The notes beneath the pieces were generated by a model. That model saw only the letters and a list, made by a program, of their open reading frames with translations, ran no database searches and was not told the DNA's origin. 63,600 nt of DNA. Source: Clostridia bacterium. Its GTDB lineage: Bacteria > Bacillota > Clostridia > Christensenellales > CAG-1252. The DNA lies in contig JAFPXC010000015.1 of the NCBI GenBank assembly GCA_017394805.1, forward strand, positions 1 through 63,600, read 5' to 3'. The position numbers were made by a program, and so were the translations under genes. How positions within the stretch are numbered: the stretch's first letter is position 1; each line of letters starts with the position of its first letter. Positions 1 through 63,600 of the stretch are shown piece after piece.

Positions 1-1
1 C

Positions 2-790
2 AATCTCGGTAATCTCTACAAAAACGGCAGACCGCAAGAGGCTGAGAAACTTTACCTCGAAGCGTTGGATATCCGCCGCCGTCTCGCCAAGGAGAACCCC
101 GCAGCATTCGAGGCCGATGTCGCTATGACCTGCAACAATCTCGGTAATCTCTACAAAAACGGCAGACCGCAAGAGGCTGAGAAACTCTACCTCGAAGCGT
201 TGGATATCCGCCGCCGTCTCGCCAGGGACAACTCCGCCGCCTTTGAGGCCGATGTCGCCGGTACCTGCAACGATCTCGGTAGTCTCTACGCCAAAAACGG
301 CAGACCGCAAGAGGCTGAGAAACTCTACCTCGAAGCATTGGATATCCGCCGCCGTCTCGCAGACGAGAAACCTGCCGCCTTTGAGGCCGATGTCGCCGGT
401 ACCTGCTACAATCTCGGTATTCTCTACAAAAACAACGGCAGACCGCAAGAGGCTGAGAAACTCTACCTCGAAGCGTTGGATATCCGCCGCCGTCTCGCAG
501 ACGAGAACCCTGCCGCGTACGAGGGCCGTGTCGCCAATACCTGCAACAATCTCGGTAATCTCTACGCCAAAAACGGCAGACCGCAAGAGGCTGAGAAACT
601 CTGCCTCGAAGCGTTGGATATCTACCTCCGTCTCGCAGATGAGAATCCTGCCGCGTACGAGGGCCGCGTCGCGATGACCTGCTACAACCTCGGTAGTCTC
701 TACGCCGCCCTTGGCGACCAAGCCCAATCCAACCTCTACTATGCATTAGCCGCCGCCATTCGCGCCAAACGCCCCGACACACACGACTAA
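2..790 (+). CDS. TPR-repeat protein, 5'-truncated by window edge
   Basis: The open frame is already running at the first bases of the window, so the true start lies upstream; the first start-like codon inside (TTG at 65) is in the middle of a repeat. The protein is a tandem array of kinesin-light-chain-like tetratricopeptide units with the pattern NLGNLY-NGRPQEAEKLYLEAL, then IRRRLA and a PAAFEADVA linker. Unit length is 45-46 residues (135-138 bp), beginning near 2, 137, 272, 410, 548 and 686. The last unit diverges and ends in a short polar tail. Units differ by one codon in the first helix (YKNG, YAKNG, YKNNG). TPR solenoids bind protein partners; no enzyme domain is visible here. The partner and function are unknown. 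The DNA of the units is almost identical, so copy number may vary between strains. Confidence 0.85.
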   Translation, partial: NLGNLYKNGRPQEAEKLYLEALDIRRRLAKENPAAFEADVAMTCNNLGNLYKNGRPQEAEKLYLEALDIRRRLARDNSAAFEADVAGTCNDLGSLYAKNGRPQEAEKLYLEALDIRRRLADEKPAAFEADVAGTCYNLGILYKNNGRPQEAEKLYLEALDIRRRLADENPAAYEGRVANTCNNLGNLYAKNGRPQEAEKLCLEALDIYLRLADENPAAYEGRVAMTCYNLGSLYAALGDQAQSNLYYALAAAIRAKRPDTHD

Positions 791-863
791 CCAGATATCA
801 TCGTTTCTCTATACGGCTATCACGAAGCGCGCCTACCGGCCATCTCTTCGGCGCGTCCGCATC

Positions 864-979
864 CCGACAAACGTCGGCTTTCTTCCGCGCTTAAACGTTT
901 AGGCACGGATTTTTCTCACAGTAAGGCCTTAGATTCCTCCCGTATGCACCGCATACGGATTTCTCCCGCACTTCGGGCG
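864..979. repeat. Hairpin-mosaic array 1 (GATTTCTCC-type linkers)
   Basis: This is a gene-free stretch between the convergent 3' ends of the TPR gene and recO. It holds short inverted repeats (CCGAC/GTCGG at 864-877, TAAGGCCTTA, CGTATG/CATACG) separated by linkers related to GGATTTCTCCC. It is one member of a family of arrays in this window. No coding sequence or promoter was seen in 791-982. Confidence 0.7.
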
Positions 980-982
980 TCC

Positions 983-1699
983 TCAGCCGCTTATCACGTT
1001 CCATTGTTTGCACAGTTCCTGCACGCTCATCAACTTGACGCCTACGGCGTAGTAGAGACACCGCGCCAGTATGACGTAGCATTCCCGTAGGCCCGCCTGC
1101 CCCACCTCTTTGCCTTCCGCGAGGGCCACGAGGCTCTCCCTTGCCGAGGCGGTCAGGGGCATACACGCCGCCCCCTTGTGCTGTTCGCAACAAAACGCCG
1201 CTTGCTCGAGGTCGATATAGTCGCCCGCCTCCCCGCATTGGCAGAAGAGCCGAATGGCGTGCCCCGAGAGGCGCATCAATTCCAAGAGATAGTACGCGCC
1301 CGTATACAAGGCGTCCTCGTGATACGCGCACTTTTTGAGGGTATTCAGCAAGGTCAAAAACAAGGTCGCGTCGGCCACGTTCTCCCCCGACAACTTGTCC
1401 GCGCCGTCCAGCAGCACCGCCGCCACGTAAAACTTGGCGAGGTCGTTTTCCACCGTGGGAAAGGCGTCTATGCAATCGCACCCCGTGACGATATAGCCCG
1501 CCTTGGACTTGGTCAGGAGATACTCCCCCGTGCACATAGGCAAGGTGGCGAAGCGCAGTTTGCTTTTGGCGCTTCTGCAGCCCTTGGCGCGCACGGTCAA
1601 CTTGCCGTATTCGGGCGTCAGCAAAGTGACCAGTTTGTCACTCTCCCCCACCTCCGTCGAGCGGAGCACTATTCCCGTCGTTTTCAGTTCGGTCGTCAT
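983..1699 (-). CDS. recO: DNA repair protein RecO
   Basis: RecO (238 aa) binds single-stranded DNA and, with RecF and RecR, loads RecA at gaps; it is cytosolic. The N-terminal OB-fold is clear (TTGIVLRSTEVGESDKLVTL, then LTPEYGKLTVRAKG at about 27-40), followed by the helical domain. A cysteine cluster (C153, C155, C170, C171, H174) lies where many RecO proteins bind zinc, but its first pair is CxC rather than CxxC. Length is normal for the family. The start is ATG at 1699; its ribosome binding site is weak and it lies inside the yqzL-like gene, so translation is probably coupled to that gene. Confidence 0.93.
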   Translation of the reverse strand: MTTELKTTGIVLRSTEVGESDKLVTLLTPEYGKLTVRAKGCRSAKSKLRFATLPMCTGEYLLTKSKAGYIVTGCDCIDAFPTVENDLAKFYVAAVLLDGADKLSGENVADATLFLTLLNTLKKCAYHEDALYTGAYYLLELMRLSGHAIRLFCQCGEAGDYIDLEQAAFCCEQHKGAACMPLTASARESLVALAEGKEVGQAGLRECYVILARCLYYAVGVKLMSVQELCKQWNVISG

Positions 1700-1769
1700 G
1701 ATTTCGATACAATAGGTACGCTTCGGGCAAGCCCGTTTTGCGGAACAGATCCCAATACTTATCTTTCAT
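1638..1769 (-). CDS. yqzL: YqzL-like small protein overlapping recO
   Basis: This is a 43-codon gene starting at ATG 1769 behind an excellent GGGAGGTG site and ending at TGA 1638-1640, so it overlaps the first 62 bases of recO in another frame. The peptide begins MKDKYWDLFRKTG and continues PEAYLLYR. That matches the YqzL family of Bacillota, whose members are about 45 aa, share the W-x-x-F-x-x-TG-x-x-x-x-YLL pattern and lie directly upstream of recO. Family function is unknown. The C-terminal half (residues 24-43) is glycine-rich and not conserved, as expected for a stretch constrained by the recO frame. It probably also serves to couple recO translation. Confidence 0.75.
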   Translation of the reverse strand: MKDKYWDLFRKTGLPEAYLLYRNHDDRTENDGNSAPLDGGGGE

Positions 1770-1809
1770 CGAGCACCTCCCATGAGAAGTATGCCCGCAT
1801 TCCTCGTTC

Positions 1810-2253
1810 TTAATCTTCCAATCGGTCGATAGCCGCCCGCGCCAACGCGTCGCAGCGGTTATTCAACTCGTTGTCGGCATGGCCTTTCACCTTGATGAGT
1901 TTCACGGTATGCACCGCGAGTAGCGACGTCAACTCTTCCCACAACTCCACGTTCTTGACCTCCGACCTCGAGGCGGTGTGCCAATTACGACGCTTCCAAT
2001 CGGACAGCCAATCGTTTGCCACGGCGTTGACGACGTAGGCGCTATCGCTGTACACCGACACTTTGCACGGCTCTTTGAGGGCCGCAAGCCCCCGTATGAC
2101 CGCGGTCAACTCCATACGGTTGTTGGTGGTTTCGCGTTCGCCGCCCGACAGCACTTTTTCCACGCCTTTATAGTTGAGGATGGCGCACCAGCCGCCCTTC
2201 CCGGGATTGCCCGAGCACGCTCCGTCCGTATAAATCGTCACTTCTTTCATCAT
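1810..2253 (-). CDS. rnhA: Ribonuclease HI
   Basis: RNase HI cleaves the RNA strand of RNA-DNA hybrids (R-loops, primers). The protein is 147 aa, normal length. The catalytic acidic residues are all present: D10 in YTDGACSGNPG, E48 in RMELTAV, D70 in YSDSAYV and D135 in NRCDALA, with the conserved H125 in KVKGHAD. It lies just upstream of the yqzL-recO pair on the same strand (40 bp gap), so the three may be co-transcribed. The start is the first of two adjacent ATG codons; the second, three bases on, is equally possible. Confidence 0.96.
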   Translation of the reverse strand: MMKEVTIYTDGACSGNPGKGGWCAILNYKGVEKVLSGGERETTNNRMELTAVIRGLAALKEPCKVSVYSDSAYVVNAVANDWLSDWKRRNWHTASRSEVKNVELWEELTSLLAVHTVKLIKVKGHADNELNNRCDALARAAIDRLED

Positions 2254-2302
2254 TTCGTCCTACCTTTTCCCCGTCGGGGTATCTCACAGTCGGCTCTACC
2301 AA

Positions 2303-2507
2303 CCATATCGCACCGCATAGCGGCATATCATTGCACTTGCGCCCACCAAGAACTACGGGGGCAATCCACGACCACAGGCCGATTCACGCATCAATCCCTA
2401 CCACATCCCGACGTATGTCGGATTTCTCCCGTGCGAACGCACGGATTTCTCCTTGCCATAGGAAAGATTTCACCCGCGTATCAACGCGGATTTCACCGAG
2501 CCTTGGC
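2303..2507. repeat. Hairpin-mosaic array 2
   Basis: This region lies between rnhA and the alpha-galactosidase. Near 2303-2329 is a dyad CCGC-ATA-GCGG flanked by ATATC motifs. From 2408 there is a regular string: CCGAC/GTCGG, CGTGC/GCACG, TTGCC/GGaAA, GCGT/ACGC, GCC/GGC, joined by GGATTTCTCC, GATTTCACCC and GGATTTCACC. The last linker supplies the TGA stop codon of the alpha-galactosidase gene at 2493-2495, so the array touches coding sequence. Confidence 0.75.
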
Positions 2508-4145
2508 GCATATCTTCCACACGCTCACCCCGTGCGGCGCGAGGTTTACCGACAGATTGCTCACGCCCGTTCGCGTTTCCCCCGTCCACAGGTCTTTCGC
2601 GTCGTAGCGGTCCGCCGCGCAAGCCTTGACGTATTCCTCTTTTTTCAACGCTTCGAGCGCAACGGTATATTTCCGCGCCCGCTTACTCTTGTTGAACGCA
2701 CATACCGCGATTCCGCCGTCCGCGAGGGGCTTCACCAGCACGTCTACCCCGCCTTTCACGATGCGCTTGCATTGTTTGCCGAGCGCGTCCTGATCCACCG
2801 CGATGAGGTCTTCGTTCTTCAAAATCGCCAAGTGCTCGAGCTTCATATTCACGATGTCGTTGCCCAGCAGTAGGGGCGCCGCCATCATGCACCACAGGGT
2901 GAAATGCGCCTTGTTTTCCTCCAAGGTCAACTTGCCGTTGCCCACCTCCAGCATATCGGGGTCGTTCCAATGCCCCGGCGACGCGTAGGAGTACAACCGC
3001 ACGTTTTTGTCGTAAATCTGGCGTATGCGCCACCAAAACCACAGTATATCGCCCGTGGTGCGCCACAGGTTGGCCACCTTGTCGCCCCACTCCCAAGGGC
3101 GATTGCGCCCCCACTCGCACACAGAGAAGGCGATCTTCTTCGCGCCCGTTTCTTCCGCCGCGTCCCGCAGGGCGTTGCTCATACACGCATAGTTGAGTAT
3201 AGCGCTATCCGCACGGGTACCGATGGGATTAAAGACCTTGATGGTATTGTCCCCCGCTTTGAGCCGCGCCACGAAGCGGAAGGGCGCCTCCGCGCACGGA
3301 CGGTGCATTTTGGGCGATTCGATGATGACGGGTTCGCCCTCGTTGACCACCACGGCGGCCATCACGCGATGCAGCATACCCGTCACGCGGTAGCGAAACC
3401 GCGGATGGACGGACACCACGTACTCCCCCGCCTCTTTGGCGCGGTAGAGGAACACGGCCTCGCCCTTGTTGCCGTCCAAGCCCTTGACGTAGTGCGCTTT
3501 TTTGCCCACGCCTGTCAACGAGCCGAGGTTATAGTTGCACGAGCCGTACACGCATTTCGCCCTGCCCGTGAGGGCCGCCTTGTCGGCGTCTATCATCACC
3601 TCGTCCGCCGTGCCCTTTTTGCACACGGATACGCCGAAGACGAAGGGCGCTTTCGTCGTGTAAACGCGATGATAGCAGTAGTCGTATTTGAGGTATTCGA
3701 TGCCCCACTTGGCGAATTGCCGCGCGTCGCTGTACTCGTGCCCGAGGCTCGCGGGCAGGCTCTGACACGTCTGCACGCCGTTGGAACTGTATATGCCCAC
3801 CTTGAACCCCAAGGCGTTGCACTCGTCCACGAAGTGCTTCATGCCCAAGGGAAAGCGCACCATATCCGCGTCCAATCTGCCCAATTTGTCGCGGCAGTCG
3901 GCCTCCCAATAGTCGTCGAGATTCAAATAGGTATATCCCGCGTCCCACAGGCCGCTTTCCTTGATGGCTTTAGCCATTTCGAGGAGCATTTTCTCGTTGA
4001 TATCCTGCTTAAAATAATTCCAACTGTTCCACCCCATCGGCGGCGTTTTCATCAACCCGTTGTCAAAAGGCTCTTTTCGATACAACCGCGTGACGCTTTT
4101 CTCTCTTTCCAACGTATTCCGTATCGCGCAAGCAGGACATTTCAT
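2493..4145 (-). CDS. GH27 alpha-galactosidase with an inserted beta-sandwich-like domain
   Basis: The enzyme (550 aa) is predicted to hydrolyse terminal alpha-galactosides. GH27 marks: TPPMGWNSWN at about 34-43, YLNLDDYW at 73-80, nucleophile D155 in YLKYDYC, and the likely acid/base D366 in LWRTTGDI. About 140 residues (170-310) are inserted between the two catalytic strands. They have the pattern AGEYVVSV...NEGEPVII...LKAGDNTIKVFN, like a carbohydrate-binding beta-sandwich (CBM35-like), an inference. A C-terminal all-beta domain follows. No signal peptide is evident, so it probably acts in the cytosol. The start at ATG 4145 has a GGAGAG site; a longer reading (start 4196) has none. It has its own promoter at 4179-4206. 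Together with galK/galT this suggests use of galactosides. Confidence 0.9.
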   Translation of the reverse strand: MKCPACAIRNTLEREKSVTRLYRKEPFDNGLMKTPPMGWNSWNYFKQDINEKMLLEMAKAIKESGLWDAGYTYLNLDDYWEADCRDKLGRLDADMVRFPLGMKHFVDECNALGFKVGIYSSNGVQTCQSLPASLGHEYSDARQFAKWGIEYLKYDYCYHRVYTTKAPFVFGVSVCKKGTADEVMIDADKAALTGRAKCVYGSCNYNLGSLTGVGKKAHYVKGLDGNKGEAVFLYRAKEAGEYVVSVHPRFRYRVTGMLHRVMAAVVVNEGEPVIIESPKMHRPCAEAPFRFVARLKAGDNTIKVFNPIGTRADSAILNYACMSNALRDAAEETGAKKIAFSVCEWGRNRPWEWGDKVANLWRTTGDILWFWWRIRQIYDKNVRLYSYASPGHWNDPDMLEVGNGKLTLEENKAHFTLWCMMAAPLLLGNDIVNMKLEHLAILKNEDLIAVDQDALGKQCKRIVKGGVDVLVKPLADGGIAVCAFNKSKRARKYTVALEALKKEEYVKACAADRYDAKDLWTGETRTGVSNLSVNLAPHGVSVWKICAKAR

Positions 4146-4178
4146 ACCACTATCTCTCCATTTAGCATTGATAATACC

Positions 4179-4206
4179 ATTATACCATAAATCCACAAAA
4201 GTTCAA
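4179..4206 (-). promoter_or_regulatory. Sigma-A type promoter of the alpha-galactosidase gene
   Basis: On the minus strand, TTGAAC (4201-4206), a 16-bp spacer and a perfect TATAAT (4179-4184) lie 33 bp upstream of the chosen start codon. No operator-like dyad is seen beside it. Confidence 0.75.
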
Positions 4207-4267
4207 TACTCTATTTTGGCTTTCGGATAGCGTGCGCACATTTTTACAAATTATTTGCGATTATTCC

Positions 4268-4296
4268 TTGACTATTCCTTTCCTTTCGCCTATAAT
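4268..4296 (+). promoter_or_regulatory. Promoter of tRNA-Trp
   Basis: TTGACT (4268-4273), a 17-bp spacer and TATAAT (4291-4296) end 11 bp before the mature tRNA 5' end, which leaves only a few bases of 5' leader for RNase P to remove. Confidence 0.85.
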
Positions 4297-4307
4297 CAAA
4301 TGTGCAC

Positions 4308-4382
4308 AGGGGAGTGGCTCAATGGTAGAGCAACGGTCTCCAAAACCGTCGGTTGCGTGTTCGAGTCGCGTCTCCCCTGCCA
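4308..4382 (+). tRNA. tRNA-Trp (anticodon CCA)
   Basis: This 75-nt cloverleaf has acceptor arm AGGGGAG (4308-4314) pairing with CTCCCCT (4372-4378), a D-loop with GGTAGAGC, an anticodon stem ACGGT/ACCGT enclosing CTCCAAA (anticodon CCA, reads UGG), and a T-loop TTCGAGT. The 3' CCA is encoded (4380-4382). It is a single-gene unit with its own promoter and terminator. It lies between the alpha-galactosidase promoter and the end of the phage-like operon. tRNA genes are frequent phage integration sites, but I found no repeat of its 3' end at the far side of the phage-like block. Confidence 0.95.
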
Positions 4383-4389
4383 AAAAATT

Positions 4390-4415
4390 GAGTGGCTTAG
4401 GCCACTCTTTTTTTG
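4390..4415 (+). terminator. Intrinsic terminator of tRNA-Trp
   Basis: The stem is GAGTGGC / GCCACTC with a TTAG loop (4390-4407), followed by eight T residues. Confidence 0.88.
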
Positions 4416-4430
4416 TTTTGGGGACGCAAT

Positions 4431-4454
4431 ACTATGCGTATTCTTACGCATAGT
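4431..4454. repeat. Perfect 10-bp inverted repeat
   Basis: ACTATGCGTA (4431-4440) and its exact complement TACGCATAGT (4445-4454) flank TTCT. No T-run follows on either strand, so it is not a normal terminator. It lies between the tRNA terminator and the terminator of the phage-like operon. Its role is unknown. Confidence 0.5.
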
Positions 4455-4489
4455 CGTTGTGCTTTGAACAACTGTCGAACACTTATAAC

Positions 4490-4515
4490 AAAAAAGGGTG
4501 CGGTCTCCCGCACCC
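4490..4515 (-). terminator. Terminator of the phage-like operon
   Basis: Read on the minus strand, GGGTGCGG and CCGCACCC pair around a 4-nt loop and are followed by six T residues (4490-4495). It lies 17 bp after the portal gene stop. Confidence 0.85.
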
Positions 4516-4531
4516 CGAAAAACTTTTTTTC

Positions 4532-6058
4532 TTATTCACTTGATTCGACACCGCTCTTCTCCAAAAGCGCCAATATCCCTTCCTTGTCGCACAACGCCTC
4601 GTTGGGGTACGCCTTCACAAAGGTGTACGCGTCGATGGCGCCCTTGGCGAACAAGGTCTCCAAGAGGTTGATATCCGCCGCCGCGGTCGCGCCCGTACCC
4701 ACGCAAGCCTCCACGGTCACCGACATCGGGTAGTCGAGGTATTCGTCCGCGTCAAAGACGTTTTCCGCGCCGTCCTCGTCCCGCCACACTTTGCGGTCGT
4801 AGTAGAGTTTGCAGCATTGCACCACCACCATACCCAGCCGCTCTTTCGCCCGCCAGAAACGCTCGCGCATCTCTTCGATGGGCTTGTTGGCCTGCGATTG
4901 CAGTTGGGCGATGGCCGTACCCGACAGGTTGCTCAGTTGCTCGCCCGTCATAATTTCGCTGCTTCCCGACACGCTTCTCGTCAGGTTGGTCAGGCTGTCC
5001 ACATAATGCACGGGCAAAGAGGACAAGGACGTGTGTTCGAGCTTGCGAATGCCGTTGCCCGTCGCCGAGTAATCCACCAGCACCTCGCCCGGCTCGTTGG
5101 AGATGCGTTGCCCTTTGAGCGCGTCTTTGGTGACGATATACTTACCCCAGGCGCTGTTTTGAATGGCCAACGCTTCCAATCCCAATATTTGATTGATGAT
5201 ACGCTGGTTGGGCACGATGCTCTCCGCTTCGCTCAGCCCGTAGATACTGTTTTCCCTTTCCTCGTAACTGCCGAACACCACGGGATAAAGGCTCGCCCGC
5301 ACGCTTCCCAACGCACCCACGTCTTTGCCGCCTACCGAGGGTGACAGCGGTCGCGCCGCCGTCAGCATGGTGTATTTGGTCGCCCGTTCGCAGTACACCT
5401 GCTCCTCTTGACGGAAATAGCGCGTCAGCACGGTCACGAGGTCGCTGTCCTTTTGCTCGCTTTCGCCCCACTCGGCGCCGTCCGCCGCCAAAAGCGTCTT
5501 GTCCACGCCCGCGTCCGCCATGCGCTTCACCGCAGCGAGCGGCACGCGCGAAGCGATCAATATCCACTCCTGTTTCTGCTCGTCCTGCTCGTTTGGGTTG
5601 GCGAAATAGACGTGCATAGGGTCGAGCACCTCACAGCACAATTTCCCCTCTTCGTTACCGAAAAGGGGGTGGGCGTCCCAATACAAATGGTAACAATAGC
5701 TTCCCTTGATCAAGGCGTCCTTGATGACTTTGCTGTCCAATTCGCGCATACGCATCTCTTGGTCGAGATAGGCGGCGAACTTAGTGAATCTATCCCCCAA
5801 TTCGGGCGCTTTTTCGCAGTGATACACCAATTTGATGGGCGTCAAAGTCAGTCTCGCCCGCTTGTTGCGGCACACGAACTTGACCATATTTACCACGGGG
5901 CGAGGCAGGTTGGCGGTAGCCTTGGTCGCGGGCGCCCATTGATCGCCCTCGTAGAAGGCGACGTTGGTTTTCACGGTCTGCACGAGGCCGAGCGATTGCT
6001 GATAGGCACTGCCGTTTCGATACATTCGCCACAATTCGGTCACTTGTTCCTCATTCAT
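4532..6058 (-). CDS. Phage portal protein (P22-portal-like)
   Basis: Portal proteins form the dodecameric ring at the capsid vertex through which DNA is pumped. This 508-aa protein has the early motif NVAFYEGDQW, then PRPVVNMVKFVCRNK, a middle region with CCEVLDPMHVYFANPNEQD, the stretch GLSEAESIVPNQRIINQ, and SGSSEIMTGE...SGTAIAQLQSQANKPIEEM before the C-terminal part. These are typical of P22-type portals. The start at 6058 (MNEEQVTE) is behind GGAGAGGTG and overlaps the preceding gene's stop. Oddly it is the last gene of the operon, about 12.5 kb after the large terminase gene; in most phages the portal directly follows the terminase. Confidence 0.85.
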   Translation of the reverse strand: MNEEQVTELWRMYRNGSAYQQSLGLVQTVKTNVAFYEGDQWAPATKATANLPRPVVNMVKFVCRNKRARLTLTPIKLVYHCEKAPELGDRFTKFAAYLDQEMRMRELDSKVIKDALIKGSYCYHLYWDAHPLFGNEEGKLCCEVLDPMHVYFANPNEQDEQKQEWILIASRVPLAAVKRMADAGVDKTLLAADGAEWGESEQKDSDLVTVLTRYFRQEEQVYCERATKYTMLTAARPLSPSVGGKDVGALGSVRASLYPVVFGSYEERENSIYGLSEAESIVPNQRIINQILGLEALAIQNSAWGKYIVTKDALKGQRISNEPGEVLVDYSATGNGIRKLEHTSLSSLPVHYVDSLTNLTRSVSGSSEIMTGEQLSNLSGTAIAQLQSQANKPIEEMRERFWRAKERLGMVVVQCCKLYYDRKVWRDEDGAENVFDADEYLDYPMSVTVEACVGTGATAAADINLLETLFAKGAIDAYTFVKAYPNEALCDKEGILALLEKSGVESSE

Positions 6059-6266
6059 CCTCGTCACCTCTCCCGTAGCAGTATTCACGCATCAACTTCT
6101 CGGCCTCCGTCTCGGCGCCGTTCGCGCACGCTGCGGCGTTCTGCGCCCGCAGCGCGGCCAACTCGCTTTCCATCCTATCCAATCGGGCGCTCAATTCCAC
6201 GAACATCTCGGCGATGCCGTTTATGCCTTGTGCCAACAGGCTAAGATTCGGTTTCTTTTTTCTCAT
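6051..6266 (-). CDS. Small coiled-coil protein of the phage-like operon
   Basis: This is a 71-aa protein with a basic N-terminus (MRKKKPNLSLL), a helix with heptad-like pattern (VELSARLDRMESELAALRAQ, about residues 23-42) and an acidic tail. It has a good AGGAGG site. Its stop overlaps the portal start, so the two are translationally linked. It is not recognised; it could be a portal-associated or ejection factor. It lacks any enzymatic motif. Confidence 0.7.
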   Translation of the reverse strand: MRKKKPNLSLLAQGINGIAEMFVELSARLDRMESELAALRAQNAAACANGAETEAEKLMREYCYGRGDEDE

Positions 6267-6277
6267 TCTTTATCCTC

Positions 6278-7333
6278 CTACTCTTTCATGTCCGTTTGGA
6301 TTTTGCCGAGCAGCAACTTCAGGCTCTTATTCGTCGCCACCACGTCGGTATTGACGACGTTCAGCCAGCGCCCCGCGCCGTTGCTCACGAACAACTTGCC
6401 GCCGTAGTACAATACGGTACCCACTTTTACGTCCACTTTTTTTGCCGTGGCCAACGCCGTCAGCATTCGCTCGGTCGCGGCGTCCGCTTGCGTATCGGCT
6501 TTGACGATATAGGTGTCCCCGCCGTACGTCACCGAAAACACGTCCAACTTCGTCACTTTCGCGCCGGCGCCCTTTCGATAGGCCACCGCGTCGAGGTATT
6601 GCCAATCCTTCGCGCTCACCACGGTATCTTTGCCGCCGACCGACACGATCTTGCCCGTCGTATCGCCGCGATACACGGGCAAAGATTCCACCCAATCGAG
6701 GGCGCTTTGGTAGCGATCACCCAACGACGTCTTGCGTTTTTCGATACTTTTCTTCATTTCGGCCACGCCTTCCTCGCTATACGCGGTCTTGTCGAACGGA
6801 CTCCTGTATTCGTCGCGTCCGCTCAAGTCGGACTTCAATGCGTTCAGGTTTTCGCGCCACAATTTGTCGTACGCGCTTTGCACCGACCGTAGTTTTTCCT
6901 CGGCTTCTTCGTCCTCTTCGTTCCGCTTCTTTCCGTAGGCCGTCAGCAGTTTTTCCTTCGTCTTCAGCGTGCGCTCGTCCGCCTTCTTCTTGGCTCTACG
7001 GGCGCTCTCCTCCACGTCTTCCGCCAGTTCGTCCGCGTACTGCGTGCCCGCCAGCCCCTTGGCCACGGCGGTTTCTTTCCTCGCCCGCAAAACGGCGTCT
7101 TTCGCCAATTCGATTTCCCGTTTTTTGTGCACGGCGGTCTCCTTCGCCGTTCGGGCGTCGTAGGATAGTTTCTCGCTGTCCTTTTTCTCGCGCAAATACC
7201 GCTCGTACAATATGCGGCCCGTTTCCCTATCCGCGCCCTCCAAATCCGCGAGGGACGCGTCGCCGTCATCCGTCCATTCTTTCCCCGTTTTCTCGAGGTA
7301 CCACTTCATCCATTTGGCTTGATTCTTTCTCAT
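6278..7333 (-). CDS. Charged coiled-coil phage-like protein, possible virion or ejection protein
   Basis: This 351-aa soluble protein is not recognised. Residues 30-160 are almost all helix-forming and highly charged (many A, E, K and R), probably a long coiled coil. The C-terminal 150 residues look like a mixed alpha/beta domain (VSVGGKDTVVSAKDWQYLD, then GTVLYYGGKLFVSNGAG, where the YYGGKLFVSNG pattern resembles a short beta-hairpin found in tail-associated proteins). The start at ATG 7333 has GGAG eight bases upstream; a GTG three codons earlier is an alternative. It overlaps the preceding membrane-protein gene. Its position between membrane proteins and the portal fits an ejection or internal protein, an inference only. 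Confidence 0.7.
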   Translation of the reverse strand: MRKNQAKWMKWYLEKTGKEWTDDGDASLADLEGADRETGRILYERYLREKKDSEKLSYDARTAKETAVHKKREIELAKDAVLRARKETAVAKGLAGTQYADELAEDVEESARRAKKKADERTLKTKEKLLTAYGKKRNEEDEEAEEKLRSVQSAYDKLWRENLNALKSDLSGRDEYRSPFDKTAYSEEGVAEMKKSIEKRKTSLGDRYQSALDWVESLPVYRGDTTGKIVSVGGKDTVVSAKDWQYLDAVAYRKGAGAKVTKLDVFSVTYGGDTYIVKADTQADAATERMLTALATAKKVDVKVGTVLYYGGKLFVSNGAGRWLNVVNTDVVATNKSLKLLLGKIQTDMKE

Positions 7334-8159
7334 ACGTCTCACTCCATATTTTGAATTTTTGCAAGTTGTCGATCTTGCGGATAATGCGATGGCGGTCGTA
7401 ATCGACCACGAAGAAATAGGCCCGTAGGTACGCCGTCGCGCCCATGGCCAGCAAAGCCGCCGTCTGCAACGCCGTCCAAATGAGGTTTTCCCAACTGAAC
7501 TCGTTCAGCATCCGCACGCCGAAATAGCCGAACAAAAGGCCGCACCCTACCTTGGACAATATCTGTCCGAGGTCGCGCCGCCTTTCGTAGGCGTGTTTGT
7601 CGGGGCCGAAGTCGTACACGTCGTTGGGCTTACTGCCGTCCGCGGTCAACGCGCCCGCCGTCAACGGCGTCAATCGCAGCCTATCCGCTTTGCGCACCGC
7701 TTGTTTCTTCCGCCACGGCAGGCCTTTCACGGTCGTTTGCACGAGGTTTCCGTCTACCACTATCGTAAAGATACCCCTACAATATTCTTCGTATCGAATC
7801 CCCTGCCTCGCCAAAATGCGGCTCTTGCCGACCTTGAGGTTTTCCTCGTTTTTCATCTCGCACCAGCGGTCGAGTCGGTCGATCACGGGCACCACGGCTT
7901 CCACCGCTTGTTGGTGCAGTCTGACGGTAGACTGCACGCTTTCCTGCTTTTCGCCTTTCTCCAATCCCTGCAAACTCAACAATTTGCTTATCAAAAAGCC
8001 GAACGCGGCGCCCAAAGCGCCGTCCGCCAATATCTCCCACACGCTCTTTCCCGTCTCCACGACGGTGACGAAACTTCGGGACATATAGACCAACGCGATG
8101 AGCCCCACCACGATGAAAAAGACGTTCGAGCGCAGTTCGTTGCGCATTTTTTCGTTCAT
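7266..8159 (-). CDS. Multi-pass membrane protein of the phage-like operon
   Basis: This 297-aa protein has a hydrophobic segment at about 12-30 (VFFIVVGLIALVYM), a second weaker one at about 45-62, and a pair near 205-250 (GCGLLFGYFGVRML; TALQTAALLAMGATAYLRAYFFVV). A soluble middle domain of about 130 residues lies between them. It begins in an ATGA overlap with the 141-aa membrane gene and overlaps the next gene by 68 bases. No family recognised. Options are a lysis factor, a membrane channel for DNA entry or exit, or an accessory cargo protein. Confidence 0.7.
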   Translation of the reverse strand: MNEKMRNELRSNVFFIVVGLIALVYMSRSFVTVVETGKSVWEILADGALGAAFGFLISKLLSLQGLEKGEKQESVQSTVRLHQQAVEAVVPVIDRLDRWCEMKNEENLKVGKSRILARQGIRYEEYCRGIFTIVVDGNLVQTTVKGLPWRKKQAVRKADRLRLTPLTAGALTADGSKPNDVYDFGPDKHAYERRRDLGQILSKVGCGLLFGYFGVRMLNEFSWENLIWTALQTAALLAMGATAYLRAYFFVVDYDRHRIIRKIDNLQKFKIWSETYEKESSQMDEVVPRENGERMDG

Positions 8160-8581
8160 ACTCTACCGCTCGCCCCCTCTATCGCCTCTTTGACCGCCTC
8201 GGTCATCAGGTCTTTTTCTCTGTTCTGCTTGCATTTCGCGATGAGCGGGGCGGCGACGAGCGTCGCCAAACCCTCCCCCACCGCCATACACGTCACCAAG
8301 AGAGCCAAACTGTCCACCAACGGCCGCAACAGCCACAGCGAAGCGGCGGCGAGGGCATACCACACCACGCGTTTCACCTTTTTGGGCGTATGCCCCATAG
8401 CCTGCAACGCCACGAGCGTAGCGGCCACCGCGCCAAACACGGACAACGAACAGCACCTTGCCGCCGAGGCCGTATATACTTGCCAATCCAGCCCCACCGC
8501 CACCGCCACGGGGGCGAACGCCAAAATAGCGTACAGCACATAGCCGCCGATAAGCCGCATGTTACGATTCTCCGTTTTCAT
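8156..8581 (-). CDS. Small multi-pass membrane protein, holin-like
   Basis: This 141-aa protein has about four predicted membrane helices (GYVLYAILAFAPVAVAVGL; SVFGAVAATLVALQAM; VVWYALAAASLWLL; ALLVTCMAVGEGLATLVAAPLI) and a charged C-terminus (KCKQNREKDLMTEAVKEAIE). Size, helix number and charged tail are compatible with a holin, but no endolysin is seen nearby, so lysis is not established. The start at ATG 8581 follows GGGGGTG with good spacing and overlaps the previous gene by 20 bases. Confidence 0.7.
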   Translation of the reverse strand: MKTENRNMRLIGGYVLYAILAFAPVAVAVGLDWQVYTASAARCCSLSVFGAVAATLVALQAMGHTPKKVKRVVWYALAAASLWLLRPLVDSLALLVTCMAVGEGLATLVAAPLIAKCKQNREKDLMTEAVKEAIEGASGRV

Positions 8582-9125
8582 CGTTCACCCCCAATATGCG
8601 CGCGATTTCTTTCGCGTATCCGCTTTTTATAAGGTCCTTGTCGTTGCAAAACCCCACGGTCACGGCCCGCGCGATATCGTCCAACTTGCCGTACGCCTCG
8701 CCGTACGTTTCGCGCAAGGTCTCCTCCGCCGCCAGCACCTTGTCCAAAGCCTCGGCCAAATCGGCCGCCGCCTCGGTAAAGACCGCTCTCGTTTCCGCCA
8801 ATTCCGCCTGCGTCCGCGCCAATTCCTTTTGGCTTTCGCGCATACTTTCGCTGTCTTCGGTCAACGCCTTGTGCGCTTTTTTCACTTTCGCAACGGTCAC
8901 GGCCACGGCCGACGCCGCGCCCAACAGCACGCAGGCGTATTGCGCCGTCTTATCCAGCCACACCCGCACGAAATAGTCGGCGAAGGTCTCGTTTTCCTCC
9001 ATACGTAGGGCGTTATCCACTGCCTTTTCCGTTTCCGCCGTCTCCGCCGAGGCCACGGCCATCGGCGCCAAAGCGGCGCTCACCACGAGCGCCGCCAATA
9101 CTGTCAACCATACGATTTTCTTCAT
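8562..9125 (-). CDS. Secreted or membrane-anchored coiled-coil protein of the phage-like operon
   Basis: This 187-aa protein starts with a signal-peptide-like segment (basic MKK, hydrophobic core to about 22, then AVASAET as a possible cleavage site). A second hydrophobic segment (YACVLLGAASAVAVTVAKV, about 63-81) is followed by a long heptad-patterned helix (about 85-150, rich in A, E, L and R). Its topology would place a coiled coil next to the membrane, as in spanin-like or DNA-ejection proteins, but no family is recognised. It has a strong GGAGGGATAG site 9 bp after the LRR gene. Confidence 0.75.
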   Translation of the reverse strand: MKKIVWLTVLAALVVSAALAPMAVASAETAETEKAVDNALRMEENETFADYFVRVWLDKTAQYACVLLGAASAVAVTVAKVKKAHKALTEDSESMRESQKELARTQAELAETRAVFTEAAADLAEALDKVLAAEETLRETYGEAYGKLDDIARAVTVGFCNDKDLIKSGYAKEIARILGVNDENGES

Positions 9126-9134
9126 CTATCCCTC

Positions 9135-10151
9135 CTATATTGCCGTTTCGCTCACGTTCGAAAGCGTGGCGTAGTATCGGCCCGCCTCGCTGACCGTGGC
9201 GGACGCGCGCACCGTATGCGCGTAATCCTTGTACCAAGTCAAGGTATACGTACCCTCATACCCCGAAGCGGTTTGCGTAAGACTTGCGGGAAGCGTATCG
9301 CCCACGGCGCAATCCCGATAGGCAAACACTCTGTCCATATATTGCCTGAGCCCAGATGCAGGCGCGGTGATTACTTGCACGCGATAGGCCAACAAACTAT
9401 CCAAAGGGACGTGCATATTCAGTTTGGCTACGGTGCGATTCGAGATCATATATGGCCTAAGCGTCGTCGGCGCCACCTCATATCCACCCGAACCGTTCGG
9501 CTCGGCGTGGCGCAAAAAGACCATATGAAAGTCGACTTCGACCGACATATCCGTCCGATTCAAGTCAAACGCATAATCATTTATCTGCGCTGTCGTAGAC
9601 GGTATTTCCAAATAGGGCAATTTTGGTGCGCCAAACAAAAAGTATTCGCCCATTTTTACAATACCGCTCAATTCCATCTGCGTCAGATTTGTAGAGTTTT
9701 GGAAAAGGCTCAACGTATCAGACTGCCTGGGCAAATTGCAATATGCGGTCGTCAACTGTTTGTTGCCGGTAAAGGCGCTTTGGCCCAGCGAAGTTATATT
9801 ACGCCCGTCCACGTACAAGGTTCGCATACCCGACATGCCGAACGCATACGTACCTATGCGCGTAAACGACGACGTGATAATGACGTTTCGCAGCATACTG
9901 TTTCGATAGAACAAATAGTCCAACACGTCCGTTATTCTCCCTTCACCCACCGTCTCCGGCGTAAAATCAAAGGAATGTCCGTTGCACATTTCGATAATGG
10001 GATTCGTACTTTCCGAGGTCACGTTCACACGGTCGAAGTAGTCCAGCCCATAGTCGCTCGGAGAGTAAACGTGCGGATCCACCGTATGCACTTCCAATTC
10101 GCCCGTGCGATAGGCGGTATTCCTCTCGTTTACGTTGGTTTTGCCTATCAT
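9135..10151 (-). CDS. LRR_5 (BspA-like) phage-associated surface protein, candidate receptor-binding protein
   Basis: This 338-aa protein has irregular BspA-type leucine-rich repeats at about 70-200: ITSSFTRIGTYAFGMSGMRTL, NITSLGQSAFTGNKQL and TTAQINDYAFDLN fit the I-x-x-x-AF-x-x-x-x-x-L pattern. A C-terminal beta-rich domain follows (TASGYEGTYTLTWYKDY...SEAGRYYATLSNV, about 290-335), like modules of surface proteins. BspA-type LRRs are usual on cell-surface proteins of gut bacteria, not virions. In the tail-fibre position it may bind host surface structures, an inference. Start ATG 10151 overlaps the preceding stop (ATGA). Its base composition looks less GC-rich than neighbours, suggesting later acquisition. 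Confidence 0.8.
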   Translation of the reverse strand: MIGKTNVNERNTAYRTGELEVHTVDPHVYSPSDYGLDYFDRVNVTSESTNPIIEMCNGHSFDFTPETVGEGRITDVLDYLFYRNSMLRNVIITSSFTRIGTYAFGMSGMRTLYVDGRNITSLGQSAFTGNKQLTTAYCNLPRQSDTLSLFQNSTNLTQMELSGIVKMGEYFLFGAPKLPYLEIPSTTAQINDYAFDLNRTDMSVEVDFHMVFLRHAEPNGSGGYEVAPTTLRPYMISNRTVAKLNMHVPLDSLLAYRVQVITAPASGLRQYMDRVFAYRDCAVGDTLPASLTQTASGYEGTYTLTWYKDYAHTVRASATVSEAGRYYATLSNVSETAI

Positions 10152-10978
10152 TCGACCACCTCCGTCGCCTCCGCGACCACCCGCACCGTGCCGTCAACCG
10201 ATTCCACCGTTGCGGTAGCCGAGGCGGCGTACGCCGTGCCGTTGACCGCAAAAGCGGACAACGTATACCCACTTTGCGCTACCACCGAGATATGCAAGGT
10301 CGCACCCACGGTCACAAAATCGCCATCCGCATACGTTTTGCCCGTAGCGTCCCGCACCGTCACGTTCGCTCCTATCGCCCGTATCAGCACAGTGTAATAG
10401 GTGGGCACCGAGCACACGAGATTTTCCACAGTCACGATCTCCTCTATTGCTTCTGTCGCATAGATTTCCACGCCGCCCGCCACACAGCGACAAAACGTCG
10501 CCAGTTGCGGTTTTACCGCGTCGTCGGGGGCGAAGCACAATTCGGGTATCATGCGCTCCGTCACCCCCGTCAAAGGGATGAACGCTTTATATCCATACGT
10601 CCCCACCACAGTCGCCAGCGCCGCCCAATCGGCGGACGCCACCGATAGGTTGCTAAAATAGAGCCTCAGCACGTTGCCCACTCGGTCGACGTATCTCGTC
10701 AACCCCAAGGTCGAGGGAACGTGTGTGCGGTCGATATTCTCTTCCACGCGGTCGCACACCATTTCTTTGTCAAACTTGGCGTCTATATCGTGATTCGCCT
10801 CCACGCGCATACGCTCCATTTCGGACAGCAGCGAATTATCCTCGTCTACCAAGGCCGTATAAAACATTTTCTTCACCTGCGCAGCGGGCATACCGTCATC
10901 CGACGGCCGCGTTCCGTGCGCAAAAGGCGTTTTACGCAATATCGCCATTTTCGTATTTTCAGAAGTTTTTTCTATCAA
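10148..10978 (-). CDS. Phage structural protein with a C-terminal bacterial-repeat-like domain
   Basis: This 276-aa protein is not recognised as a whole. Residues 1-200 contain a charged helical stretch (DEDNSLLSEMERMRVEANHDID) and mixed structure. The last about 70 residues (GANVTVRDATGKTYADGDFVTVGA, then TLHISVVAQSGYTLSAFAVNG) look like an InlB B-repeat or 'bacterial repeat' beta domain, common on surface and fibre proteins. Start choice: TTG at 10978 overlaps the tail protein stop (TTGA) and has GGGGG seven bases upstream; ATG at 10948 is the alternative and has no clear site. It lies between the large tail protein and the LRR protein, so a baseplate or fibre-adaptor role is plausible. Confidence 0.75.
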   Translation of the reverse strand: MIEKTSENTKMAILRKTPFAHGTRPSDDGMPAAQVKKMFYTALVDEDNSLLSEMERMRVEANHDIDAKFDKEMVCDRVEENIDRTHVPSTLGLTRYVDRVGNVLRLYFSNLSVASADWAALATVVGTYGYKAFIPLTGVTERMIPELCFAPDDAVKPQLATFCRCVAGGVEIYATEAIEEIVTVENLVCSVPTYYTVLIRAIGANVTVRDATGKTYADGDFVTVGATLHISVVAQSGYTLSAFAVNGTAYAASATATVESVDGTVRVVAEATEVVE

Positions 10979-13905
10979 TCCGATACCCCCTTTGCGGGTT
11001 GCAGATAGCCGTACCGCAAGCACACGCCGCGTATGGCCATATCCCCCGCTTTATTAGATTCGATTTTCCACGTCAGGTTGCGAAAGCGTGCCTTACAGCG
11101 CACGGTATACGCTCGCGGAAAATCGCCGTCGAACGTAAATCCGGCGAAGTCCAACCAGTCGTATCGCAACTCGTTGATGCCGAAAATCTCGCGTTCGTTC
11201 TGTGTCAGCGACGTTCGCACGGCCAAAGTGGCTTTTCCGTCTTTTCGGCTCTCCACTTCCACCGTAACCGACTTCAACACTTTGGTAATATCGGGCGTAT
11301 CCAAAGCGTTCGCGCAAGACGCGTAGACCGCACACACGGGTTTACGCTTTACGATCCTCGCCGTCAGCACCGAGGGCAACGCGCCCCCGTACACCGTCAC
11401 CGCGCTTCCGTCCGCCATTTTCAGCCCGCACGCGCAATCCTCGGGGGCGGTCGCGGTCACCTTGCGCCCCTTCAAATCGCATACCACGTGCGTCACGCCT
11501 TGCGCTATCGCCACCGCTTGCCCGTTTTCGTCCGCCAAGGCAAAGCGGCACTTTCCCCAATCAACGTCCTTCACGTACACGCTGTCGCCCAACGTGCCGC
11601 CTATCGCCAAACGCACTTCTTCGTCCTCGTACACGTGCAAAATGGCTTCGCTATCCACATAGACGCACCCGTCGCCCACGTCGAGAGGCGTCGCCAGCAC
11701 CGCATACACCGATTGATTCAGGTAAAACTCGTCGCCTTCCTCCACCGCGAGCGCCTCGTCAAAGGTCACGCTTCCGTCCGACGCGTCCACGGTCAACTGT
11801 CCCTCCTCGGTGTCCTCGAAAGTCACGTCCTCGTAGTCCTCGCCGAACGTGCACAATCGGCCGTCCACCGTGCCGAAGGATAGGGCGTCGCCCGATGTGT
11901 ACCATACGCGCACGCCTTCGATGGCGTACTTGGTCCACTCGTAATTGCTGTCGCTGTCCATAGCCAATCGGTAGCGGCTGTCGCCCACGAACACCTCGCG
12001 CCCGTTACTCGCGTAATAGCGCAGGTCGTGTACCGTCGCGCGGCTTTCCTCGCCGAACAGGACGCCCTCGATGGGCGCGGACAAGCGCATCGCCTTCTTG
12101 TCGTCCGTCAACGCGTTGGTCATCACGCGATACAGTCCGTTCTCGGCGAGATACAGCACGTCCGAGTCGAGATAGCCCGCCGTACCGTCTGCGGACGGCT
12201 TGGGCAAAGTCGCCGTTCGCGTCAACGCAAACACGGCGCGTTTCGTCCGATAGACGTCCCCGTCTATTTCCGTCTGCTCGGTCACCCACTCGCCCACGCG
12301 CCAAAACGCGTTGGGTCCGCTCCCGTTTTTCACCACGGTCAACAAGCCGTCGTGCGTCGCGAGGTAGGTTGCCACGGTGCCGCTCGTACTCAATTTGCAG
12401 TACCCGTCGGGGGCAAAATACGTCCATTCGCCGCTTTCGCTGTGGTAATCCACGGCGGCGTTTTTCTCTTCTCCGCTCACGAACAAGCGGTCGCGGTTAC
12501 CGCCCACGCCGTACACGACGCTCACCCTTCCCTTGCCTATTTTTTCGGCGTTATAGCGTTCGTCGCGATACTTGTACCGCACGACGATATTGTCTTGGTC
12601 GGTGGGTGCCGTCGTTGCCTCGGTAAAGGTGATCGTCGCGTTTCGGTAGTCCACTTCGCCCCAAACTTCGGCCCCGCACAGCAATTCGGACGTCAGCACG
12701 GGTAGCGTGCCGAACGCTTCGGTTTGGGCAAAGACATCGCCTATGCTGCTCACCACGCCGAAATCGGACGGAAACGTGATACTGTTTTCGTAGAAGGTCA
12801 CCGTATAATCGGCAAAAATACTCTCGCGCGAGGCCACGCCGACCACTTGAAAGGCACTTGCCGTTTTCAGCACCAGCACCGCCGTATTCCAGCCGCTCGA
12901 CGTGATCGACGAACTCTGCCACCGCAGATACCCGCCGCTCGCGTTGATTTCATAAAACCCGATCTTGCTCGGCAAAAAGTGCAGCGACTCCACGCCCGAT
13001 ATACTCGTATGCACCAGCGACAGTTGCACGCCCGACAAGTCGTCGCCCGTCACCGGCTCCCGCGCCATCGTTCCCGTGCGCCTACTCAAGATACTGTAAT
13101 GGCGCACAGCCCCGTTCTCCTCTCGGTCCACTTCTATTTCCACCTGCCCGTCGGGGTCGGCGTGCTGCGCGTCCAACCGATAGGTAGCCGTTCCCGCGGG
13201 CGTTCCGTACAAGGTATTCTTGCGCCACCCCGTCAGCATATTGGGCTGTTCGGCCTTGCGCCCCTCTTGCGCCAATTCGATTCGGCGATAATAGGTCACG
13301 CCCGTCTGGGGCGTCACGGTCTCCCCGTCCAGATCGACTTCTTCGTAATTCTCGCCGACGCGCACGTAAAACACGCCTACCGAATCCTCGTCCACCGTCG
13401 CCTCGCGATATTCGTACCGCGTTTCGCTTCGTATCCCCACCGCCGTCGTCGGCACATAGGTATCTTCTTCGTCTTCCACTCTCCGCAGTTCCACCGAGTC
13501 GCCCACGCGTTTCAGCACGAGATAATCCCCGCACCCCACCACGTAGGCTCTGTCCTCGTGTTCGTACACGGCTATCGGTCTGTCCTCCAAATCGGCGAGG
13601 CGCACGCGATAGTCGGCCGCACCCGACAAAGTGATATCGCGGTAGTTCTCGCGGCAGTCTTCCCTGTCTTTCTCTCGCAGAAAAAAACGCGTGCCGGCAT
13701 ACACCAAAACGTAGGCCTGCCCTCCTATCCGCACGTCGAACACGCCGTTAATCGCCCCGTCGAACTTCACCGTCTGGCGGTAGCCGTTGCGCTTCCGCAC
13801 CACGCCGCGGTCGAGGTAGACGTTTTCGGCTTTTTCCGCGTGGCGTCCGTCCGCCACGTCGGCTTGCCCGCGCATATTTATCCATCTCACGCACCTATCC
13901 GTCAT
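10975..13905 (-). CDS. Large phage tail/DNA-stabilisation protein (podovirus-hub-like)
   Basis: This 976-aa protein is the longest in the cluster. The N-terminus (WINMRGQADVADGRHAEKAE, then NVYLDRGVVRKRNGYRQ at about 8-45) has the N-x-x-x-G-x-A-x-x-x-A-x-N-x-x-x-D-x-G-x-x-R-x-R-G pattern of podovirus tail-hub or packaged-DNA-stabilisation proteins. The rest is mostly beta-structure (many alternating V/T/Y strands), consistent with a propeller-like nozzle. No tape-measure protein exists in the cluster, which supports a short-tailed particle. The start at ATG 13905 has GGAGG four bases upstream and overlaps the adaptor gene stop (ATGA). Confidence 0.75.
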   Translation of the reverse strand: MTDRCVRWINMRGQADVADGRHAEKAENVYLDRGVVRKRNGYRQTVKFDGAINGVFDVRIGGQAYVLVYAGTRFFLREKDREDCRENYRDITLSGAADYRVRLADLEDRPIAVYEHEDRAYVVGCGDYLVLKRVGDSVELRRVEDEEDTYVPTTAVGIRSETRYEYREATVDEDSVGVFYVRVGENYEEVDLDGETVTPQTGVTYYRRIELAQEGRKAEQPNMLTGWRKNTLYGTPAGTATYRLDAQHADPDGQVEIEVDREENGAVRHYSILSRRTGTMAREPVTGDDLSGVQLSLVHTSISGVESLHFLPSKIGFYEINASGGYLRWQSSSITSSGWNTAVLVLKTASAFQVVGVASRESIFADYTVTFYENSITFPSDFGVVSSIGDVFAQTEAFGTLPVLTSELLCGAEVWGEVDYRNATITFTEATTAPTDQDNIVVRYKYRDERYNAEKIGKGRVSVVYGVGGNRDRLFVSGEEKNAAVDYHSESGEWTYFAPDGYCKLSTSGTVATYLATHDGLLTVVKNGSGPNAFWRVGEWVTEQTEIDGDVYRTKRAVFALTRTATLPKPSADGTAGYLDSDVLYLAENGLYRVMTNALTDDKKAMRLSAPIEGVLFGEESRATVHDLRYYASNGREVFVGDSRYRLAMDSDSNYEWTKYAIEGVRVWYTSGDALSFGTVDGRLCTFGEDYEDVTFEDTEEGQLTVDASDGSVTFDEALAVEEGDEFYLNQSVYAVLATPLDVGDGCVYVDSEAILHVYEDEEVRLAIGGTLGDSVYVKDVDWGKCRFALADENGQAVAIAQGVTHVVCDLKGRKVTATAPEDCACGLKMADGSAVTVYGGALPSVLTARIVKRKPVCAVYASCANALDTPDITKVLKSVTVEVESRKDGKATLAVRTSLTQNEREIFGINELRYDWLDFAGFTFDGDFPRAYTVRCKARFRNLTWKIESNKAGDMAIRGVCLRYGYLQPAKGVSD

Positions 13906-14522
13906 AGTTCCTCCCACCTATAGGTACACCGCAATCGCGGCATATCGTTTTCTTCGCTCGTTACGGACGCTTTTACGCCTTGTTCGAAGTAATCACGCGC
14001 CCGTTTGGCCAAGACGGCGTCCTCTTCCTCCGTCAATTCGCTCTTCACGAAGTACGGTATCAATACGGCCAGATCCGACGGAACGCCCAATTCGGTCTCG
14101 TCCGCGCACATGGGTTCGAGCAACTCGAGGGTTTCTCTGTACGTCAGCACATACTCGGCTTCGGACGAATAAAAGGGAACGACTAAGTCGTTCCCTTCCC
14201 TACGGTATGGATGCGCCGCATAACCGTCCTCCGTCTTCTCCCACAATTCCAAAACTTCGTCCAAGCGCTCAACGGCAGTCAAATCGTAGGTTGCCACCGT
14301 ACCCGTCACCACGGGCGCCGCCAAGGTCGTACTTGACGGCCTCAGCGCCCCCAACGCCCGCATCCGCGCCAAAGCTCGGTTGACGCTTGCTTCCAGCCCC
14401 GTCAAATAGCAGGCGTATTGCGGATTTTGGTACAATTCGACGAGATCGAGGTTTTCCAATATTTCCCCATTCGTCACCCCCATCATTCTGAGGGTCTCAC
14501 GGCGTACCGTACCGACGTTCAT
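13902..14522 (-). CDS. Head-to-tail adaptor-like phage protein
   Basis: This 206-aa mainly helical protein begins TVRRETLRMMGVTNGEI, with ENLDLVELYQNPQYACYLTG following, and contains SDLAVLIPYFVKSELTEEED near 160-180. Both resemble adaptor proteins (gp6/gp4-type connectors) that sit under the portal. It follows the putative decoration-type protein and precedes the tail hub, the expected adaptor position. Its ATG lies one base after the upstream TAG, without a strong ribosome site, so expression is probably by reinitiation. Family assignment is by pattern and position only. Confidence 0.7.
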   Translation of the reverse strand: MNVGTVRRETLRMMGVTNGEILENLDLVELYQNPQYACYLTGLEASVNRALARMRALGALRPSSTTLAAPVVTGTVATYDLTAVERLDEVLELWEKTEDGYAAHPYRREGNDLVVPFYSSEAEYVLTYRETLELLEPMCADETELGVPSDLAVLIPYFVKSELTEEEDAVLAKRARDYFEQGVKASVTSEENDMPRLRCTYRWEEL

Positions 14523-14523
14523 A

Positions 14524-14946
14524 CTACATCACCAGATGGAACACGCGCACTTTCACGTTCGCGGTGCTACTCGTCACGAACACTTTGTTCACGATAGAGG
14601 TCGAGGGAGACTCGCTCTTCATCTCGCCTTCGTCCTTCACGTACTTGCAACAGCCGCTTTCGATCTGGATAACGGCGCTAGACGCAGGCCCCAGCGTAAA
14701 CTTCGGCTCGAACGAACTCGCATTCAAGCCGTTGCCCGCCTTCACGCGCACCTCCGAAGGATGCACGTCGGAAGAATTGATCACCATCAAGAGATAGCGG
14801 CTGTCCTTATCCGGCATATCCACGATCGCGCCGTACCCTTTACTGCTGCCCGCCGCCGACACGCCCACGGTGATGTCCTCGTCGCCCAGGACGGTTTTCC
14901 ACGAATTGACCTTTTTGAGTTCGACGTTCTTTACTACTGCAAACAT
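14524..14946 (-). CDS. Small beta-rich phage structural protein, possible decoration protein
   Basis: This 140-aa protein follows the major capsid gene after 13 bp and has a perfect GGAGGTG site. The sequence alternates strands and turns (VGVSAAGSSKGYGAIVDMPD, FTLGPASSAVIQIESG, STANVKVRVFHLVM), suggesting a beta-sandwich. Its size and position after the capsid gene fit a head-decoration or minor-capsid protein. No family was recognised. Confidence 0.75.
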   Translation of the reverse strand: MFAVVKNVELKKVNSWKTVLGDEDITVGVSAAGSSKGYGAIVDMPDKDSRYLLMVINSSDVHPSEVRVKAGNGLNASSFEPKFTLGPASSAVIQIESGCCKYVKDEGEMKSESPSTSIVNKVFVTSSTANVKVRVFHLVM

Positions 14947-14959
14947 ATCCTACACCTCC

Positions 14960-15832
14960 TTAATATTTGACGTTGTACACCACCAACTCCTTGGGGCGCA
15001 CGATACGCGCGTCGAAGAGGATAAATCCCTTCACGGCGTCCACGAATTTCTTTTCGGGTCTATAAGCCTCGGTATGCGTCAAAGGCTTGACGAACGCGAT
15101 GGCTCTCTTGGTACGCGCCATCACGGTCTCGTATTCGGCGGTCGTACCGTTCACGGTCAAGTCGTGCTTGGCCACGTTATTCGATACCTTGATCTTCATA
15201 CCGTTGTAGTAGTACACCCTACCCGACTTCAGTATCTGACTGTTGTCGGTGTCGGCGGTACGGTACTCCTTGCGGAACTTCGTGAAGAATTTAGGACCGA
15301 CGGTTACCACGATTTCCGTCTGGTCGGACACGTCGTTCTGTAGCAAGGTCAACTGCATCTCGTCCAGAATATCGAGCACGTTCTTTTCGCCCGTGCTTGC
15401 CGCACCCGTCACGCAGGTGGTGCTACCGAGGACGTTGGCCTCGGCGGACAAAGCCATCGAGGCGATGTAGCGGTCCACTTCGTTGGCCAACCCTTCGGTG
15501 GTCTCTTCCTGCAACGCTTCCACCACGCCGTCCAAAGCCTGCGCCTTGTCGATATCGCCGATTTCGTAGTTATAGTAGGCAATATGATTGATGGGCATCA
15601 CGATAGACGTGCTCGCCACGGTCTCGGGCGAAGCGATCTCACCGCTCGCCTGGTCGCGGGACAGACTGCGTATGGTGGGTTTGGCGATACCCGTAATGGT
15701 CACGGACTCGCCCATGCGTTTCACGTCGCCCTCGTACTTACGGTAGCAATCCTCCGCAAACACGCACTTACGTTCGAGGTCGCGGTTGATACCCGCTTCC
15801 CATACTGCCGGTATAAAATTGGAATAACTCAT
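14960..15832 (-). CDS. Major capsid protein (P22-coat-like, HK97 fold)
   Basis: This 290-aa protein begins MSYSNFIPAVWEAGINRDLE and continues KCVFAEDCYRKYEGDVKRMGESVTI. That is the usual opening of P22 gp5-type coat proteins (short N-arm, FIPxxWxAxIxxxL...). The middle has EVDRYIASMA and DILDEMQLTLLQNDV, and the end has RPEKKFVDAVKGFILFDARIV, then RPKELVVY, the closing strand of the HK97 A-domain. Many copies would form the icosahedral shell. It has a strong AAGGAGG site and lies 13 bp after the scaffold gene, the standard scaffold-capsid order. Confidence 0.85.
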   Translation of the reverse strand: MSYSNFIPAVWEAGINRDLERKCVFAEDCYRKYEGDVKRMGESVTITGIAKPTIRSLSRDQASGEIASPETVASTSIVMPINHIAYYNYEIGDIDKAQALDGVVEALQEETTEGLANEVDRYIASMALSAEANVLGSTTCVTGAASTGEKNVLDILDEMQLTLLQNDVSDQTEIVVTVGPKFFTKFRKEYRTADTDNSQILKSGRVYYYNGMKIKVSNNVAKHDLTVNGTTAEYETVMARTKRAIAFVKPLTHTEAYRPEKKFVDAVKGFILFDARIVRPKELVVYNVKY

Positions 15833-15845
15833 TTATTTCCTCCTT

Positions 15846-16433
15846 CTATTTCAATCTTTTCAGGGACTTTTGCACTTTGTCCCAATGTTCTTCGATGAAT
15901 TTTGCGCTCATCGACTGCATTTCCGCGAGCGAATAGTATTCGCCCTCTCCTACGGCGGATGCGCCTTTCAGGCTACCCGTCGCGTTGGCCCTCGCCGCGT
16001 CGCGGCGCTCCTTGCCGATAAGACTTTTATTGAGGCGCATATATCCGCGATAGATATCCGCCAAAGGCGTCTTCCCCACTTTCCCCTCGGCGTAGGACAG
16101 GAAGTCTTCGTCCGCAAACAACGCCTCTTTGTCGAGGTCGGGATAGGCCTTATCGAAGGCCTCGCCGTCGGCGCGGTACCATTCGTCCGTACCCGCTTCG
16201 GGCATTTTTCCCTGCGAAGCGTCGGCGTCGCCCGTCGGGGCGGCTTCTTCCTCTTCGGCTACCGAGCCTTTCGCGTCTTCCTCTTTCGCGCATTCGACGC
16301 TCGCCCTCTCGTCCTCTTTACCATTGATTTCCTCTCCGCATTCGGGTGCGCCTTGCTGCCGCTCTTGGCTGCAATTATCCGCACCCGTACCCCCGTTTTC
16401 CGCGCAAACGGCGCTCTTTTCACTCTCTTCCAT
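15846..16433 (-). CDS. Acidic scaffolding-like protein
   Basis: This 195-aa protein is strongly acidic in residues 1-90 (E, D, A and G rich, likely disordered) and has a helical basic C-terminus (SLAEMQSMSAKFIEEHWDKV, then QKSLKRLK). Phage scaffolding proteins use just such a charged C-terminal helix to bind the coat protein during procapsid assembly. It is directly upstream of the capsid gene. It has a strong AGGAGG site. An intrinsic terminator lies only about 20 bp upstream of its start, so transcription must read through from the promoter far upstream or start at an unseen site. Confidence 0.8.
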   Translation of the reverse strand: MEESEKSAVCAENGGTGADNCSQERQQGAPECGEEINGKEDERASVECAKEEDAKGSVAEEEEAAPTGDADASQGKMPEAGTDEWYRADGEAFDKAYPDLDKEALFADEDFLSYAEGKVGKTPLADIYRGYMRLNKSLIGKERRDAARANATGSLKGASAVGEGEYYSLAEMQSMSAKFIEEHWDKVQKSLKRLK

Positions 16434-16450
16434 ACCTGTTCCTCCTATTC

Positions 16451-16472
16451 AAAAAAGGGCGCCTCGGCACCC
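16451..16472 (-). terminator. Terminator after the Sel1-repeat gene
   Basis: On the minus strand GGGTGC / GCGCCC pair (16457-16472, one G-T pair) with a short loop, followed by six T residues (16451-16456). It lies inside the phage-like operon, just upstream of the scaffold gene. Confidence 0.7.
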
Positions 16473-16517
16473 TCTTACGATCCTCGCTTTCACCGCGATT
16501 CGTTCTACCCAAACAGA

Positions 16518-16546
16518 AATGGCTCTTCCTTCCCGAAAGAGCCATT
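16518..16546. repeat. 10-bp inverted repeat downstream of the Sel1-repeat gene
   Basis: AATGGCTCTT (16518-16527) and AAGAGCCATT (16537-16546) are exact complements around a 9-nt loop. The 3' flank on the minus strand is only TCTGTTTG, a weak T-run, so it may be an RNA-stabilising hairpin rather than a terminator. Confidence 0.55.
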
Positions 16547-16568
16547 CGTTCGTTCTATTCTCCGCAAC

Positions 16569-16625
16569 CCGACGGACGTCGTATTTTACCCGAGCAACGC
16601 CTTGTTTCACCCACGGCTCTGCCGT
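16569..16625. repeat. Hairpin-mosaic array 3, inside the phage-like block
   Basis: CCGAC/GTCG, a weak GAGCAACGCCTTG unit and ACGGC/GCCGT are joined by TATTTTACCC and TTTCACCC linkers. The array starts five bases after the Sel1-gene stop. Its presence here shows that the host repeat family has invaded the phage-like cluster or arrived with the Sel1 gene. Confidence 0.6.
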
Positions 16626-16629
16626 GCGC

Positions 16630-18483
16630 CTACTCTTCGTCCGCGAAGTTTTCCCAATACGAGGCTTTGACCTCGTTTGCGTCCACGCCGTACCCCTCAC
16701 GGTAACATTGCGCCAAGAAAAGACAGGCCTCTTTATACCCCGTTTGGGCGGCCTTGGTCGCCCATTGAATACACGCTTTGGGGTCTTCCTTTTCTTCGTC
16801 GCCGCCCTCTTTCATGGCCAATGCCAACCGATATTGCGACGGGGCGTGCCCCAAAAGAGCGCATTGTTGCCACAGGCTCAACGCGCGTTTTTGATTTTTC
16901 TCGGTGCCTTCGCCTCTCCACAAAAGGCAAGCGAGGTTGTAGTCCGCGACCAAATTTCCTTTCGATTGCGCTCGCTCGAACCACAACGCCGCCATTTTCA
17001 CGTCTTTCGCCGTACCTTTTCCTTCGAGGTAGCACAGCCCCAGATTGACCATCGCTTGCGAATCCCCTTCGGCCGCCGCTTTTTTGTAGGCGTTCACCGC
17101 GCCCGCGTCGTCGCCCTCGGCCTGCAAACTCTCCCCCTCGGCGGTATTCGCGTTGGGGATAGTGCCTCCCGCGTTGCGCTTGTTCAACTCCGCCTTGGCG
17201 GGTTCGTACCCCAACGCTGCGGCGCGCGCCAATAGCACCGTGCCTTCTTTTTCGTTTTGCACGGTACCCCAGCCGTTCAACAAACACACCGCCAAGTGAT
17301 ACACGGCGGTGCGCTCGCCTTTTGCGGCCGCTTCGCGCAGGATACGCAATCCCTCTTGCGGATTTTGCACCACGCCTGCGCCGCGCACCAACGCAAAGCC
17401 GACGTACGCAGGTGCCGAAAAGTGCCCGCGTTGCATAGCCTCTTCAAACAATTTGAACGCTTCCGCCTCGTCCTTTTCGGTGCCGTTGCCCGTTGCCTTG
17501 CAAAGCCCCAGATTAAAGCTTCCGTCCGGGTTGCCTTTATCTCTCGCCGCTTGGAACAATTCGACCGAACGCGCGACGTTTTTCGGGCCGCCACGACCGT
17601 CCAGCATACACACGCCCAGATTATTCATTGCGCCGACGTGTCCGCTTTTTGCCGCACGCTCAAACCACAGCCTTGCCGAAGCGGGGTCGGGCTGTCCGCC
17701 CACGCCCTGCAACAGCAGATTGCCGTAGGTATTCTCGCCTTCGCTGTCGCCCGAAGCCGCGCTCTTATATATCCATTCCCTCGCCGCCTTGGTGTCGGGG
17801 CGCACGCCGATACCTTTTAGGTATCGCACGCCCAAGGGTTGGAAGGCTTTGACGTAACCTTTTTCGGCGGATTTTTGCAGATACTCCGTACTCTTGGCGG
17901 GATTTTTCTCGCCCGCCGAACCGTCCATATAGGTCATACTGAGGTTAAAATACGCCTCGGGCAATCCCTTCTCCGCGGCCTCTTCGAAGAGTTGCCGCGC
18001 TTTCGATCCGTTTCGTTCGACCAATCGGCCCGTCACGTACATCACGCCCAACTGATTCAATGCGTCCGGGAAGCCCGTTGCCGCGGCTTGCTCGATGACA
18101 GAAAGGCCTTCCATCGGCGTCGCGCCGTCCACTTTTCCCTCCATCATCATATTGCCGAGGCGCATCATCGCGGGCACGCTGCCCCTATCTACCGCCAGGC
18201 GCAAAAGGCGCATACCTTCTTGCTCGTCTTTCGCCACGCCCACGCCCAAATAGTGCAGGTTGGACAGGTGGAAATACGCGTCCACCGCGCCTCGTTCGGC
18301 GCTTTCCCGCAACAAGCGCACGCCTTCCGCCACGTTCCGCATCACGCCGCGCCCGTTCAGCACCAGCAACGCCTCTTGGCATTGACAGTCCGCGTCTTCC
18401 GGCGCACCTTCGTGAAAACATTGATACGCTTCGGCGAATTTTTGTTGCGCCAACAGCTTGATTCCCTTTTCGATTTGCAGCAT
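16630..18483 (-). CDS. Sel1-like repeat protein, cargo gene inside the phage head module
   Basis: This 617-aa protein is made of about 14 Sel1-type repeats of about 36 residues, e.g. AMMRLGNMMMEG, AYFNLSMTYMDGS, AMNNLGVCMLDGRGG and AMVNLGLCYLEGKGTAKD. The repeats run almost end to end. Sel1 solenoids are adaptor scaffolds for protein complexes; none of the phage structural families has them. No signal peptide or membrane segment. The start at ATG 18483 has AGAGGTG upstream. It has its own promoter (18555-18583) and terminator (16451-16472), so it is a separate transcription unit between the terminase and scaffold genes. This layout is that of a 'moron' (extra gene carried by a phage). A role in host modulation or competition is a guess. 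Confidence 0.9.
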   Translation of the reverse strand: MLQIEKGIKLLAQQKFAEAYQCFHEGAPEDADCQCQEALLVLNGRGVMRNVAEGVRLLRESAERGAVDAYFHLSNLHYLGVGVAKDEQEGMRLLRLAVDRGSVPAMMRLGNMMMEGKVDGATPMEGLSVIEQAAATGFPDALNQLGVMYVTGRLVERNGSKARQLFEEAAEKGLPEAYFNLSMTYMDGSAGEKNPAKSTEYLQKSAEKGYVKAFQPLGVRYLKGIGVRPDTKAAREWIYKSAASGDSEGENTYGNLLLQGVGGQPDPASARLWFERAAKSGHVGAMNNLGVCMLDGRGGPKNVARSVELFQAARDKGNPDGSFNLGLCKATGNGTEKDEAEAFKLFEEAMQRGHFSAPAYVGFALVRGAGVVQNPQEGLRILREAAAKGERTAVYHLAVCLLNGWGTVQNEKEGTVLLARAAALGYEPAKAELNKRNAGGTIPNANTAEGESLQAEGDDAGAVNAYKKAAAEGDSQAMVNLGLCYLEGKGTAKDVKMAALWFERAQSKGNLVADYNLACLLWRGEGTEKNQKRALSLWQQCALLGHAPSQYRLALAMKEGGDEEKEDPKACIQWATKAAQTGYKEACLFLAQCYREGYGVDANEVKASYWENFADEE

Positions 18484-18554
18484 AACACACCTCTTGCGGA
18501 TTCCGCTATGGCGCCGCGTTTGCCTACGCATCGTCACGGATTTCCCACGACGTC

Positions 18555-18583
18555 ATTATACCACGTATCGCGTGCGTTTGCAA
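18555..18583 (-). promoter_or_regulatory. Promoter of the Sel1-repeat gene
   Basis: On the minus strand TTGCAA (18578-18583), a 17-bp spacer and a perfect TATAAT (18555-18560) start a few bases after the terminase stop codon. This gives the Sel1 gene expression independent of the phage operon promoter. Confidence 0.75.
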
Positions 18584-18586
18584 GAA

Positions 18587-20320
18587 TCAGTCGCAATGAA
18601 AATGCAGACTTATCCAATCCTCTCCCTCGCCTGCGTCTTCCGTCCACTCGCGCCCCGTTCTTTCGGCCACTTGATGGGCGATGGCCAGGCTTATCACGAG
18701 GTCGTCGTGCTTAGAGGGCGACGCCTCGGGGCGGCCTTGGGCGTTCCGCACGAAGAACAGCATTTCCAATAGCGTTTCCCTATCCTTTTCTATGGTCGGG
18801 TTATCCCGCCACAACGCTTTGAGGGCGGACAGCATCACGGGGCGCGTTTGCGCGTTGGTCACCCACCCCGCCCGCAAGGTACGAGCGCCCGTCAACGCGT
18901 CCGGTCTCTCCCGCAGGTACAGGTTGGGATACCCCCATTTTTGCAGTAGCCGCGTGGGAGCCAGGCTGAAGTTGACCTCTATGCCGATCATCGCCGTATG
19001 ATAGTACGACCCGAGGCAGTACACCTGCCTTGCGTAGAGGTCGTCGTCCGTATGCTGCACGTGCAAAGTTGCCGCCGTTTCGCCAGTCAAGGCGTTCACC
19101 ACCTTGGCGGCGTAGTAGTCCGAGCCTTCGCCCGCCGTGTCGCCGCCCAAGGCGTAGGGCGCACGTTCCCGCACGCCGTTCACCTCGCGCGTTTGGGGCG
19201 TTTCGTGCAATCTTACGCACCCGTTTTCGTCGTCTATCCATTTGACGTTGGTCACGAATTCCTCCCCCACGTCGTTATGGAATAGGCGACAATCGAAGTA
19301 GCCGCGCCTCACCTCCTTTTCTGCGTGGGCGTTCAACGCCGCCAGCACGGATTCGCGGTCGAAATAGCATTCGGCCGAGGAGATAAAGGCCTCCTCGGGG
19401 GTACAGGGATACTCCTGCATTATGCCGCTTTTGTCGAGATACGCGCGGTACTTTTCACGGTACCAATTCCGCGCCTTTTCCGTCACGCCCTTCTCTTCGA
19501 GCCATTGCAACCGCTTTTCGAGCCACCCGTCCGTCGGACTTGCCCCTACGCGGTCGAGGGTGTATTCGGGCGTCTCCCACCAAGGATAGAACAGATTGAC
19601 GCACGCCCCTTTGTCCCACAATTCCTTGGCGGCGTTCCACCCGTTGGCGGTGGTCTCGTATATCTGCACGCTGTCCGCCGTCAACGCCTCGCCGATACTT
19701 CTCTGCAAACTGTCTAAGCGGCACCGATAAAAGGCCGCCTCGCTGTAATGCACAAAGTTGAGGGTTCTGGATCTACCGAGGTTATCCCCCGCCGCGCCAA
19801 CGCGCCACGACGAACCCAGCCGTTCGAACACCAATTCCCGCCTGCTGTTATACTTGGTTTTGGGCTTGATAAGCTTTGGCAATCTATCGTACATAGCCTT
19901 CGCTTTGTCCGCGAAAATGGCGTTCATATTGTCCAACGTATCCGCCAAGGTAAACCCCGCGAAATGTTTTCTCGCCAGACAATACGTCAACTGCATCGCG
20001 GTTATCAAGGTCGTGAAGCCCTGCTGCCGCCCTTTCAGCACGAAGTAGGGCTTTTCGGTGCCGTACCGCTCGAACGCGGCGACAAAATCCTTTTGCACGG
20101 CGTTCAGAAAGAAGGGCACCACCTTTTGCTTCTTGTCCACCACTTGCATCACGGCTTCTATCAGCAAATAAGGCTTATCGCGTACACGCGCCCGCATTTC
20201 CTTACTATCGGTAATGCGTTTCGCCACGTAGGCCACCAGCCTGTTGTCCTCGCGTATATCCCCGCGCCATCGGCTTTTCCTCAGGGCGATCAATTCCTCA
20301 ACCGTCGTCGAATCCGTCAA
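18587..20320 (-). CDS. Phage terminase large subunit
   Basis: The DNA-packaging ATPase/nuclease (577 aa). ATPase domain: Walker A GRQQGFTT at 97-104, Walker B with NFVHYSEA near 188-195 (serine before the catalytic E194), coupling motif ETTANG at 222-227. Nuclease domain: GGDTAGEGSDYYAAKV near 405-420, GIEVNF and HDDLVISLAIAHQ near the C-terminus carry the RNase H-like acidic residues. All parts look intact. Start: TTG at 20320, because an in-frame stop lies four codons upstream; GGAGG is 12 bases away, which is long, so translation is probably coupled to the overlapping 81-aa gene. Confidence 0.92.
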   Translation of the reverse strand: MTDSTTVEELIALRKSRWRGDIREDNRLVAYVAKRITDSKEMRARVRDKPYLLIEAVMQVVDKKQKVVPFFLNAVQKDFVAAFERYGTEKPYFVLKGRQQGFTTLITAMQLTYCLARKHFAGFTLADTLDNMNAIFADKAKAMYDRLPKLIKPKTKYNSRRELVFERLGSSWRVGAAGDNLGRSRTLNFVHYSEAAFYRCRLDSLQRSIGEALTADSVQIYETTANGWNAAKELWDKGACVNLFYPWWETPEYTLDRVGASPTDGWLEKRLQWLEEKGVTEKARNWYREKYRAYLDKSGIMQEYPCTPEEAFISSAECYFDRESVLAALNAHAEKEVRRGYFDCRLFHNDVGEEFVTNVKWIDDENGCVRLHETPQTREVNGVRERAPYALGGDTAGEGSDYYAAKVVNALTGETAATLHVQHTDDDLYARQVYCLGSYYHTAMIGIEVNFSLAPTRLLQKWGYPNLYLRERPDALTGARTLRAGWVTNAQTRPVMLSALKALWRDNPTIEKDRETLLEMLFFVRNAQGRPEASPSKHDDLVISLAIAHQVAERTGREWTEDAGEGEDWISLHFHCD

Positions 20321-20543
20321 AACTCTCGCTCACCTCCTCTTGCGCCATCAATGTCTTGCCCAAGGCGGCCAATTCTTTGATCCCCGTCTGCTTGGCGGCG
20401 GCCAAATACCACTCGTACTGCGCTTTTGCGGCGGTATCGCCCTTTTTGATTTTGGGCAAAAGGGACAGCATATTGTTTTCCATCACCAGCAGATGTTTCA
20501 GTTTTGCGGTCAGCACTTCTTCCAACAACTCACTACTCGACAT
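20298..20543 (-). CDS. Small helical protein between terminase subunits
   Basis: This 81-aa protein (SSSELLEEVLTAKLKHLLVM, then PKIKKGDTAAKAQYEWYLAAAK) is probably all helical. It has a GGGGGAG site and overlaps both neighbours (11 and 23 bases). It is not recognised. Position suggests a packaging accessory factor. Confidence 0.7.
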   Translation of the reverse strand: MSSSELLEEVLTAKLKHLLVMENNMLSLLPKIKKGDTAAKAQYEWYLAAAKQTGIKELAALGKTLMAQEEVSESFDGFDDG

Positions 20544-21063
20544 CTTTCTCCCCCGCCAACGCCTCGCACACGAGGTTGATTTTGACCCACATCAAATCGG
20601 TGTCTATATCGAGGTCACGCGCGACTTCCTCCACGCTCTTGCCGTCTACGAACAAGGCCACGGCCAATTTTCGCTTGCCCTCGTCGAGTTTGTCCATACG
20701 CGGGGCCCACTCGCTTAGGGCCGCGTCGCCCAATTCGCCTATTCGCTTCACCAAGGTTTTCAACGCCTTGTCCTCGCCGTCCGTCGTCTGACCCATTTCG
20801 AGATAGGCTTTGCGCAAAGCGCGCATACGCATCAGCGACTTATACGCCCTTTTGGCTTGCTTCCCCAATTCTTCCGTGCGCCGTCCGTAAGGGGTATCTT
20901 CCCACCCCTTCCGCACGCGGTAGCGCACTTCCACGTGGCGCATACAATGGTAGGTGCAGTATTTACTACCCTTATACGTCCACCCCCAATCGCGGCCGAT
21001 CACGGTCAAAAACACCTTTCCGCACACGGGACATACGTTTTCGTCCATCGTCAAATAATCCAT
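20533..21063 (-). CDS. Zinc-finger/HTH protein, putative terminase small subunit
   Basis: This 176-aa protein has an N-terminal zinc-ribbon-like motif CPVCGK ... KYCTYHC (about residues 11-40) and a C-terminal helix-turn-helix-like segment (GKSVEEVARDLDIDTDLMWVK, about 144-164). The middle is helical and charged. The gene directly upstream of the large terminase usually encodes the small subunit that recognises pac/cos DNA; the DNA-binding motifs agree, but no specific family was matched. The start at ATG 21063 has GGAGG five bases upstream; a longer reading (to 21093) lacks a site. Confidence 0.75.
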   Translation of the reverse strand: MDYLTMDENVCPVCGKVFLTVIGRDWGWTYKGSKYCTYHCMRHVEVRYRVRKGWEDTPYGRRTEELGKQAKRAYKSLMRMRALRKAYLEMGQTTDGEDKALKTLVKRIGELGDAALSEWAPRMDKLDEGKRKLAVALFVDGKSVEEVARDLDIDTDLMWVKINLVCEALAGEKDVE

Positions 21064-21107
21064 ATATACCTCCGATTTACGGCCAAAGACCATAGGCCCC
21101 GCCGCCC

Positions 21108-21317
21108 TTAATATTGATTTCCCCTATTTCGTTTTTTTCGGATATTCCCGACGCGTTTTCCGCGCCGTTTCGTCTTCGCCTTCGCCGCCTCGGTTCCGCT
21201 CGTTTCCCGACCGACGCGGCGTTTCGCCGTGCCATATCGAATAGGCATACCCTTTCTTCGGCGGGCACTCGTTTCTCCGCTACGCGTTTCCCGAATGCTC
21301 GTAGCGCATTTACGCAC
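21108..21317 (-). CDS. Possible small, very basic leader protein of the phage-like operon
   Basis: This 69-codon frame starts with GTG at 21317 behind GGGGGAGAG at good spacing and is the first frame after the operon promoter. The product is extremely basic (e.g. AKAKTKRRGKRVGNIRKKRN) with no hydrophobic core. It may be a nucleic-acid-binding peptide or only a translated leader. No homologue was recognised. Confidence 0.4.
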   Translation of the reverse strand: MRKCATSIRETRSGETSARRRKGMPIRYGTAKRRVGRETSGTEAAKAKTKRRGKRVGNIRKKRNRGNQY

Positions 21318-21337
21318 TATCTCTCCCCCATAGTTGC

Positions 21338-21367
21338 ATTATACAACCGCAAGTTGTATTTTGTCAA
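21338..21367 (-). promoter_or_regulatory. Promoter and palindromic operator of the phage-like operon
   Basis: On the minus strand a consensus TTGACA (21362-21367), an 18-bp spacer and a perfect TATAAT (21338-21343). A perfect inverted repeat ATACAAC-CGCAA-GTTGTAT (21341-21359) covers the spacer and part of the -10 box, the classic place for a repressor. Two further ACAAC half-sites lie at about 21384 and 21416. No repressor gene is adjacent, so the regulator must be encoded elsewhere. Confidence 0.8.
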
Positions 21368-21652
21368 TACGTTTTCACGCATTTACAACTTTTCGGCTTA
21401 ATAAAAAATCTTAATACAACCATTCGGCGTATTGGCATATTTATATATAAAAAGGAAAATAATAATATTCTTACCCTACTAAGTAACGCACGCTATCGGC
21501 GTGCAAACCGCGTTGCATAGCAATATCTCACGATTTTCTTTGTGCTTTATACCGCGTCGGCTCTGCCGATATAGCGCGCCCTGTCCGCTCGTCGCCCGCG
21601 TTGCGCACCTTCTCCGCAAACTATTTTGCCTTATCAATACCCGCGAATACCC
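21368..21652. other. Gene-free AT-rich region between phage-like operon and parC
   Basis: No coding sequence supported. About 21380-21480 is very AT-rich. From 21487 there are relic hairpins of the mosaic type (GCACG/CGTGC, TTGC-ATA-GCAA followed by ATATCTC, CGGC-TCT-GCCG). No direct repeat of the tRNA-Trp 3' end and no integrase remnant was seen. Confidence 0.6.
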
Positions 21653-21677
21653 AAAACCCCCACGCCGAAGCGCGGGG
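21653..21677 (-). terminator. Terminator of parE-parC
   Basis: On the minus strand CCCCGCGC and GCGTGGGG pair (one G-T pair) around a TTCG tetraloop, followed by GTTTT. It lies 53 bp after the parC stop. Confidence 0.8.
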
Positions 21678-21730
21678 ATTTTAAGGAAGGTACATATAAT
21701 ATGGGAATTATATTTCTAATGGATTGCCGT

Positions 21731-24166
21731 CTATTCTACGGCGATATGGTGCACGGCTGCGCCCGTTATCTTCACGCCCAAGCGGCTTATCAAATTGCAA
21801 CCTCTATCGTAGATATCCGCCATCATAATGTCGGTCATACGCACCGAATCGAAGTCGTCCTCGCCGAAGAAGGCGCACACGCTGTCGCTCTTTTCTATGC
21901 GCCCGAAGGTCAGCAGATCGCACATGACCGAGGTACCCTTGCGCATCTTGTCCGTCTTGGGCACTTCGGACAGGAAGACGACCTTCGCCTTGCCGTTCTT
22001 GGACACGCACAGCACGGTATCGCCGTCGCTCATCAAGCCGGCCGCGATCACCTTGTCGCTATCGTCCAACCGAATGGCGCCCGCGCCCAAGGTCAATCTG
22101 CCCTTCACCATAAAGCCCGTCGCCGCCGTGCGTATGACGAAGCCTTTTTCGGTGGCCAACACCACGTCTTTACCCTCGTCGTAGATCTCGGTCGCCAGCA
22201 CTTTCACGGTGTCGTCCTTCAACTTGATGGCCGCGCCGTAGTCGTCCCTCGTCATATACTCGCCGAGGGCGGTCACGCGCACCATACCGTCCGAGGTATA
22301 CGCGATGATATTGGTATTCTCCACGTCCTCTTCTTTGACCACCACCACGCTCACCACGGTCTCGTCCGCCTGCGCTTTTGCGAACAGTTTTTGCAAGGCG
22401 AATCCCTTTTCTTTGAGTTTGCGTTCTTTGAGGTCGCGCACTGTAAGTCTTGCGAAGTTGCCCTTATCCGTAAAGGCAAACAGCGTCATATCGTTGGTAC
22501 AGGGCACCAACTGCCGCACCACGCCGTCCACCGCCGTCAACTCCTTGCTGCACGTAGAGAAACTCCGCGCGGTCACGAATTTCATCGTGCCGTTCTCGTG
22601 CAATATCACTTGGCCGTTCAACACGATTTTCTCGGGGTCGACGTTCTCTTGGATGACGATATCCGCCGAGTTGACGATACGCGTTCTTCTGGGCGTCTTG
22701 TACTTGCGCTTGATGGCGGTCAATTCGTCGGCCACCACTTCGAGTTGCCGCTTGTCCGATTTCAGTATTTCGCTGAGATACGCGATCTGCTTCACCAATT
22801 CGGCCAATTCGTCCTGCAAGTCCTTCACTTCGAGGGCGCACAATCTGCGCAATTTCATATCGAGAATGGCGGTCGCCTGTTTTTCGGTCAAACTAAACCG
22901 CACCTGTAAGGTCTTCTTGGCTTCGGTCGACGACGCGGCTTTCTTGATGATACGCACCACTTCGTCGATATTATTGATGGCCACCAATAGGCCGCGCACG
23001 ATCTCCTCGCGCTCCTTGGCCGCCGCCAAATCGTAGGCGGTACGGCGTTTGATCACGGTCTTTTGATAGTCCACGTAATAGGATATGATCTCCATCAATC
23101 CCAACTGCTTGGGTTTACCGCCCGCGATGGCCACCATATTCACGCCGAAGGACTTGCACAGGTCGGTCTGCTTGAAGAGCATCGCCACCATCTGCTTCAC
23201 GTCCGCGTCGCGTTTCAACTTTATCACGGCTCTCGTACCTTCGCGGTCGCTCTCGTCCAATATATCGGCTATCCATTCATAGCCGGGTTTCTTGGCGTCG
23301 CGGTTCTCCGAAATCTTGCGCAACAAACTCTGTTTGTTGACTTGGTACGGGAATTCGGTGAAGACGATATTTTTCTTATCGCCCTCTTTCTCCACGTGGA
23401 ACACCGCGCGGATCAACAGTTTACCTCTGCCCGTCTTGTAGATCTCCTCCAAATTTTCCGCGATGAGTTCGCCGCCGGTGGGAAAATCGGGCGCTTTGAT
23501 ATACTTCAGCATTTCCGCGAGGTCGGGCTTCTTCCTTGCGGTCAGACAGCCGATATAATACACCGTGCCGTCGATGACTTCCCCGAGGTTATGCGTGGGA
23601 ATATTCGTCGCCAAGCCCACGGCGATGCCGTTCGCGCCGTTCACAAGGAGGTTGGGGAAGCGGCCGGGCAGCATCTGCGGCTCCTTCAAAGTGTCGTCGA
23701 AGTTGGGCGAGAACATTTCCGCAGGCATCTTGTCGAGGTCGCGCAGAAGTTCGAGAGACAGTGGCGACAATCTCGCTTCGGTATAACGCATGGCGGCCGC
23801 GCCGTCCCCGTCCACCGAGCCGAAGTTGCCCTGTCCTTCTACCAGGATACCGCTCATATTGAAGTCCTGCGCCAAACGCACCAAGGCGTCGTACACGGAC
23901 GTATCGCCGTGGGGGTGATACTTACCCAAGCATTCACCGACGATACGCGCGCATTTCTTATAGGGTTTATCGGGCGTCAGGCCCAATTCGTTCATGCTGT
24001 ACAAGATACGCCGTTGCACGGGTTTCAAGCCGTCCTCTACGCGCGGCAAGGCCCTATCCAATATGACGTATTCGGCAAAGGGCATCATGCTCTCGTGCAT
24101 GACTTCTTCGAGGGGTTTATCGAATATTTTAGTCACTTCGCTCATTTCCATTTGTTCTTCATTCAT
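21731..24166 (-). CDS. parC: Topoisomerase IV-type subunit A (ParC-like; GyrA-box not found)
   Basis: The DNA-cleaving subunit (811 aa) of a type IIA topoisomerase. N-terminal winged-helix and tower domain: [40 protein letters not shown], and the active tyrosine in [12 protein letters not shown] (about residue 121). The C-terminal beta-pinwheel is present (repeats such as [50 protein letters not shown]). The QRRGGKG box required for gyrase wrapping is missing; its place holds [14 protein letters not shown] therefore call it topoisomerase IV-like, though a divergent gyrase paralogue is possible. Start has AAGGAGGG, 12 bp after parE. Confidence 0.88.
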
Positions 24167-24178
24167 AACCGTCCCTCC

Positions 24179-26140
24179 TTAGTCCTTTCTGATGAAGTCG
24201 TCCACTTTGTTGAAGTCGGCGTGTTCGCTGATATACGCTTTACGCGCGTCGATATTATCCCCCATCAAGGTAGACACCATGCGTTCCGCCTCCGCGCCGT
24301 CCTCCAAAGTCACGCGCATCAAACTGCGCCTGTCGGGGTCCATTGTGGTCTCCCACAGTTGCTCCTTGCTCATTTCGCCCAAGCCTTTGTAGCGTTGCAT
24401 TTCGGGTTTACCGCCCATTTCCTTCACGGCGGCGTCCAATTCGCGGTCGCTGTACACGTATTTCACCACGCCTTTCTTGCTCAAACGATAGAGGGGCGGC
24501 ATACCGCAGTAGACGTGCCCTTGCGTGATCAATTCCCGCATATAGCGGTAGAAGAAGGTAATCAACAGGCAGCGGATATGCCCGCCGTCTTGGTCGGCGT
24601 CCGCCAGGATGATGACCTTATGGTATTTCAAATTTTCCACGTTGAATTCGTCGCCGAAGCCCGCGCCGAACGCCGAGATCATCGTGCAGATCTCCTCGTT
24701 TTCCAAGAGTTTCTCTATGCGCTGTTTTTCCGCGTTGATGATCTTGCCGCGCAGGGGCAGTATGGCTTGTGTCTGACGGTTGCGGCATTGTTTCGCCGTG
24801 CCGCCTGCCGAGTCGCCTTCTACTATGAACACTTCGTTCAATTCGGGTTTCCGTCCCGTGCAGGGCGCCAATTTACCGATGAGGTTGCTGGCCGACGCGT
24901 TGCTTTTCTGCCGCGCTATATCCTTGGCTTTTTTGCTGGCCACACGCGCCCGTTGCGCCGACATAGCCTTGTCGATGATGGCGTCGCCCACCGACCAATT
25001 TTTCTTATCCGCCAAGTAGGCGCTCAATTTTTCCACCACCACGCTTTCCACGTACAACTTGGCGTCCGTACTACCCAACTTGCTCTTGGTCTGACTCTCG
25101 AATTGCACGTTGGCCATTTTGAGCAAGAGCACGCAGGTCAAGCCTTCGCGGAAATCCTCGCCCAAGAAGTTGGCGTCCTTGTCTTTCAGAAAGTTGCGGC
25201 TTCTCGCGTAGTCGTTCAGGACGCGCGTCAAGGCCGACTTGAGACCGGTCTCGTGCGTACCGCCGTCCGTGGTGGGAATATTGTTGACGTACGACGCGAT
25301 GGTCTCGTTATAGCTGTCCGTATATTGGATGGCCACTTCGAGCTTGCGGTCGTCCAGGCTGTCGTCCGACAGATAAATCACGTCGTCGAATATCTTGCTC
25401 TTGCTGTTGTTGATATATTTCACGAGGTCGATAATACCGCCCTCGTAGCACAGCGACACGGTGTAGGGCTGCATATTGTCGTCCAACTTGCGCTTGTCGA
25501 TCAAGGTGAACCGCGCCCCCCTGTTCATAAAGGCGGTGTCCTGCAAGTGTTTCACGATGATATCGGTATTGAACTTGATGGTCTCGAAGACCCTGTCGTC
25601 GGGCATAAACCGCACGAAGGTACCTTGTTTCTTGGTCTTCTCCCCTTTTTTGAGAGGGCCAACGGGCACGCCCGACTGTATTTCGCCGTGCTCGTCCTCC
25701 ACTGAGTGGAAGCGCTGCTCGTAGACGTAGCCGTCGCGGTAGACCTGCACTTCCAGCCATCTTGACAGCGCGTTGACCGCCGAAGCACCCACGCCGTGCA
25801 AGCCGCCCGAGAACTTGTAGTTCTTGTTGTTGAACTTGCCGCCCGCGTGCAATTCGCAGAAGACCACTTCCACGGTGGACACGCCCAATTCGGGGTGCAT
25901 ACCCACGGGGATACCTCTGCCGTTGTCCTCCACGGACACCGAGCCGTCGGCGTACAGTATCATCGTCACTTGGTCGCCGTAGCCGTTGGTAATTTCGTCC
26001 ACCGAGTTGTCGAATATCTCCCACAACACCTGGTGCAAACCGGGCTCGCCCGTGCCGCCGATATACATACCGGGGCGTTTACGTACGGCGTCCAAACCTT
26101 TTAGCAATTCGATTGAGTTCTGATTATATTCTTGAGCCAT
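24179..26140 (-). CDS. parE: Topoisomerase IV-type subunit B (ParE/GyrB family)
   Basis: The ATPase subunit (653 aa). GHKL motifs: WEIFDNSVDEI, DNGRGIPVG, GGLHGVGASAVNALS. Transducer domain with QTKSKLG. TOPRIM: EGDSAGG near 430, DADQDGGHIRCLLITFF (usual DADVDGAHI has V-to-Q and A-to-G changes, a variant seen in some clostridial paralogues), and MQRYKGLGEM. Normal length for ParE or short GyrB. The start has GGAAGG; 22 bp follow the WYL regulator, so the regulator and both subunits form one operon. It acts with the neighbouring subunit A to decatenate or relax DNA. Confidence 0.9.
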   Translation of the reverse strand: MAQEYNQNSIELLKGLDAVRKRPGMYIGGTGEPGLHQVLWEIFDNSVDEITNGYGDQVTMILYADGSVSVEDNGRGIPVGMHPELGVSTVEVVFCELHAGGKFNNKNYKFSGGLHGVGASAVNALSRWLEVQVYRDGYVYEQRFHSVEDEHGEIQSGVPVGPLKKGEKTKKQGTFVRFMPDDRVFETIKFNTDIIVKHLQDTAFMNRGARFTLIDKRKLDDNMQPYTVSLCYEGGIIDLVKYINNSKSKIFDDVIYLSDDSLDDRKLEVAIQYTDSYNETIASYVNNIPTTDGGTHETGLKSALTRVLNDYARSRNFLKDKDANFLGEDFREGLTCVLLLKMANVQFESQTKSKLGSTDAKLYVESVVVEKLSAYLADKKNWSVGDAIIDKAMSAQRARVASKKAKDIARQKSNASASNLIGKLAPCTGRKPELNEVFIVEGDSAGGTAKQCRNRQTQAILPLRGKIINAEKQRIEKLLENEEICTMISAFGAGFGDEFNVENLKYHKVIILADADQDGGHIRCLLITFFYRYMRELITQGHVYCGMPPLYRLSKKGVVKYVYSDRELDAAVKEMGGKPEMQRYKGLGEMSKEQLWETTMDPDRRSLMRVTLEDGAEAERMVSTLMGDNIDARKAYISEHADFNKVDDFIRKD

Positions 26141-26162
26141 AGTACACCTTCCTTCCTTTTCT

Positions 26163-27176
26163 CTATCGTTTATCCTCCGTGGCCTTTTGCGCGGTCAATT
26201 CCTTTTCGAGGACGGCTATATATTCGTCGCATACGCTTTGCGGCGCGTACAGGCGCACATTATCCCCCGTCGTCAGTAGCCACGAGAAAAACACGGGCGA
26301 CACTTGCACGTCGCACGCAAAATAGAACGTGCCGTCCCGCCTATCCACCAGGCGCAGATCGTACCCGAACTTATCCAGCACCATATTGATGACCTTGGGC
26401 TCGTTCTTGCACAAAAAAGTCACGCGCTTGGTCTCGCCCGCGTACATACCGAAAGTACTTTTAAGGTACTTCGCCACGGGCAATTCTTTCGCCCACAGCG
26501 GGATGTCCGCCTTTTCTTTTTCGAGCGCGATATCGCACATTCTGTCCACGCGGTAGGTCACGTAATGATCGCGGTCCGCCATCACGGCCAGCATATAGTA
26601 ATTATCGTCTTGGCACACCAATGCCTTGGGCGTCACGACGTACCACTCCGAGCCGTCCGAACGCTTGCGATACGCGCGTTCTTTGTTTACGTCGAGGTCA
26701 AAGTAGCGGAAGCGCACTTTGCGCCTTCTCTCCAAGCACTTTTGCAAGGCTTCGATATTGTCCGTCACAAAGTCGTCCTTTCGTTTTCCTTGCACAAATT
26801 GCGTACTGCCGCGGAGTCTTTCGCCCTTGGCGTTTCCGCCCAGCGCGGCGATTTTCATCGTCAACTCCTTGCTCTTCGCCGTGCTCAAAAACTTAGCGGC
26901 CTGCACCGTATCCATCAACAACCGCAACTCGGCCATAGAAAAACTATTGTCGTCCACGTAGTATTCGTTGACTTTGGTTCTCTTCACCTTCACGGGATAA
27001 TCGAGTTCTTGCAGGATGCGGATATCGTCGTATACCGACTTTCTTTCGCACACGATATCCTCGTCCGCCAGTCGTTCCATCAACTCCACGGTGCTCATCG
27101 TGTTCTCTTCGTCCGTCTCCTGCCGCAGAATTTCCCAAGTGCGCAGCAATTTGATTTTTTGATTTTTGTTTTTCAT
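26163..27176 (-). CDS. WYL-domain transcriptional regulator
   Basis: This 337-aa protein has an N-terminal helix-turn-helix (STVELMERLADEDIVCERKS, then VYDDIRILQELDYPV, about 27-62) and a central WYL domain (KCLERRRKVRFRYFDLDVNKE, WYVVTPKALVCQDDNYYMLAV with the WYL-equivalent YYML at about 195, YRVDRMCDI). The C-terminal WCX-like part (TKRVTFLCKNEPKVINMVLDK) ends the protein. WYL regulators bind DNA and respond to nucleic-acid or nucleotide ligands; several control DNA-repair genes. Its place directly upstream of the topoisomerase genes suggests it may regulate them. Start ATG shares one base with the upstream gene's stop (TGATG). Confidence 0.9.
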   Translation of the reverse strand: MKNKNQKIKLLRTWEILRQETDEENTMSTVELMERLADEDIVCERKSVYDDIRILQELDYPVKVKRTKVNEYYVDDNSFSMAELRLLMDTVQAAKFLSTAKSKELTMKIAALGGNAKGERLRGSTQFVQGKRKDDFVTDNIEALQKCLERRRKVRFRYFDLDVNKERAYRKRSDGSEWYVVTPKALVCQDDNYYMLAVMADRDHYVTYRVDRMCDIALEKEKADIPLWAKELPVAKYLKSTFGMYAGETKRVTFLCKNEPKVINMVLDKFGYDLRLVDRRDGTFYFACDVQVSPVFFSWLLTTGDNVRLYAPQSVCDEYIAVLEKELTAQKATEDKR

Positions 27177-27310
27177 CAGTCCTTAATGTACCGCCTTCTC
27201 GCTTCCCGTTTCGCACGAGATGCCCTTACGAGCTCCCTCGCCGCACTTGCGACGATAGACAACACGCCTGCGACGCCCACTATGATACAAGCAATATTCA
27301 GACCAAACAT
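27176..27310 (-). CDS. Tiny single-pass membrane protein
   Basis: This 44-aa peptide has one hydrophobic helix (NIACIIVGVAGVLSIVASAA) and a very basic tail (RASRAKREARRRYIKD). The start at ATG 27310 has AAGGAGAAGG. Its stop overlaps the WYL start by one base. It is the first gene of the parE-parC operon. Function unknown. Confidence 0.65.
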   Translation of the reverse strand: MFGLNIACIIVGVAGVLSIVASAARELVRASRAKREARRRYIKD

Positions 27311-27374
27311 ATCCTTCTCCTTCGCCTTCGGCGGATTTGTTTTTCTCCGCGCTCTCGGCTCGTTTGATGAGATC

Positions 27375-27403
27375 ATTATAGCCCGAATACCGCTATTCGT
27401 CCA
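27375..27403 (-). promoter_or_regulatory. Promoter of the small membrane protein-WYL-parE-parC operon
   Basis: On the minus strand a perfect TATAAT (27375-27380) with TGGACG (a 4/6 match to TTGACA) 17 bp upstream. Confidence 0.6.
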
Positions 27404-27651
27404 TATTTAGTTGTCCTTTTTATTGTACACCATTTTCAAAAATTTGTCAAGCCTTTTTAGCGATTTTTTTATTAAAAAATTCAATTATTTTCGCCGCTTT
27501 CGTCCCATTATCCGTACATCATGTTGCCTTACTCCGCCTACGCACAACCGCCTCGCACCGCATAGCGATACCACGCAAATCCCCGTGGAATAATCTCGCG
27601 TGGGCACGGCCCAATATCACGTTCCCCTGCGATTCTCAATCTTTCCGCACC
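27404..27651. other. Gene-free region before array 4
   Basis: No supported coding sequence. 27410-27500 is AT-rich. A unit with CGCACCGCATAGCGATA at about 27554 and CCACG/CGTGG (27571-27588) belong to the same dispersed hairpin vocabulary seen near 2310 and 43512. Confidence 0.5.
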
Positions 27652-27754
27652 TTGCGCCAAAGCGCAAACTTCACGCAAGGTTTTGTCTTGAACTTCGCTT
27701 GCATAGCAAACTTCACTTCGCCGCAGGCGAAACTTCAAGCACGCTTTGACGTGC
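27652..27754. repeat. Hairpin-mosaic array 4 (ACTTCACT-type linkers)
   Basis: The string is TTGCGC/GCGCAA, CAAG/CTTG, TTGC/GCAA, TTCGCC/GGCGAA, GCAC/GTGC with linkers AACTTCAC, AACTTCGC, AACTTCAC and AACTTCAA. It lies between two divergent genes, upstream of the DivIVA-like gene. Confidence 0.75.
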
Positions 27755-27813
27755 CGCTCGCCCCATTTCCCCTTTTTCTCTCCATCTTTCCCATTTTTCC
27801 CCATTTCGCGCCG

Positions 27814-27822
27814 TGCTACAAT
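27814..27822 (+). promoter_or_regulatory. Extended -10 promoter giving a leaderless transcript
   Basis: TGCTACAAT (27814-27822), with no good -35 box; the expected start of transcription coincides with the ATG at 27829. No Shine-Dalgarno sequence lies upstream. Confidence 0.5.
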
Positions 27823-27828
27823 ACCTAT

Positions 27829-28353
27829 ATGAAATTCCAGACCGTCAAAAAAGGCTACGATCCCAAAGCAGTCGATCAATATATTTCCGTCAAAAGCGAG
27901 GAGCACCGCGACCAACTCGACACGGCCAAGCAACGCGCCGCCCTTCTCGTCGAAGAAAACGACGCCCTTCGCCGCGAGGTAGAGGGTTTACGCCGCAACG
28001 AAGCCAAGGTTACGCGCCTGCTCATCGATGTGCAAACGATTGCCGAACGTGCCGAGCACACGGCGGACGAATACGCGCGGCTCGAAGCCGAACGCCTTTC
28101 ACAATTCAAAGAAAAATGGGTGGATTACGCCACCGAGTATCTCCACCGCACCCTGCCCGACTTTGCGGACAAATTGGACGCCTACTCCTACGACTACGCG
28201 CACCGACTCAAAGAAAACCTATCCCAAAATCTCTTTCTTCTCTCGGATCCCCTTTGGGCGGACTATCAGGCCGAGACCAAACGCACCGCGTCCTCTCCCG
28301 GCGCCCCCGTCCACGTCGAGGATCTTCTCGCCAGATTACAAAAGAAAGAATAG
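27829..28353 (+). CDS. DivIVA-like coiled-coil protein
   Basis: This 174-aa protein starts MKFQTVKKGYDPKAVDQYIS. That matches the DivIVA/GpsB N-terminal lipid-binding motif (F-x-x-V-x-x-GYD-x-x-x-VD-x-[FY]). A long coiled coil follows (about 25-100, rich in E, R, A and L), then a helical C-terminal part. DivIVA-type proteins mark curved membrane at division sites and poles; this one is short and could be a GpsB-type or a minor paralogue. The start codon is exactly where transcription should begin (extended -10 TGCTACAAT ends 7 bases upstream), so the mRNA is probably leaderless. It converges with galT at a shared terminator. Confidence 0.75.
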   Translation: MKFQTVKKGYDPKAVDQYISVKSEEHRDQLDTAKQRAALLVEENDALRREVEGLRRNEAKVTRLLIDVQTIAERAEHTADEYARLEAERLSQFKEKWVDYATEYLHRTLPDFADKLDAYSYDYAHRLKENLSQNLFLLSDPLWADYQAETKRTASSPGAPVHVEDLLARLQKKE

Positions 28354-28444
28354 TCCGTAAAATTCAACGCTCTTCGGTCATTTCGCATCTTTCGAAACGT
28401 CGCAATAGTAAAAGCGGCTACCGTCATTCGACGATAAATTCGCT

Positions 28445-28481
28445 ACAAAAAAGGGTTGTCATCAACAACCCTTTCTTTTTT
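28445..28481. terminator. Bidirectional terminator between the DivIVA-like gene and galT
   Basis: AAAGGGTTGT / ACAACCCTTT (28450-28474) with a CATCA loop; T-rich tracts follow on both strands (CTTTTTTATT on plus, six T on minus). Confidence 0.85.
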
Positions 28482-30261
28482 ATTCCTTTTTCCTCGGACG
28501 TCCCGGCCCGCGCTTGACGGTCGGTTCTTCCCCATCGGGGTTCTTTCTCGGTCTTCCGCGTCCGCGTTTGACGGGTACTTGCGGCGCGTCCTCTATGGCG
28601 GCTTCCGCCGACGAATCGCCTTCTGCTGCATTCTCAATAGCGGGTTGCACCGCCTCGGCGGTCTCCTCTTTCGCTTCACCGCCGCCTTGCGCGCTCTGCT
28701 CCGCCTCTTTGAATACGAACTCGGCAAAGCCGAGGCTCTTCATAAACTTGTCGAAATGCGCCTGCCCCTCTTCGTCGTTTTTGAAGACGGCCGTGCAATT
28801 CAGTATGCGCTCGCACGTAGCGTTGATATATCCGCGCACGATTTCGCTTGCCTTTTCTTTGTCGGCCACGAATCCGTTGGCTTTCAGCAGTCCCACGATC
28901 ATATTCTTGTGTTTGCTCATGGGATTTTCGCCATCCGACAGCGCTTTCTCGTCAAAAGTTGTCGAACCACAGAGGATATCCGCCACTTGATCCATCTCTT
29001 TTTCCAACCTGCCGGGCAGGATGAACGTACCCAACGCCTCGATGATGCCGATGGCCTCTTTCTTGATATGGTGCATATCTTCCGTGGGGTGGAAGATACC
29101 AAAGGGATGCGCCTCGTCCGTGCGGTTGTTGCGCAATATCATTTCACAATAGTATTCGCCCCTCTCCATGCGGAAGACGGGAGTCACGCTGTTGTGCTGC
29201 ACGCCGTTCGTACCGGCGTAGATCCCCACCGACTCGTCGGTATATCCGAGCCACATCGTGTACAAATAGTTGGCGGCTTTTACGAGTTGAACGCGGTCGC
29301 GGCAGCGCATACGCACCACCGAGTTGTACCAATCCACGATGCCGAATTTGACGTTGGGATAGGCCATATTGGTATATCTCGCCCGCAAATAACGGCTGAA
29401 CATGGGATGCACTTTCGCACCGCCCTGGAAGTGGTCGTGCGCCAATATCGAGCCGCCCACGATGGGCAGAGGCGCGTTCGCTCCCACGAAAAACGAGGGA
29501 AAGATGCGGATTATCTCGGTCAGGTGCAAAAAGGTCTTTTCGCTTAGCCCCATCGGCACGTGCTTGCTGTTGAAGAAAATGCAATGGTGCGTAAAGTAGC
29601 TGTACGGCGAATACTGCATATACCATTGTTCCCCATCGTCAAAGACGATGGGCACGGCGCGCAAGGTACTTCTCGCCGCCCAGCCGGGCTTGCCGTAAAA
29701 GCCGATATTCTCGGCGCAAAGCATACACTTGGGATATCCCGTTTGGGGGGCGGCCTTAGCGGCGGCCACCTCTTTGGGATCCTTTTCGGGCTTGGCGGTA
29801 TTGATGGTCACCTGTATATCGCCCATACTCGCCGTGAAGCGCCATTTGGGGTTGGCGGCGATGGCTTTCATGGGGATATAGCCGCTCTTTTGGCACAGGT
29901 CGTAGAACCAATCGCAGGCATAGCGCGTGCTCTCGCTGTAACTGATGGCGTCGAAGCGCTCCATCACTTCCGCGGGGGTCGGCATCACCAAGGACGTCAG
30001 GCGCACGCCGAAGCGTTCCCTGTCCGCCTCGTCGATAATACCGTATTCCACGGCGTATTGCACCAACGGATTCAAAATATCCGCCAATTCCTTCTCGCAA
30101 TTCTCCAACGCGTCCGTCCGCTCGGTGAGGTGCAATTCGTACATCAAATTATTCCGCGCCCAAAACTCGTTCGGTGCCGGCAAAGACAAATACTTGCGTC
30201 CATACGCAATCAAATGCTCCACGTACACCATTGCCATAGTCGTATTCGTTTGTTTATTCAC
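28480..30261 (-). CDS. galT: Galactose-1-phosphate uridylyltransferase with C-terminal AT-hooks
   Basis: GalT exchanges UMP between UDP-glucose and galactose 1-phosphate (Leloir pathway). This is the long Firmicutes-type (class II) enzyme; the first about 500 residues match that family: NLMYELHLTERTDAL, FYDLCQKSGYIPMKAI, PKCMLCAENIGFYG, YSPYSYFTHHCIFFN, and the nucleophile region GGSILAHDHFQGG. Residues about 500-560 are E/A-rich and the protein ends with two AT-hook motifs, KRGRGRPRKNP (565-575) and KRGPGRPRKKE (583-593). These minor-groove DNA-binding motifs are not part of GalT. Start: GTG at 30261 with AAAGGAG seven bases upstream. Divergent from galK across 227 bp. Confidence 0.9.
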   Translation of the reverse strand: MNKQTNTTMAMVYVEHLIAYGRKYLSLPAPNEFWARNNLMYELHLTERTDALENCEKELADILNPLVQYAVEYGIIDEADRERFGVRLTSLVMPTPAEVMERFDAISYSESTRYACDWFYDLCQKSGYIPMKAIAANPKWRFTASMGDIQVTINTAKPEKDPKEVAAAKAAPQTGYPKCMLCAENIGFYGKPGWAARSTLRAVPIVFDDGEQWYMQYSPYSYFTHHCIFFNSKHVPMGLSEKTFLHLTEIIRIFPSFFVGANAPLPIVGGSILAHDHFQGGAKVHPMFSRYLRARYTNMAYPNVKFGIVDWYNSVVRMRCRDRVQLVKAANYLYTMWLGYTDESVGIYAGTNGVQHNSVTPVFRMERGEYYCEMILRNNRTDEAHPFGIFHPTEDMHHIKKEAIGIIEALGTFILPGRLEKEMDQVADILCGSTTFDEKALSDGENPMSKHKNMIVGLLKANGFVADKEKASEIVRGYINATCERILNCTAVFKNDEEGQAHFDKFMKSLGFAEFVFKEAEQSAQGGGEAKEETAEAVQPAIENAAEGDSSAEAAIEDAPQVPVKRGRGRPRKNPDGEEPTVKRGPGRPRKKE

Positions 30262-30408
30262 CCGTCCACTCCTTTACAATTATTCTTTATATCACGCATT
30301 TCGCCGCGTTCGGTGCGAAATTACGCAAAAAAGCGAACTCCACCCAATTATTCTTCACTCCTTCGCCCCAAATAAAAACACAAAGGCGCAAGGACTTTCA
30401 AAATAATC

Positions 30409-30437
30409 TTGATATTTGTTACAAAATAATGTATAAT
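30409..30437 (+). promoter_or_regulatory. Promoter of galK-pncB
   Basis: TTGATA (30409-30414), a 17-bp spacer and TATAAT (30432-30437). It lies in the galT/galK divergent region; no operator dyad was identified. Confidence 0.8.
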
Positions 30438-30488
30438 AATTTGGTGCGCAACCTTGCGCAATTACATTATACAATAGAAGGTATGCTT

Positions 30489-31757
30489 ATGGCAAGTACA
30501 AATTTAGATTTAATGATGACAAAATCGGCGGATTTTTGCGAAATAGCGCGCAGGCTCTACGGCCCTTCTGTGGACTTATCCAAAGTTGCCGACCGCTTCG
30601 TCGGCTTGGGCAAATTGCACGAAGCCACCTTCGACTGCCGTAATTACGCCTTTTTCTCTTCCCCCGGCCGCATCGAGCTATTGGGCAACCACACCGACCA
30701 CCAGCACGGCAAGGTCTTGTGTGCTTCCATCAATCTGGACACGTTGGCCGCGGTCACCCCGCGCAAAGACGGCCGCATCCTCATCAAATCGGGCAACTAT
30801 CCCCTCATCGATGTCAGGCTCGACAACGTAGACTACAATCCCGCCGAGCAAGGCACCTCTTTGGCGTTGGTCAAGGGCGTGATCACCTATTTCCGCCGCA
30901 AGGGCTACTCGGTGGACGGTTTTTCCGCCACCATGACCAGCAACGTGGCCCGCGGTTCGGGCGTCTCCTCGTCCGCCTCGTTCGAGTGTCTGGTCGCAGA
31001 GGTCATCAACGTGCTGTTCAACGAGGGCAAAATCGACGCCGTCGAAAAGGCCAAGGCTTCCCAATGGGCGGAGAGTGAATTCTTCGGCAAGCCCTGCGGC
31101 CTTCTGGACCAATGCGCCATCGCCTTGGGCGGCGTCAGTTATATCGACTTCGCCGATCCCGAGCGCCCCGAGGTACGCAAGGTGGACTACCCCTTCTCCT
31201 CGCGCATCGTGTTGGTCAATTCGGGCGGCGATCACACCCGCCTCACCGATTGCTACACCGCCATCAAGGACGAGATGCAGTCTGTCGCCGCTTTGTACGG
31301 CGCACAATATCTCCGCGACGTACCCTACACCGCCGACCTGTTCGCCCGCGCCCGCGAGGCGGGGCTATCGGGTCGCGCCGTACTTCGCGCCATTCACTTC
31401 TTTGAGGAGGAACTCCGCGTGGAAGCGGCCGTGGACGCCATCGACTCGCTGTCCGAGCCCGACTTCTACGACGCCGTGGGCAGTTCGGGCCTAAGTTCCG
31501 CCTGCTATCTTCAAAACACCTGCGTACCGGGCGACGATCGCCAGCCCATCAACTTCGCGGTCGAGTACCTTCGCGCGTTGGGCGCCGAGGCCTGCCGCGT
31601 ACACGGGGGCGGTTTCGCGGGCACGGTACTTGGCATTTTCGCCAAAGAGGACTTCGACGCGGCCTACGCAGCGTTGGTGTCCCTCTACGGCGAGGACAAC
31701 GTGTTCGCCATCGACATTCGCCCCGACGGCGCCACCTTCACGGGCATACGATGCTGA
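30489..31757 (+). CDS. galK: Galactokinase
   Basis: GalK phosphorylates galactose to galactose 1-phosphate with ATP. The protein (422 aa) is a GHMP kinase: signature FFSSPGRIELLGNHTDHQHG near 57-76, the phosphate-binding loop RGSGVSSSASFE near 158-169, GGLLDQ-type motif (here CGLLDQCAIALGG), and the C-terminal HGGGFAGTVLG. Slightly longer than the common 390 aa because of an N-terminal helix. Start ATG 30489 has AGAAGG seven bases upstream; the ATG at 30483 is too close to that site. It is followed 44 bp later by pncB on the same transcript. Confidence 0.95.
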   Translation: MASTNLDLMMTKSADFCEIARRLYGPSVDLSKVADRFVGLGKLHEATFDCRNYAFFSSPGRIELLGNHTDHQHGKVLCASINLDTLAAVTPRKDGRILIKSGNYPLIDVRLDNVDYNPAEQGTSLALVKGVITYFRRKGYSVDGFSATMTSNVARGSGVSSSASFECLVAEVINVLFNEGKIDAVEKAKASQWAESEFFGKPCGLLDQCAIALGGVSYIDFADPERPEVRKVDYPFSSRIVLVNSGGDHTRLTDCYTAIKDEMQSVAALYGAQYLRDVPYTADLFARAREAGLSGRAVLRAIHFFEEELRVEAAVDAIDSLSEPDFYDAVGSSGLSSACYLQNTCVPGDDRQPINFAVEYLRALGAEACRVHGGGFAGTVLGIFAKEDFDAAYAALVSLYGEDNVFAIDIRPDGATFTGIRC

Positions 31758-31801
31758 CCCAAGGGCGTATATACGCCCTTTATTATAACAAGGAGAAACT
31801 T

Positions 31802-33229
31802 ATGCGCAATCTCAGTTTACTCACCGATCTATACGAGCTCACGATGATCTACGGCTACTACAAGTGCGGTATGCACCGTAGGGAAGCCGTGTTCGACCTC
31901 TTTTTCCGCGGCACCACCGAGTTGTCCTACGCGGTCGTGTGCGGGTTGGAGCAAGCCGTGGAGTACGTCCGCAACATTCACTTCGACGAGGCGGACATAG
32001 CCTACCTTCGCTCGCTCAACCTCTTTGACGAGGGCTTCTTGGAGGAGCTTCGCCGCTTCCGCTTCTCGGGCGACGTGTACGCCATGCCCGAGGGCACCAT
32101 CGTCTACCCCTACGAGCCCATTCTCACGGTCAAAGCGCCCGTATTCGAGGCGCAACTGATGGAGACCACCTTGCTCACCATCATCAACCACCAGACGCTC
32201 ATCGCCACTAAGGCCAGCAAGATAGTGGGCGCCGCCCAAGGTGCCGTGATGGAGTTCGGTCTCCGTCGCGCCCAAGGTCCCGACGCGGGTATCTACGGCG
32301 CACGCGCCGCTATGATCGCGGGTTGCGTCGGCACCAGCAACGTCTTGGCGGGGCAAATGTTCGACGTTCCCGTCTCGGGCACGCACGCGCACAGTTGGGT
32401 GATGAGTTTCGACTCCGAACTCGAGGCCTTCCGCGCCTACGCCCGCCTTTTCCCCGACGCCTGTCTTCTTTTGGTGGACACCTACGACGTCCTTTCCTCG
32501 GGCATTCCCCACGCCATCACCGTATTCAAGGAACTGCGCGCCGCGGGGCACGAGCCTTTGGGCATTCGCATCGACTCGGGCGATATTGCCTACCTCTCCA
32601 AAGAGGCGCGTCGTATGCTGGACGAAGCGGGCTTTCCCAAGGCCAAGATCTGCGCCTCGGGCGACATTGACGAATACGTCCTTCTCTCCCTCAACGCACA
32701 GGGCGCGCGCATCGACAGCTACGGCATCGGCACCAAGCTCATCACCAGTTTCACCATGCCCGCTTTGGGCGGCGTGTACAAGATGGCGGCCATTGAGGGT
32801 GCGGACGGCGTGTTAGCGCCCAAAATCAAGATCAGCAATACGTTGGAGAAGATCACCAACCCCGGGCTCAAAAAGGTCGTGCGCTTCTACGACAACGACA
32901 CGGGCAAGGCCATCGCCGACCTCATCATGCTCAAGGACGAGCCCAATCCCGACGGCGCGCCCTACACCATTTTCGACCCCACCGAAACCTGGAAGCAAAA
33001 GACCGTGGTCAACTACCACGTCAAGGAGTTGATGGTAGACGTTTTCAAAGACGGCGAGTTGGTCTACGATCTGCCCATCCTCAAAGAGATCACCGCCTAC
33101 CACAAGACCTGTATGGACAATATGTGGGAGCAATACAAACGCATCACCAAACCCCATATCTACAAGGTCGATTTGTCCCAACGCCTCTACGACCTCAAGA
33201 TGACGCTTCTTTGCAAGGAAGAACAATAA
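31802..33229 (+). CDS. pncB: Nicotinate phosphoribosyltransferase
   Basis: PncB makes nicotinate mononucleotide from nicotinate and PRPP (NAD salvage), with ATP hydrolysis. The protein (475 aa) starts MRNLSLLTDLYELTM, the family's usual N-terminus. Other marks: YGYYKCGM, FEAQLMETTLLTIINHQT, EFGLRRAQGPDAG, GTSNVLAGQMFDVPVSGTHAHSW (the autophosphorylated histidine region), DTYDV and GIRIDSGDIAYLSKEAR. The long form found in Bacillota. AAGGAG six bases upstream of the start. Its pairing with galK has no obvious metabolic reason. Confidence 0.95.
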   Translation: MRNLSLLTDLYELTMIYGYYKCGMHRREAVFDLFFRGTTELSYAVVCGLEQAVEYVRNIHFDEADIAYLRSLNLFDEGFLEELRRFRFSGDVYAMPEGTIVYPYEPILTVKAPVFEAQLMETTLLTIINHQTLIATKASKIVGAAQGAVMEFGLRRAQGPDAGIYGARAAMIAGCVGTSNVLAGQMFDVPVSGTHAHSWVMSFDSELEAFRAYARLFPDACLLLVDTYDVLSSGIPHAITVFKELRAAGHEPLGIRIDSGDIAYLSKEARRMLDEAGFPKAKICASGDIDEYVLLSLNAQGARIDSYGIGTKLITSFTMPALGGVYKMAAIEGADGVLAPKIKISNTLEKITNPGLKKVVRFYDNDTGKAIADLIMLKDEPNPDGAPYTIFDPTETWKQKTVVNYHVKELMVDVFKDGELVYDLPILKEITAYHKTCMDNMWEQYKRITKPHIYKVDLSQRLYDLKMTLLCKEEQ

Positions 33230-33295
33230 CCGCACCGTCTAATCTCGTATCGTAGAGACGGTACGCAAAAAGGCAATAGCCGTTTCGAGCAAGAA

Positions 33296-33339
33296 CGTCA
33301 TTCCGATTTTATCGAGGGATCCCCCCAATAGGGGCACAC
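33296..33339. repeat. Dispersed repeat CGTCATTCCGAG, copy 1
   Basis: CGTCATTCCGATTTTATCGA and then GGGATCCC and GGGGCACAC. Related copies are at 48637 and 63271. It lies downstream of pncB. Confidence 0.65.
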
Positions 33340-33352
33340 ACTTCATACACAC

Positions 33353-33380
33353 AAAAAGCCCCCAACGTAGGGGGCTTTTT
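33353..33380. terminator. Bidirectional terminator between pncB and recA
   Basis: AAAAAGCCCCC / GGGGGCTTTTT with a 6-nt loop gives a T-run on both strands. It lies between the convergent pncB (+) and recA (-) genes. Confidence 0.9.
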
Positions 33381-33391
33381 CATACATTCGC

Positions 33392-33543
33392 TTCGCCATA
33401 GGCGAAACTCCACGCACGCTTCAGCGTGTCCGAATCCCAACGGACGTCGGATTTCTCCCAAGGCATTGTCTTGGATTTCTCCTTACGGTAGGCAAGATTT
33501 CTCCCGTATGCGGTGCATACGGATTTCACGCTGCCTTTGGCGG
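33392..33543. repeat. Hairpin-mosaic array 5 (both linker types)
   Basis: TTCGCC/GGCGAA, then ACTCCAC, GCACGCT/AGCGTG; further on the linkers change to GATTTCTCC: AAGGC/CTTGG, TTACG/GGCAA (imperfect), GTATG/CATAC, CTGCC/GGCGG. It ends directly at the recA stop codon (33544). The remaining part of 33230-33543 has no gene. Confidence 0.75.
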
Positions 33544-34551
33544 CTATTCTTCCGTGCCTTCTCCGACCACGCCTTTCATGGCTTGCAGCACCTTGTCGGT
33601 CAGTTCTTCGCGCAGTTCGGCGTCCTCGCGTAAGAGGTTGACCACGCGGTCGCGGCCTTGGCCGAGTTTCTCGTCGTTGTAGCTGATCCAGCTGCCGCTC
33701 TTCTTCAGGATGCCGTGCTCGATGGCGAGGTCGACGATGCTGCCCTCGTTCGACACGCCCTTGCCGTAGATGAGGTCGAATTCGGCCACTTTGAGCGGGG
33801 GCGCAAACTTATTCTTGACCACTTTCACGGTCGTGCGGTTGCCGATGACGTTCGCGCCGTCCTTGATGGGATCCTTCTTGCGAATGTCCAAGCGCACCGA
33901 GCAGTAGAACTTCAACGCCTTGCCGCCGGGGGTGGTCTCGGGGTTACCGAACATTACGCCCACTTTCTCGCGCAATTGGTTGATGAAGATAAGGCAGGTC
34001 TTGGTCTTGTCGATGATGGCGGTCAGCTTACGCAGGGCCCTACTCATCATACGCGCCTGCATACCCACGGGGTTGGTGGCCATATCCCCTTCGATCTCGG
34101 CTCTCGGCGTCAACGCGGCCACGCTGTCCACCACGATGATATCGATGCTGCCGCTTCTCACCAAGGCCTCCACGATGTCGATGGCCTGCTCGCCGTCGTC
34201 GGGTTGCACGATATAGAGGTCTTGCAATTTCACGCCCAACGCCGCCGCGTAGTTGGGGTCGATGGCGTGTTCCGCGTCCACGAACGCCGCAATGCCGCCC
34301 GCTTTTTGCGCCTCGGCGATGGCGTGCAGACAAATGGTAGTCTTACCGCTCGACTCGGGGCCGTACACCTCGCTGATACGTCCGCGGGGGAAGCCGCCTA
34401 TACCCAATGCGTTGTTGAGGGCGATGCTGCCCGTCGAGATCACTTCCACTTCGCCCACGTAGTCGTCGCCCAATTTCATGATGGCGCCTTTGCCGAAGGT
34501 CTTTTCGATTTGTTGTATAGCCTGTTCCAATGCTTTTTCTTTTTCGGTCAT
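33544..34551 (-). CDS. recA: Recombinase RecA
   Basis: RecA forms the ATP-dependent filament on ssDNA that drives strand exchange and SOS induction. The protein (335 aa) has Walker [10 protein letters not shown] (64-72), Walker [11 protein letters not shown], the L1/L2 region [22 protein letters not shown] and the usual C-terminus. It is somewhat shorter than many RecA proteins because the acidic C-terminal tail is short. It is the last gene of the M16-ftsK-rimO-lgt-cinA-recA run, 24 bp after cinA. No LexA-type box was seen close upstream. Confidence 0.98.
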
Positions 34552-34575
34552 TTTCGTATATCTCCTCGCTTATTT

Positions 34576-35256
34576 TCAAATGTTACGCAACGCGTGCAAT
34601 AATGCCCACGCGGCCGCCTGTCTTCTCACGCCCTCACGGTCGCCCGAGAAGATATGCATATAGGTCTGCACTTTTTCCTTGGTCGCCACGCCTATGTAGG
34701 TCAGGCCCACGGTCGTGCACACGCCGTCACCCTTTGGCCCCGCGATACCCGTCGTGCTCACGGCGATATCGCACGTATCGTTTTCCAATAGCCCCTTGGC
34801 CATAGCGGCGGCCACTTCGCTCGACACCGCGCCCTTCTCCACGATAAGCGCCGTATCCACGCCCAAGCGTCCCGCTTTCGCGCCGTTCGAGTAGGCCACC
34901 ACGCCCTCGTAGAAGACGTCGGTCGCGCCGGGATAGCGCACCAATTCGGCGGACAACGCGCCGCCCGTCAGACTCTCGGCCACCGAGATATGCTTGCCTT
35001 TTTCGCGCAATTTCTCGGCCACCAGCACGCCCAAGGGCTTGTCCTCGTGGGCGTATATACCGTCCCCCCACAATTCCTCGATCTTCACCTTCGCGGCCGC
35101 TTCGCTATCCTCGGACAGCGACTCCATTTCCCACCAAAGGGTTTTGTCGTAGCGCCCGCCCACGTTGGTCACCAAGGTCGGAAAGGCGTCTTTCAAGTGC
35201 GCCAATTTCACTTCCCACTCGTCGAGATCTTGCACCAATATTCTTACACAATTCAT
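34576..35256 (-). CDS. cinA: CinA-family protein without the N-terminal domain (NMN amidohydrolase type)
   Basis: The C-terminal domain (about 75-226) is the nicotinamide-nucleotide amidohydrolase/competence-damage domain: ISVAESLTGGALSAELVRYPGA, GVVAYSNGAKAGRLGV, ISTTGIAGP-like VSTTGIAGPKGDG and VGLTYIGVA. It deamidates NMN as part of pyridine nucleotide recycling. The first 75 residues resemble the linker domain of full CinA (TLWWEMESLSEDSEAA, then WGDGIYAHEDKPLG), but the N-terminal molybdopterin-binding-like domain of the 410-aa proteins is missing. The neighbourhood cinA-recA is conserved in many bacteria. Start region has GGAGG. Confidence 0.88.
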   Translation of the reverse strand: MNCVRILVQDLDEWEVKLAHLKDAFPTLVTNVGGRYDKTLWWEMESLSEDSEAAAKVKIEELWGDGIYAHEDKPLGVLVAEKLREKGKHISVAESLTGGALSAELVRYPGATDVFYEGVVAYSNGAKAGRLGVDTALIVEKGAVSSEVAAAMAKGLLENDTCDIAVSTTGIAGPKGDGVCTTVGLTYIGVATKEKVQTYMHIFSGDREGVRRQAAAWALLHALRNI

Positions 35257-35310
35257 GGTTTCCTCCTTATTCCACCGATTATACGTCGGTTATTTCCTAT
35301 TTTCACCCGC

Positions 35311-36192
35311 CTACGCCTCTTGGGGCAAGTCGTCGGGTTCTTGCGCTTTTTCCACGGGGTAGCCGTCCTTATACCACACGCGCTCCCCGCATTTCAACCT
35401 CTTCACCAAGCACATCACCACGATGGCCGCCACGCACGCCGCCGCCAACACGAAGCATATCACCTGCACGAGGTTGAAGCCCAATTTGTCCTCAAACGTA
35501 TTGCTCTCCACGCGGAAGAACTCCATCACGGCGCGGGTAAGCGTGTACCAAGCGGCGTACCCCAGCGTGCCGAAGCCTTTGACGTCCACGCGCTTGTACA
35601 AGAGGGACAGCACCCCGAAGCCCACGAGATTCAGTACAAACTCGTAGAAGAAGGTGGCTTGGTGCCAACTCATATCCGCCGCGATGAAGACGGACAAGGG
35701 GAACCATTGATGCGCCGTATTCGTCACCAGCTGACCGTACAACTCCTGGTTCATGAAGTTGCCCCAACGCCCGATGGCTTGCGCCAACAGGGCCACGGGC
35801 AGGATGATATCCGTCGAACGGATAAAGTCCTTCTTGTATATCTTGCACCAGATGAGGCCCGCCAACGCGCCGCCCGGCACGCCCCACAGAATGGTCAATC
35901 CGCCCTCCCATATCGCTATGGTATTGACGAACGCGTCCCAGTCGTAGGGTTTCACGAAGTAATGGCTGTAATTCGCCACCACGTACCCCAGTCTCGCCAC
36001 GATCACCGCCACGGGTATCACGATCAAAAACAAGGTCATCATCTGGTCTGTCGTAGCCTTCAACCGTCTCATTCGCCGTATAGACACCCACAGTGCCAAC
36101 AGCATACCGAAGGTAATGAAAATACCGTACCAGGCCACGCCTTTATTGCCTATGTAAAAGGCGATGGGATCCACTTTTCCCGTCCAATGCAT
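35311..36192 (-). CDS. lgt: Prolipoprotein diacylglyceryl transferase
   Basis: Lgt moves the diacylglyceryl group from phosphatidylglycerol to the lipobox cysteine of prolipoproteins; integral membrane enzyme. The protein (293 aa) shows seven hydrophobic segments and the signature GRWGNFMNQELYG (about 142-154), with IWEGGLTILWGVPGGALAG before it and the catalytic-site histidine stretch SWHQATFFYE. Its C-terminus is charged and longer than usual. 9 bp after rimO, 54 bp before cinA. Confidence 0.95.
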   Translation of the reverse strand: MHWTGKVDPIAFYIGNKGVAWYGIFITFGMLLALWVSIRRMRRLKATTDQMMTLFLIVIPVAVIVARLGYVVANYSHYFVKPYDWDAFVNTIAIWEGGLTILWGVPGGALAGLIWCKIYKKDFIRSTDIILPVALLAQAIGRWGNFMNQELYGQLVTNTAHQWFPLSVFIAADMSWHQATFFYEFVLNLVGFGVLSLLYKRVDVKGFGTLGYAAWYTLTRAVMEFFRVESNTFEDKLGFNLVQVICFVLAAACVAAIVVMCLVKRLKCGERVWYKDGYPVEKAQEPDDLPQEA

Positions 36193-36201
36193 ATTGCCTC
36201 C

Positions 36202-37515
36202 TTATTCGATGGGCGCTTTCGCCGTCCCCACCAGGTCCAATCTGGACGCTTTTTCTATCCTCACGACGTAGTCACACCCCATTTCCACGGGGAAGTCCGC
36301 GCCGAAATACACTTTATTGTCCATCTCGGGGTGCGCCCACTTGGGGTGTCCCACGAAGCGGTTGCGGTCGTAGTCCACGGCGTCCATCGTCACCGTTACC
36401 TCTTTGCCCACGTAGCCTTCCGCTATCTCGCGCATGATGGCGGACTGCACGCTCTCCACCCGTTTGAGCCGCGCCTTTTTCACTTTGGCGGGTATCTGCG
36501 GCATGGCGTAGGCGGGCGTGCCCTCTTCCCGCGAGAAGGAGAAGAACCCCGCGTATTCTATGCGGTAGGTCACGAGGAAGTCGACCAGTTCGTCCACGTC
36601 TTCCTCGGTCTCCCCCGGGAAGCCGACCATAAAGGTCGAACGCACGCGGATATGCGTATTTCGGCGGATATAGTCCATCATCTTACGCAAGTCTTCCGCT
36701 TTGCTTCTTCTCCGCATCGCGTGCAGCACGTCATCCGACGCGTGTTGCATAGGCACGTCTATGTACTTGGCCAAGTGTTCGTCCCGCTCTATGCGGTCAA
36801 GCAACGCTTCCGTCACCTGTTCGGGGTAGCAGTAGGTCAGGCGAATGGTCTCCACGCCCGTCTTTTCCAACCTGTCTATCAGTCCGATTAGATCCACGTC
36901 CCCGTCGCGATACCTCGTCACGTCCTGCGCCACGAGGATGAGTTCGCGCACGCCGTCGTCCACCAGGCGCTTGGCCTCTTCGACCAATTCTTCGGCGGGC
37001 GTCGATACGTACGGCCCGCGTATTTTGGGTATCGCGCAGAACGCGCAGCGGTTATTGCACCCTTCGGCCACTTTTAGGTAGGCGTAATGCCTCGGTGTTG
37101 TCAAGATACGGTCGGGCGAGGCGGCCACGGGTTTTACCTCGGTATTTTTGCGCACCTCTTTCTTGCCTTCGAGAACATTATAGACGGTTTGCACGATGGT
37201 TGTATAGTGCTGATTGTCCAAAAAAGCGGACACCTCGGGCATCATATCATTCTCGGCGATTTCGGGATAGCGCATAGGCAAACATCCCGTCACGATGATC
37301 TTCACGGGGTGCGTCGCGGCCTCCATAATCACGTCGATACTCTCCTTCACCGCGCTTTGCAGAAAGGAGCAGGTATTGACGATCACCACATCGGCCTCTT
37401 CGTAGGACGAAACTATCTCGAACTCCTCCGAGAGGAATCCCAGCATATTCTCGCTGTCCACGCGGTTCTTATCGCATCCCAGGCTCACTACGCCCACTTT
37501 CACTCTATCACTCAT
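36202..37515 (-). CDS. rimO: Ribosomal protein S12 methylthiotransferase RimO
   Basis: A radical-SAM methylthiotransferase that adds a methylthio group to an aspartate of ribosomal protein S12. The protein (437 aa) has the MTTase N-terminal domain with three cysteines (VSLGCDKNRVDSE, NTCSFLQSA, VTGCLPMRY), the radical SAM CNNRCAFCAIP motif, and a C-terminal TRAM domain. SLGCDKNRVD with D after C is typical of RimO rather than MiaB. It overlaps ftsK by eight bases. Confidence 0.95.
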   Translation of the reverse strand: MSDRVKVGVVSLGCDKNRVDSENMLGFLSEEFEIVSSYEEADVVIVNTCSFLQSAVKESIDVIMEAATHPVKIIVTGCLPMRYPEIAENDMMPEVSAFLDNQHYTTIVQTVYNVLEGKKEVRKNTEVKPVAASPDRILTTPRHYAYLKVAEGCNNRCAFCAIPKIRGPYVSTPAEELVEEAKRLVDDGVRELILVAQDVTRYRDGDVDLIGLIDRLEKTGVETIRLTYCYPEQVTEALLDRIERDEHLAKYIDVPMQHASDDVLHAMRRRSKAEDLRKMMDYIRRNTHIRVRSTFMVGFPGETEEDVDELVDFLVTYRIEYAGFFSFSREEGTPAYAMPQIPAKVKKARLKRVESVQSAIMREIAEGYVGKEVTVTMDAVDYDRNRFVGHPKWAHPEMDNKVYFGADFPVEMGCDYVVRIEKASRLDLVGTAKAPIE

Positions 37516-40500
37516 CGTCGTCCCTATACCCGAATATCTCGTCGCAGTCTTCGGGCGTTATCAATACTTTACGCGGTTTGGATGAGCCGGGTATGGCCTT
37601 CTCCACGAAGCCGCGCGCTTCCATTTCGTCCACCAGCAAGGCCGCACGGTTGAATCCCAGGCGGAACATACGTTGCAGGCGGCTTATACTCAATATACCC
37701 TGCTCGGCGGCGGCGCGGGTTGCTTTCTCGAACAAATCCTCTTCGCTCATTTCGCCCTCGGCGCCGTTGTCCTCTCCGTAGTCGTCGCTCCCGCCGATCT
37801 TCCCCGTTTCCTCTTGGAGCGCGTCCTCTTTGAAGATGCTGTTTGCCACGGTTTCGTCCACCAAGCAGTCGTTGTTTTCGCGGATATTATCACAGATAAT
37901 ATTCACTTCGTCGTCGGTCAGGAATGGACCTTGCAAACGCTTCAACTCGTTGAACTCGTTGCTCATAAAGTACATATCGCCCTTGCCATACAACTTCTCG
38001 GCGCAGCCCTTTTCCAATATGGTCTTGCTGTCGATTTGGCTCGCGGTCTTAAAGGCCACACGCGTGGGGATATTGTTCTTGATGGTACCCGTAATGACGT
38101 CCACCGAAGGCCGTTGCGTAGCCACGATTACGTGAATACCCGCGGCACGCGCCTTGGCGGTCAATCGGGCGATGCGCACTTCGAGGTCGGCGGCGTTCTT
38201 CTTGCTGGATGCCATCAAGTCGGCCAACTCGTCGATGATGATGAGGATATAGGGCTGTCTGGGCAGGTTGCCCGCCAGCAACTTGTCGTTGTAGTCGCCC
38301 CAACTGCGCACGTTGAGATCGCGCATAAGGGCGTAGCGGCGTTCCATTTCCTCGATACCCCAGTCCAACGCCTTGATGGTATTGGCGGGCGTCACGGCCG
38401 CCTTGCCCAACAGATTGTGCGGCAGGTCGTTATACACGCCCATTTCCACGCCGCCCTTGGGATCGATGAGGATAAACTTGACGTAATCGGGCTTGTAGTT
38501 GAACAATATCGAGCAGATCAAGGTATTCAAGCACACGCTCTTACCGCTGCCCGAACTACCCGCGATGAGCATATGCGGACCGGACAATATGTCGCAGTAA
38601 TAGGGCTTGCCCATCACGTCCACGCCCAGCACGAAATAGAGCTTCTTATCTTGACGGAACTTACTCGAAGTCAACAGGGGTTTCAACCCCACGCGCGACC
38701 GCGTCTTGTTGATGATTTCCACGCCGATAGCGTCCATATTGGGCACTTTGGGCACGATGTTTATCTCTTCGGACAGGCACATTTTACGCACGATATCCTG
38801 CCCGAGGTTGCTCACGCGCTTAAATTGGATACCCTCGCCCAAACGTACGGCGAATTGGGTATACGTAGGCCCGCGGGTATGCCCGATGACGTGCACCTCC
38901 ATGCCGTACGAGGCAAAGGCTTCTTCGAGGCTTTTGCTCATCTCCTCGTAGTCTTCGGTATCCTCGGGGGGCGGGTAATCCTTCAGTAGGTACAGAGGCG
39001 GTGCCGAATACGGCCGCACCTTTTTCACCTCTTTCGTATCGGGTGCCAAGGCGTGCGCTTCCCGTTGCGTTCTCTCGTCGGGCGTGGGACGTTGGCGCGG
39101 TTCTCTCGGCTCACGCGACTTATATTGCACGGGGGCGGGCGTGGGCTCGACCGTCTCCTCGACGGGTTCGGGCGTTTCCACGATCTTGCGCTCCACGAAA
39201 CCGCTGAATTCGGACTTGGGTGCCTCGGTCTCCTCGCGTTCCACGTAGCCGATCTTGTCCACGGGCGCCGCTTGGACGGCGTCCTCTTCATAATCCTCTT
39301 CCTCATAGTCGTCCGCGACGTAGTGCAGCGCGGCGTCCAGATCGCTCTCGGGCTCCTCTTCAAAGGTCGGGTATTCTTTCGGTTTCACGCGGTCCGCGTC
39401 TTCGGGGCGCAGGGGCGCATTGCCGTACAGCATACCCATACTGTCCGCGTCCGTCCTATACGCGGGTGCTTGTTTGGGTTCTTCGCGGTAGACGGGCGCT
39501 TGCTTGGGCGCGACGTATGTGGGCGTTTGCCTCTCCTCTTCCCCGTACGTCGGCGTGGGCTTAGACTCCTCGCGATACGTGGGCGCGGGCGTAGGCTCTT
39601 CCCGCCACGGGGCACGATCCTCTCCGTATTCTCTTCTTTGCGGTTGGACGGGCGCTTGGGGCGCTTCGTTGCGCTCGTAGGGCGCGGGCTGCTCTTCTCT
39701 CGTCACGGGGTTATGCCGATTGACGTACGCGCCGTTGTCGGGTATCTTGTACACGGCTTGCCCGTTGGGCGTTTCCTCGCGGGGCGCGCGGCGTTTCTCC
39801 TCGCGCACGGGGCGCGGCGTGTCCGCTTGGGGGTGTCTCATCTCTTCTCTCGGTTGATACGATCCTTCGCTTTGCGGCCGACGATTCTCCCCCCATTGCG
39901 GTTCTCTCGGTTGATAGGGGTTCTCCTCGCGTTGCGGCGCGCTTTCTTCACGCGGCACGAAGAAATTTTCCTCGCGCGGCGCTTCTTCCTCTTCTTTTCT
40001 TTGAGCTTGCGCGGCTTGATACTTCTCCCACGCCGAGGGCACCACCGTTTCGATGGTCTCGCCCGCCGCTATGCCTTGCGGCTTGGGTTGCGGCTTGGGT
40101 TGCGGTTTGGGTTGCGGCTTGGGTTGCGTTTGCGCGGTGGGCGTATAGGCGGCGAAGGATTGGGGCGCGGGCGCCTCGCCGAACAAAATGTCGTACGAGT
40201 TCTGTTTGCGCTCCTCTTCGCTCATTCTCTCTCTGGGCACACTGTTCACGGGCTTGCCCCAATCGACGTGCGTATTTTGTCTTTCGCCGAATTGCAGGGG
40301 GTGCTCGACGTCTTTCGTCGGATCGTATCCTTCTTCTTCCTTGCGCACCCGACTGCTCTCGTTTTTCATTCCCAGCAAGAGGTCGAACGCATTTTTCCGT
40401 CTTTCGTCCATACTTTCGGGCGCGCCCATTTCGGCGGCCTCGCGCTCGTCTATCAAATCCAACTCTTCGGGCTCGGTATTTTCCATATTGTCGTTGCCGT

Positions 40501-41254
40501 TGGGATAGGAGTAGTCAAAGGTTTGTCTTCTCTTCTTCCCGCGCGCCTTGTTTCCTTTATCGGTGCCGTCCACGGTTTCCACAAAGAGTTTAGGCTCGGT
40601 TTCCGCCTGCTCGTCCTCGGCGCCCGCCGCGTCCGTAATGACGCGTTGCTCTTTGGTCGTCAGCCAAAACGGATATATCATCGAAAACAGCACGCCGAAG
40701 AATATCACGGCCAATATAATGCCGCTCAGGCGCAACCCCACCGCGTTCAGGAAGGGATAGGCCAGCAAAGACAACAGCGCGCCGCCCGAGGTCGAACTCC
40801 CGTTTTTGTACACCGCGCCGAGATAGTCGCCGTAACTCACCGTTCCTTTCTCGACCGAAACCGCGTCAAAGACGGCGTACGAAGACCACAGGTGCGAAAA
40901 CAGCGCCACGACGAACGCCATCACGCACGCACCCGCTATTATCCATTTTTTATTTTTGCTCAACTTGCGCTTTTTCTTGCCGCCCGCCAGGCCCACGGCC
41001 ATCAGCACCACGACGGTCAGCGCGTACGCCACGCCCAGCCAGCCGAACGTGCCCAAAAAGAACGCCTGCGCCTTCGTGCCCACGGCGCCTAAGGTCATCA
41101 ACCCCCACAGCACCGCCAGCACCAGCGCCACGATACGCACGATATTGATTCGCTTTTCTTTCTTGGCTTTTCGTTGCTGTTTGGCCTTGTCCTTTATACC
41201 CGACGACTGTCGTTTTTCACCCAGCAGCATACGGTCGTAGTTATTGGTTGCCAT
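37508..41254 (-). CDS. ftsK: DNA translocase FtsK/SpoIIIE with a very long linker
   Basis: A 1248-aa DNA pump that clears chromosomes from the closing septum. The N-terminus (about 30-200) has four membrane segments (VALVLAVLWGLMTLGAV, GWLGVAYALTVVVLMAVGL, WIIAGACVMAFVVALF, LSGIILAVIFFGVLFSM). A 550-residue linker is rich in E, P, Q and R and contains five PKPQ repeats and many YREEP/TYREE-like units. Motor domain: GPTYTQFAVRLGEG, Walker A AGSSGSGKSVCLN (about 898-910), LILIIDELADLM-type Walker B, RPSVDVITGTIKNNIPTRVAF. The winged-helix gamma domain at the end (SISRLQRMFRLGFNRAALLV) reads KOPS/SRS sites. Start at ATG 41254 behind GGGGG; overlaps the M16 gene by 14 bases. Confidence 0.95.
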   Translation of the reverse strand: MATNNYDRMLLGEKRQSSGIKDKAKQQRKAKKEKRINIVRIVALVLAVLWGLMTLGAVGTKAQAFFLGTFGWLGVAYALTVVVLMAVGLAGGKKKRKLSKNKKWIIAGACVMAFVVALFSHLWSSYAVFDAVSVEKGTVSYGDYLGAVYKNGSSTSGGALLSLLAYPFLNAVGLRLSGIILAVIFFGVLFSMIYPFWLTTKEQRVITDAAGAEDEQAETEPKLFVETVDGTDKGNKARGKKRRQTFDYSYPNGNDNMENTEPEELDLIDEREAAEMGAPESMDERRKNAFDLLLGMKNESSRVRKEEEGYDPTKDVEHPLQFGERQNTHVDWGKPVNSVPRERMSEEERKQNSYDILFGEAPAPQSFAAYTPTAQTQPKPQPKPQPKPQPKPQGIAAGETIETVVPSAWEKYQAAQAQRKEEEEAPREENFFVPREESAPQREENPYQPREPQWGENRRPQSEGSYQPREEMRHPQADTPRPVREEKRRAPREETPNGQAVYKIPDNGAYVNRHNPVTREEQPAPYERNEAPQAPVQPQRREYGEDRAPWREEPTPAPTYREESKPTPTYGEEERQTPTYVAPKQAPVYREEPKQAPAYRTDADSMGMLYGNAPLRPEDADRVKPKEYPTFEEEPESDLDAALHYVADDYEEEDYEEDAVQAAPVDKIGYVEREETEAPKSEFSGFVERKIVETPEPVEETVEPTPAPVQYKSREPREPRQRPTPDERTQREAHALAPDTKEVKKVRPYSAPPLYLLKDYPPPEDTEDYEEMSKSLEEAFASYGMEVHVIGHTRGPTYTQFAVRLGEGIQFKRVSNLGQDIVRKMCLSEEINIVPKVPNMDAIGVEIINKTRSRVGLKPLLTSSKFRQDKKLYFVLGVDVMGKPYYCDILSGPHMLIAGSSGSGKSVCLNTLICSILFNYKPDYVKFILIDPKGGVEMGVYNDLPHNLLGKAAVTPANTIKALDWGIEEMERRYALMRDLNVRSWGDYNDKLLAGNLPRQPYILIIIDELADLMASSKKNAADLEVRIARLTAKARAAGIHVIVATQRPSVDVITGTIKNNIPTRVAFKTASQIDSKTILEKGCAEKLYGKGDMYFMSNEFNELKRLQGPFLTDDEVNIICDNIRENNDCLVDETVANSIFKEDALQEETGKIGGSDDYGEDNGAEGEMSEEDLFEKATRAAAEQGILSISRLQRMFRLGFNRAALLVDEMEARGFVEKAIPGSSKPRKVLITPEDCDEIFGYRDDDE

Positions 41255-42491
41255 CGAATACCCCCTTACAATCCACGTATTCGGGCGCCACCACACCCAC
41301 GGCGGGCGCGGCCGCGAATACGCGCTTTATCAACGCGTTTATTTTGTCCAAGTCGACTTCTTTTATCTTGTTTATCTCCTCGTCCACATCGAACGCCTCG
41401 CCTTTATACATCAATCGGCGGGCCTGCACGCGCATCACGGACATACCGTTTTCCATACCGAAGACGTAATTGCTCAACGTCTGCGTTCTGCCGCGTTCCA
41501 TCTGTTCGCGGTCGATGCCCTTCGCCTTCAGGTCCTCCACGATTTTCGCAATGGTCCGCAAGGCGATATCGGCCTTGGCGGGCGTCGTGCCGATATAGAT
41601 GCAATACGCGCCCATCGTGCGATAAGAGGCAGGATAACTGTACACCGAGTACGCCAAACCGAGTTCCTCGCGCACCTTTTGGAACAAGATACTGCTCATA
41701 CCCCCGCCCAACACGGCGTCAAAGACGTTCAAAGCATAGGTGTCTTCGTCGTAGCGTTTCAGCCCGTCGTACACCAGCACCACGTTGCATTGTTCCACGT
41801 CCTTTTTGCGGAAGCGTTGCACGGCCTTGCGCGGATAGACGGCGTCGGTTTTTTCCACCGCGCCCGCGGCGAAGTGGAAATAGGTCTCGGCCAAGCGTAC
41901 GACCTCGCGCTCTTCCACGTTGCCCACGACCGACAGGACGATATTTTCCTTGGTATAGTAGCGTCTGACGTGCGCGAAAAGGTCTTCTTGCGTAAAGCCT
42001 TCCACGTTCTCTTTCGTGCCGAGGATGGGTCTCGACAGGCTGTTCTCACCCCAAAACGCCTCGGCGGCGAGGTCTCCCGCCAAATCGTCGGGCGCGTCCT
42101 CGCTCATGGCGATCTCCTCTATGACGACTTGTTTTTCCTTCTCGAGTTCCTCTTGGTCAAAGGTCATATTCTGCACGATATCGGCCAATATTTCCACGCA
42201 TTTTTCCACCGAATCGTCCACGCATTGCACGTAAAAAGCGGTCTGCTCCTTGGAAGTAAAGGCGTTGATATTCGCGCCCAAATTCTCGCTTTCGCGTACG
42301 ATATCGTAGGCCGAACGCGTTTTTGTCCCCTTGAAGCACATATGCTCGATGAGGTGGCTAATGCCCGAGTTTTTTTCGCTCTCGTCCATACTGCCCACGC
42401 CCACGAAAACGCCCCAACACACGCTTCTCACGTTGGGGTTATACGCATACGCTATTCTCAATCCGTCGTTTACAACCAATATCTTATTCAT
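41241..42491 (-). CDS. M16-family zinc peptidase
   Basis: This 416-aa protein is an M16B-type insulinase-like protease (YmxG/MlpA-like). The inverted zinc motif is HLIEHMCFKGT (HxxEH at about 47-51), with the distal glutamate in the expected EEIAMSEDAPDD region. The second half (GMSSILFQKVREELGLAYSV, SYPASYRTMGAYCIYIGT) matches the substrate-binding repeat. It is probably cytosolic. Start: ATG 42491 (MNKILVVNDG); upstream in-frame sequence runs through the promoter and is not coding. The mRNA leader is short and has no clear Shine-Dalgarno sequence. First gene of the operon leading to recA. Confidence 0.9.
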   Translation of the reverse strand: MNKILVVNDGLRIAYAYNPNVRSVCWGVFVGVGSMDESEKNSGISHLIEHMCFKGTKTRSAYDIVRESENLGANINAFTSKEQTAFYVQCVDDSVEKCVEILADIVQNMTFDQEELEKEKQVVIEEIAMSEDAPDDLAGDLAAEAFWGENSLSRPILGTKENVEGFTQEDLFAHVRRYYTKENIVLSVVGNVEEREVVRLAETYFHFAAGAVEKTDAVYPRKAVQRFRKKDVEQCNVVLVYDGLKRYDEDTYALNVFDAVLGGGMSSILFQKVREELGLAYSVYSYPASYRTMGAYCIYIGTTPAKADIALRTIAKIVEDLKAKGIDREQMERGRTQTLSNYVFGMENGMSVMRVQARRLMYKGEAFDVDEEINKIKEVDLDKINALIKRVFAAAPAVGVVAPEYVDCKGVFDGNQ

Positions 42492-42513
42492 AGTCACTAT
42501 TCTACCATTATAA

Positions 42514-42542
42514 ATTATACTACAATTTATATAAATTGTAAA
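42514..42542 (-). promoter_or_regulatory. Promoter of the M16-ftsK-rimO-lgt-cinA-recA operon
   Basis: On the minus strand TTTACA (42537-42542), a 17-bp spacer, TATAAT (42514-42519). A second TATAAT lies a few bases downstream. The leader to the ATG at 42491 would be under 20 nt. Confidence 0.7.
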
Positions 42543-42611
42543 GGAGTTATTTCCAACTCTTCCCACAAATATACCCGACCCCCTCGCTTCAGGCCTCTTT
42601 CTTTCCGCAAC

Positions 42612-42708
42612 TCGCCATAGGCGAACTTCACTCAAGGCAACGCCTTGAACTTCACTGCGAAGCAACTTCACTTTCGCATAGCGAAAACTTCACTCACGCT
42701 TCGCCGTG
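42612..42708. repeat. Hairpin-mosaic array 6 (ACTTCACT linkers)
   Basis: The clearest example: TCGCC/GGCGA, CAAGGC/GCCTTG, GC/GC, TTCGC/GCGAA and CACG/CGTG, each followed by AACTTCACT or ACTTCACT. It lies between divergent genes, immediately upstream of the deacetylase promoter. Confidence 0.8.
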
Positions 42709-42748
42709 CCCCACGCATATTCCCCTTTCATTCCCACTATACTATACA

Positions 42749-43453
42749 ATGAAACACCGCACCCTTTTCACCCTATCCAACCTCGTCATTCTCATAGTAC
42801 TCGTCGCTTTGGCGCTCACCGTCACGTTCGCGGGCAATACCGAGCCTGCGTTTGCCCCCGTTCGCCGTGGGAGCGAGCCCGACACGGTCGCTTTGACCTT
42901 CAACGTTTATCTCGGCGAAGAGTACGTTCTCGCCATCGCGGATATCCTTCGGCAGTATGCTATTCCCGCCACGTTTTTCATAGGCGGCTGCTGGGCGAAG
43001 AAACACCCAGAAACTTGTCGTTTTCTCGTGCAAAACGGGCTTTCTATCGGCTCGCACGGCTATTCTCACCTCGACCACGGCACGCTCGATTACGCCGCCA
43101 ACGTCAAAGAGATCAACCGCGCCGAAGAGGCCATCTTCGCGGCTGCGGGCGTTCGCACCATCCTTTTCGCGCCCCCTTCGGGCGCCTACAACGAAGCCAC
43201 GCTCAAGGCCGCCGCCGACCTCGGTTACACGGTCGTCATGTGGTCCAAGGACACCATAGATTGGCGCGACCAAGATCCCGAACTCATCTATATGCGCGCC
43301 ACCCGCGACATGACCGCGGGCGACGTCATTCTCATGCACCCCACCGCCGCCACGGTCGCCGCACTCCCCCGTGTCATCGAAACCTACCTTTCGCACGGCT
43401 ATCGCTTTCTCTCCGTTCCCGACCTCACGAGCGGCGCCTCCCAAACGAAATAA
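42749..43453 (+). CDS. Polysaccharide deacetylase-family (NodB-like) protein with altered catalytic motif
   Basis: This 234-aa protein has an N-terminal membrane anchor or signal sequence (LVILIVLVALALTVTFAG, about 12-29) and a NodB domain resembling the sporulation PdaB/YlxY group. Zinc-binding H103 and H107 are present (SHGYSHLDH). The canonical TFD catalytic aspartate is Asn (ALTFNVY, N52), and the RPP motif reads FAPPSG, so it may be inactive or have changed chemistry. Motif LMHP near 190 is kept. Transcription probably starts at the ATG itself (TATACT ends six bases upstream, no Shine-Dalgarno), a leaderless mRNA. It likely acts outside the membrane on cell-wall sugars. Confidence 0.8.
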   Translation: MKHRTLFTLSNLVILIVLVALALTVTFAGNTEPAFAPVRRGSEPDTVALTFNVYLGEEYVLAIADILRQYAIPATFFIGGCWAKKHPETCRFLVQNGLSIGSHGYSHLDHGTLDYAANVKEINRAEEAIFAAAGVRTILFAPPSGAYNEATLKAAADLGYTVVMWSKDTIDWRDQDPELIYMRATRDMTAGDVILMHPTAATVAALPRVIETYLSHGYRFLSVPDLTSGASQTK

Positions 43454-43532
43454 CAGCATACGTTTTCATCGGCGGCTTCCCGCGAGCGCATCGGCTCTAC
43501 CGACCTATCCCGCCGCATAGCGATATATCTCC

Positions 43533-43656
43533 GTTGCCAAAGGCAACTATTTTCACTACATCCCCGACGAACGTCGGATTTCACCCGCTCGCGGTTCGAG
43601 CGGATTTCTCCTTGCCATAGGCAAGATTTCGCCCAAGGCAACGCCTTGGATTTCAT
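43533..43656. repeat. Hairpin-mosaic array 7 (GATTTCTCC linkers)
   Basis: GTTGCC/GGCAAC, CCGAC/GTCGG, GCTCG/CGAGC, TTGCC/GGCAA and AAGGC/GCCTT, joined by TATTTTCAC, ATTTCACCC, GGATTTCTCC, GATTTCGCCC and ending in GGATTTCAT directly before a 16-A tract. A further CGCATAGCG unit is at 43514. It lies between the convergent deacetylase and pnp genes. Confidence 0.8.
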
Positions 43657-43708
43657 AAAAAAAAAAAAAAAACGCGGACTGTCTTTTGGACAGCCCGCAT
43701 TTTTTATC
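43657..43708 (-). terminator. Strong terminator of pnp
   Basis: On the minus strand GCGGGCTGTC / GACAGTCCGC (one G-T pair) is followed by G and sixteen T residues (43657-43672). The plus strand also has a T-run (ATTTTTTAT), so it may act in both directions. Confidence 0.9.
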
Positions 43709-43716
43709 TTGTTTTC

Positions 43717-45867
43717 TTACAGTTTCTTGACGAGTCTCAAGTCGATGCCCTTTTGGCTGATCTTGATGACCTTCACCAACACGCGGTCGCCGATATTCAC
43801 CACGTCTTCCACTTTCTCCACGCGCTCTTTGGAGAGCTTGCTGATATGGATCATGCCGTCCTTGCCGGGGCACAATTCGCAGAACGCGCCGATGGGGATG
43901 ATACGCGCAACGGTGGTCTCGTACTCTTCGCCGACCTCGGGGTCTTTGACGATGGTCATAATGATCTTCTTGGCCTTCTCCGAACTCTCGCTGTCCATAC
44001 CGGCGATGAACACGGTGCCGTCCTCGGCGATGTCGATCTTGACGCCCGTCTCCTCGATGATCTTGTTGATGGTCTTGCCGCCCGAACCGATGACGTCCTT
44101 GATCTTATCGGTCGCGATGCTGAAACTGATGATCTTAGGCGCATACTTGCTCAATTCGGGTCTCGGCGCGGGCAACACGTCGGTCATCTTCTTCAAGATG
44201 AACAATCTGCCGTCGCGGGCTTGTTTCAGGGCCGTGCGCAGAATCTGCTCGTCGATACCCTTGATTTTGATATCCATTTGGATAGCCGTGATACCTTCCG
44301 AGGTACCCGCCACCTTGAAGTCCATATCGCCGAGGAAGTCCTCGAGACCTTGGATATCGGTCAACACGACCACTTTATCCGACTCGGTGTCCTTGATAAG
44401 ACCCATAGCGATACCGGCCACGGGTGCTTTGATGGGCACGCCCGCGTCCATCAAGGCCAAAGTGGAGCCGCACACCGACGCTTGCGAGGTACTGCCGTTA
44501 GAGGACAAGATCTCGCTCACCGTGCGGATGGCGTAGGGGAAATCCACTTCGCTGGGCAACACGGGTTCCAACGCGCGCTCGGCCAAGGCGCCGTGACCGA
44601 TCTCACGACGGCCGGGGCTGCGCAAAGGTTTGGCTTCGCCCGTGCTGTAGGGGGGCATATTGTAGTGGTGCATATAGCGTTTGAAGACGTCGTCGTCCAA
44701 CCCTTCGAGCTTTTGCACGTCGCTGATGGTACCCAAGGTACAGGTCGTCAAGGCCTGCGTTTGACCGCGCGTAAAGACGCCCGTGCCGTGCACTCTGGGC
44801 ATAACGCCCACTTCGCACCAGATGGGACGGATCTCGGTGAGGGCACGACCGTCGGGACGGACGCCCTTATCCAAGATCTTACGACGCACTTTCTCTTTCT
44901 TCATCGCGTACATCGCGTCGCCGATTTCGCGGGCTCTGTCGGGGAATATCTCCGCGAAGTGCTCGAAGACGTCCTTATCGAGGGCTTTTTCGCGCTCTTG
45001 ACGCTCGTTGCGATCGAAGGCTTCCAAGGCGTAGTCCATCTTTTCGGACGCGTAGGCTCTTACGGCCTCGGTCACGTCCTCGCCCACGTGGTAAATTTCG
45101 ATTTCGGTGTTCTTCTCTTTGCCGCAGTCGGCTTGGATGGCCGAAATCCAGGCGACGATCTTTTTGATCTCTTCGTGACCGAAGAGGATAGCGCCCAGCA
45201 TTTCTTCCTCGGTGATCTCTTTCGAGCCGGCTTCCACCATCATGATGGCGTCTTTGGTGCCCGCCAAGGAGAGGTGCAATCTCGATTTTTCACGCTCTTC
45301 GGCGTTGGGGTTGATGACGTACTTGCCGTCCACCATGCCCACCACGACCGAACCGGTGGGACCTGCCCATGGAATATCGCTTATGGACAACGCGATACTC
45401 GAGCCCAACATGGCGTACGCCTCGGGCGGAATATCGGGGTCGACCGACATCGCGGTAGCCACCACGGCCACGTCGTTAAAGAGACCTTTGGGGAACAAGG
45501 GTCTGATGGGACGGTCGATCAAGCGGCTCACCAAGATGGCCTTGTCGCTGGGGCGACCTTCTCTCTTTTTATACCCGCCGGGAATTTTACCCACGGCGTA
45601 CATTTTCTCTTCGAAATCCACACCCAAAGGGAAGAAGTCCATACCCGCTCTCGGGGCTTCCGACATCGTGGCGTTGACGTTCACCGCCGTATCGCCGCAA
45701 CGCACCAAACAACTGCCGTTGGCTTGTCCGCAATACGCGCCGATTTCCACGTCCACTTGGCGACCGCCGATCGTGGTGCTGTAAATCCGTCTTTCGGCGT
45801 TGCCGATCTGCTCGATACGGCACTCGCCGCCCGTTATGGGGTACGATTTGATGATATTCTTTTCCAT
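43717..45867 (-). CDS. pnp: Polyribonucleotide nucleotidyltransferase (PNPase)
   Basis: PNPase degrades RNA 3'-5' using phosphate and can add tails. The 716-aa protein has two RNase PH domains (GRQVDVEIGAYCGQANGSCL; SEILSSNGSTSQASVCGSTLALMDAGVP in the catalytic core), an alpha-helical domain, a KH domain (IGSGGKTINKIIEETGVKIDI) and an S1 domain at the end (GKDGMIHISKLS). The start has GGAGGTATT at good spacing. A stem-loop lies just upstream of that site. Follows rpsO, the conserved arrangement. Confidence 0.97.
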   Translation of the reverse strand: MEKNIIKSYPITGGECRIEQIGNAERRIYSTTIGGRQVDVEIGAYCGQANGSCLVRCGDTAVNVNATMSEAPRAGMDFFPLGVDFEEKMYAVGKIPGGYKKREGRPSDKAILVSRLIDRPIRPLFPKGLFNDVAVVATAMSVDPDIPPEAYAMLGSSIALSISDIPWAGPTGSVVVGMVDGKYVINPNAEEREKSRLHLSLAGTKDAIMMVEAGSKEITEEEMLGAILFGHEEIKKIVAWISAIQADCGKEKNTEIEIYHVGEDVTEAVRAYASEKMDYALEAFDRNERQEREKALDKDVFEHFAEIFPDRAREIGDAMYAMKKEKVRRKILDKGVRPDGRALTEIRPIWCEVGVMPRVHGTGVFTRGQTQALTTCTLGTISDVQKLEGLDDDVFKRYMHHYNMPPYSTGEAKPLRSPGRREIGHGALAERALEPVLPSEVDFPYAIRTVSEILSSNGSTSQASVCGSTLALMDAGVPIKAPVAGIAMGLIKDTESDKVVVLTDIQGLEDFLGDMDFKVAGTSEGITAIQMDIKIKGIDEQILRTALKQARDGRLFILKKMTDVLPAPRPELSKYAPKIISFSIATDKIKDVIGSGGKTINKIIEETGVKIDIAEDGTVFIAGMDSESSEKAKKIIMTIVKDPEVGEEYETTVARIIPIGAFCELCPGKDGMIHISKLSKERVEKVEDVVNIGDRVLVKVIKISQKGIDLRLVKKL

Positions 45868-45880
45868 AATACCTCCGTTT

Positions 45881-45896
45881 GCACAATCCGTTGTGC
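45881..45896 (-). promoter_or_regulatory. Stem-loop just upstream of the pnp ribosome binding site
   Basis: GCACAA / TTGTGC pair around a 4-nt loop; on the mRNA this hairpin ends four bases before CGGAGG. pnp leaders often carry an autoregulated hairpin, but this one is much shorter than the E. coli example; function inferred. Confidence 0.45.
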
Positions 45897-45942
45897 GCAT
45901 ATATATTTTCTTTTTTGTTTTCTTCGTTTTTCTTCACTTTGG

Positions 45943-45967
45943 AAAAGGGGGTGCAAAAATGCACCCC
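45943..45967 (-). terminator. Terminator or attenuator between rpsO and pnp
   Basis: GGGGTGC / GCACCCC with a 6-nt loop followed by CTTTTCC on the minus strand; the T-run is short, so read-through into pnp is likely. Confidence 0.65.
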
Positions 45968-45975
45968 ACGTTTCC

Positions 45976-46314
45976 TTACTTTCTCAAGCCCAAGGCCGCG
46001 ATCAACGCCTTGTATCTCTCGATATCTTTTGCCTTCAAATACGCCAACAATTTCTTTCTCTTGCCGATCATTTGCAACAAGCCGCGACGGCTGTGGTTGT
46101 CTTTCTTATGCGTGGCAAGGTGGGCGCTCAACTTATTGATACGGTCGGTCAGCAAAGCTACTTGCACTTCGGGGCTTCCCGTATCGCCTTCTTTCAAGGC
46201 AAATTGTTGGATGATCTTGGTCTTTTCGGACACGACGGGTTCGGCCGCCGTTTCTTCTTTGACTTCGACTTCTTCTTTGATTTCTTCGCTTGCATTGATG
46301 ACTTCTTCTGCCAT
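45976..46314 (-). CDS. rpsO: Ribosomal protein S15 with an acidic N-terminal extension
   Basis: S15 binds 16S rRNA and organises the platform of the 30S subunit. Residues about 29-112 are the usual S15 ([52 protein letters not shown]). The first about 28 residues are an extra acidic segment ([19 protein letters not shown]) absent from normal 88-89-residue S15. The start has an AGGAGG site, and no internal methionine with a site exists before the S15 core, so the extension appears real. Confidence 0.95.
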
Positions 46315-46380
46315 TTTTATATCCTCCTATTGATTCGCCATGCGCTATGTAAGCCGTAAGCGAATCGGCAAACTCGGCGC

Positions 46381-46429
46381 AAGGTATTTATACCTTAGAT
46401 ATATTATATCACTTTTTCTTATGTGTCAA
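46381..46429 (-). promoter_or_regulatory. Promoter of rpsO-pnp with an adjacent dyad
   Basis: On the minus strand TTGACA (46424-46429) is followed 17 bp later by TAATAT (or 15 bp later by TATAAT). Directly downstream is the dyad AAGGTAT / ATACCTT (46381-46396), which would lie at the start of the transcript. Confidence 0.75.
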
Positions 46430-46446
46430 GCGTTTTGCCTTTTTTC

Positions 46447-47838
46447 TTATGCAAAAAAACTTTTCTTTTTCTCCAACACTTCCTCTATCCGCTCGTTGAA
46501 GCCCTTTATCTCCTTTATCTCGGACAGCCGCTCTATCCGCCCCATCTCGGCGAACACGCGCTTGCTGATGGCGCCCGCGCCCGACGCGTGCACCGAATGC
46601 GTTTCTTCCATAATATCCACGTTATACACGCAGGCTTTTCCTCGTTTCGTATAGCCCACGTTTTCCAATCGGCCCTGCGTGTTCTTTTGCCGATACATAT
46701 AATAGGGCGCGTAGCCCGCCTCTTTCAACCGCGTGTAGGCATAGTCGCTCATCTCCATAGCGAGGGCGTTATTCTGCGCGCTGTCGTAACCCGCGAGCAT
46801 CAAATTGCTGCCGCGTTTCACGGACAAACTATGCACGGTGATATTTTCAGGCTCGAGTTCAATTGTCTTTTCCAACGTCGCCGCGAAGTCGTCCAGCGTT
46901 TCGTCGGGCAACATGGCGATGAGGTCCATATTGACATCGAACTTGTCTTTGACAAGATCATACGCACGGTAGATATCCCGAACCGTATGAGCGCGCCCTA
47001 TTTTCCGCAGGGTTTCCTCTTTGAACGTCTGCGGATTGACGGACGCTCTCGTCACGCCCGCCGCCTTCATCACGGCCACGTTTTCTTTGCGGATGGTTTC
47101 GGGACGACCCGCCTCCACCGTAAACTCCTCGCCTTTGGCGTCGAAGGCAGTCAGTATCTCTTCCAGCTGATAGTCGGGTATCGAGGTCGGCGTACCGCCG
47201 CCCACGTAGATAGCGCGCCGCCGCACACCGAGGTCAAAAAAGGAGCGCACGCCCCGCGCCAAATTACGCGCGTAGTCGTCCATTTGCTTTTTCACCTTTT
47301 GGTAGGTCTCGGCGATAAAGCTGCAATAGGCGCACCGCGTAGGACACACGGGGATATTGGCGAAGTGGTCGAAAGCGTCGGTATCCACGTTATAGATACC
47401 CTTTTGCGCCTCTACGATATCCTCGATGAGCCGTACTTTCCGCTCGCTCACGCCGAAGTAGTCAAGAAGCATAGCGTGCGAGTCCAACCCCTCGTCCCGC
47501 ATCTCATAATACAACTTGGTAGGGCGGATCCCCGTCAAACTGCCGTACGGCAGGGCCACTCCCGTTGTTTCCCGCAGCGCGTTATACACGGTTTTCTTGA
47601 CGAACCACTTATAGTGCCGCAGGCGCAACAGGGGGTTGCCGTCTTCCCAACAGGATTGCTCGTCCTTCCACACGCGCCCGCCGAAGCGCACTTCGACCGC
47701 ATAGCGGTCGGTCTCCTCGGCCGACACCGCCAACACCTCGCCCGCTTCGTCCCATTCGACGTAGGGATAATAGGCCCGCACGAGGTCCATCAGGTCGTTA
47801 TACAGTTTTTCGTCTTCACACGCCAAGCGACATTTCAT
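46447..47838 (-). CDS. hemZ: HemZ-like radical SAM protein (coproporphyrinogen III oxidase family)
   Basis: This 463-aa protein has the radical SAM motif CPTRCAYCSF (about 170), GGGTPTS, and the HemN-type C-terminal region (YYMYRQKNTQGRLENVGY, ASGAGAISK). The N-terminal domain with VALPYGSLTGIRPTK is specific for HemZ. HemZ-type proteins are annotated as oxygen-independent coproporphyrinogen dehydrogenases; some relatives are heme chaperones or other radical SAM enzymes, so the reaction is inferred. Start ATG 47838 overlaps the MBL stop (ATGA). Confidence 0.88.
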   Translation of the reverse strand: MKCRLACEDEKLYNDLMDLVRAYYPYVEWDEAGEVLAVSAEETDRYAVEVRFGGRVWKDEQSCWEDGNPLLRLRHYKWFVKKTVYNALRETTGVALPYGSLTGIRPTKLYYEMRDEGLDSHAMLLDYFGVSERKVRLIEDIVEAQKGIYNVDTDAFDHFANIPVCPTRCAYCSFIAETYQKVKKQMDDYARNLARGVRSFFDLGVRRRAIYVGGGTPTSIPDYQLEEILTAFDAKGEEFTVEAGRPETIRKENVAVMKAAGVTRASVNPQTFKEETLRKIGRAHTVRDIYRAYDLVKDKFDVNMDLIAMLPDETLDDFAATLEKTIELEPENITVHSLSVKRGSNLMLAGYDSAQNNALAMEMSDYAYTRLKEAGYAPYYMYRQKNTQGRLENVGYTKRGKACVYNVDIMEETHSVHASGAGAISKRVFAEMGRIERLSEIKEIKGFNERIEEVLEKKKSFFA

Positions 47839-48509
47839 ACGCGATTGATCATATTGCGATGGGAGGCTCTGCCCACCGTACTCTTGGGGGTATATTCCGT
47901 CCAATCTTCTCCGTCGAATCTTGCGACGTGTCCGCCCAAAATAAAGGCCTCGGGCGGTGATTCCCGCCACAATTTTTGCCCGCTTTGGTACAATTCTTTC
48001 TCATTTCCCGTCGGCAGGTTGCTGTTGCCGCAGATCAAATCATTCATCACGGTATCGCCCGCCGCCAGATACGCGTCGTCCACGAGGTAGCACACACCGT
48101 CACGGGTATGCCCCGGCGTGTAGATTGCCCGCACGCGGAACGCGCCTATTTCGTAGGTCTTTTCCTCCACCTTCACGTCCACCGTCCAGGCGGGCGTGGG
48201 ATAGTCCACAAATCCCGCGCACCAACTTCCGTCCGCCAACATCCCTTCGGTGTAGGGCGAAGCGTACACTTTGGCATGGGGAAAAGCGGCTTTCAGTCGC
48301 GCGGCGTTGGCGGTATGGTCGAAATGGCTATGCGTCACCAATATCGCCCGCAAGGTTGCCCCCGCCGTTTTCAACACTTCGGTCAAGTCTTTCACGTCGG
48401 CCGACGCGTCCACCAGAAGCGCGTCCCCGTCCTTTGCCAACACGTAGCCCGTCTGCTCTCCCGCCGTATAATCTATCCCCGATATCGCATATACTTTCAC
48501 TTCACTCAT
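47835..48509 (-). CDS. MBL-fold metallo-hydrolase
   Basis: This 224-aa protein has the metallo-beta-lactamase motifs: HSHFDHTA (about 60-67), TPGHTRDGVCY with the third-site histidine, GDTVMND and a final GGH. It belongs to the glyoxalase II-like subgroup often encoded between dtd and hemZ in Clostridia; substrate unknown, hydroxyacylglutathione-type thioester hydrolysis is one possibility. Confidence 0.88.
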   Translation of the reverse strand: MSEVKVYAISGIDYTAGEQTGYVLAKDGDALLVDASADVKDLTEVLKTAGATLRAILVTHSHFDHTANAARLKAAFPHAKVYASPYTEGMLADGSWCAGFVDYPTPAWTVDVKVEEKTYEIGAFRVRAIYTPGHTRDGVCYLVDDAYLAAGDTVMNDLICGNSNLPTGNEKELYQSGQKLWRESPPEAFILGGHVARFDGEDWTEYTPKSTVGRASHRNMINRV

Positions 48510-48530
48510 CGTCGTCTTCTATCGTCATTG

Positions 48531-48548
48531 CACGCTATCAATAGCGTG
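48531..48548. repeat. 18-bp palindrome upstream of the MBL hydrolase gene
   Basis: CACGCTAT-CA-ATAGCGTG is perfect apart from the 2-bp centre. Six T follow on the plus strand, so it looks like a plus-strand terminator, although no plus-strand gene precedes it; it could instead be an operator of the MBL-hemZ unit. Confidence 0.5.
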
Positions 48549-48636
48549 ATTTTTTCTTTCACTTGCACCAATTGCCTATTCCAAACAGTACGCATAACGT
48601 AGCCTCGGCCAAAGAATCCCATCGCAATTAAATAAA

Positions 48637-48681
48637 CGTCATTCCGAGTTTATCGAGGAATCCCATTGTGAGAGGCACCCA
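48637..48681. repeat. Dispersed repeat CGTCATTCCGAG, copy 2
   Basis: CGTCATTCCGAGTTTATCGA and then GGAATCCCA and AGAGGCAC. It is followed 36 bases later by a hairpin array, as is copy 3 at 63271. Confidence 0.7.
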
Positions 48682-48716
48682 CCTTTCACTTTCACCAACA
48701 GGCTATTCACCACAAC

Positions 48717-48806
48717 TTGCGCCAAGCGCAAACTTCACTCAAGGCTACGCCTTGAACTTCACTTGCAACGCAAACTTCACTTTCGCATCGGCGAAAACTT
48801 CACTCA
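48717..48806. repeat. Hairpin-mosaic array 8 (ACTTCACT linkers)
   Basis: TTGCGC/GCGCAA, CAAGGC/GCCTTG, TGC/GCA and TTCGC/GCGAA joined by ACTTCACT or AACTTCACT. The final linker contains the stop codon of dtd (48804-48806). The rest of 48549-48803 has no gene. Confidence 0.8.
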
Positions 48807-49247
48807 CTTTGTCGTTTCGACAACGACGTTGATCGGCCCGTCCGCGATGCTCTCTATCTGCATATCCGCGCCAAAAACCCCACATTGCACGGGTTTTCCC
48901 GTATATTTCAACACGCTTTGTTTGAGGTAATCAAACAGGCTTTTGGCGTCGCCGAACGCCATCGCGCCCGAGAAAGAGGGGCGGCGCGAACTCGCGTCGC
49001 AATACAAGGTGAAATTGGGCACCCACAATACGTCTCCCGCCACGTCCAATACGGACTTATTCATCTTGCCCGCGTCGTCCTCGAAGATACGCATTTTATA
49101 CGCGCGGTCAACCGACCAATCCACCTCTTTGGTGCCGTCTTCGGGGCCGAATCCCACGTACACCAAGAGGCCGTTTTCTATCTTCCCCACCACTTCGCCG
49201 TCCACGCGGCAGGTGGCGTATTTTACTCGTTGTATCACTATTTTCAT
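48804..49247 (-). CDS. dtd: D-aminoacyl-tRNA deacylase
   Basis: Dtd removes D-amino acids (and glycine from tRNA-Ala) mischarged on tRNA. The 147-aa protein begins MKIVIQRVKYATCRVDGEVV and has the dimer-specific elements GFGPEDGTKEVDW, FTLYCDASSRRPSF and the Gly-cis-Pro loop ADGPINVVVE. The active-site SQFTL reads PNFTL here, a change in a usually invariant Ser-Gln pair. It overlaps the recJ stop (ATGA) and is translationally coupled to it. Confidence 0.93.
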   Translation of the reverse strand: MKIVIQRVKYATCRVDGEVVGKIENGLLVYVGFGPEDGTKEVDWSVDRAYKMRIFEDDAGKMNKSVLDVAGDVLWVPNFTLYCDASSRRPSFSGAMAFGDAKSLFDYLKQSVLKYTGKPVQCGVFGADMQIESIADGPINVVVETTK

Positions 49248-51559
49248 AGGGTTCCTCTCAATTTGTTCAGCGTATTATACACGCGTGACGCCGCGAGGTC
49301 GAATGCCGTTTCGCGGATCTGCAGGCGGAAGCCCTGCCCCACCTGTATCACGCCCAACTCGTACAGTATATAGAAATGCGCGTACACGTCGGCCACGTAG
49401 CAGCCCTTCAGTTGCATCTCGTAGCACAAGTCGTCCAAGGTTTTGCACTTATACAGGTCCAATCTACGCATTCCACGAAGGGTGGCTTGCACGTCCGTCT
49501 CCGTCAGGTGCAACTTCGCGATTTCGTCGAGGAAGCCGTATTGCCGCAACAGCACCAACTCTGGGTTGGGCGCTTTGCTACCCACGTAAGCCAAATACCC
49601 CTTGGACAAGGGCGCGTCGAGGAATACGATACTGCTGTAGTACCGCCACCCCGCCGTGTCCGTCGGCGCGACCAGCAAGGTATTGAGGGGATTATCCTCG
49701 GTCTTACCCACCGCCAGCCGTTTCAAGAGGTCGCGCTTGCCGGCCAAGAGCAACTCTTTCATGAAGTTTTGCGCGCTCTTTGCCCCGAACGCCACGAACA
49801 GCACGCCGAATGCCCCTTTGAGGTCGGCGATTTCTTTCTTCACGTCGGACATACGCACGCCCACTTCTTGGGGCGGATACAATATGGTCTTCAAATAGTT
49901 GCCGAAGGCGGGCGCGCTGTCGCGCAGTTTCTCGCACCCCGCGGTCACGACGTCCGACACAGACAACTGAATATAGCGGCGATTTTGATACGTGCGGTAC
50001 CCCCAATCGCAATAGTAGTCGAAACTTGCGCCCGAGCGCAAAGCGGTCAGCAAATGCAATCCGCCGAAGGCAATCAACTCGACCTCGGGGGATAGTTTGC
50101 TCTTCACGTGTTCGGTCTCGCCTATCCGCGCCAACGAGCAACCCTCGCTCGGCACCACGAACTTGGGCGTCGGGTTTCCCTCGCCAAAGGGTTCCAACCG
50201 TTGCAAATCGGCAAAAAAGGCCGCCTGCATACTTTGTTTGTCGTAGCGTATATCCGCCTTTCGTTGGGGTACGAACGCGTCGTCGGGGTAGGTCTTTCGC
50301 AAGTAGTCGTTCAAGTCGTCCGCAAAGGCGTTGAGGTTTTCGCGTTTCACGCTCATACCCGCCGCGCCCGCGTGTCCGCCGAATTGCACCATTCTGTTTT
50401 CCACGGCGGTGAGCGCCTGCACGATATTCACGCCTTCGATACTCCGCGCGCTCCCCTTAAAGGCGTCGCCCACGTTGGACAACAGCACGACGGGGCGGCC
50501 GAATTCCTGCACCAACCTTGCAGCCACCAAGCCCAGCACTCCCGACTCCCACTTGTCGTCCCACAGCACGATCACGCGGCGTTCCATCAAATCGTAATCT
50601 TTCAATTTCTCCTTGGCGGCGGCGGCCATCTGTTTGGTCAGGGCCTGTCTTGCGGTATTGGCGGCGTTGATTTTCTCCACCAATTCGCGCACCACAAAGT
50701 CGTCCTCGGTCAAAAAGAGTTCCACCACGTCGGCGTCGTCGTTCAGCCGCCCCAACGCGTTGATACGGGGCGCGATGCGGTAGCCGATATCGCCCGCGGT
50801 CACTTCCCCGTCCAACTCGCACGACTTTATCAAAGCGGCCAACCCCTTGCGTTTGCAAGCGTTCAACGCTTTCAATCCGTAGTACACGATCACGCGATTT
50901 TCACCCAAGAGGGGCATCACGTCGGCCACGGTCGCCAAGGCCGCCAAATCCAGATACTCGTCGGCGGTCGCCTTATCCGACATCGCCTCCACCAATTTCA
51001 TCGCCACGCCCGCGCCGCACAGGTTGCGCAAGGCCTCGTCCTCTCCCAACTTGGGATTGACCGCCACGCAATCGGGCAGTTCCGCCAGCGGCTCATGGTG
51101 GTCGGTCACCACGATATCTACGCCGAGGTCGAAGACGTAGGCCACTTCCTCCACCGAGGTAATACCGCAGTCCACGGTCACGATGAGGTCGGGATTATAG
51201 GTTTCTATCACTTTTTCAACGGCTGTTTCGGACAATCCGTAGCCGTCCTGCCGTCTGGGAATATAGTACACGACGTCCGCGCCTTTTCCCCGCAAAAACA
51301 AGGTCAAAATGGTGGTCGCGCAGATACCGTCGCAGTCGTAGTCGCCGAATATCAATATTCGTTCGCCCGCTTCGATAGCCTCGTTGATGCGCGCAACCGC
51401 TTCGTCGATATGCAATATACCCGCGGCGGGGTGCATATCTTCCAAGGCGGGATACAAAAACTTTTTCGCCTCGTCGACCGTCGTCACACCGCGGTCTTCC
51501 AGCAACTTCACGATTTCGGGATGCACGCCCAACAATTTCGACAATTCTTTTATTTCCAT
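49244..51559 (-). CDS. recJ: Single-stranded-DNA exonuclease RecJ
   Basis: RecJ degrades ssDNA 5'-3' in recombination and mismatch repair. The 771-aa protein has the DHH phosphoesterase motifs (ILIFGDYDCDGICATTI, VTVDCGIT, VTDHHEP, IAPRINALGRLNDDADVVEL) and the DHHA1 motif GGHAGAAGMSV. The C-terminal about 200 residues extend beyond E. coli RecJ, as in other long Clostridia-type RecJ proteins. The start at ATG 51559 has TAGGAG; the upstream in-frame codons lack a site. Confidence 0.95.
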   Translation of the reverse strand: MEIKELSKLLGVHPEIVKLLEDRGVTTVDEAKKFLYPALEDMHPAAGILHIDEAVARINEAIEAGERILIFGDYDCDGICATTILTLFLRGKGADVVYYIPRRQDGYGLSETAVEKVIETYNPDLIVTVDCGITSVEEVAYVFDLGVDIVVTDHHEPLAELPDCVAVNPKLGEDEALRNLCGAGVAMKLVEAMSDKATADEYLDLAALATVADVMPLLGENRVIVYYGLKALNACKRKGLAALIKSCELDGEVTAGDIGYRIAPRINALGRLNDDADVVELFLTEDDFVVRELVEKINAANTARQALTKQMAAAAKEKLKDYDLMERRVIVLWDDKWESGVLGLVAARLVQEFGRPVVLLSNVGDAFKGSARSIEGVNIVQALTAVENRMVQFGGHAGAAGMSVKRENLNAFADDLNDYLRKTYPDDAFVPQRKADIRYDKQSMQAAFFADLQRLEPFGEGNPTPKFVVPSEGCSLARIGETEHVKSKLSPEVELIAFGGLHLLTALRSGASFDYYCDWGYRTYQNRRYIQLSVSDVVTAGCEKLRDSAPAFGNYLKTILYPPQEVGVRMSDVKKEIADLKGAFGVLFVAFGAKSAQNFMKELLLAGKRDLLKRLAVGKTEDNPLNTLLVAPTDTAGWRYYSSIVFLDAPLSKGYLAYVGSKAPNPELVLLRQYGFLDEIAKLHLTETDVQATLRGMRRLDLYKCKTLDDLCYEMQLKGCYVADVYAHFYILYELGVIQVGQGFRLQIRETAFDLAASRVYNTLNKLRGTL

Positions 51560-51700
51560 ACTGCTCCTATCGTTCCAACGCACACGCGCACGCACCTATT
51601 ATTATCGCGCACGCATAGCGAACTACAAATAACTATTATATGTATATTATAATTCTCGCTCGGCTTTCTGTCAACCGCCACTTGTCCATTTTATCACCCG

Positions 51701-51757
51701 TTTCACCCGCTCGCGGTTCAAGCGGATTTCGCCCGTTCGGCAGAGCGGATTTTCCCC
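51701..51757. repeat. Hairpin-mosaic array 9 (GATTTCTCC-type, degenerate)
   Basis: TTTCACCC, GCTCG...AAGCG, GGATTTCGCCC, GTTCG...AGCG, GGATTTTCCCC. The stems are less perfect than elsewhere. It lies between secF and recJ on the same strand. Confidence 0.6.
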
Positions 51758-51781
51758 AAGTCCGTACCTTGCTCTCTCCAC

Positions 51782-51805
51782 AAAAAAAGCGGCCGCAGCC
51801 GCTTT
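51782..51805 (-). terminator. Terminator of secD-secF
   Basis: AAAGCGGC / GCCGCTTT with a 4-nt loop; on the minus strand a run of T follows. It is nine bases after the secF stop. Confidence 0.88.
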
Positions 51806-51813
51806 CTTTGTGT

Positions 51814-52941
51814 TTACTTTCTCTTGTACTTATGCGTCACGTTCGCCGCCACTTTCTTTTTCTTCTTGGCGGGTTTAGCGGGCGCACTCGCATTCGTTTT
51901 CACCGCCGCCACGTTCTCGTAGCCGGCGTTCTTGGCCTTGCGACGGAACCAAGACATACGCATTGCCACGTACAAGCTCGGCGCGATGAACAAGCTCGTG
52001 AAGACGCCCGACAGCAAGCCGAAGATTACGGGCAGGCAGAACTCGCGCACGGCGTCCACGCCGATGATGCACAGCACGATGACGGTCAACATAGTCGTGA
52101 TGGTGGTGGCGATACTTCTACCCGTGGTCTCTTGCACGGCGCTATCCACCTCGAAGCCGATATTCTCGGCGGTGATGGTGGTACCCTTATTCTTCACGTG
52201 GTCACGCACGCGGTCGAACACGATGATGGTATTGTTGATCGAATACGCAACGATGGTGATCAAGGCGGCGACGAAGGTGCTGTTCACGGGCACGTGGAAG
52301 AGGATGGTCAAGCTGGTCATCACGATGACGTCGAACATCAAGGCGATGAGGGCCGCGATACCGCTCCACAACTCGAAACGGATGATGACGTACAGAAGGA
52401 CCAACGCCCATGTGATCACGATGGCGATGATGGCTTGACGCACCAAGCGCTTGGCGCTGCCGGCCGAAATGGCTTGCCAACTGATATCCTCGCTGCTGTT
52501 ATTCACGTCGTAGCCCATCTCGGTTGCTTTGACGGCCACTTCGTTGACGATTTCGTTATTGAGGTCGCCCAACTTGTCGTCGTCCTCGGCGGCGTTGAAG
52601 TACTTGATGTACACGGCGGTTTCCTCATTGACGCCCGTCTTTTGGGGTTCGGAGGCCGAGAAGCCTTTGTCCTCGATGATTTTCACGAAAGCCTTGCTGA
52701 CGTCTTGGAACTCTTGGTCGGTGAGGTCACGCCCGACTTTCACGGTCAACGCCGTACCGCCGGTGAAGTCCAGACCGAGGTTCATACCTTGTTGCGCGGT
52801 GTGATTGACCGCCGCAAAAATACTGAAAGCAATGATAGCGGCCAACACGATGACGGCGGGCACCAAGAGGTAAATATTCCACTTACCCGCGACTTTGAGG
52901 TTAGAACCGATATTCATCAAATTAAATTTCTTCTTACTCAT
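51814..52941 (-). CDS. secF: Protein translocase subunit SecF
   Basis: SecF, with SecD, uses the proton or sodium gradient to assist late protein export. The 375-aa membrane protein starts near MSKKKFNLMNIGSNLK (start at 52941, GAAGGAGGTG site, overlapping the secD stop). A first TM (WNIYLLVPAVIVLAAIIAFS), a periplasmic domain with GLDFTGGTALTVKVG, and then five TM segments with IVAYSINNTIIVFDRVRD and MTVIVLCIIGVDAVREF. The basic Lys/Ala tail (about 350-375) is family-typical. Confidence 0.95.
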   Translation of the reverse strand: MSKKKFNLMNIGSNLKVAGKWNIYLLVPAVIVLAAIIAFSIFAAVNHTAQQGMNLGLDFTGGTALTVKVGRDLTDQEFQDVSKAFVKIIEDKGFSASEPQKTGVNEETAVYIKYFNAAEDDDKLGDLNNEIVNEVAVKATEMGYDVNNSSEDISWQAISAGSAKRLVRQAIIAIVITWALVLLYVIIRFELWSGIAALIALMFDVIVMTSLTILFHVPVNSTFVAALITIVAYSINNTIIVFDRVRDHVKNKGTTITAENIGFEVDSAVQETTGRSIATTITTMLTVIVLCIIGVDAVREFCLPVIFGLLSGVFTSLFIAPSLYVAMRMSWFRRKAKNAGYENVAAVKTNASAPAKPAKKKKKVAANVTHKYKRK

Positions 52942-54313
52942 CGTCGGCACCTCCTTCGTTGGTTTCCGCTTGGGTTGCGGTTTCCTCCGCGACTTGGGCA
53001 CTTTCGGTTGCTTCGCCTGCGCCATCGGCCACGGGCAAGCTGTACCACTTGGGCTTATTGCCCGCCAAGGCGTAGATGCTATACACCAACACGCGCGATA
53101 TCAACAGCACCGTAAACATGGAGATAATGATACCGATCATCAACGTGATGGCGAAACTCTTGATGGAACTGCCGCCCACGAACAACATGACGATACAACC
53201 CAAAATGGTGGTCACGTTGCCGTCGATAATGGCGGGCGTCGCACGCTTGAAGCCCTGTTGGATGGCGGGATGCACGCCCATACTCACGGCCTGTCCTAGG
53301 CGGAACTCATCGCGGATACGCGAGAAGACGACGATGTTGCCGTCCACGGCCATACCGATAGACAGGATAACGCCCGCGATACCGGCCAAGGTGAGTTGCA
53401 CCCAGGGGAAGATGCTCATAAAGAAGATATAGAAGGTCGAGTAGAACAACAAGGCAATGCTCGCCGCCACGCCCAGCAAGCGGTAGAACACCACCATGAA
53501 CACGATGACCAAGGCCAAGCCGATGAGACCGGCGATGACGCTCGTCTTCACGCTGTTGGTACCGAGCGAGGGAGAGATCGTGTTCGACTCCACCATGGTC
53601 AACTCCACGTCGAAGGCGCCCGCTTGGATGCTGATGGCCAGGTTATTGGCCTCTTCGTAGGTGTAGTTACCGGTGATGATGGCTCTGCCGTTGGCGATCA
53701 CCGAGTTGACGGTGGGGCCCAATTTCCATTCGCCGTTGATCCAGATGTTCAAGGCCTTGTTGAGACGCTCCTCGGTGGCTTTCGCAAACAGGGTTGCACC
53801 CACGTTGTTGAATTCGAGGGCGACCACGTAGCCGCTGTCGCTGTCGTAACTGACGTATGCGTTTTCCACGTATTCACCGGTCACGTAGGTGTTTTCTTCG
53901 GTGAGTTCCTCGCCGCTACCTGCCGAGCTGAACGCCAAAGAGGCGGGTTGCCCTATCAAGGTGAAAATGGTCTCGGGATCGTCCACGTCGGGCACTTCCA
54001 CACGGATACGGGTGTTGTTGTTCTCTAATGTTACCACTGCCTCGGTGAAGCCCTTGTCGAAGAGCATATCCTCCAAGCTGTCGGCGGTGCCTTGCATTCT
54101 GCCTTCCAAATTTTCAACGTCGGTCGAACGGGGCTCGAACACGGCGTAGACGCCGCCCTTCAGATCCAGGCCCAACGAAATGTTTTTGGGATAAGCCACA
54201 TAGTCGTAAATGCCCAACTGACCGTTGTCGAGGGACATAAAACCGAACACTATGCCAAGTACAATCAGCACGCTAATGATGGATAACACCACTATTGCTT
54301 TCGTTTTATTCAC
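52934..54313 (-). CDS. secD: Protein translocase subunit SecD
   Basis: A 459-aa membrane protein. N-terminal TM, then NISLGLDLKGGVYAVFEP, the periplasmic P1-type domain (shorter than E. coli), and the TM region with GIAGVILSIGMAVDGNIVVFSRIRDE and RATPAIIDGNVTTILGCIVM. Acidic tail after residue 425. It starts with GTG at 54313 behind AGGAGG, under a strong promoter. Confidence 0.96.
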   Translation of the reverse strand: MNKTKAIVVLSIISVLIVLGIVFGFMSLDNGQLGIYDYVAYPKNISLGLDLKGGVYAVFEPRSTDVENLEGRMQGTADSLEDMLFDKGFTEAVVTLENNNTRIRVEVPDVDDPETIFTLIGQPASLAFSSAGSGEELTEENTYVTGEYVENAYVSYDSDSGYVVALEFNNVGATLFAKATEERLNKALNIWINGEWKLGPTVNSVIANGRAIITGNYTYEEANNLAISIQAGAFDVELTMVESNTISPSLGTNSVKTSVIAGLIGLALVIVFMVVFYRLLGVAASIALLFYSTFYIFFMSIFPWVQLTLAGIAGVILSIGMAVDGNIVVFSRIRDEFRLGQAVSMGVHPAIQQGFKRATPAIIDGNVTTILGCIVMLFVGGSSIKSFAITLMIGIIISMFTVLLISRVLVYSIYALAGNKPKWYSLPVADGAGEATESAQVAEETATQAETNEGGADDE

Positions 54314-54347
54314 TAAAATAGCCTCCTATTTTATTGTGTACTAAATA

Positions 54348-54376
54348 ATTATATATAAAGAGTCCCCCCAAGTCAA
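54348..54376 (-). promoter_or_regulatory. Promoter of secD-secF
   Basis: On the minus strand TTGACT (54371-54376), a 17-bp spacer and TATAAT (54348-54353). Confidence 0.8.
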
Positions 54377-54498
54377 TCAAAACGATATAAATAAAATTTA
54401 TATCTCACACTTTTTTCTGCGCTTTTCCCTTCGATGCGCCCATTTTTTCATATTTGACCGAGCACCGACATATTTTAGACCAATCGGAGGATATTATT

Positions 54499-54930
54499 AT
54501 GGAAAAGAAAACTATCGCCAATGCTATCTTAGACGTCGTCAGGGCGCTTGCCGTCGCGCTTCTCACCAACCTGGTCGCCGTGCTGCTCATCGCCGTCGTC
54601 GTCAAATACACGGGCGTCACCCAGTCGGTCGCCACCGCCCTCAACCAAGTGGTCAAAGTGCTATCCCTCGCCGTAGGCGCCGTCGTAGGCTTCCGTTCGG
54701 GGCGTTTCGGTCTCGTCTTGGGCGCCGTCACGGGACTTCTCTTCACTGTTTTGGGCTTCTCGGTCTTCTCTCTTTTGGCGGGACGACCGCTCTTTACGGA
54801 CGTCACCGTCTTCGACTTTCTCTTGGGACTCGCTTCGGGCGTTTTCTCGGGCGTTCTCGCCGTCAACCTTCGCACGCTTTCCCACGCCAAGCGCCCCACT
54901 CGTTGCCATAGGCAACGCTCCCGCGCGTAG
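54499..54930 (+). CDS. TIGR04086-type small membrane protein
   Basis: This 143-aa protein has four predicted membrane helices (ALAVALLTNLVAVLLIAVVV, VLSLAVGAVVGF, GLVLGAVTGLLFTVLG, LLGLASGVFSGVLAV). It matches the TIGR04086 (YrzE-like) family, whose genes lie beside yajC and secD in many Clostridia. Function unknown; the conserved location suggests a link to the translocase. The start at 54499 has CGGAGG. The last 15 residues are rich in R and H and overlap a hairpin repeat (GTTGCC-ATA-GGCAAC), so the true C-terminus has probably been extended by repeat sequence. Confidence 0.82.
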   Translation: MEKKTIANAILDVVRALAVALLTNLVAVLLIAVVVKYTGVTQSVATALNQVVKVLSLAVGAVVGFRSGRFGLVLGAVTGLLFTVLGFSVFSLLAGRPLFTDVTVFDFLLGLASGVFSGVLAVNLRTLSHAKRPTRCHRQRSRA

Positions 54931-55103
54931 CACGTTATCGTTCGCCCCACGCTCGCTATCGCAAAGTTTTTGCGGCTTCGCTGTAACGCACCCTACAATT
55001 CCCTCTCGGTAGGGGCACTTATTTAGCACGTCGTATCGGCCGAAGCATAGCGAAGCGGAAATATCCCCTAAGCCGAGGCACGAACCCACGCCGCGCCCAT
55101 ATC
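54931..55103. other. Gene-free region with degenerate hairpin repeats
   Basis: No coding sequence supported. It contains scattered dyads (GCAAAG...TTTGC-type, CGGCCGAAGCATAGCGAAGCGG) and motifs of the mosaic family, but no regular linker. The neighbouring 55104-55180 is a regular array. Confidence 0.5.
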
Positions 55104-55180
55104 CCGCCATAGGCGGATTTCACCCGTGCGAACGCACGGATTTCTCCCAAGGCACAGCCTTGGATTTCTCCGCCGCAGGC
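55104..55180. repeat. Hairpin-mosaic array 10 (GATTTCTCC linkers)
   Basis: CCGCC/GGCGG, GTGCG/CGCAC, AAGGC/GCCTT and GCC/GGC joined by ATTTCACCC, GGATTTCTCCC and GGATTTCTCC. It abuts the yajC terminator. Confidence 0.78.
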
Positions 55181-55213
55181 AAAAAAACGCCCCTCTCCAT
55201 CGGGAAAGGGGCG
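55181..55213 (-). terminator. Terminator of yajC
   Basis: CGCCCCT / AGGGGCG (55188-55213) followed on the minus strand by seven T residues (55181-55187). Confidence 0.88.
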
Positions 55214-55228
55214 ATTTGTTTTCGTTTC

Positions 55229-55738
55229 TCAGATTGCGTCGTCGTCCGTCACAGCGGGCTTTTCTTCGGGCATTTCGCTCTTCTCTTCGCCCAAGGACTC
55301 GGTGCCTTCCACCTTTTCGTTCTTGGGAGTTTGCGGCGCGTCAACGTCCACGTGTTTCACTTCTCTCGCCTGTTGCGCGGCCTCTTGGGCGTCCAGATTG
55401 ATACCCACGGCCTCACGGCTAATGGTGATCACGACGGGTTGCTCGGGCGTACCCACGTCCACTTCGAGGGTTTTGCCGTCGGCGTTGACCTTTTTCACGG
55501 TGCCGACCATACGACCGATGGTCATGATGCGCGTACCCTCGCGCAATTCGTCCTGCATTCTTTGATAATCTTTTTGTCTTCTCTTGTTGGGCAAGATGGT
55601 CAGAAAGACCATTGCCACGATGGCCACGCCCAATACGACGATGAAGACGATGCTCATTTTATTGTTGCCCGTGCCGGTACCCGTACCCGTGGCGGCGGCG
55701 CCGTCGGCCAACATCCATGCCAAACTTAACAATTTCAT
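55229..55738 (-). CDS. yajC: Preprotein translocase subunit YajC
   Basis: A small single-pass membrane protein of the SecDF-YajC complex. The 169-aa protein has a TM (MSIVFIVVLGVAIVAMVFLTI, about 28-48), the conserved NKRRQKDYQRMQDELREGTR and GTVKKVNADGKTLEVDVG. The N-terminus has a Thr/Gly repeat (TGTGTGTG), and the acidic C-terminal 50 residues are longer than usual. Start has AAGGAG. Confidence 0.92.
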   Translation of the reverse strand: MKLLSLAWMLADGAAATGTGTGTGNNKMSIVFIVVLGVAIVAMVFLTILPNKRRQKDYQRMQDELREGTRIMTIGRMVGTVKKVNADGKTLEVDVGTPEQPVVITISREAVGINLDAQEAAQQAREVKHVDVDAPQTPKNEKVEGTESLGEEKSEMPEEKPAVTDDDAI

Positions 55739-55862
55739 TTTCTATCTCCTTATCTTGATTGTTTCTATTGTACACCATTTCGGGTGCAAATACAACATAT
55801 TTTTCGCACAATACCCGCTTTTCTTCGCCGATTCGGGCGAAAAACGGCCTTTCTCGCCTGCT

Positions 55863-57005
<1,143 letters not shown>

Positions 57006-57097
57006 CTAACCTAATCCTATCTCATCATACGTTGATTTCCTTAAACCAACCTAAACATATCCGAACTTTTTTCTTTCTCGCCCGTTTCCCACCGCAA

Positions 57098-57128
57098 CGC
57101 AACGAAGTTGCAATTCACGGTGGCACCG
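57098..57128. repeat. Degenerate hairpin-mosaic unit
   Basis: GCAAC/GTTGC with a linker AATTCAC, embedded in a broader CCACCGC...GGTGG dyad, in the 144-bp gap between queA and tgt. Confidence 0.45.
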
Positions 57129-57143
57129 CCGCCTATTTGCTCC

Positions 57144-58166
57144 CTACAGGAACAAGCACGCGTCGCCGAAGGAGAAAAACCGATATTTCTCTTTCACCGC
57201 GACGTCGTACACACGCAAGGTCTCCTCTCTGCCGAGCAACGCGCTCACCAGCATGATGAGGGTGCTTTCGGGCAGGTGGAAGTTGGTGATCAACCCGTCC
57301 ACCACTTTCCATTGGTAGCCGGGATAGATGAATATCTCGGTATTGCCCGCGCCCGCCTTCACGTTGCCGGTCTCGTCCGCCGCGCTCTCCAACGTCCGCA
57401 CGCTCGTAGTACCCACGCAAATCACGCGCCGCCCCTCGGCCTTGGCACGATTGATGACGTCCGCCGCCACTTGGGGCACGTTGTAGTATTCGTTGTGCAT
57501 TTTGTGTTCGAGTATATCGTCCTCTTTGACGGGACGGAACGTACCCAAGCCCACGTGCAACAGCACCTTGGCGATCTCCACGCCCATACCCTCTATCTTT
57601 TCGAGCAATTCGGGCGTAAAATGCAATCCCGCGGTCGGCGCGGCGGCCGAGCCGCGCTCACGGCTGTACACCGTTTGATAGCGGTCTTTATTCTCCAACT
57701 TCTCGGTGATATACGGGGGCAAGGGCATATTGCCCACGCGGTCCAATATATCCTCGAACACACCCTCGAACGCGAAGCGGACGATGCGTATCCCTTCCTC
57801 GCCGAAGCCCACCACCGTGGCCCTTAACTCGTCCGAGAACACGACTTCCACCCCCACCTTCAACTTCTTGGCGGGCTTAGCAATGCACTCCCAATCGGTA
57901 TAATTCAGCCGTTTCAACAGCAGGCATTCCACGTTTCCCTCGCAGCCCGCGCGGTGTCCGTACAGCCTTGCCGGAATGACCTTGGTATCGTTCAGCACCA
58001 ACACGTCCCCCGCCTTTAGGTACGCGGGCAGGTCGTAGAAGTGCCTATGCTCTATCTCGCCGCCCTCGCGGTGATACACCAGCATACGCGAACTATCCCG
58101 CGGTTCCACGGGATGCTGCGCGATCAATTCCTTGGGCAGGTCGTACCAAAAATCCTTAGTCTTCAT
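57144..58166 (-). CDS. queA: S-adenosylmethionine:tRNA ribosyltransferase-isomerase
   Basis: QueA transfers the ribosyl part of AdoMet to preQ1 in tRNA, giving epoxyqueuosine. The 340-aa protein begins [20 protein letters not shown], with [57 protein letters not shown] and [11 protein letters not shown], the complete family pattern. Overlaps ruvB by 11 bases and precedes tgt. Confidence 0.97.
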
Positions 58167-59211
58167 CGTCCTCGTCCGTCGCCTTATTCTCCCAGGATTG
58201 CAGGGTTTCCAGCATTCTTGCGCTCACGGTCTTGCCCAAATGCGTATAGGCGGGCAACAGCGCCACGCGTCCGCGGGGGGTGCGCGCAATATACCCCAAC
58301 TGCAACAGATACGGCTCGTACACGTCTTCGATGGTGCCCGCGTCCTCGCCCGTAGACGCCGCCAAGGTCTCCAACCCGACGGGGCCTCCGTTGTACTTCT
58401 CTATGATAGAGGTCAAAATGCGCCTGTCCACGTAGTCCAGACCCATCTCGTCTATATCCAAGGCGGCCAACGCCTCTTTGGCGTGTTTGATATTGATGAC
58501 TTTGCTGCCCGCGTACTCGGCGAAATCGCGCACCCGCTTCAACAGCGTGTTGGCGATACGGGGCGTACCCCTGCTTCTTCGGGCCACCTCGTAGGCGGCT
58601 TCGTAGTCTATCTGCATATTCAACAGTCTTGCCGAGCGTTGCACGATCAAGGTCAATTCTTCGGGCGAATACAATTCCAAGCGGCAGGTTATGCCGAAGC
58701 GGTCGCGCAAAGGTCCCGTCAACATACCCGCGCGGGTGGTCGCGCCGATCAAGGTAAAGTGTTGCAGGCTCATACGCACGCTTCTTGCGGTCGGGCCTTT
58801 TCCCACCATAAAATCAATGCTGTAATCCTCCATCGCGGGGTACAGCATTTCCTCCGCCGTATGATTGAGGCGGTGTATTTCGTCGATAAACAGCACGTCC
58901 CCTTCTTCGAGGTTGGTCAAAAGCGCCGCCAGGTCCACGGCCTTTTCGATGGCGGGGCCAGACGTTATCTTGATATGCGAATCCATCTCGTTGGCGATGA
59001 TATTGGCCAACGTGGTTTTGCCGAGGCCGGGAGGACCGTACAACAGCACGTGGTCGAGGCTCTCACCGCGCTTTTTCGCGCTGTGGATAAAGACGGACAA
59101 ATTCGCCTTTATCTTGCTTTGTCCCACGTACTCGGCCATCGTGCGAGGTCTGAGTTCGTTCTCCTCGCGCTCTTCGTAGCTTTCCATACTGCTTGCGAAC
59201 AGTTCGTCCAT
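58156..59211 (-). CDS. ruvB: Holliday junction helicase subunit RuvB
   Basis: The AAA+ motor of branch migration (351 aa). [20 protein letters not shown], Walker [12 protein letters not shown], Walker [12 protein letters not shown], sensor [16 protein letters not shown], and the C-terminal winged helix ([26 protein letters not shown]). Normal length. It has GGGGGAAAGG upstream, 12 bp after ruvA. Confidence 0.98.
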
Positions 59212-59223
59212 ACCTTTCCCCCA

Positions 59224-59832
59224 CTAAATGCGTTTCCAATTTTTCAACACGATGCGGATGATCTCGGCGGTATCGTCCGTCGTCTGCCGCGCCCGCAGCA
59301 CCGTTTCGTACACGTCCGAACGCGCCAACCCCATACTTTCGAGGGCGGCGATAGCGTCCGCAGACGCGTTATCCACGGGCATATTGACGGCAGTTGTCCC
59401 CGTCGCCGCCGAGGTCAACAGCACGCTGTCCTCGCCCACGTTTTCTTTGAGTTCGAGGACGATCCTTTCGGCGGTCTTCTTGCCGATGCCCTTTATCTTG
59501 GCGAGGCTCTTCACGTCCCCCGTCAAAATGCAGGTGGACAAGGACTGCACGCTTATTCCGCTCAGCACGGACAAGGCCAACTTGGGCCCCACGCCCGACA
59601 CGGCCACCAATTTGCAAAACATATTTTTCTCGGCGGGCGTCCCGAAGCCGTAGAGGGCTTCCTCGTCTTCCTTTATATTGTGATAGATATACAACTTGAC
59701 GGGTTTGCCGATGGGCGGCAACGCGGCCAAGGTGGAATTGCTCACCCCTATCTCGTAGCCGATACCGTGGTTATCTACGATAACCACCCCTTCCTGCATA
59801 TCCGCCAAAGTGCCCGAAATATACGCGTACAT
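59224..59832 (-). CDS. ruvA: Holliday junction helicase subunit RuvA
   Basis: The junction-binding tetramer (202 aa). MYAYISGTLADMQEGVVIVD at the start, the HhH motifs LVAVSGVGPKLALSVLSG and LAKIKGIGKKTAERIVLELK, and the RuvB-binding C-terminal domain (DAIAALESMGLARSDVYETV). The start is ATG 59832 behind TAGGAGG; upstream in-frame codons are not part of the protein. Confidence 0.97.
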   Translation of the reverse strand: MYAYISGTLADMQEGVVIVDNHGIGYEIGVSNSTLAALPPIGKPVKLYIYHNIKEDEEALYGFGTPAEKNMFCKLVAVSGVGPKLALSVLSGISVQSLSTCILTGDVKSLAKIKGIGKKTAERIVLELKENVGEDSVLLTSAATGTTAVNMPVDNASADAIAALESMGLARSDVYETVLRARQTTDDTAEIIRIVLKNWKRI

Positions 59833-59840
59833 ACTGCCTC

Positions 59841-60338
59841 CTACCTGATGCCGAACATCCCCCCGAGCACACCCGTCTGCGCGTGCGTGATAGCCACGGC
59901 CAAAGCGTCCGCGGCGTCGTCGGGTTTGGGAATGTCCTTCATTTTCAGATAAAACTTGACCATCTGCTGTATTTGCGGCTTTTCCGCGCCGCCCCAACCC
60001 GTGATGGCCTGCTTAATTTGGTTGGGCGTATACTCAAAAAGGTTGCCGCACAACTTGTGTGCGGTCAACATGATCACCCCGCGGGCTTCGGCCACGACGA
60101 TACCCGTCGTGATGTTTTTCGTAAAAAACAACTCCTCCAAAGCCACCTCTTGGGGGTGATATTTTTCGAATAATTGGGTCAATCCCGTCTCGATAAGCGC
60201 CAACCGCTCCACGGTGGGCGTATGCGCGGGCGTCTTGACTATTCCATAGTCAATCAGGGCAAACTTGTTGCCACTCTCGGCGTTTATCACGCCGTATCCC
60301 ACCCGCTCCAAGCCGGGGTCTATACCCATTATGACCAT
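59841..60338 (-). CDS. ruvC: Holliday junction resolvase RuvC
   Basis: RuvC cuts Holliday junctions symmetrically (165 aa). Catalytic acids: D7 in MGIDPGLERVGYG, E in VALEELFFTKN, and the two aspartates in KPDDAADALAVAI. Only one base separates it from yebC and eight from ruvA; the trio ruvC-ruvA-ruvB is complete. Confidence 0.97.
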   Translation of the reverse strand: MVIMGIDPGLERVGYGVINAESGNKFALIDYGIVKTPAHTPTVERLALIETGLTQLFEKYHPQEVALEELFFTKNITTGIVVAEARGVIMLTAHKLCGNLFEYTPNQIKQAITGWGGAEKPQIQQMVKFYLKMKDIPKPDDAADALAVAITHAQTGVLGGMFGIR

Positions 60339-60339
60339 A

Positions 60340-61080
60340 CTATTCTTCCTCGTCCTCCTCGGGAAGTTCGGCGTTGTGCCACACGTTCTGCACGTCGTCG
60401 TCGTCTTCCAGAAGGTCGATCAAACGAATGATCTTCTTCGCGGTCTCTTCGTCGGGGGTCACGGTGTTTTGGGGCACCATTTCGATCTCGGCGGACACGA
60501 TGGTCAGACCTTTCTCTTCGAGGGCTTCGCGCACCGCGCTGAAATCTGCGGGAGCGGTCACCACTTCGTACACTTCGTCGTCGGTCACCACGTCTTCGGC
60601 GCCCGCGTCCAAGGCCATCATCATCAAGTCGTCCTCGTCGAGGCCGGTCTTATCCACGAGGATGGTGCCTTGCTTGGTGAACATATAACTCACGCAGCCG
60701 TTGTTGCCCATTTGTCCGCCGCACTTATCGAAAAGGTGGCGCACGTTATTGACGGTACGGGTTTTATTGTCGGTCAAAGCCTCTACGATGACGGCCACAC
60801 CGCCCGAAGCATATCCTTCGTAGGTGCACTCTTCGTAGTTGACGCTCATACCCTCGCCGCTGGCCTTTTGGATACTACGCTTGATATTATCGTTTGGCAT
60901 ATTGGCGGCCTTGGCTTTCGCGATGACGTCGCGCAGTCTGCTGTTGCTGTCGGGGTTGGCGCCGCCTTGTTTCACGGCGATGGCGATTTCTCTACCGATT
61001 TTGGTAAAGGCGTTACTGCGAGCGGCGTCGCTCTTACCTTTTTTGGCCTGTATATTGTGCCATTTGCTATGTCCGGACAT
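60340..61080 (-). CDS. yebC: YebC/PmpR-family translation or transcription factor
   Basis: The 246-aa protein starts [20 protein letters not shown], with [20 protein letters not shown] and the central [22 protein letters not shown], all typical. YebC proteins were annotated as transcription regulators; recent work assigns some members a role in relieving ribosome stalling at prolines. Location before ruvC is conserved. C-terminus is acidic. Confidence 0.95.
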
Positions 61081-61097
61081 ACTCTCCTCCTATTCGC

Positions 61098-61859
61098 TTA
61101 TCTCTTTGCCTTTTCGGCGTTAAAGTTCAGTTGATACATACCTATGGCGGCGGCCACGGCGACGTTCAGGCTCTCAATACCCCCCGCCATCGGGATGGAT
61201 ACCACGCGGTCTGCGCGGCGGCGCATTTCGTCCGACGCGCCTTTGGCCTCGCTCCCCACCACCAAAGCGTACGGGACGGTGGGCACGACGTCTTGGACGG
61301 TCTCGCCCTCCATATCCAACAGGTACACCGTTTGCCCGAGGTCGGCGGGATCCACCGCCTTGGGTTGGTACACTCTCAGGCGATAGATACCGCCCATACT
61401 CGCCCTCGTCACTTTGGGGCTATACGCGTCCGCGCCGCCTATCACGAGCACGTCCTCATACCCCGCGGCGATGGCGGTCCGCAGCATAGTTCCCACGTTG
61501 CCGGGGTCGGCCACGCCGTCCAGCACCAGCAGTTTCGAGGCGGTCTTCCACCCTTCCCCGTGGTCGGGTTTCGGCAGTACGGCCACCACGCCCGAGGGCG
61601 TCACGGTCTCGGCCACTCTCGCAAGAAGGTCGTCGGCCAAGACGTACGCTTCGGCGTTTTTGTCCTTTAGGACAAAGGCCAACTCCCGCGCCTTGCTTTC
61701 CGCGAGGTAATAGGCCTTCACCGCTTGCCCCACGGGTATATCCTTCACAATATTCACCCCTTCCAATACATAAAGCCCCGTTTCGTCGCGGCCTTTCTTG
61801 GTGTACAACGCGCGCAACTCGCGCACGCGATTATTGGATATCGAGGTGATTACTTCCAT
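61098..61859 (-). CDS. TrmH/SpoU-family RNA methyltransferase
   Basis: A 2'-O-ribose methyltransferase of rRNA or tRNA (about 253 aa) with the SPOUT knot: GNVGTMLRTAIAAGYEDVLVIG, LVVGSEAKGASDEM, and IPMAGGIESLNVAVAAAIGMYQ. Target RNA not predictable. Start uncertain: ATG 61859 has no site, while ATG 61883 has GGGGG upstream, both within or next to a hairpin. The family is often encoded beside rplT. Confidence 0.9.
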   Translation of the reverse strand: MEVITSISNNRVRELRALYTKKGRDETGLYVLEGVNIVKDIPVGQAVKAYYLAESKARELAFVLKDKNAEAYVLADDLLARVAETVTPSGVVAVLPKPDHGEGWKTASKLLVLDGVADPGNVGTMLRTAIAAGYEDVLVIGGADAYSPKVTRASMGGIYRLRVYQPKAVDPADLGQTVYLLDMEGETVQDVVPTVPYALVVGSEAKGASDEMRRRADRVVSIPMAGGIESLNVAVAAAIGMYQLNFNAEKAKR

Positions 61860-61866
61860 AGGTATC

Positions 61867-61893
61867 AAAAGGGGGTTGCCCATGACAACCCCC
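61867..61893 (-). terminator. Terminator or start-site hairpin between rplT and the methyltransferase
   Basis: GGGGGTTG / CAACCCCC (61871-61893) with a 7-nt loop followed by TTTT on the minus strand. The same hairpin holds a GGGGG sequence in one arm and an ATG in its loop, so it may terminate infC-rpmI-rplT and also hide the start of the next gene. Confidence 0.75.
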
Positions 61894-61950
61894 ACTATAC
61901 TTTATCGGTTGCCGATTGTCCCTTGCGGGACGTATTCGGGCAATCTTTTC

Positions 61951-62301
61951 TTACAGCGCGGCCTTCGCCTTATTGCAAAGCTCGGTGAAACCTTGGGGAT
62001 CTTTCACGGCAATGTCCGCCAGCACCTTGCGGTTCAAGGTGATACCCGATTGGCCCAGACCGTACATAAAGCGGCTGTAAGACAAACCGTTTTGACGAGC
62101 GGCGGCGTTGATACGCGCGATCCACAGTCTGCGGAAATCTCTCTTCTTGTTCTTGCGGCCGACGTAAGCGTACTGTTGGCTCTTCATGACGGCTTCGCGC
62201 GCCACTCTGTAGAGTTTGGATTTACCACCCCAGTAGCCCTTCGCGAGCTTCATGATTTTTCTTCTTTTCTTTACTGCGTTTACGGCTCTCTTAATTCTCA
62301 T
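61951..62301 (-). CDS. rplT: Ribosomal protein L20
   Basis: L20 (116 aa) binds 23S rRNA early in assembly and in Bacillota represses its own operon through the leader. [32 protein letters not shown] and the C-terminal [14 protein letters not shown] are typical. Confidence 0.98.
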
Positions 62302-62313
62302 ACTCCACCTCCA

Positions 62314-62511
62314 TTAGTCCTTGGGCAACATATTGCGGATAGTGCCTTCGAAGGCCTTATCCACGTAGCCGCCTTGACGCAACCCGCGTTTTCTCTTGGT
62401 CTCTTTCTTGGTGAGAATGTGATTCTTACCCATTTTCGCTCTTTTGATTCTGCCGTTTTTAGTCACGCGGAACCGTTTGCCTGCACCACTGTGCGATTTC
62501 ATTTTAGGCAT
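62314..62511 (-). CDS. rpmI: Ribosomal protein L35
   Basis: L35 (65 aa): [20 protein letters not shown] and [18 protein letters not shown] are characteristic. It lies between infC and rplT, the universal order. Confidence 0.98.
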
Positions 62512-62535
62512 AATGCTACCTCCATGTAGATTTTC

Positions 62536-63045
62536 TTATTTCTTTTTGACGGGCGCCAGCACCATTCGTTGGGTATTTCCCTCCTGACTGGGGCCTTGCT
62601 CTATCACCGCGCCCTCCACCATGGCCGCAAAGTCGCTCATGACCTTGAGCCCCAGTTCGGGACGTTTGTTTTGTCTTCCGCGCAGTCGTATGACCACCTG
62701 CACCTTATCGCCGTCCGCGATGAACTCGTTGGCTTTCTTGGCCTTGGTCTTCATATCCCCGAGTTCGATGCCGATACTCAGCTGCACTTCTTTTATCTTG
62801 ACTATTTTTTGATTTTTACGGGCTTCTTTCTCTTTCTTAATGGTATCGTAGCGATACTTGGCGTAGTCCATCAATTTGCAGGTCGCGGGATTGCCGTCGC
62901 CCACTTTCACGAGGTCCAACCCTTTGGCTTGGGCCACTTCGAGCGCTTGAGAGATGGTCATGATACCCAACGTGTTACCGTCCTCGGCGATGACGCGCAC
63001 CGAACTGTCGGTAATTTGCTCGTTCACAAGATAGTCTTTTATAAT
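62536..63045 (-). CDS. infC: Translation initiation factor IF-3, ATT start
   Basis: IF-3 (169 aa) checks start codons and keeps ribosomal subunits apart. DYLVNEQI, RVIAEDGNTLGIMT, DLVKVGDGNPATCKLMDYAK and GRQNKRPELGLKVM are typical. The natural start is ATT at 63043-63045 with GGAGG at 63051-63055, five bases away; ATT as the infC start is conserved in many bacteria and lets IF-3 control itself. A TTG at 63057 lies upstream of the site and is unlikely. Confidence 0.97.
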   Translation of the reverse strand: MIKDYLVNEQITDSSVRVIAEDGNTLGIMTISQALEVAQAKGLDLVKVGDGNPATCKLMDYAKYRYDTIKKEKEARKNQKIVKIKEVQLSIGIELGDMKTKAKKANEFIADGDKVQVVIRLRGRQNKRPELGLKVMSDFAAMVEGAVIEQGPSQEGNTQRMVLAPVKKK

Positions 63046-63166
63046 CCTTTCCTCCAAAAAAAATCGGGTAATAGAAGTTACCCGAATCCAAACAATATAC
63101 CCCTTTTGGGAGAATGACTTGTTTAAGAAACCTTTTGCCGTAGGCGAAGGTGAGAACTTCTACTTC
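63043..63166 (-). ncRNA. Putative L20-type leader of infC-rpmI-rplT
   Basis: The about 120-nt transcript leader begins just after the promoter and ends at the ATT start. Early and late segments can form alternative pairs (anti-terminator versus terminator), as in the L20 leader of Bacillus. That L20 binds here is inferred from family knowledge. Confidence 0.6.
63056..63085 (-). terminator. Attenuator terminator in the infC leader
   Basis: On the minus strand TCGGGTAA / TTACCCGA with a 6-nt loop, followed by eight T residues and directly by GGAGG of infC. The loop and its 3' arm contain AACTTCTATT, which can pair (allowing one G-U) with AGTAGAAGTT at the start of the transcript (63155-63164 on the plus strand). 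Confidence 0.85.
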
Positions 63167-63172
63167 TCTCCT

Positions 63173-63201
63173 ATCCTACCATACTCCCCTCGTCCTGTCA
63201 A
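63173..63201 (-). promoter_or_regulatory. Promoter of infC-rpmI-rplT
   Basis: On the minus strand TTGACA (63196-63201), a 17-bp spacer and TAGGAT (63173-63178). Confidence 0.82.
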
Positions 63202-63270
63202 CTGTTTTTTACCTCCAAATTTTAAGATTTACAAATGGCTTCCAAAATAAACCTTTCGCCCATCGGTTCA

Positions 63271-63312
63271 CGTCATCCCGAGTTTATCGATGGATCCCAT
63301 CGGTAGAGGCAT
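63271..63312. repeat. Dispersed repeat CGTCATTCCGAG, copy 3
   Basis: CGTCATCCCGAGTTTATCGA, then TGGATCCCAT and GTAGAGGC. The third copy of the family, upstream of the infC promoter; followed by a hairpin array. Confidence 0.7.
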
Positions 63313-63357
63313 AGTCTCCTTTCCCCCTTGTCGGCAAGCGTCAATTTTCACCACGAC

Positions 63358-63441
63358 TTGCGAACGCAAACTTCACGCAAGGCTATGCCTTGCACTTCAC
63401 TTGCCATCGCAAACTTCACTTTCGCGTAGCGAAAACTCCAC
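63358..63441. repeat. Hairpin-mosaic array 11 (ACTTCACT linkers)
   Basis: TTGC/GCAA, GCAAGGC/GCCTTGC, TGC...GCA and TTCGC/GCGAA joined by ACTTCAC or AACTTCACT. No gene is present between 63202 and 63459. Confidence 0.78.
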
Positions 63442-63459
63442 CGAAAAAAAGGGCCATTC

Positions 63460-63600
63460 TGAAGTGAACCCCATTTGGGACACTCAATAAAAAAACGCTT
63501 AACAGGAAGGGATTAAGTTCTCTTCCTGTTTTTTATGCGTTTTGTATTGTAAAACTCTATCCAATCTTCAACAAGGGCTATATATTCTTCCAAACTTGTG
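63460..63600 (-). mobile_element. 3' end of an IS3-like insertion sequence
   Basis: The plus strand from 63460 starts TGAAGTGAACCCCATTTGGG, which resembles the terminal inverted repeat of IS3-family elements. A partial transposase frame and a terminal hairpin (AACAGGAAG / CTTCCTGTT at about 63501-63530) follow. The element continues beyond the window. Confidence 0.65.
63513..63599 (-). CDS. C-terminus of an IS3-type transposase, truncated by window edge
   Basis: The last 28 codons read ...SLEEYIALVEDWIEFYNTKR and then IKNRKRT. The YIEFYNTKRI-like end is typical of the integrase-core C-terminus of IS3 OrfB. The usual closing G-x-SP-x-x-Y is absent, so the end is divergent or slightly damaged. 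Confidence 0.65.
   Translation of the reverse strand, partial: TSLEEYIALVEDWIEFYNTKRIKNRKRT

Follow-up and report, generated by a model that had tools for sequence, protein, structure and literature searches.

Dispersed arrays of variable hairpins joined by constant 7-nt linkers in gut Clostridia: candidate mobile DNA related to Rfam Gut-1

The stretch of DNA analysed here, called the window, comprises positions 1-63,600 of contig JAFPXC010000015.1 (GCA_017394805.1) from a Clostridia genome, G000. An array of the type under study lies at 42612..42708 (plus strand, pyrimidine orientation) and consists of four hairpins, each followed by ACTTCAC, with an imperfect hairpin at the end. CAAC stands just ahead of the first hairpin (42608..42611), and the four linkers occupy 42625..42631, 42649..42655, 42665..42671 and 42687..42693, the first of them within AACTTCACT at 42624-42632. 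A covariance model of this group of arrays (group A) was built from 27 arrays of G000, those starting at 42609, 48714 and 63355 included, and it matches the present array at 42609-42700 with 88.5 bits. Further group-A arrays are found on the plus strand at 27649..27745 (81.9 bits, outside the training set), 48714..48810 and 63355..63448. A group-A-like remnant at 33392..33435 (18.4 bits, match 33318-33420) stands ahead of a second kind of array (group B) at 33434..33536. Other group-B arrays lie, again on the plus strand, at 2405..2503, with GATTTCWCC linkers, at 43564..43649 and at 55104..55185 (match 55121-55226). Three more are degenerate, with approximate ends: 864..975, which keeps its first hairpin CCGAC..GTCGG, 16569..16640 (13.8 bits) and 51701..51790; the first and the last were recognized by eye and have no match to the group-A model. 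The arrays at 43564, 51701 and 55104 are located beside terminator-like hairpins.

At E<=1.5e-4 the model matches eight arrays of the window, four of them of group B, starting at 2405, 27649, 33434, 42609, 43608, 48714, 55121 and 63355. The hairpin-linker arrays of the initial annotation are indeed present where it placed them, eight of its 11 listed starts lying at or beside these matches. Predicted genes contain three of 69 linker clusters (these three were dropped). The stretches had been described as gene-free, but the array listed at 48717 directly abuts a stop codon: on the minus strand, the array at 48714..48810 comes immediately after the TGA of the gene called at 48804-49247. Separately, a sub-threshold match to the Rfam L20 leader (37 vs 58.7 bits) was noticed on the minus strand at 63050-63171.

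When hairpins were chained without assuming any linker, the unit emerged as a perfect hairpin plus a 7-nt linker, ACTTCAC in one group and ATTTC[AT]C in the other. The linkers of 8-10 nt described initially had taken in the outermost stem pair, which is near-constant within each group (T-A in most group-A units, C-G in most group-B units). A strict chain detector found five arrays in the window and none in each of 20 Markov-1 resamples; in the window together with 20 stretches of G000 it found 39, this sample of 323,779 bases having been picked around AACTTCACT matches and hence being enriched. AACTTCACT itself has 108 occurrences, against 10 for its reversed control. Among the 69 clusters of at least two linkers in the G000 sample, five linker groups are distinguished: A (AACTTCACT, 36 clusters), B (GATTTC[ATG]CC, 20 clusters), C (TAT[AC]TCGCA, 5 clusters), D (CAATTCACG, 6 clusters) and E (AATAT[CA]ACT, 2 clusters). 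Besides the two groups proposed at first, which correspond to A and B, at least three more exist in the same genome. By eye, a leader with CTATCYCTACCRCAAC at its end precedes many A, B and D arrays. Longer linkers were seen in L009 and L112 (L-numbers denote single loci or records), namely tatatcat/atgatatg of 8 nt and tacatcatg of 9 nt.

The number of linkers is strongly peaked. Outside G000 (foreign loci, from which the own-genome loci L017 and L035 and viral loci were left out), 261 arrays have two linkers in 41 cases, three in 64, four in 137, five in 11, six in 5, eight in 2 and ten in 1, so that 19 exceed four; in G000 (n=61) two are present in 9, three in 19, four in 30 and five in 3. 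A single cluster of 19 linkers was also counted, which failed the hairpin filter used for these numbers. Since decay removes linkers, we read the mode as four. Unit addition, which had been suggested as the way these arrays grow, is therefore not supported as the main rule, even though some arrays reach 10 linkers. Some long arrays (L116, L105 and L033) contain repeated, alternating hairpins, which suggests that units have been duplicated locally in certain lineages.

Several positional features recur. AAC precedes hairpin 1 in 45 of the 59 foreign four-linker arrays whose first hairpin is readable, and CAAC is the commonest array start in G000. Among hairpins 2-4 of foreign four-linker arrays, the third is strictly the shortest in 32/74, the second in 7 and the fourth in 4; in G000 the third is strictly the shortest in 16/22. 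The foreign arrays contain 406 distinct perfect hairpin units, the linkers being the constant part. Hairpins of group A are largely kept by position, so the partly conserved palindrome order reported initially is well kept there; it fails in group B, where 12 arrays have 12 different compositions and the same hairpin can be found at position 2, 3 or 4. An arm upstream of the array is complementary to the 3' arm of the last hairpin plus linker in 24/137 arrays, a count that included L017, L035 and viral loci, against 4.8 with shuffled upstreams. Arrays whose last linker is ATATAAC have it in 15/26 and those ending on ATAAAAC in 7/7, where within-group shuffles give 6.0 and 7.0, the sequences being alike. 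An alternative closing stem was thus rejected as a general feature and is confined to a subclass, in which the upstream arm would permit an alternative closed form.

The arrays are widespread. With the group-A model, 47 matches were obtained in G000 and matches in 15 of 61 genomes (G000 and 60 relatives, labelled in the style G001-G060; best 68 candidates per genome scored). A linker-only pattern, specifying three linkers and demanding no hairpin, was then scanned against one genome per species and returned at least 118 stretches, titles being available for 80. Among these best 80 of at least 118, titles name Clostridia or a member group in 75 and a ruminant digestive tract in 56 (by eye). Perfect hairpins with a stem of at least 4 fill 167 of their 212 inter-linker segments, vs 4.7 in shuffles; 60 of the 80 loci have at least two perfect hairpins and the other 20 do not. 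Arrays of at least three linkers are present in 96/118 loci among the matches listed. Carriage by phages or plasmids was considered and discarded: blastn of 42612-42708, the one array tried, found no match among 72,556 plasmid records and 50,697 phage records, and only one of 26 viral-contig pattern matches (L238) has hairpins. One record titled Akkermansia sp. MAG (L120, JAFQGF010000057.1) carries, in a span of 8 kb, seven arrays of 2-4 linkers, the linkers being ATATAAC and ATTTCAC; being assigned to another phylum, it may reflect cross-phylum occurrence or a binning error.

A named relative exists that the initial annotation, aware of no such family, had missed. The Rfam model Gut-1 (RF01706), 77 positions long, has three hairpins, each set between two of its four GUGAAAU-type linkers, and alignments at 43573-43658 and 42620-42695 show this plan. 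By cmscan, four arrays of the window match Gut-1 on the minus strand with 29.9-35.2 bits, under the 50-bit gathering cut-off; sub-threshold matches fall at 2417-2498, 43573-43658 and 55094-55172, on the group-B arrays described above. Among the matches listed, copies of G000 above the cut-off reach 58.7 and 56.9 bits. At E<=0.001 Gut-1 is matched in 21 of the 61 genomes, with up to 55 matches per genome, and above the cut-off in 13; one of 14 control genomes (E. coli) has a match, below the cut-off. The paper of Weinberg et al. (2010, PMC2864571) places Gut-1 in the human gut only and regards it as most likely an expressed ncRNA. Four of 18 records with ruminant-gut titles match above the cut-off (goat L131, L141 and L178; yak L142), so that Gut-1 is not confined to humans. 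Word searches of open-licence papers found neither later literature on Gut-1/RF01706 nor, by title and abstract start, similar repeats with the same plan. Gut-1 shares the linker-hairpin plan and the four-linker mode of our arrays, whereas these fall into several linker groups, are dispersed in many copies in each genome and occur in both transcription orientations. An exact match to a published family would, by the initial annotation, have refuted its reading; Gut-1 goes half of this way, sharing the plan but covering one linker variety and no more than its inner part.

To follow the arrays among relatives, six arrays of the window that retain two or more intact linkers were compared with gaps bracketed by orthologous genes in G001, G002, G004 and G005; the arrays at 864 and 2408 lacked such bracketing genes, those at 16569 and 51701 were too degenerate to count, and 63358 was outside the comparison. 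In 12 of 13 array-by-genome comparisons within the genus, one wide G004 gap counting for two arrays, the gap is shorter and free of clusters of two known linkers; in the remaining one, G002 at 43533, two group-C arrays stand in inverted orientation. The G005 gap at 43533, counted as empty, resembles a decayed array by eye, hence there, as in other gaps, an array may have been lost by the relative instead of gained in G000. Exact insertion junctions could not be read by alignment to G001, G002 and G005, whose flanks are too diverged (66-82% identity). In G001, about 3.9 kb of other sequence (G001:C38:6542-10409) is found between the orthologues of window 43422 and 43717.

Alike copies occupy different places in two relatives. 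In G003 a single core recurs 22 times over six stretches; three of these copies are visibly more diverged, and GTCATCCTGAG-type repeats surround most of the 22. In G005 one inverted array pair, flanked by long palindromes, exists in five copies, and all five stop abruptly on the right at the base of the last palindrome; the ends are clearly sharp on one side only, no target-site duplication is readable, and the copies on C90 and C115 share one left flank, a possible assembly join. Of the mobile hairpin element envisaged at first, the dispersal, the intact-array absence from most relatives' gaps and the unit-level variation are all observed; growth by unit addition as the main rule is the part that is not supported.

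Stems vary in a coordinated manner. In the alignment of 27 arrays, pairing reaches 91%, vs at most 46% in slid controls, and both-side changes occur in 8/23 pairs (50 cells vs 15.8 in shuffles, 0/500 as high); among five covariation measures, the count of further pair types stays at the level of the shuffles (351/500 as high). Pair 7-20 is CG in 14 and UA in 13 arrays, and unpaired in none. Both arms often change jointly, with hardly any intermediate, which is what unit exchange or template switching would produce; template switching is described in PMC8794818 as able to create and mend stems.

The loops show a clear polarity. Among the 406 distinct units, G..A loops on the pyrimidine strand (ACTTCAC-type linkers) account for 98/192 triloops and 112/187 tetraloops, against 3 and 0 on the purine strand (GTGAAAT-type linkers), and this polarity is the same whichever strand is transcribed (36:0 and 22:1); in G000 it is weak, 16 vs 3 of 71 tri- and tetraloops. 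GNRA and GNYA loops stand at 58:54 among distinct units and at 59:30 in the genome-collection subset, and since this ratio differs by set, loops alone do not decide between DNA and RNA. PMC8373063 reports that GNNA and GNAB loops are stable in DNA, analogous to GNRA in RNA. Folding energies proved equally unsuited as a DNA/RNA test: among 418 units the pyrimidine strand is favoured 161 vs 20 with DNA parameters and 135 vs 49 with RNA parameters, both sets leaning the same way by about 0.1-0.2 kcal/mol on average, and the difference is not clear in G000.

These observations bear on the reading of the arrays as a structured ncRNA or 3'-UTR element, whose four single-stranded linkers would bind a protein and whose dispersed copies would each serve their own gene. 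The covarying stems, the fit of the Gut-1 model, the frequent GNRA-type loops on the pyrimidine strand and the commoner G.T-type mismatches on that strand (32 vs 14, purine-strand counts turned over) are all consistent with it. Furthermore, arrays often face gene stops, in 59/87 neighbours within 400 bp on the linker side and 58/81 on the AAC side, and a number of them end in a long palindrome that could be a terminator. UUCG loops, on the other hand, are absent on either strand of the 406 distinct units, in relatives the same genes have no intact array next to them, and three arrays of the window stand, by eye, just beyond a terminator-like hairpin. Above all, orientation is even in co-directional gaps, the purine strand being sense in 28 and antisense in 26 foreign cases, and G000 (n=47) has 17 sense and 11 antisense arrays, 12 in convergent and 7 in divergent gaps, where its gaps at large are 50 co-directional, 16 convergent and 23 divergent. 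The structured RNA at gene ends suggested in the initial annotation thus finds no transcription-strand preference to support an RNA function, and we consider this explanation rather doubtful. The point weighed most is that orientation blind to transcription, combined with a kept loop polarity, argues for DNA.

Foreign arrays with both neighbours known (n=90) lie between convergent genes in 32 cases and divergent genes in 4, with 46 more lacking a neighbour, while gaps of at least 150 bp in the same foreign loci (n=198) are 108 co-directional, 42 convergent and 48 divergent. Divergent gaps are therefore depleted (4/90 arrays vs 48/198 gaps, p=2e-5), and inverted array pairs occur between convergent genes.

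In G000, orientation follows GC skew. The pyrimidine strand is opposite to the GC-skew sign in 58/66 clusters outside genes and in 54/56 at a skew above 0.05. After merging neighbours, 40/42 loci follow the skew (>0.05, p=4e-10), vs an agreement with the coding majority of 31/51, and where skew and coding disagree, 14/16 follow the skew. Third-codon skew balanced over coding strands agrees in 47/52, or 55/66 with one-strand cases kept, and the near-zero-skew stretches L081 and L095 show mixed orientation. Elsewhere such a bias was not seen (34/63 arrays in 53 records; 9/12 in G028, 5/9 in G016, 3/5 in G002 and 0/3 in G031). A replication-strand bias was thus rejected as a general rule and, being absent elsewhere, is a property of the arrays of this species and not of the family.

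Such a distribution could also be expected from a BIME-like chromosomal site under selection, for example a putative gyrase or nucleoid-protein site at the ends of transcription units, spread by recombination or gene conversion. The avoidance of divergent gaps, the inverted pairs between convergent genes, the strand orientation in G000 and the peaked linker number would all suit a site of this kind. Five linker groups in one genome and the alike copies of G003 and G005 speak instead for bursts, and the strand bias does not extend outside G000, which makes this explanation unlikely. Very improbable is a mere by-product of replication, in which template switching makes and mends palindromes and linker slippage adds or removes units with neither function nor dedicated enzyme: it would account for the joint change of both arms, with hardly any intermediates at pair 7-20, and for cassette reshuffling, while leaving unexplained why the linkers are constant, why their number peaks at four, why arrays start with AAC and why alike copies stand at different loci.

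We therefore favour, with a probability slightly above one half (about 0.55), the view that the arrays are dispersed non-autonomous mobile DNA with a near-fixed plan, AAC followed by four hairpins each carrying a 7-nt linker. The hairpins are predicted to fold when the DNA is single-stranded or extruded, and the linkers would be the sites read by a host or trans-acting enzyme. Template switching or unit exchange may rewrite both arms together, keeping the stems perfect, and the avoidance of divergent gaps could reflect insertion, or survival, where harm is least. If the arrays are mobile DNA, Gut-1 would represent, for one variety of the element, its four-linker core and not an RNA gene; the arrays, real and widespread, are known in part under another name and probably misfiled there as RNA.

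The usual routes of mobilization were searched for. At E<=0.001, Y1 transposases (PF01797) are absent from G000 and from the array-rich G002, G005, G016, G018, G028 and G031, and G003, equally rich in arrays, has one; mobilization of the RAYT/IS200 type was thus set aside for G000. Neither RVT_1 nor the IS110-type Transposase_20 has a match in the draft genomes G000, G002 and G005, so reverse transcriptase and IS110-type transposase were likewise rejected as mobilisers in G000. Transposase_20 is absent from all six genomes of the window's genus; one match was observed in each of 10 genomes of a related genus (G009-G014, G016-G019). A linked mobiliser gene was discarded as well, since no gene family recurs beside the arrays beyond ABC-transporter-like proteins (10/97 loci).

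The arrays can be compared with known repeats. CRISPRs have direct repeats of about 23-47 nt and unique spacers and lie beside cas genes; the arrays share with them a regular short constant sequence between variable ones, but here only 7-9 nt are constant, and a hairpin takes the place of the unique spacer. REPs avoid divergent gaps, as do our arrays, which resemble REPs, BIMEs and REPINs in being extragenic, dispersed, palindromic and mosaic. The arrays resemble BIMEs in genomic position, in their many dispersed extragenic copies and in their mosaic with GTCATCCTGAG-type repeats in G003. In REPs, however, the palindrome is conserved, whereas here variable palindromes alternate with a constant linker. 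The early verdict that the arrays are neither CRISPR-like nor a REP of one sequence is thus upheld. Integron attC sites carry RYYYAAC / GTTRRRY core boxes and are served by an integron integrase; the AAC before hairpin 1 is a loose resemblance only, and GTTG is found within 55 nt downstream of the array in 15/141. MITEs are similarly short, non-coding and present in many copies, and the G005 copies end in long palindromes; no common terminal inverted repeats or target-site duplication could be discerned with flanks so diverged, and no parent transposon was found. REPINs are proposed (PMC3116915) to move by the Y1 (RAYT) transposase, and differ from the arrays in that G000 has no Y1 match.

A more specific version of the mobile-DNA reading, which we put forward tentatively, is that the arrays invert the logic of REPs and CRISPRs, as a four-linker ladder with fixed 7-nt linkers and free hairpins. 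An enzyme outside the Y1, reverse-transcriptase and IS110 routes might copy the folded strand, with a strong replication-strand preference in this species, and several linker dialects would coexist per genome, Gut-1 being one of them. Should the arrays be mobile DNA, an RNA family candidate of 2010 would become a DNA repeat and the annotation of gut-metagenome matches would change. The constant linker, variable hairpin and preferred unit number amount to a design rule open to testing. That one species has so sharp a replication-strand bias, while three usual enzyme types gave no match, points to a new mobiliser in gut Clostridia.

A second dispersed repeat, CGTCATTCCGAG..CGAGGAATCCC, was also observed in G000, where it either precedes many arrays on the upstream side or surrounds them; the window has it at 48480-48720 and 33350-33400. 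Its counterpart in G003, GTCATCCTGAG..GGATCTCAT, is likewise located around arrays (L099).
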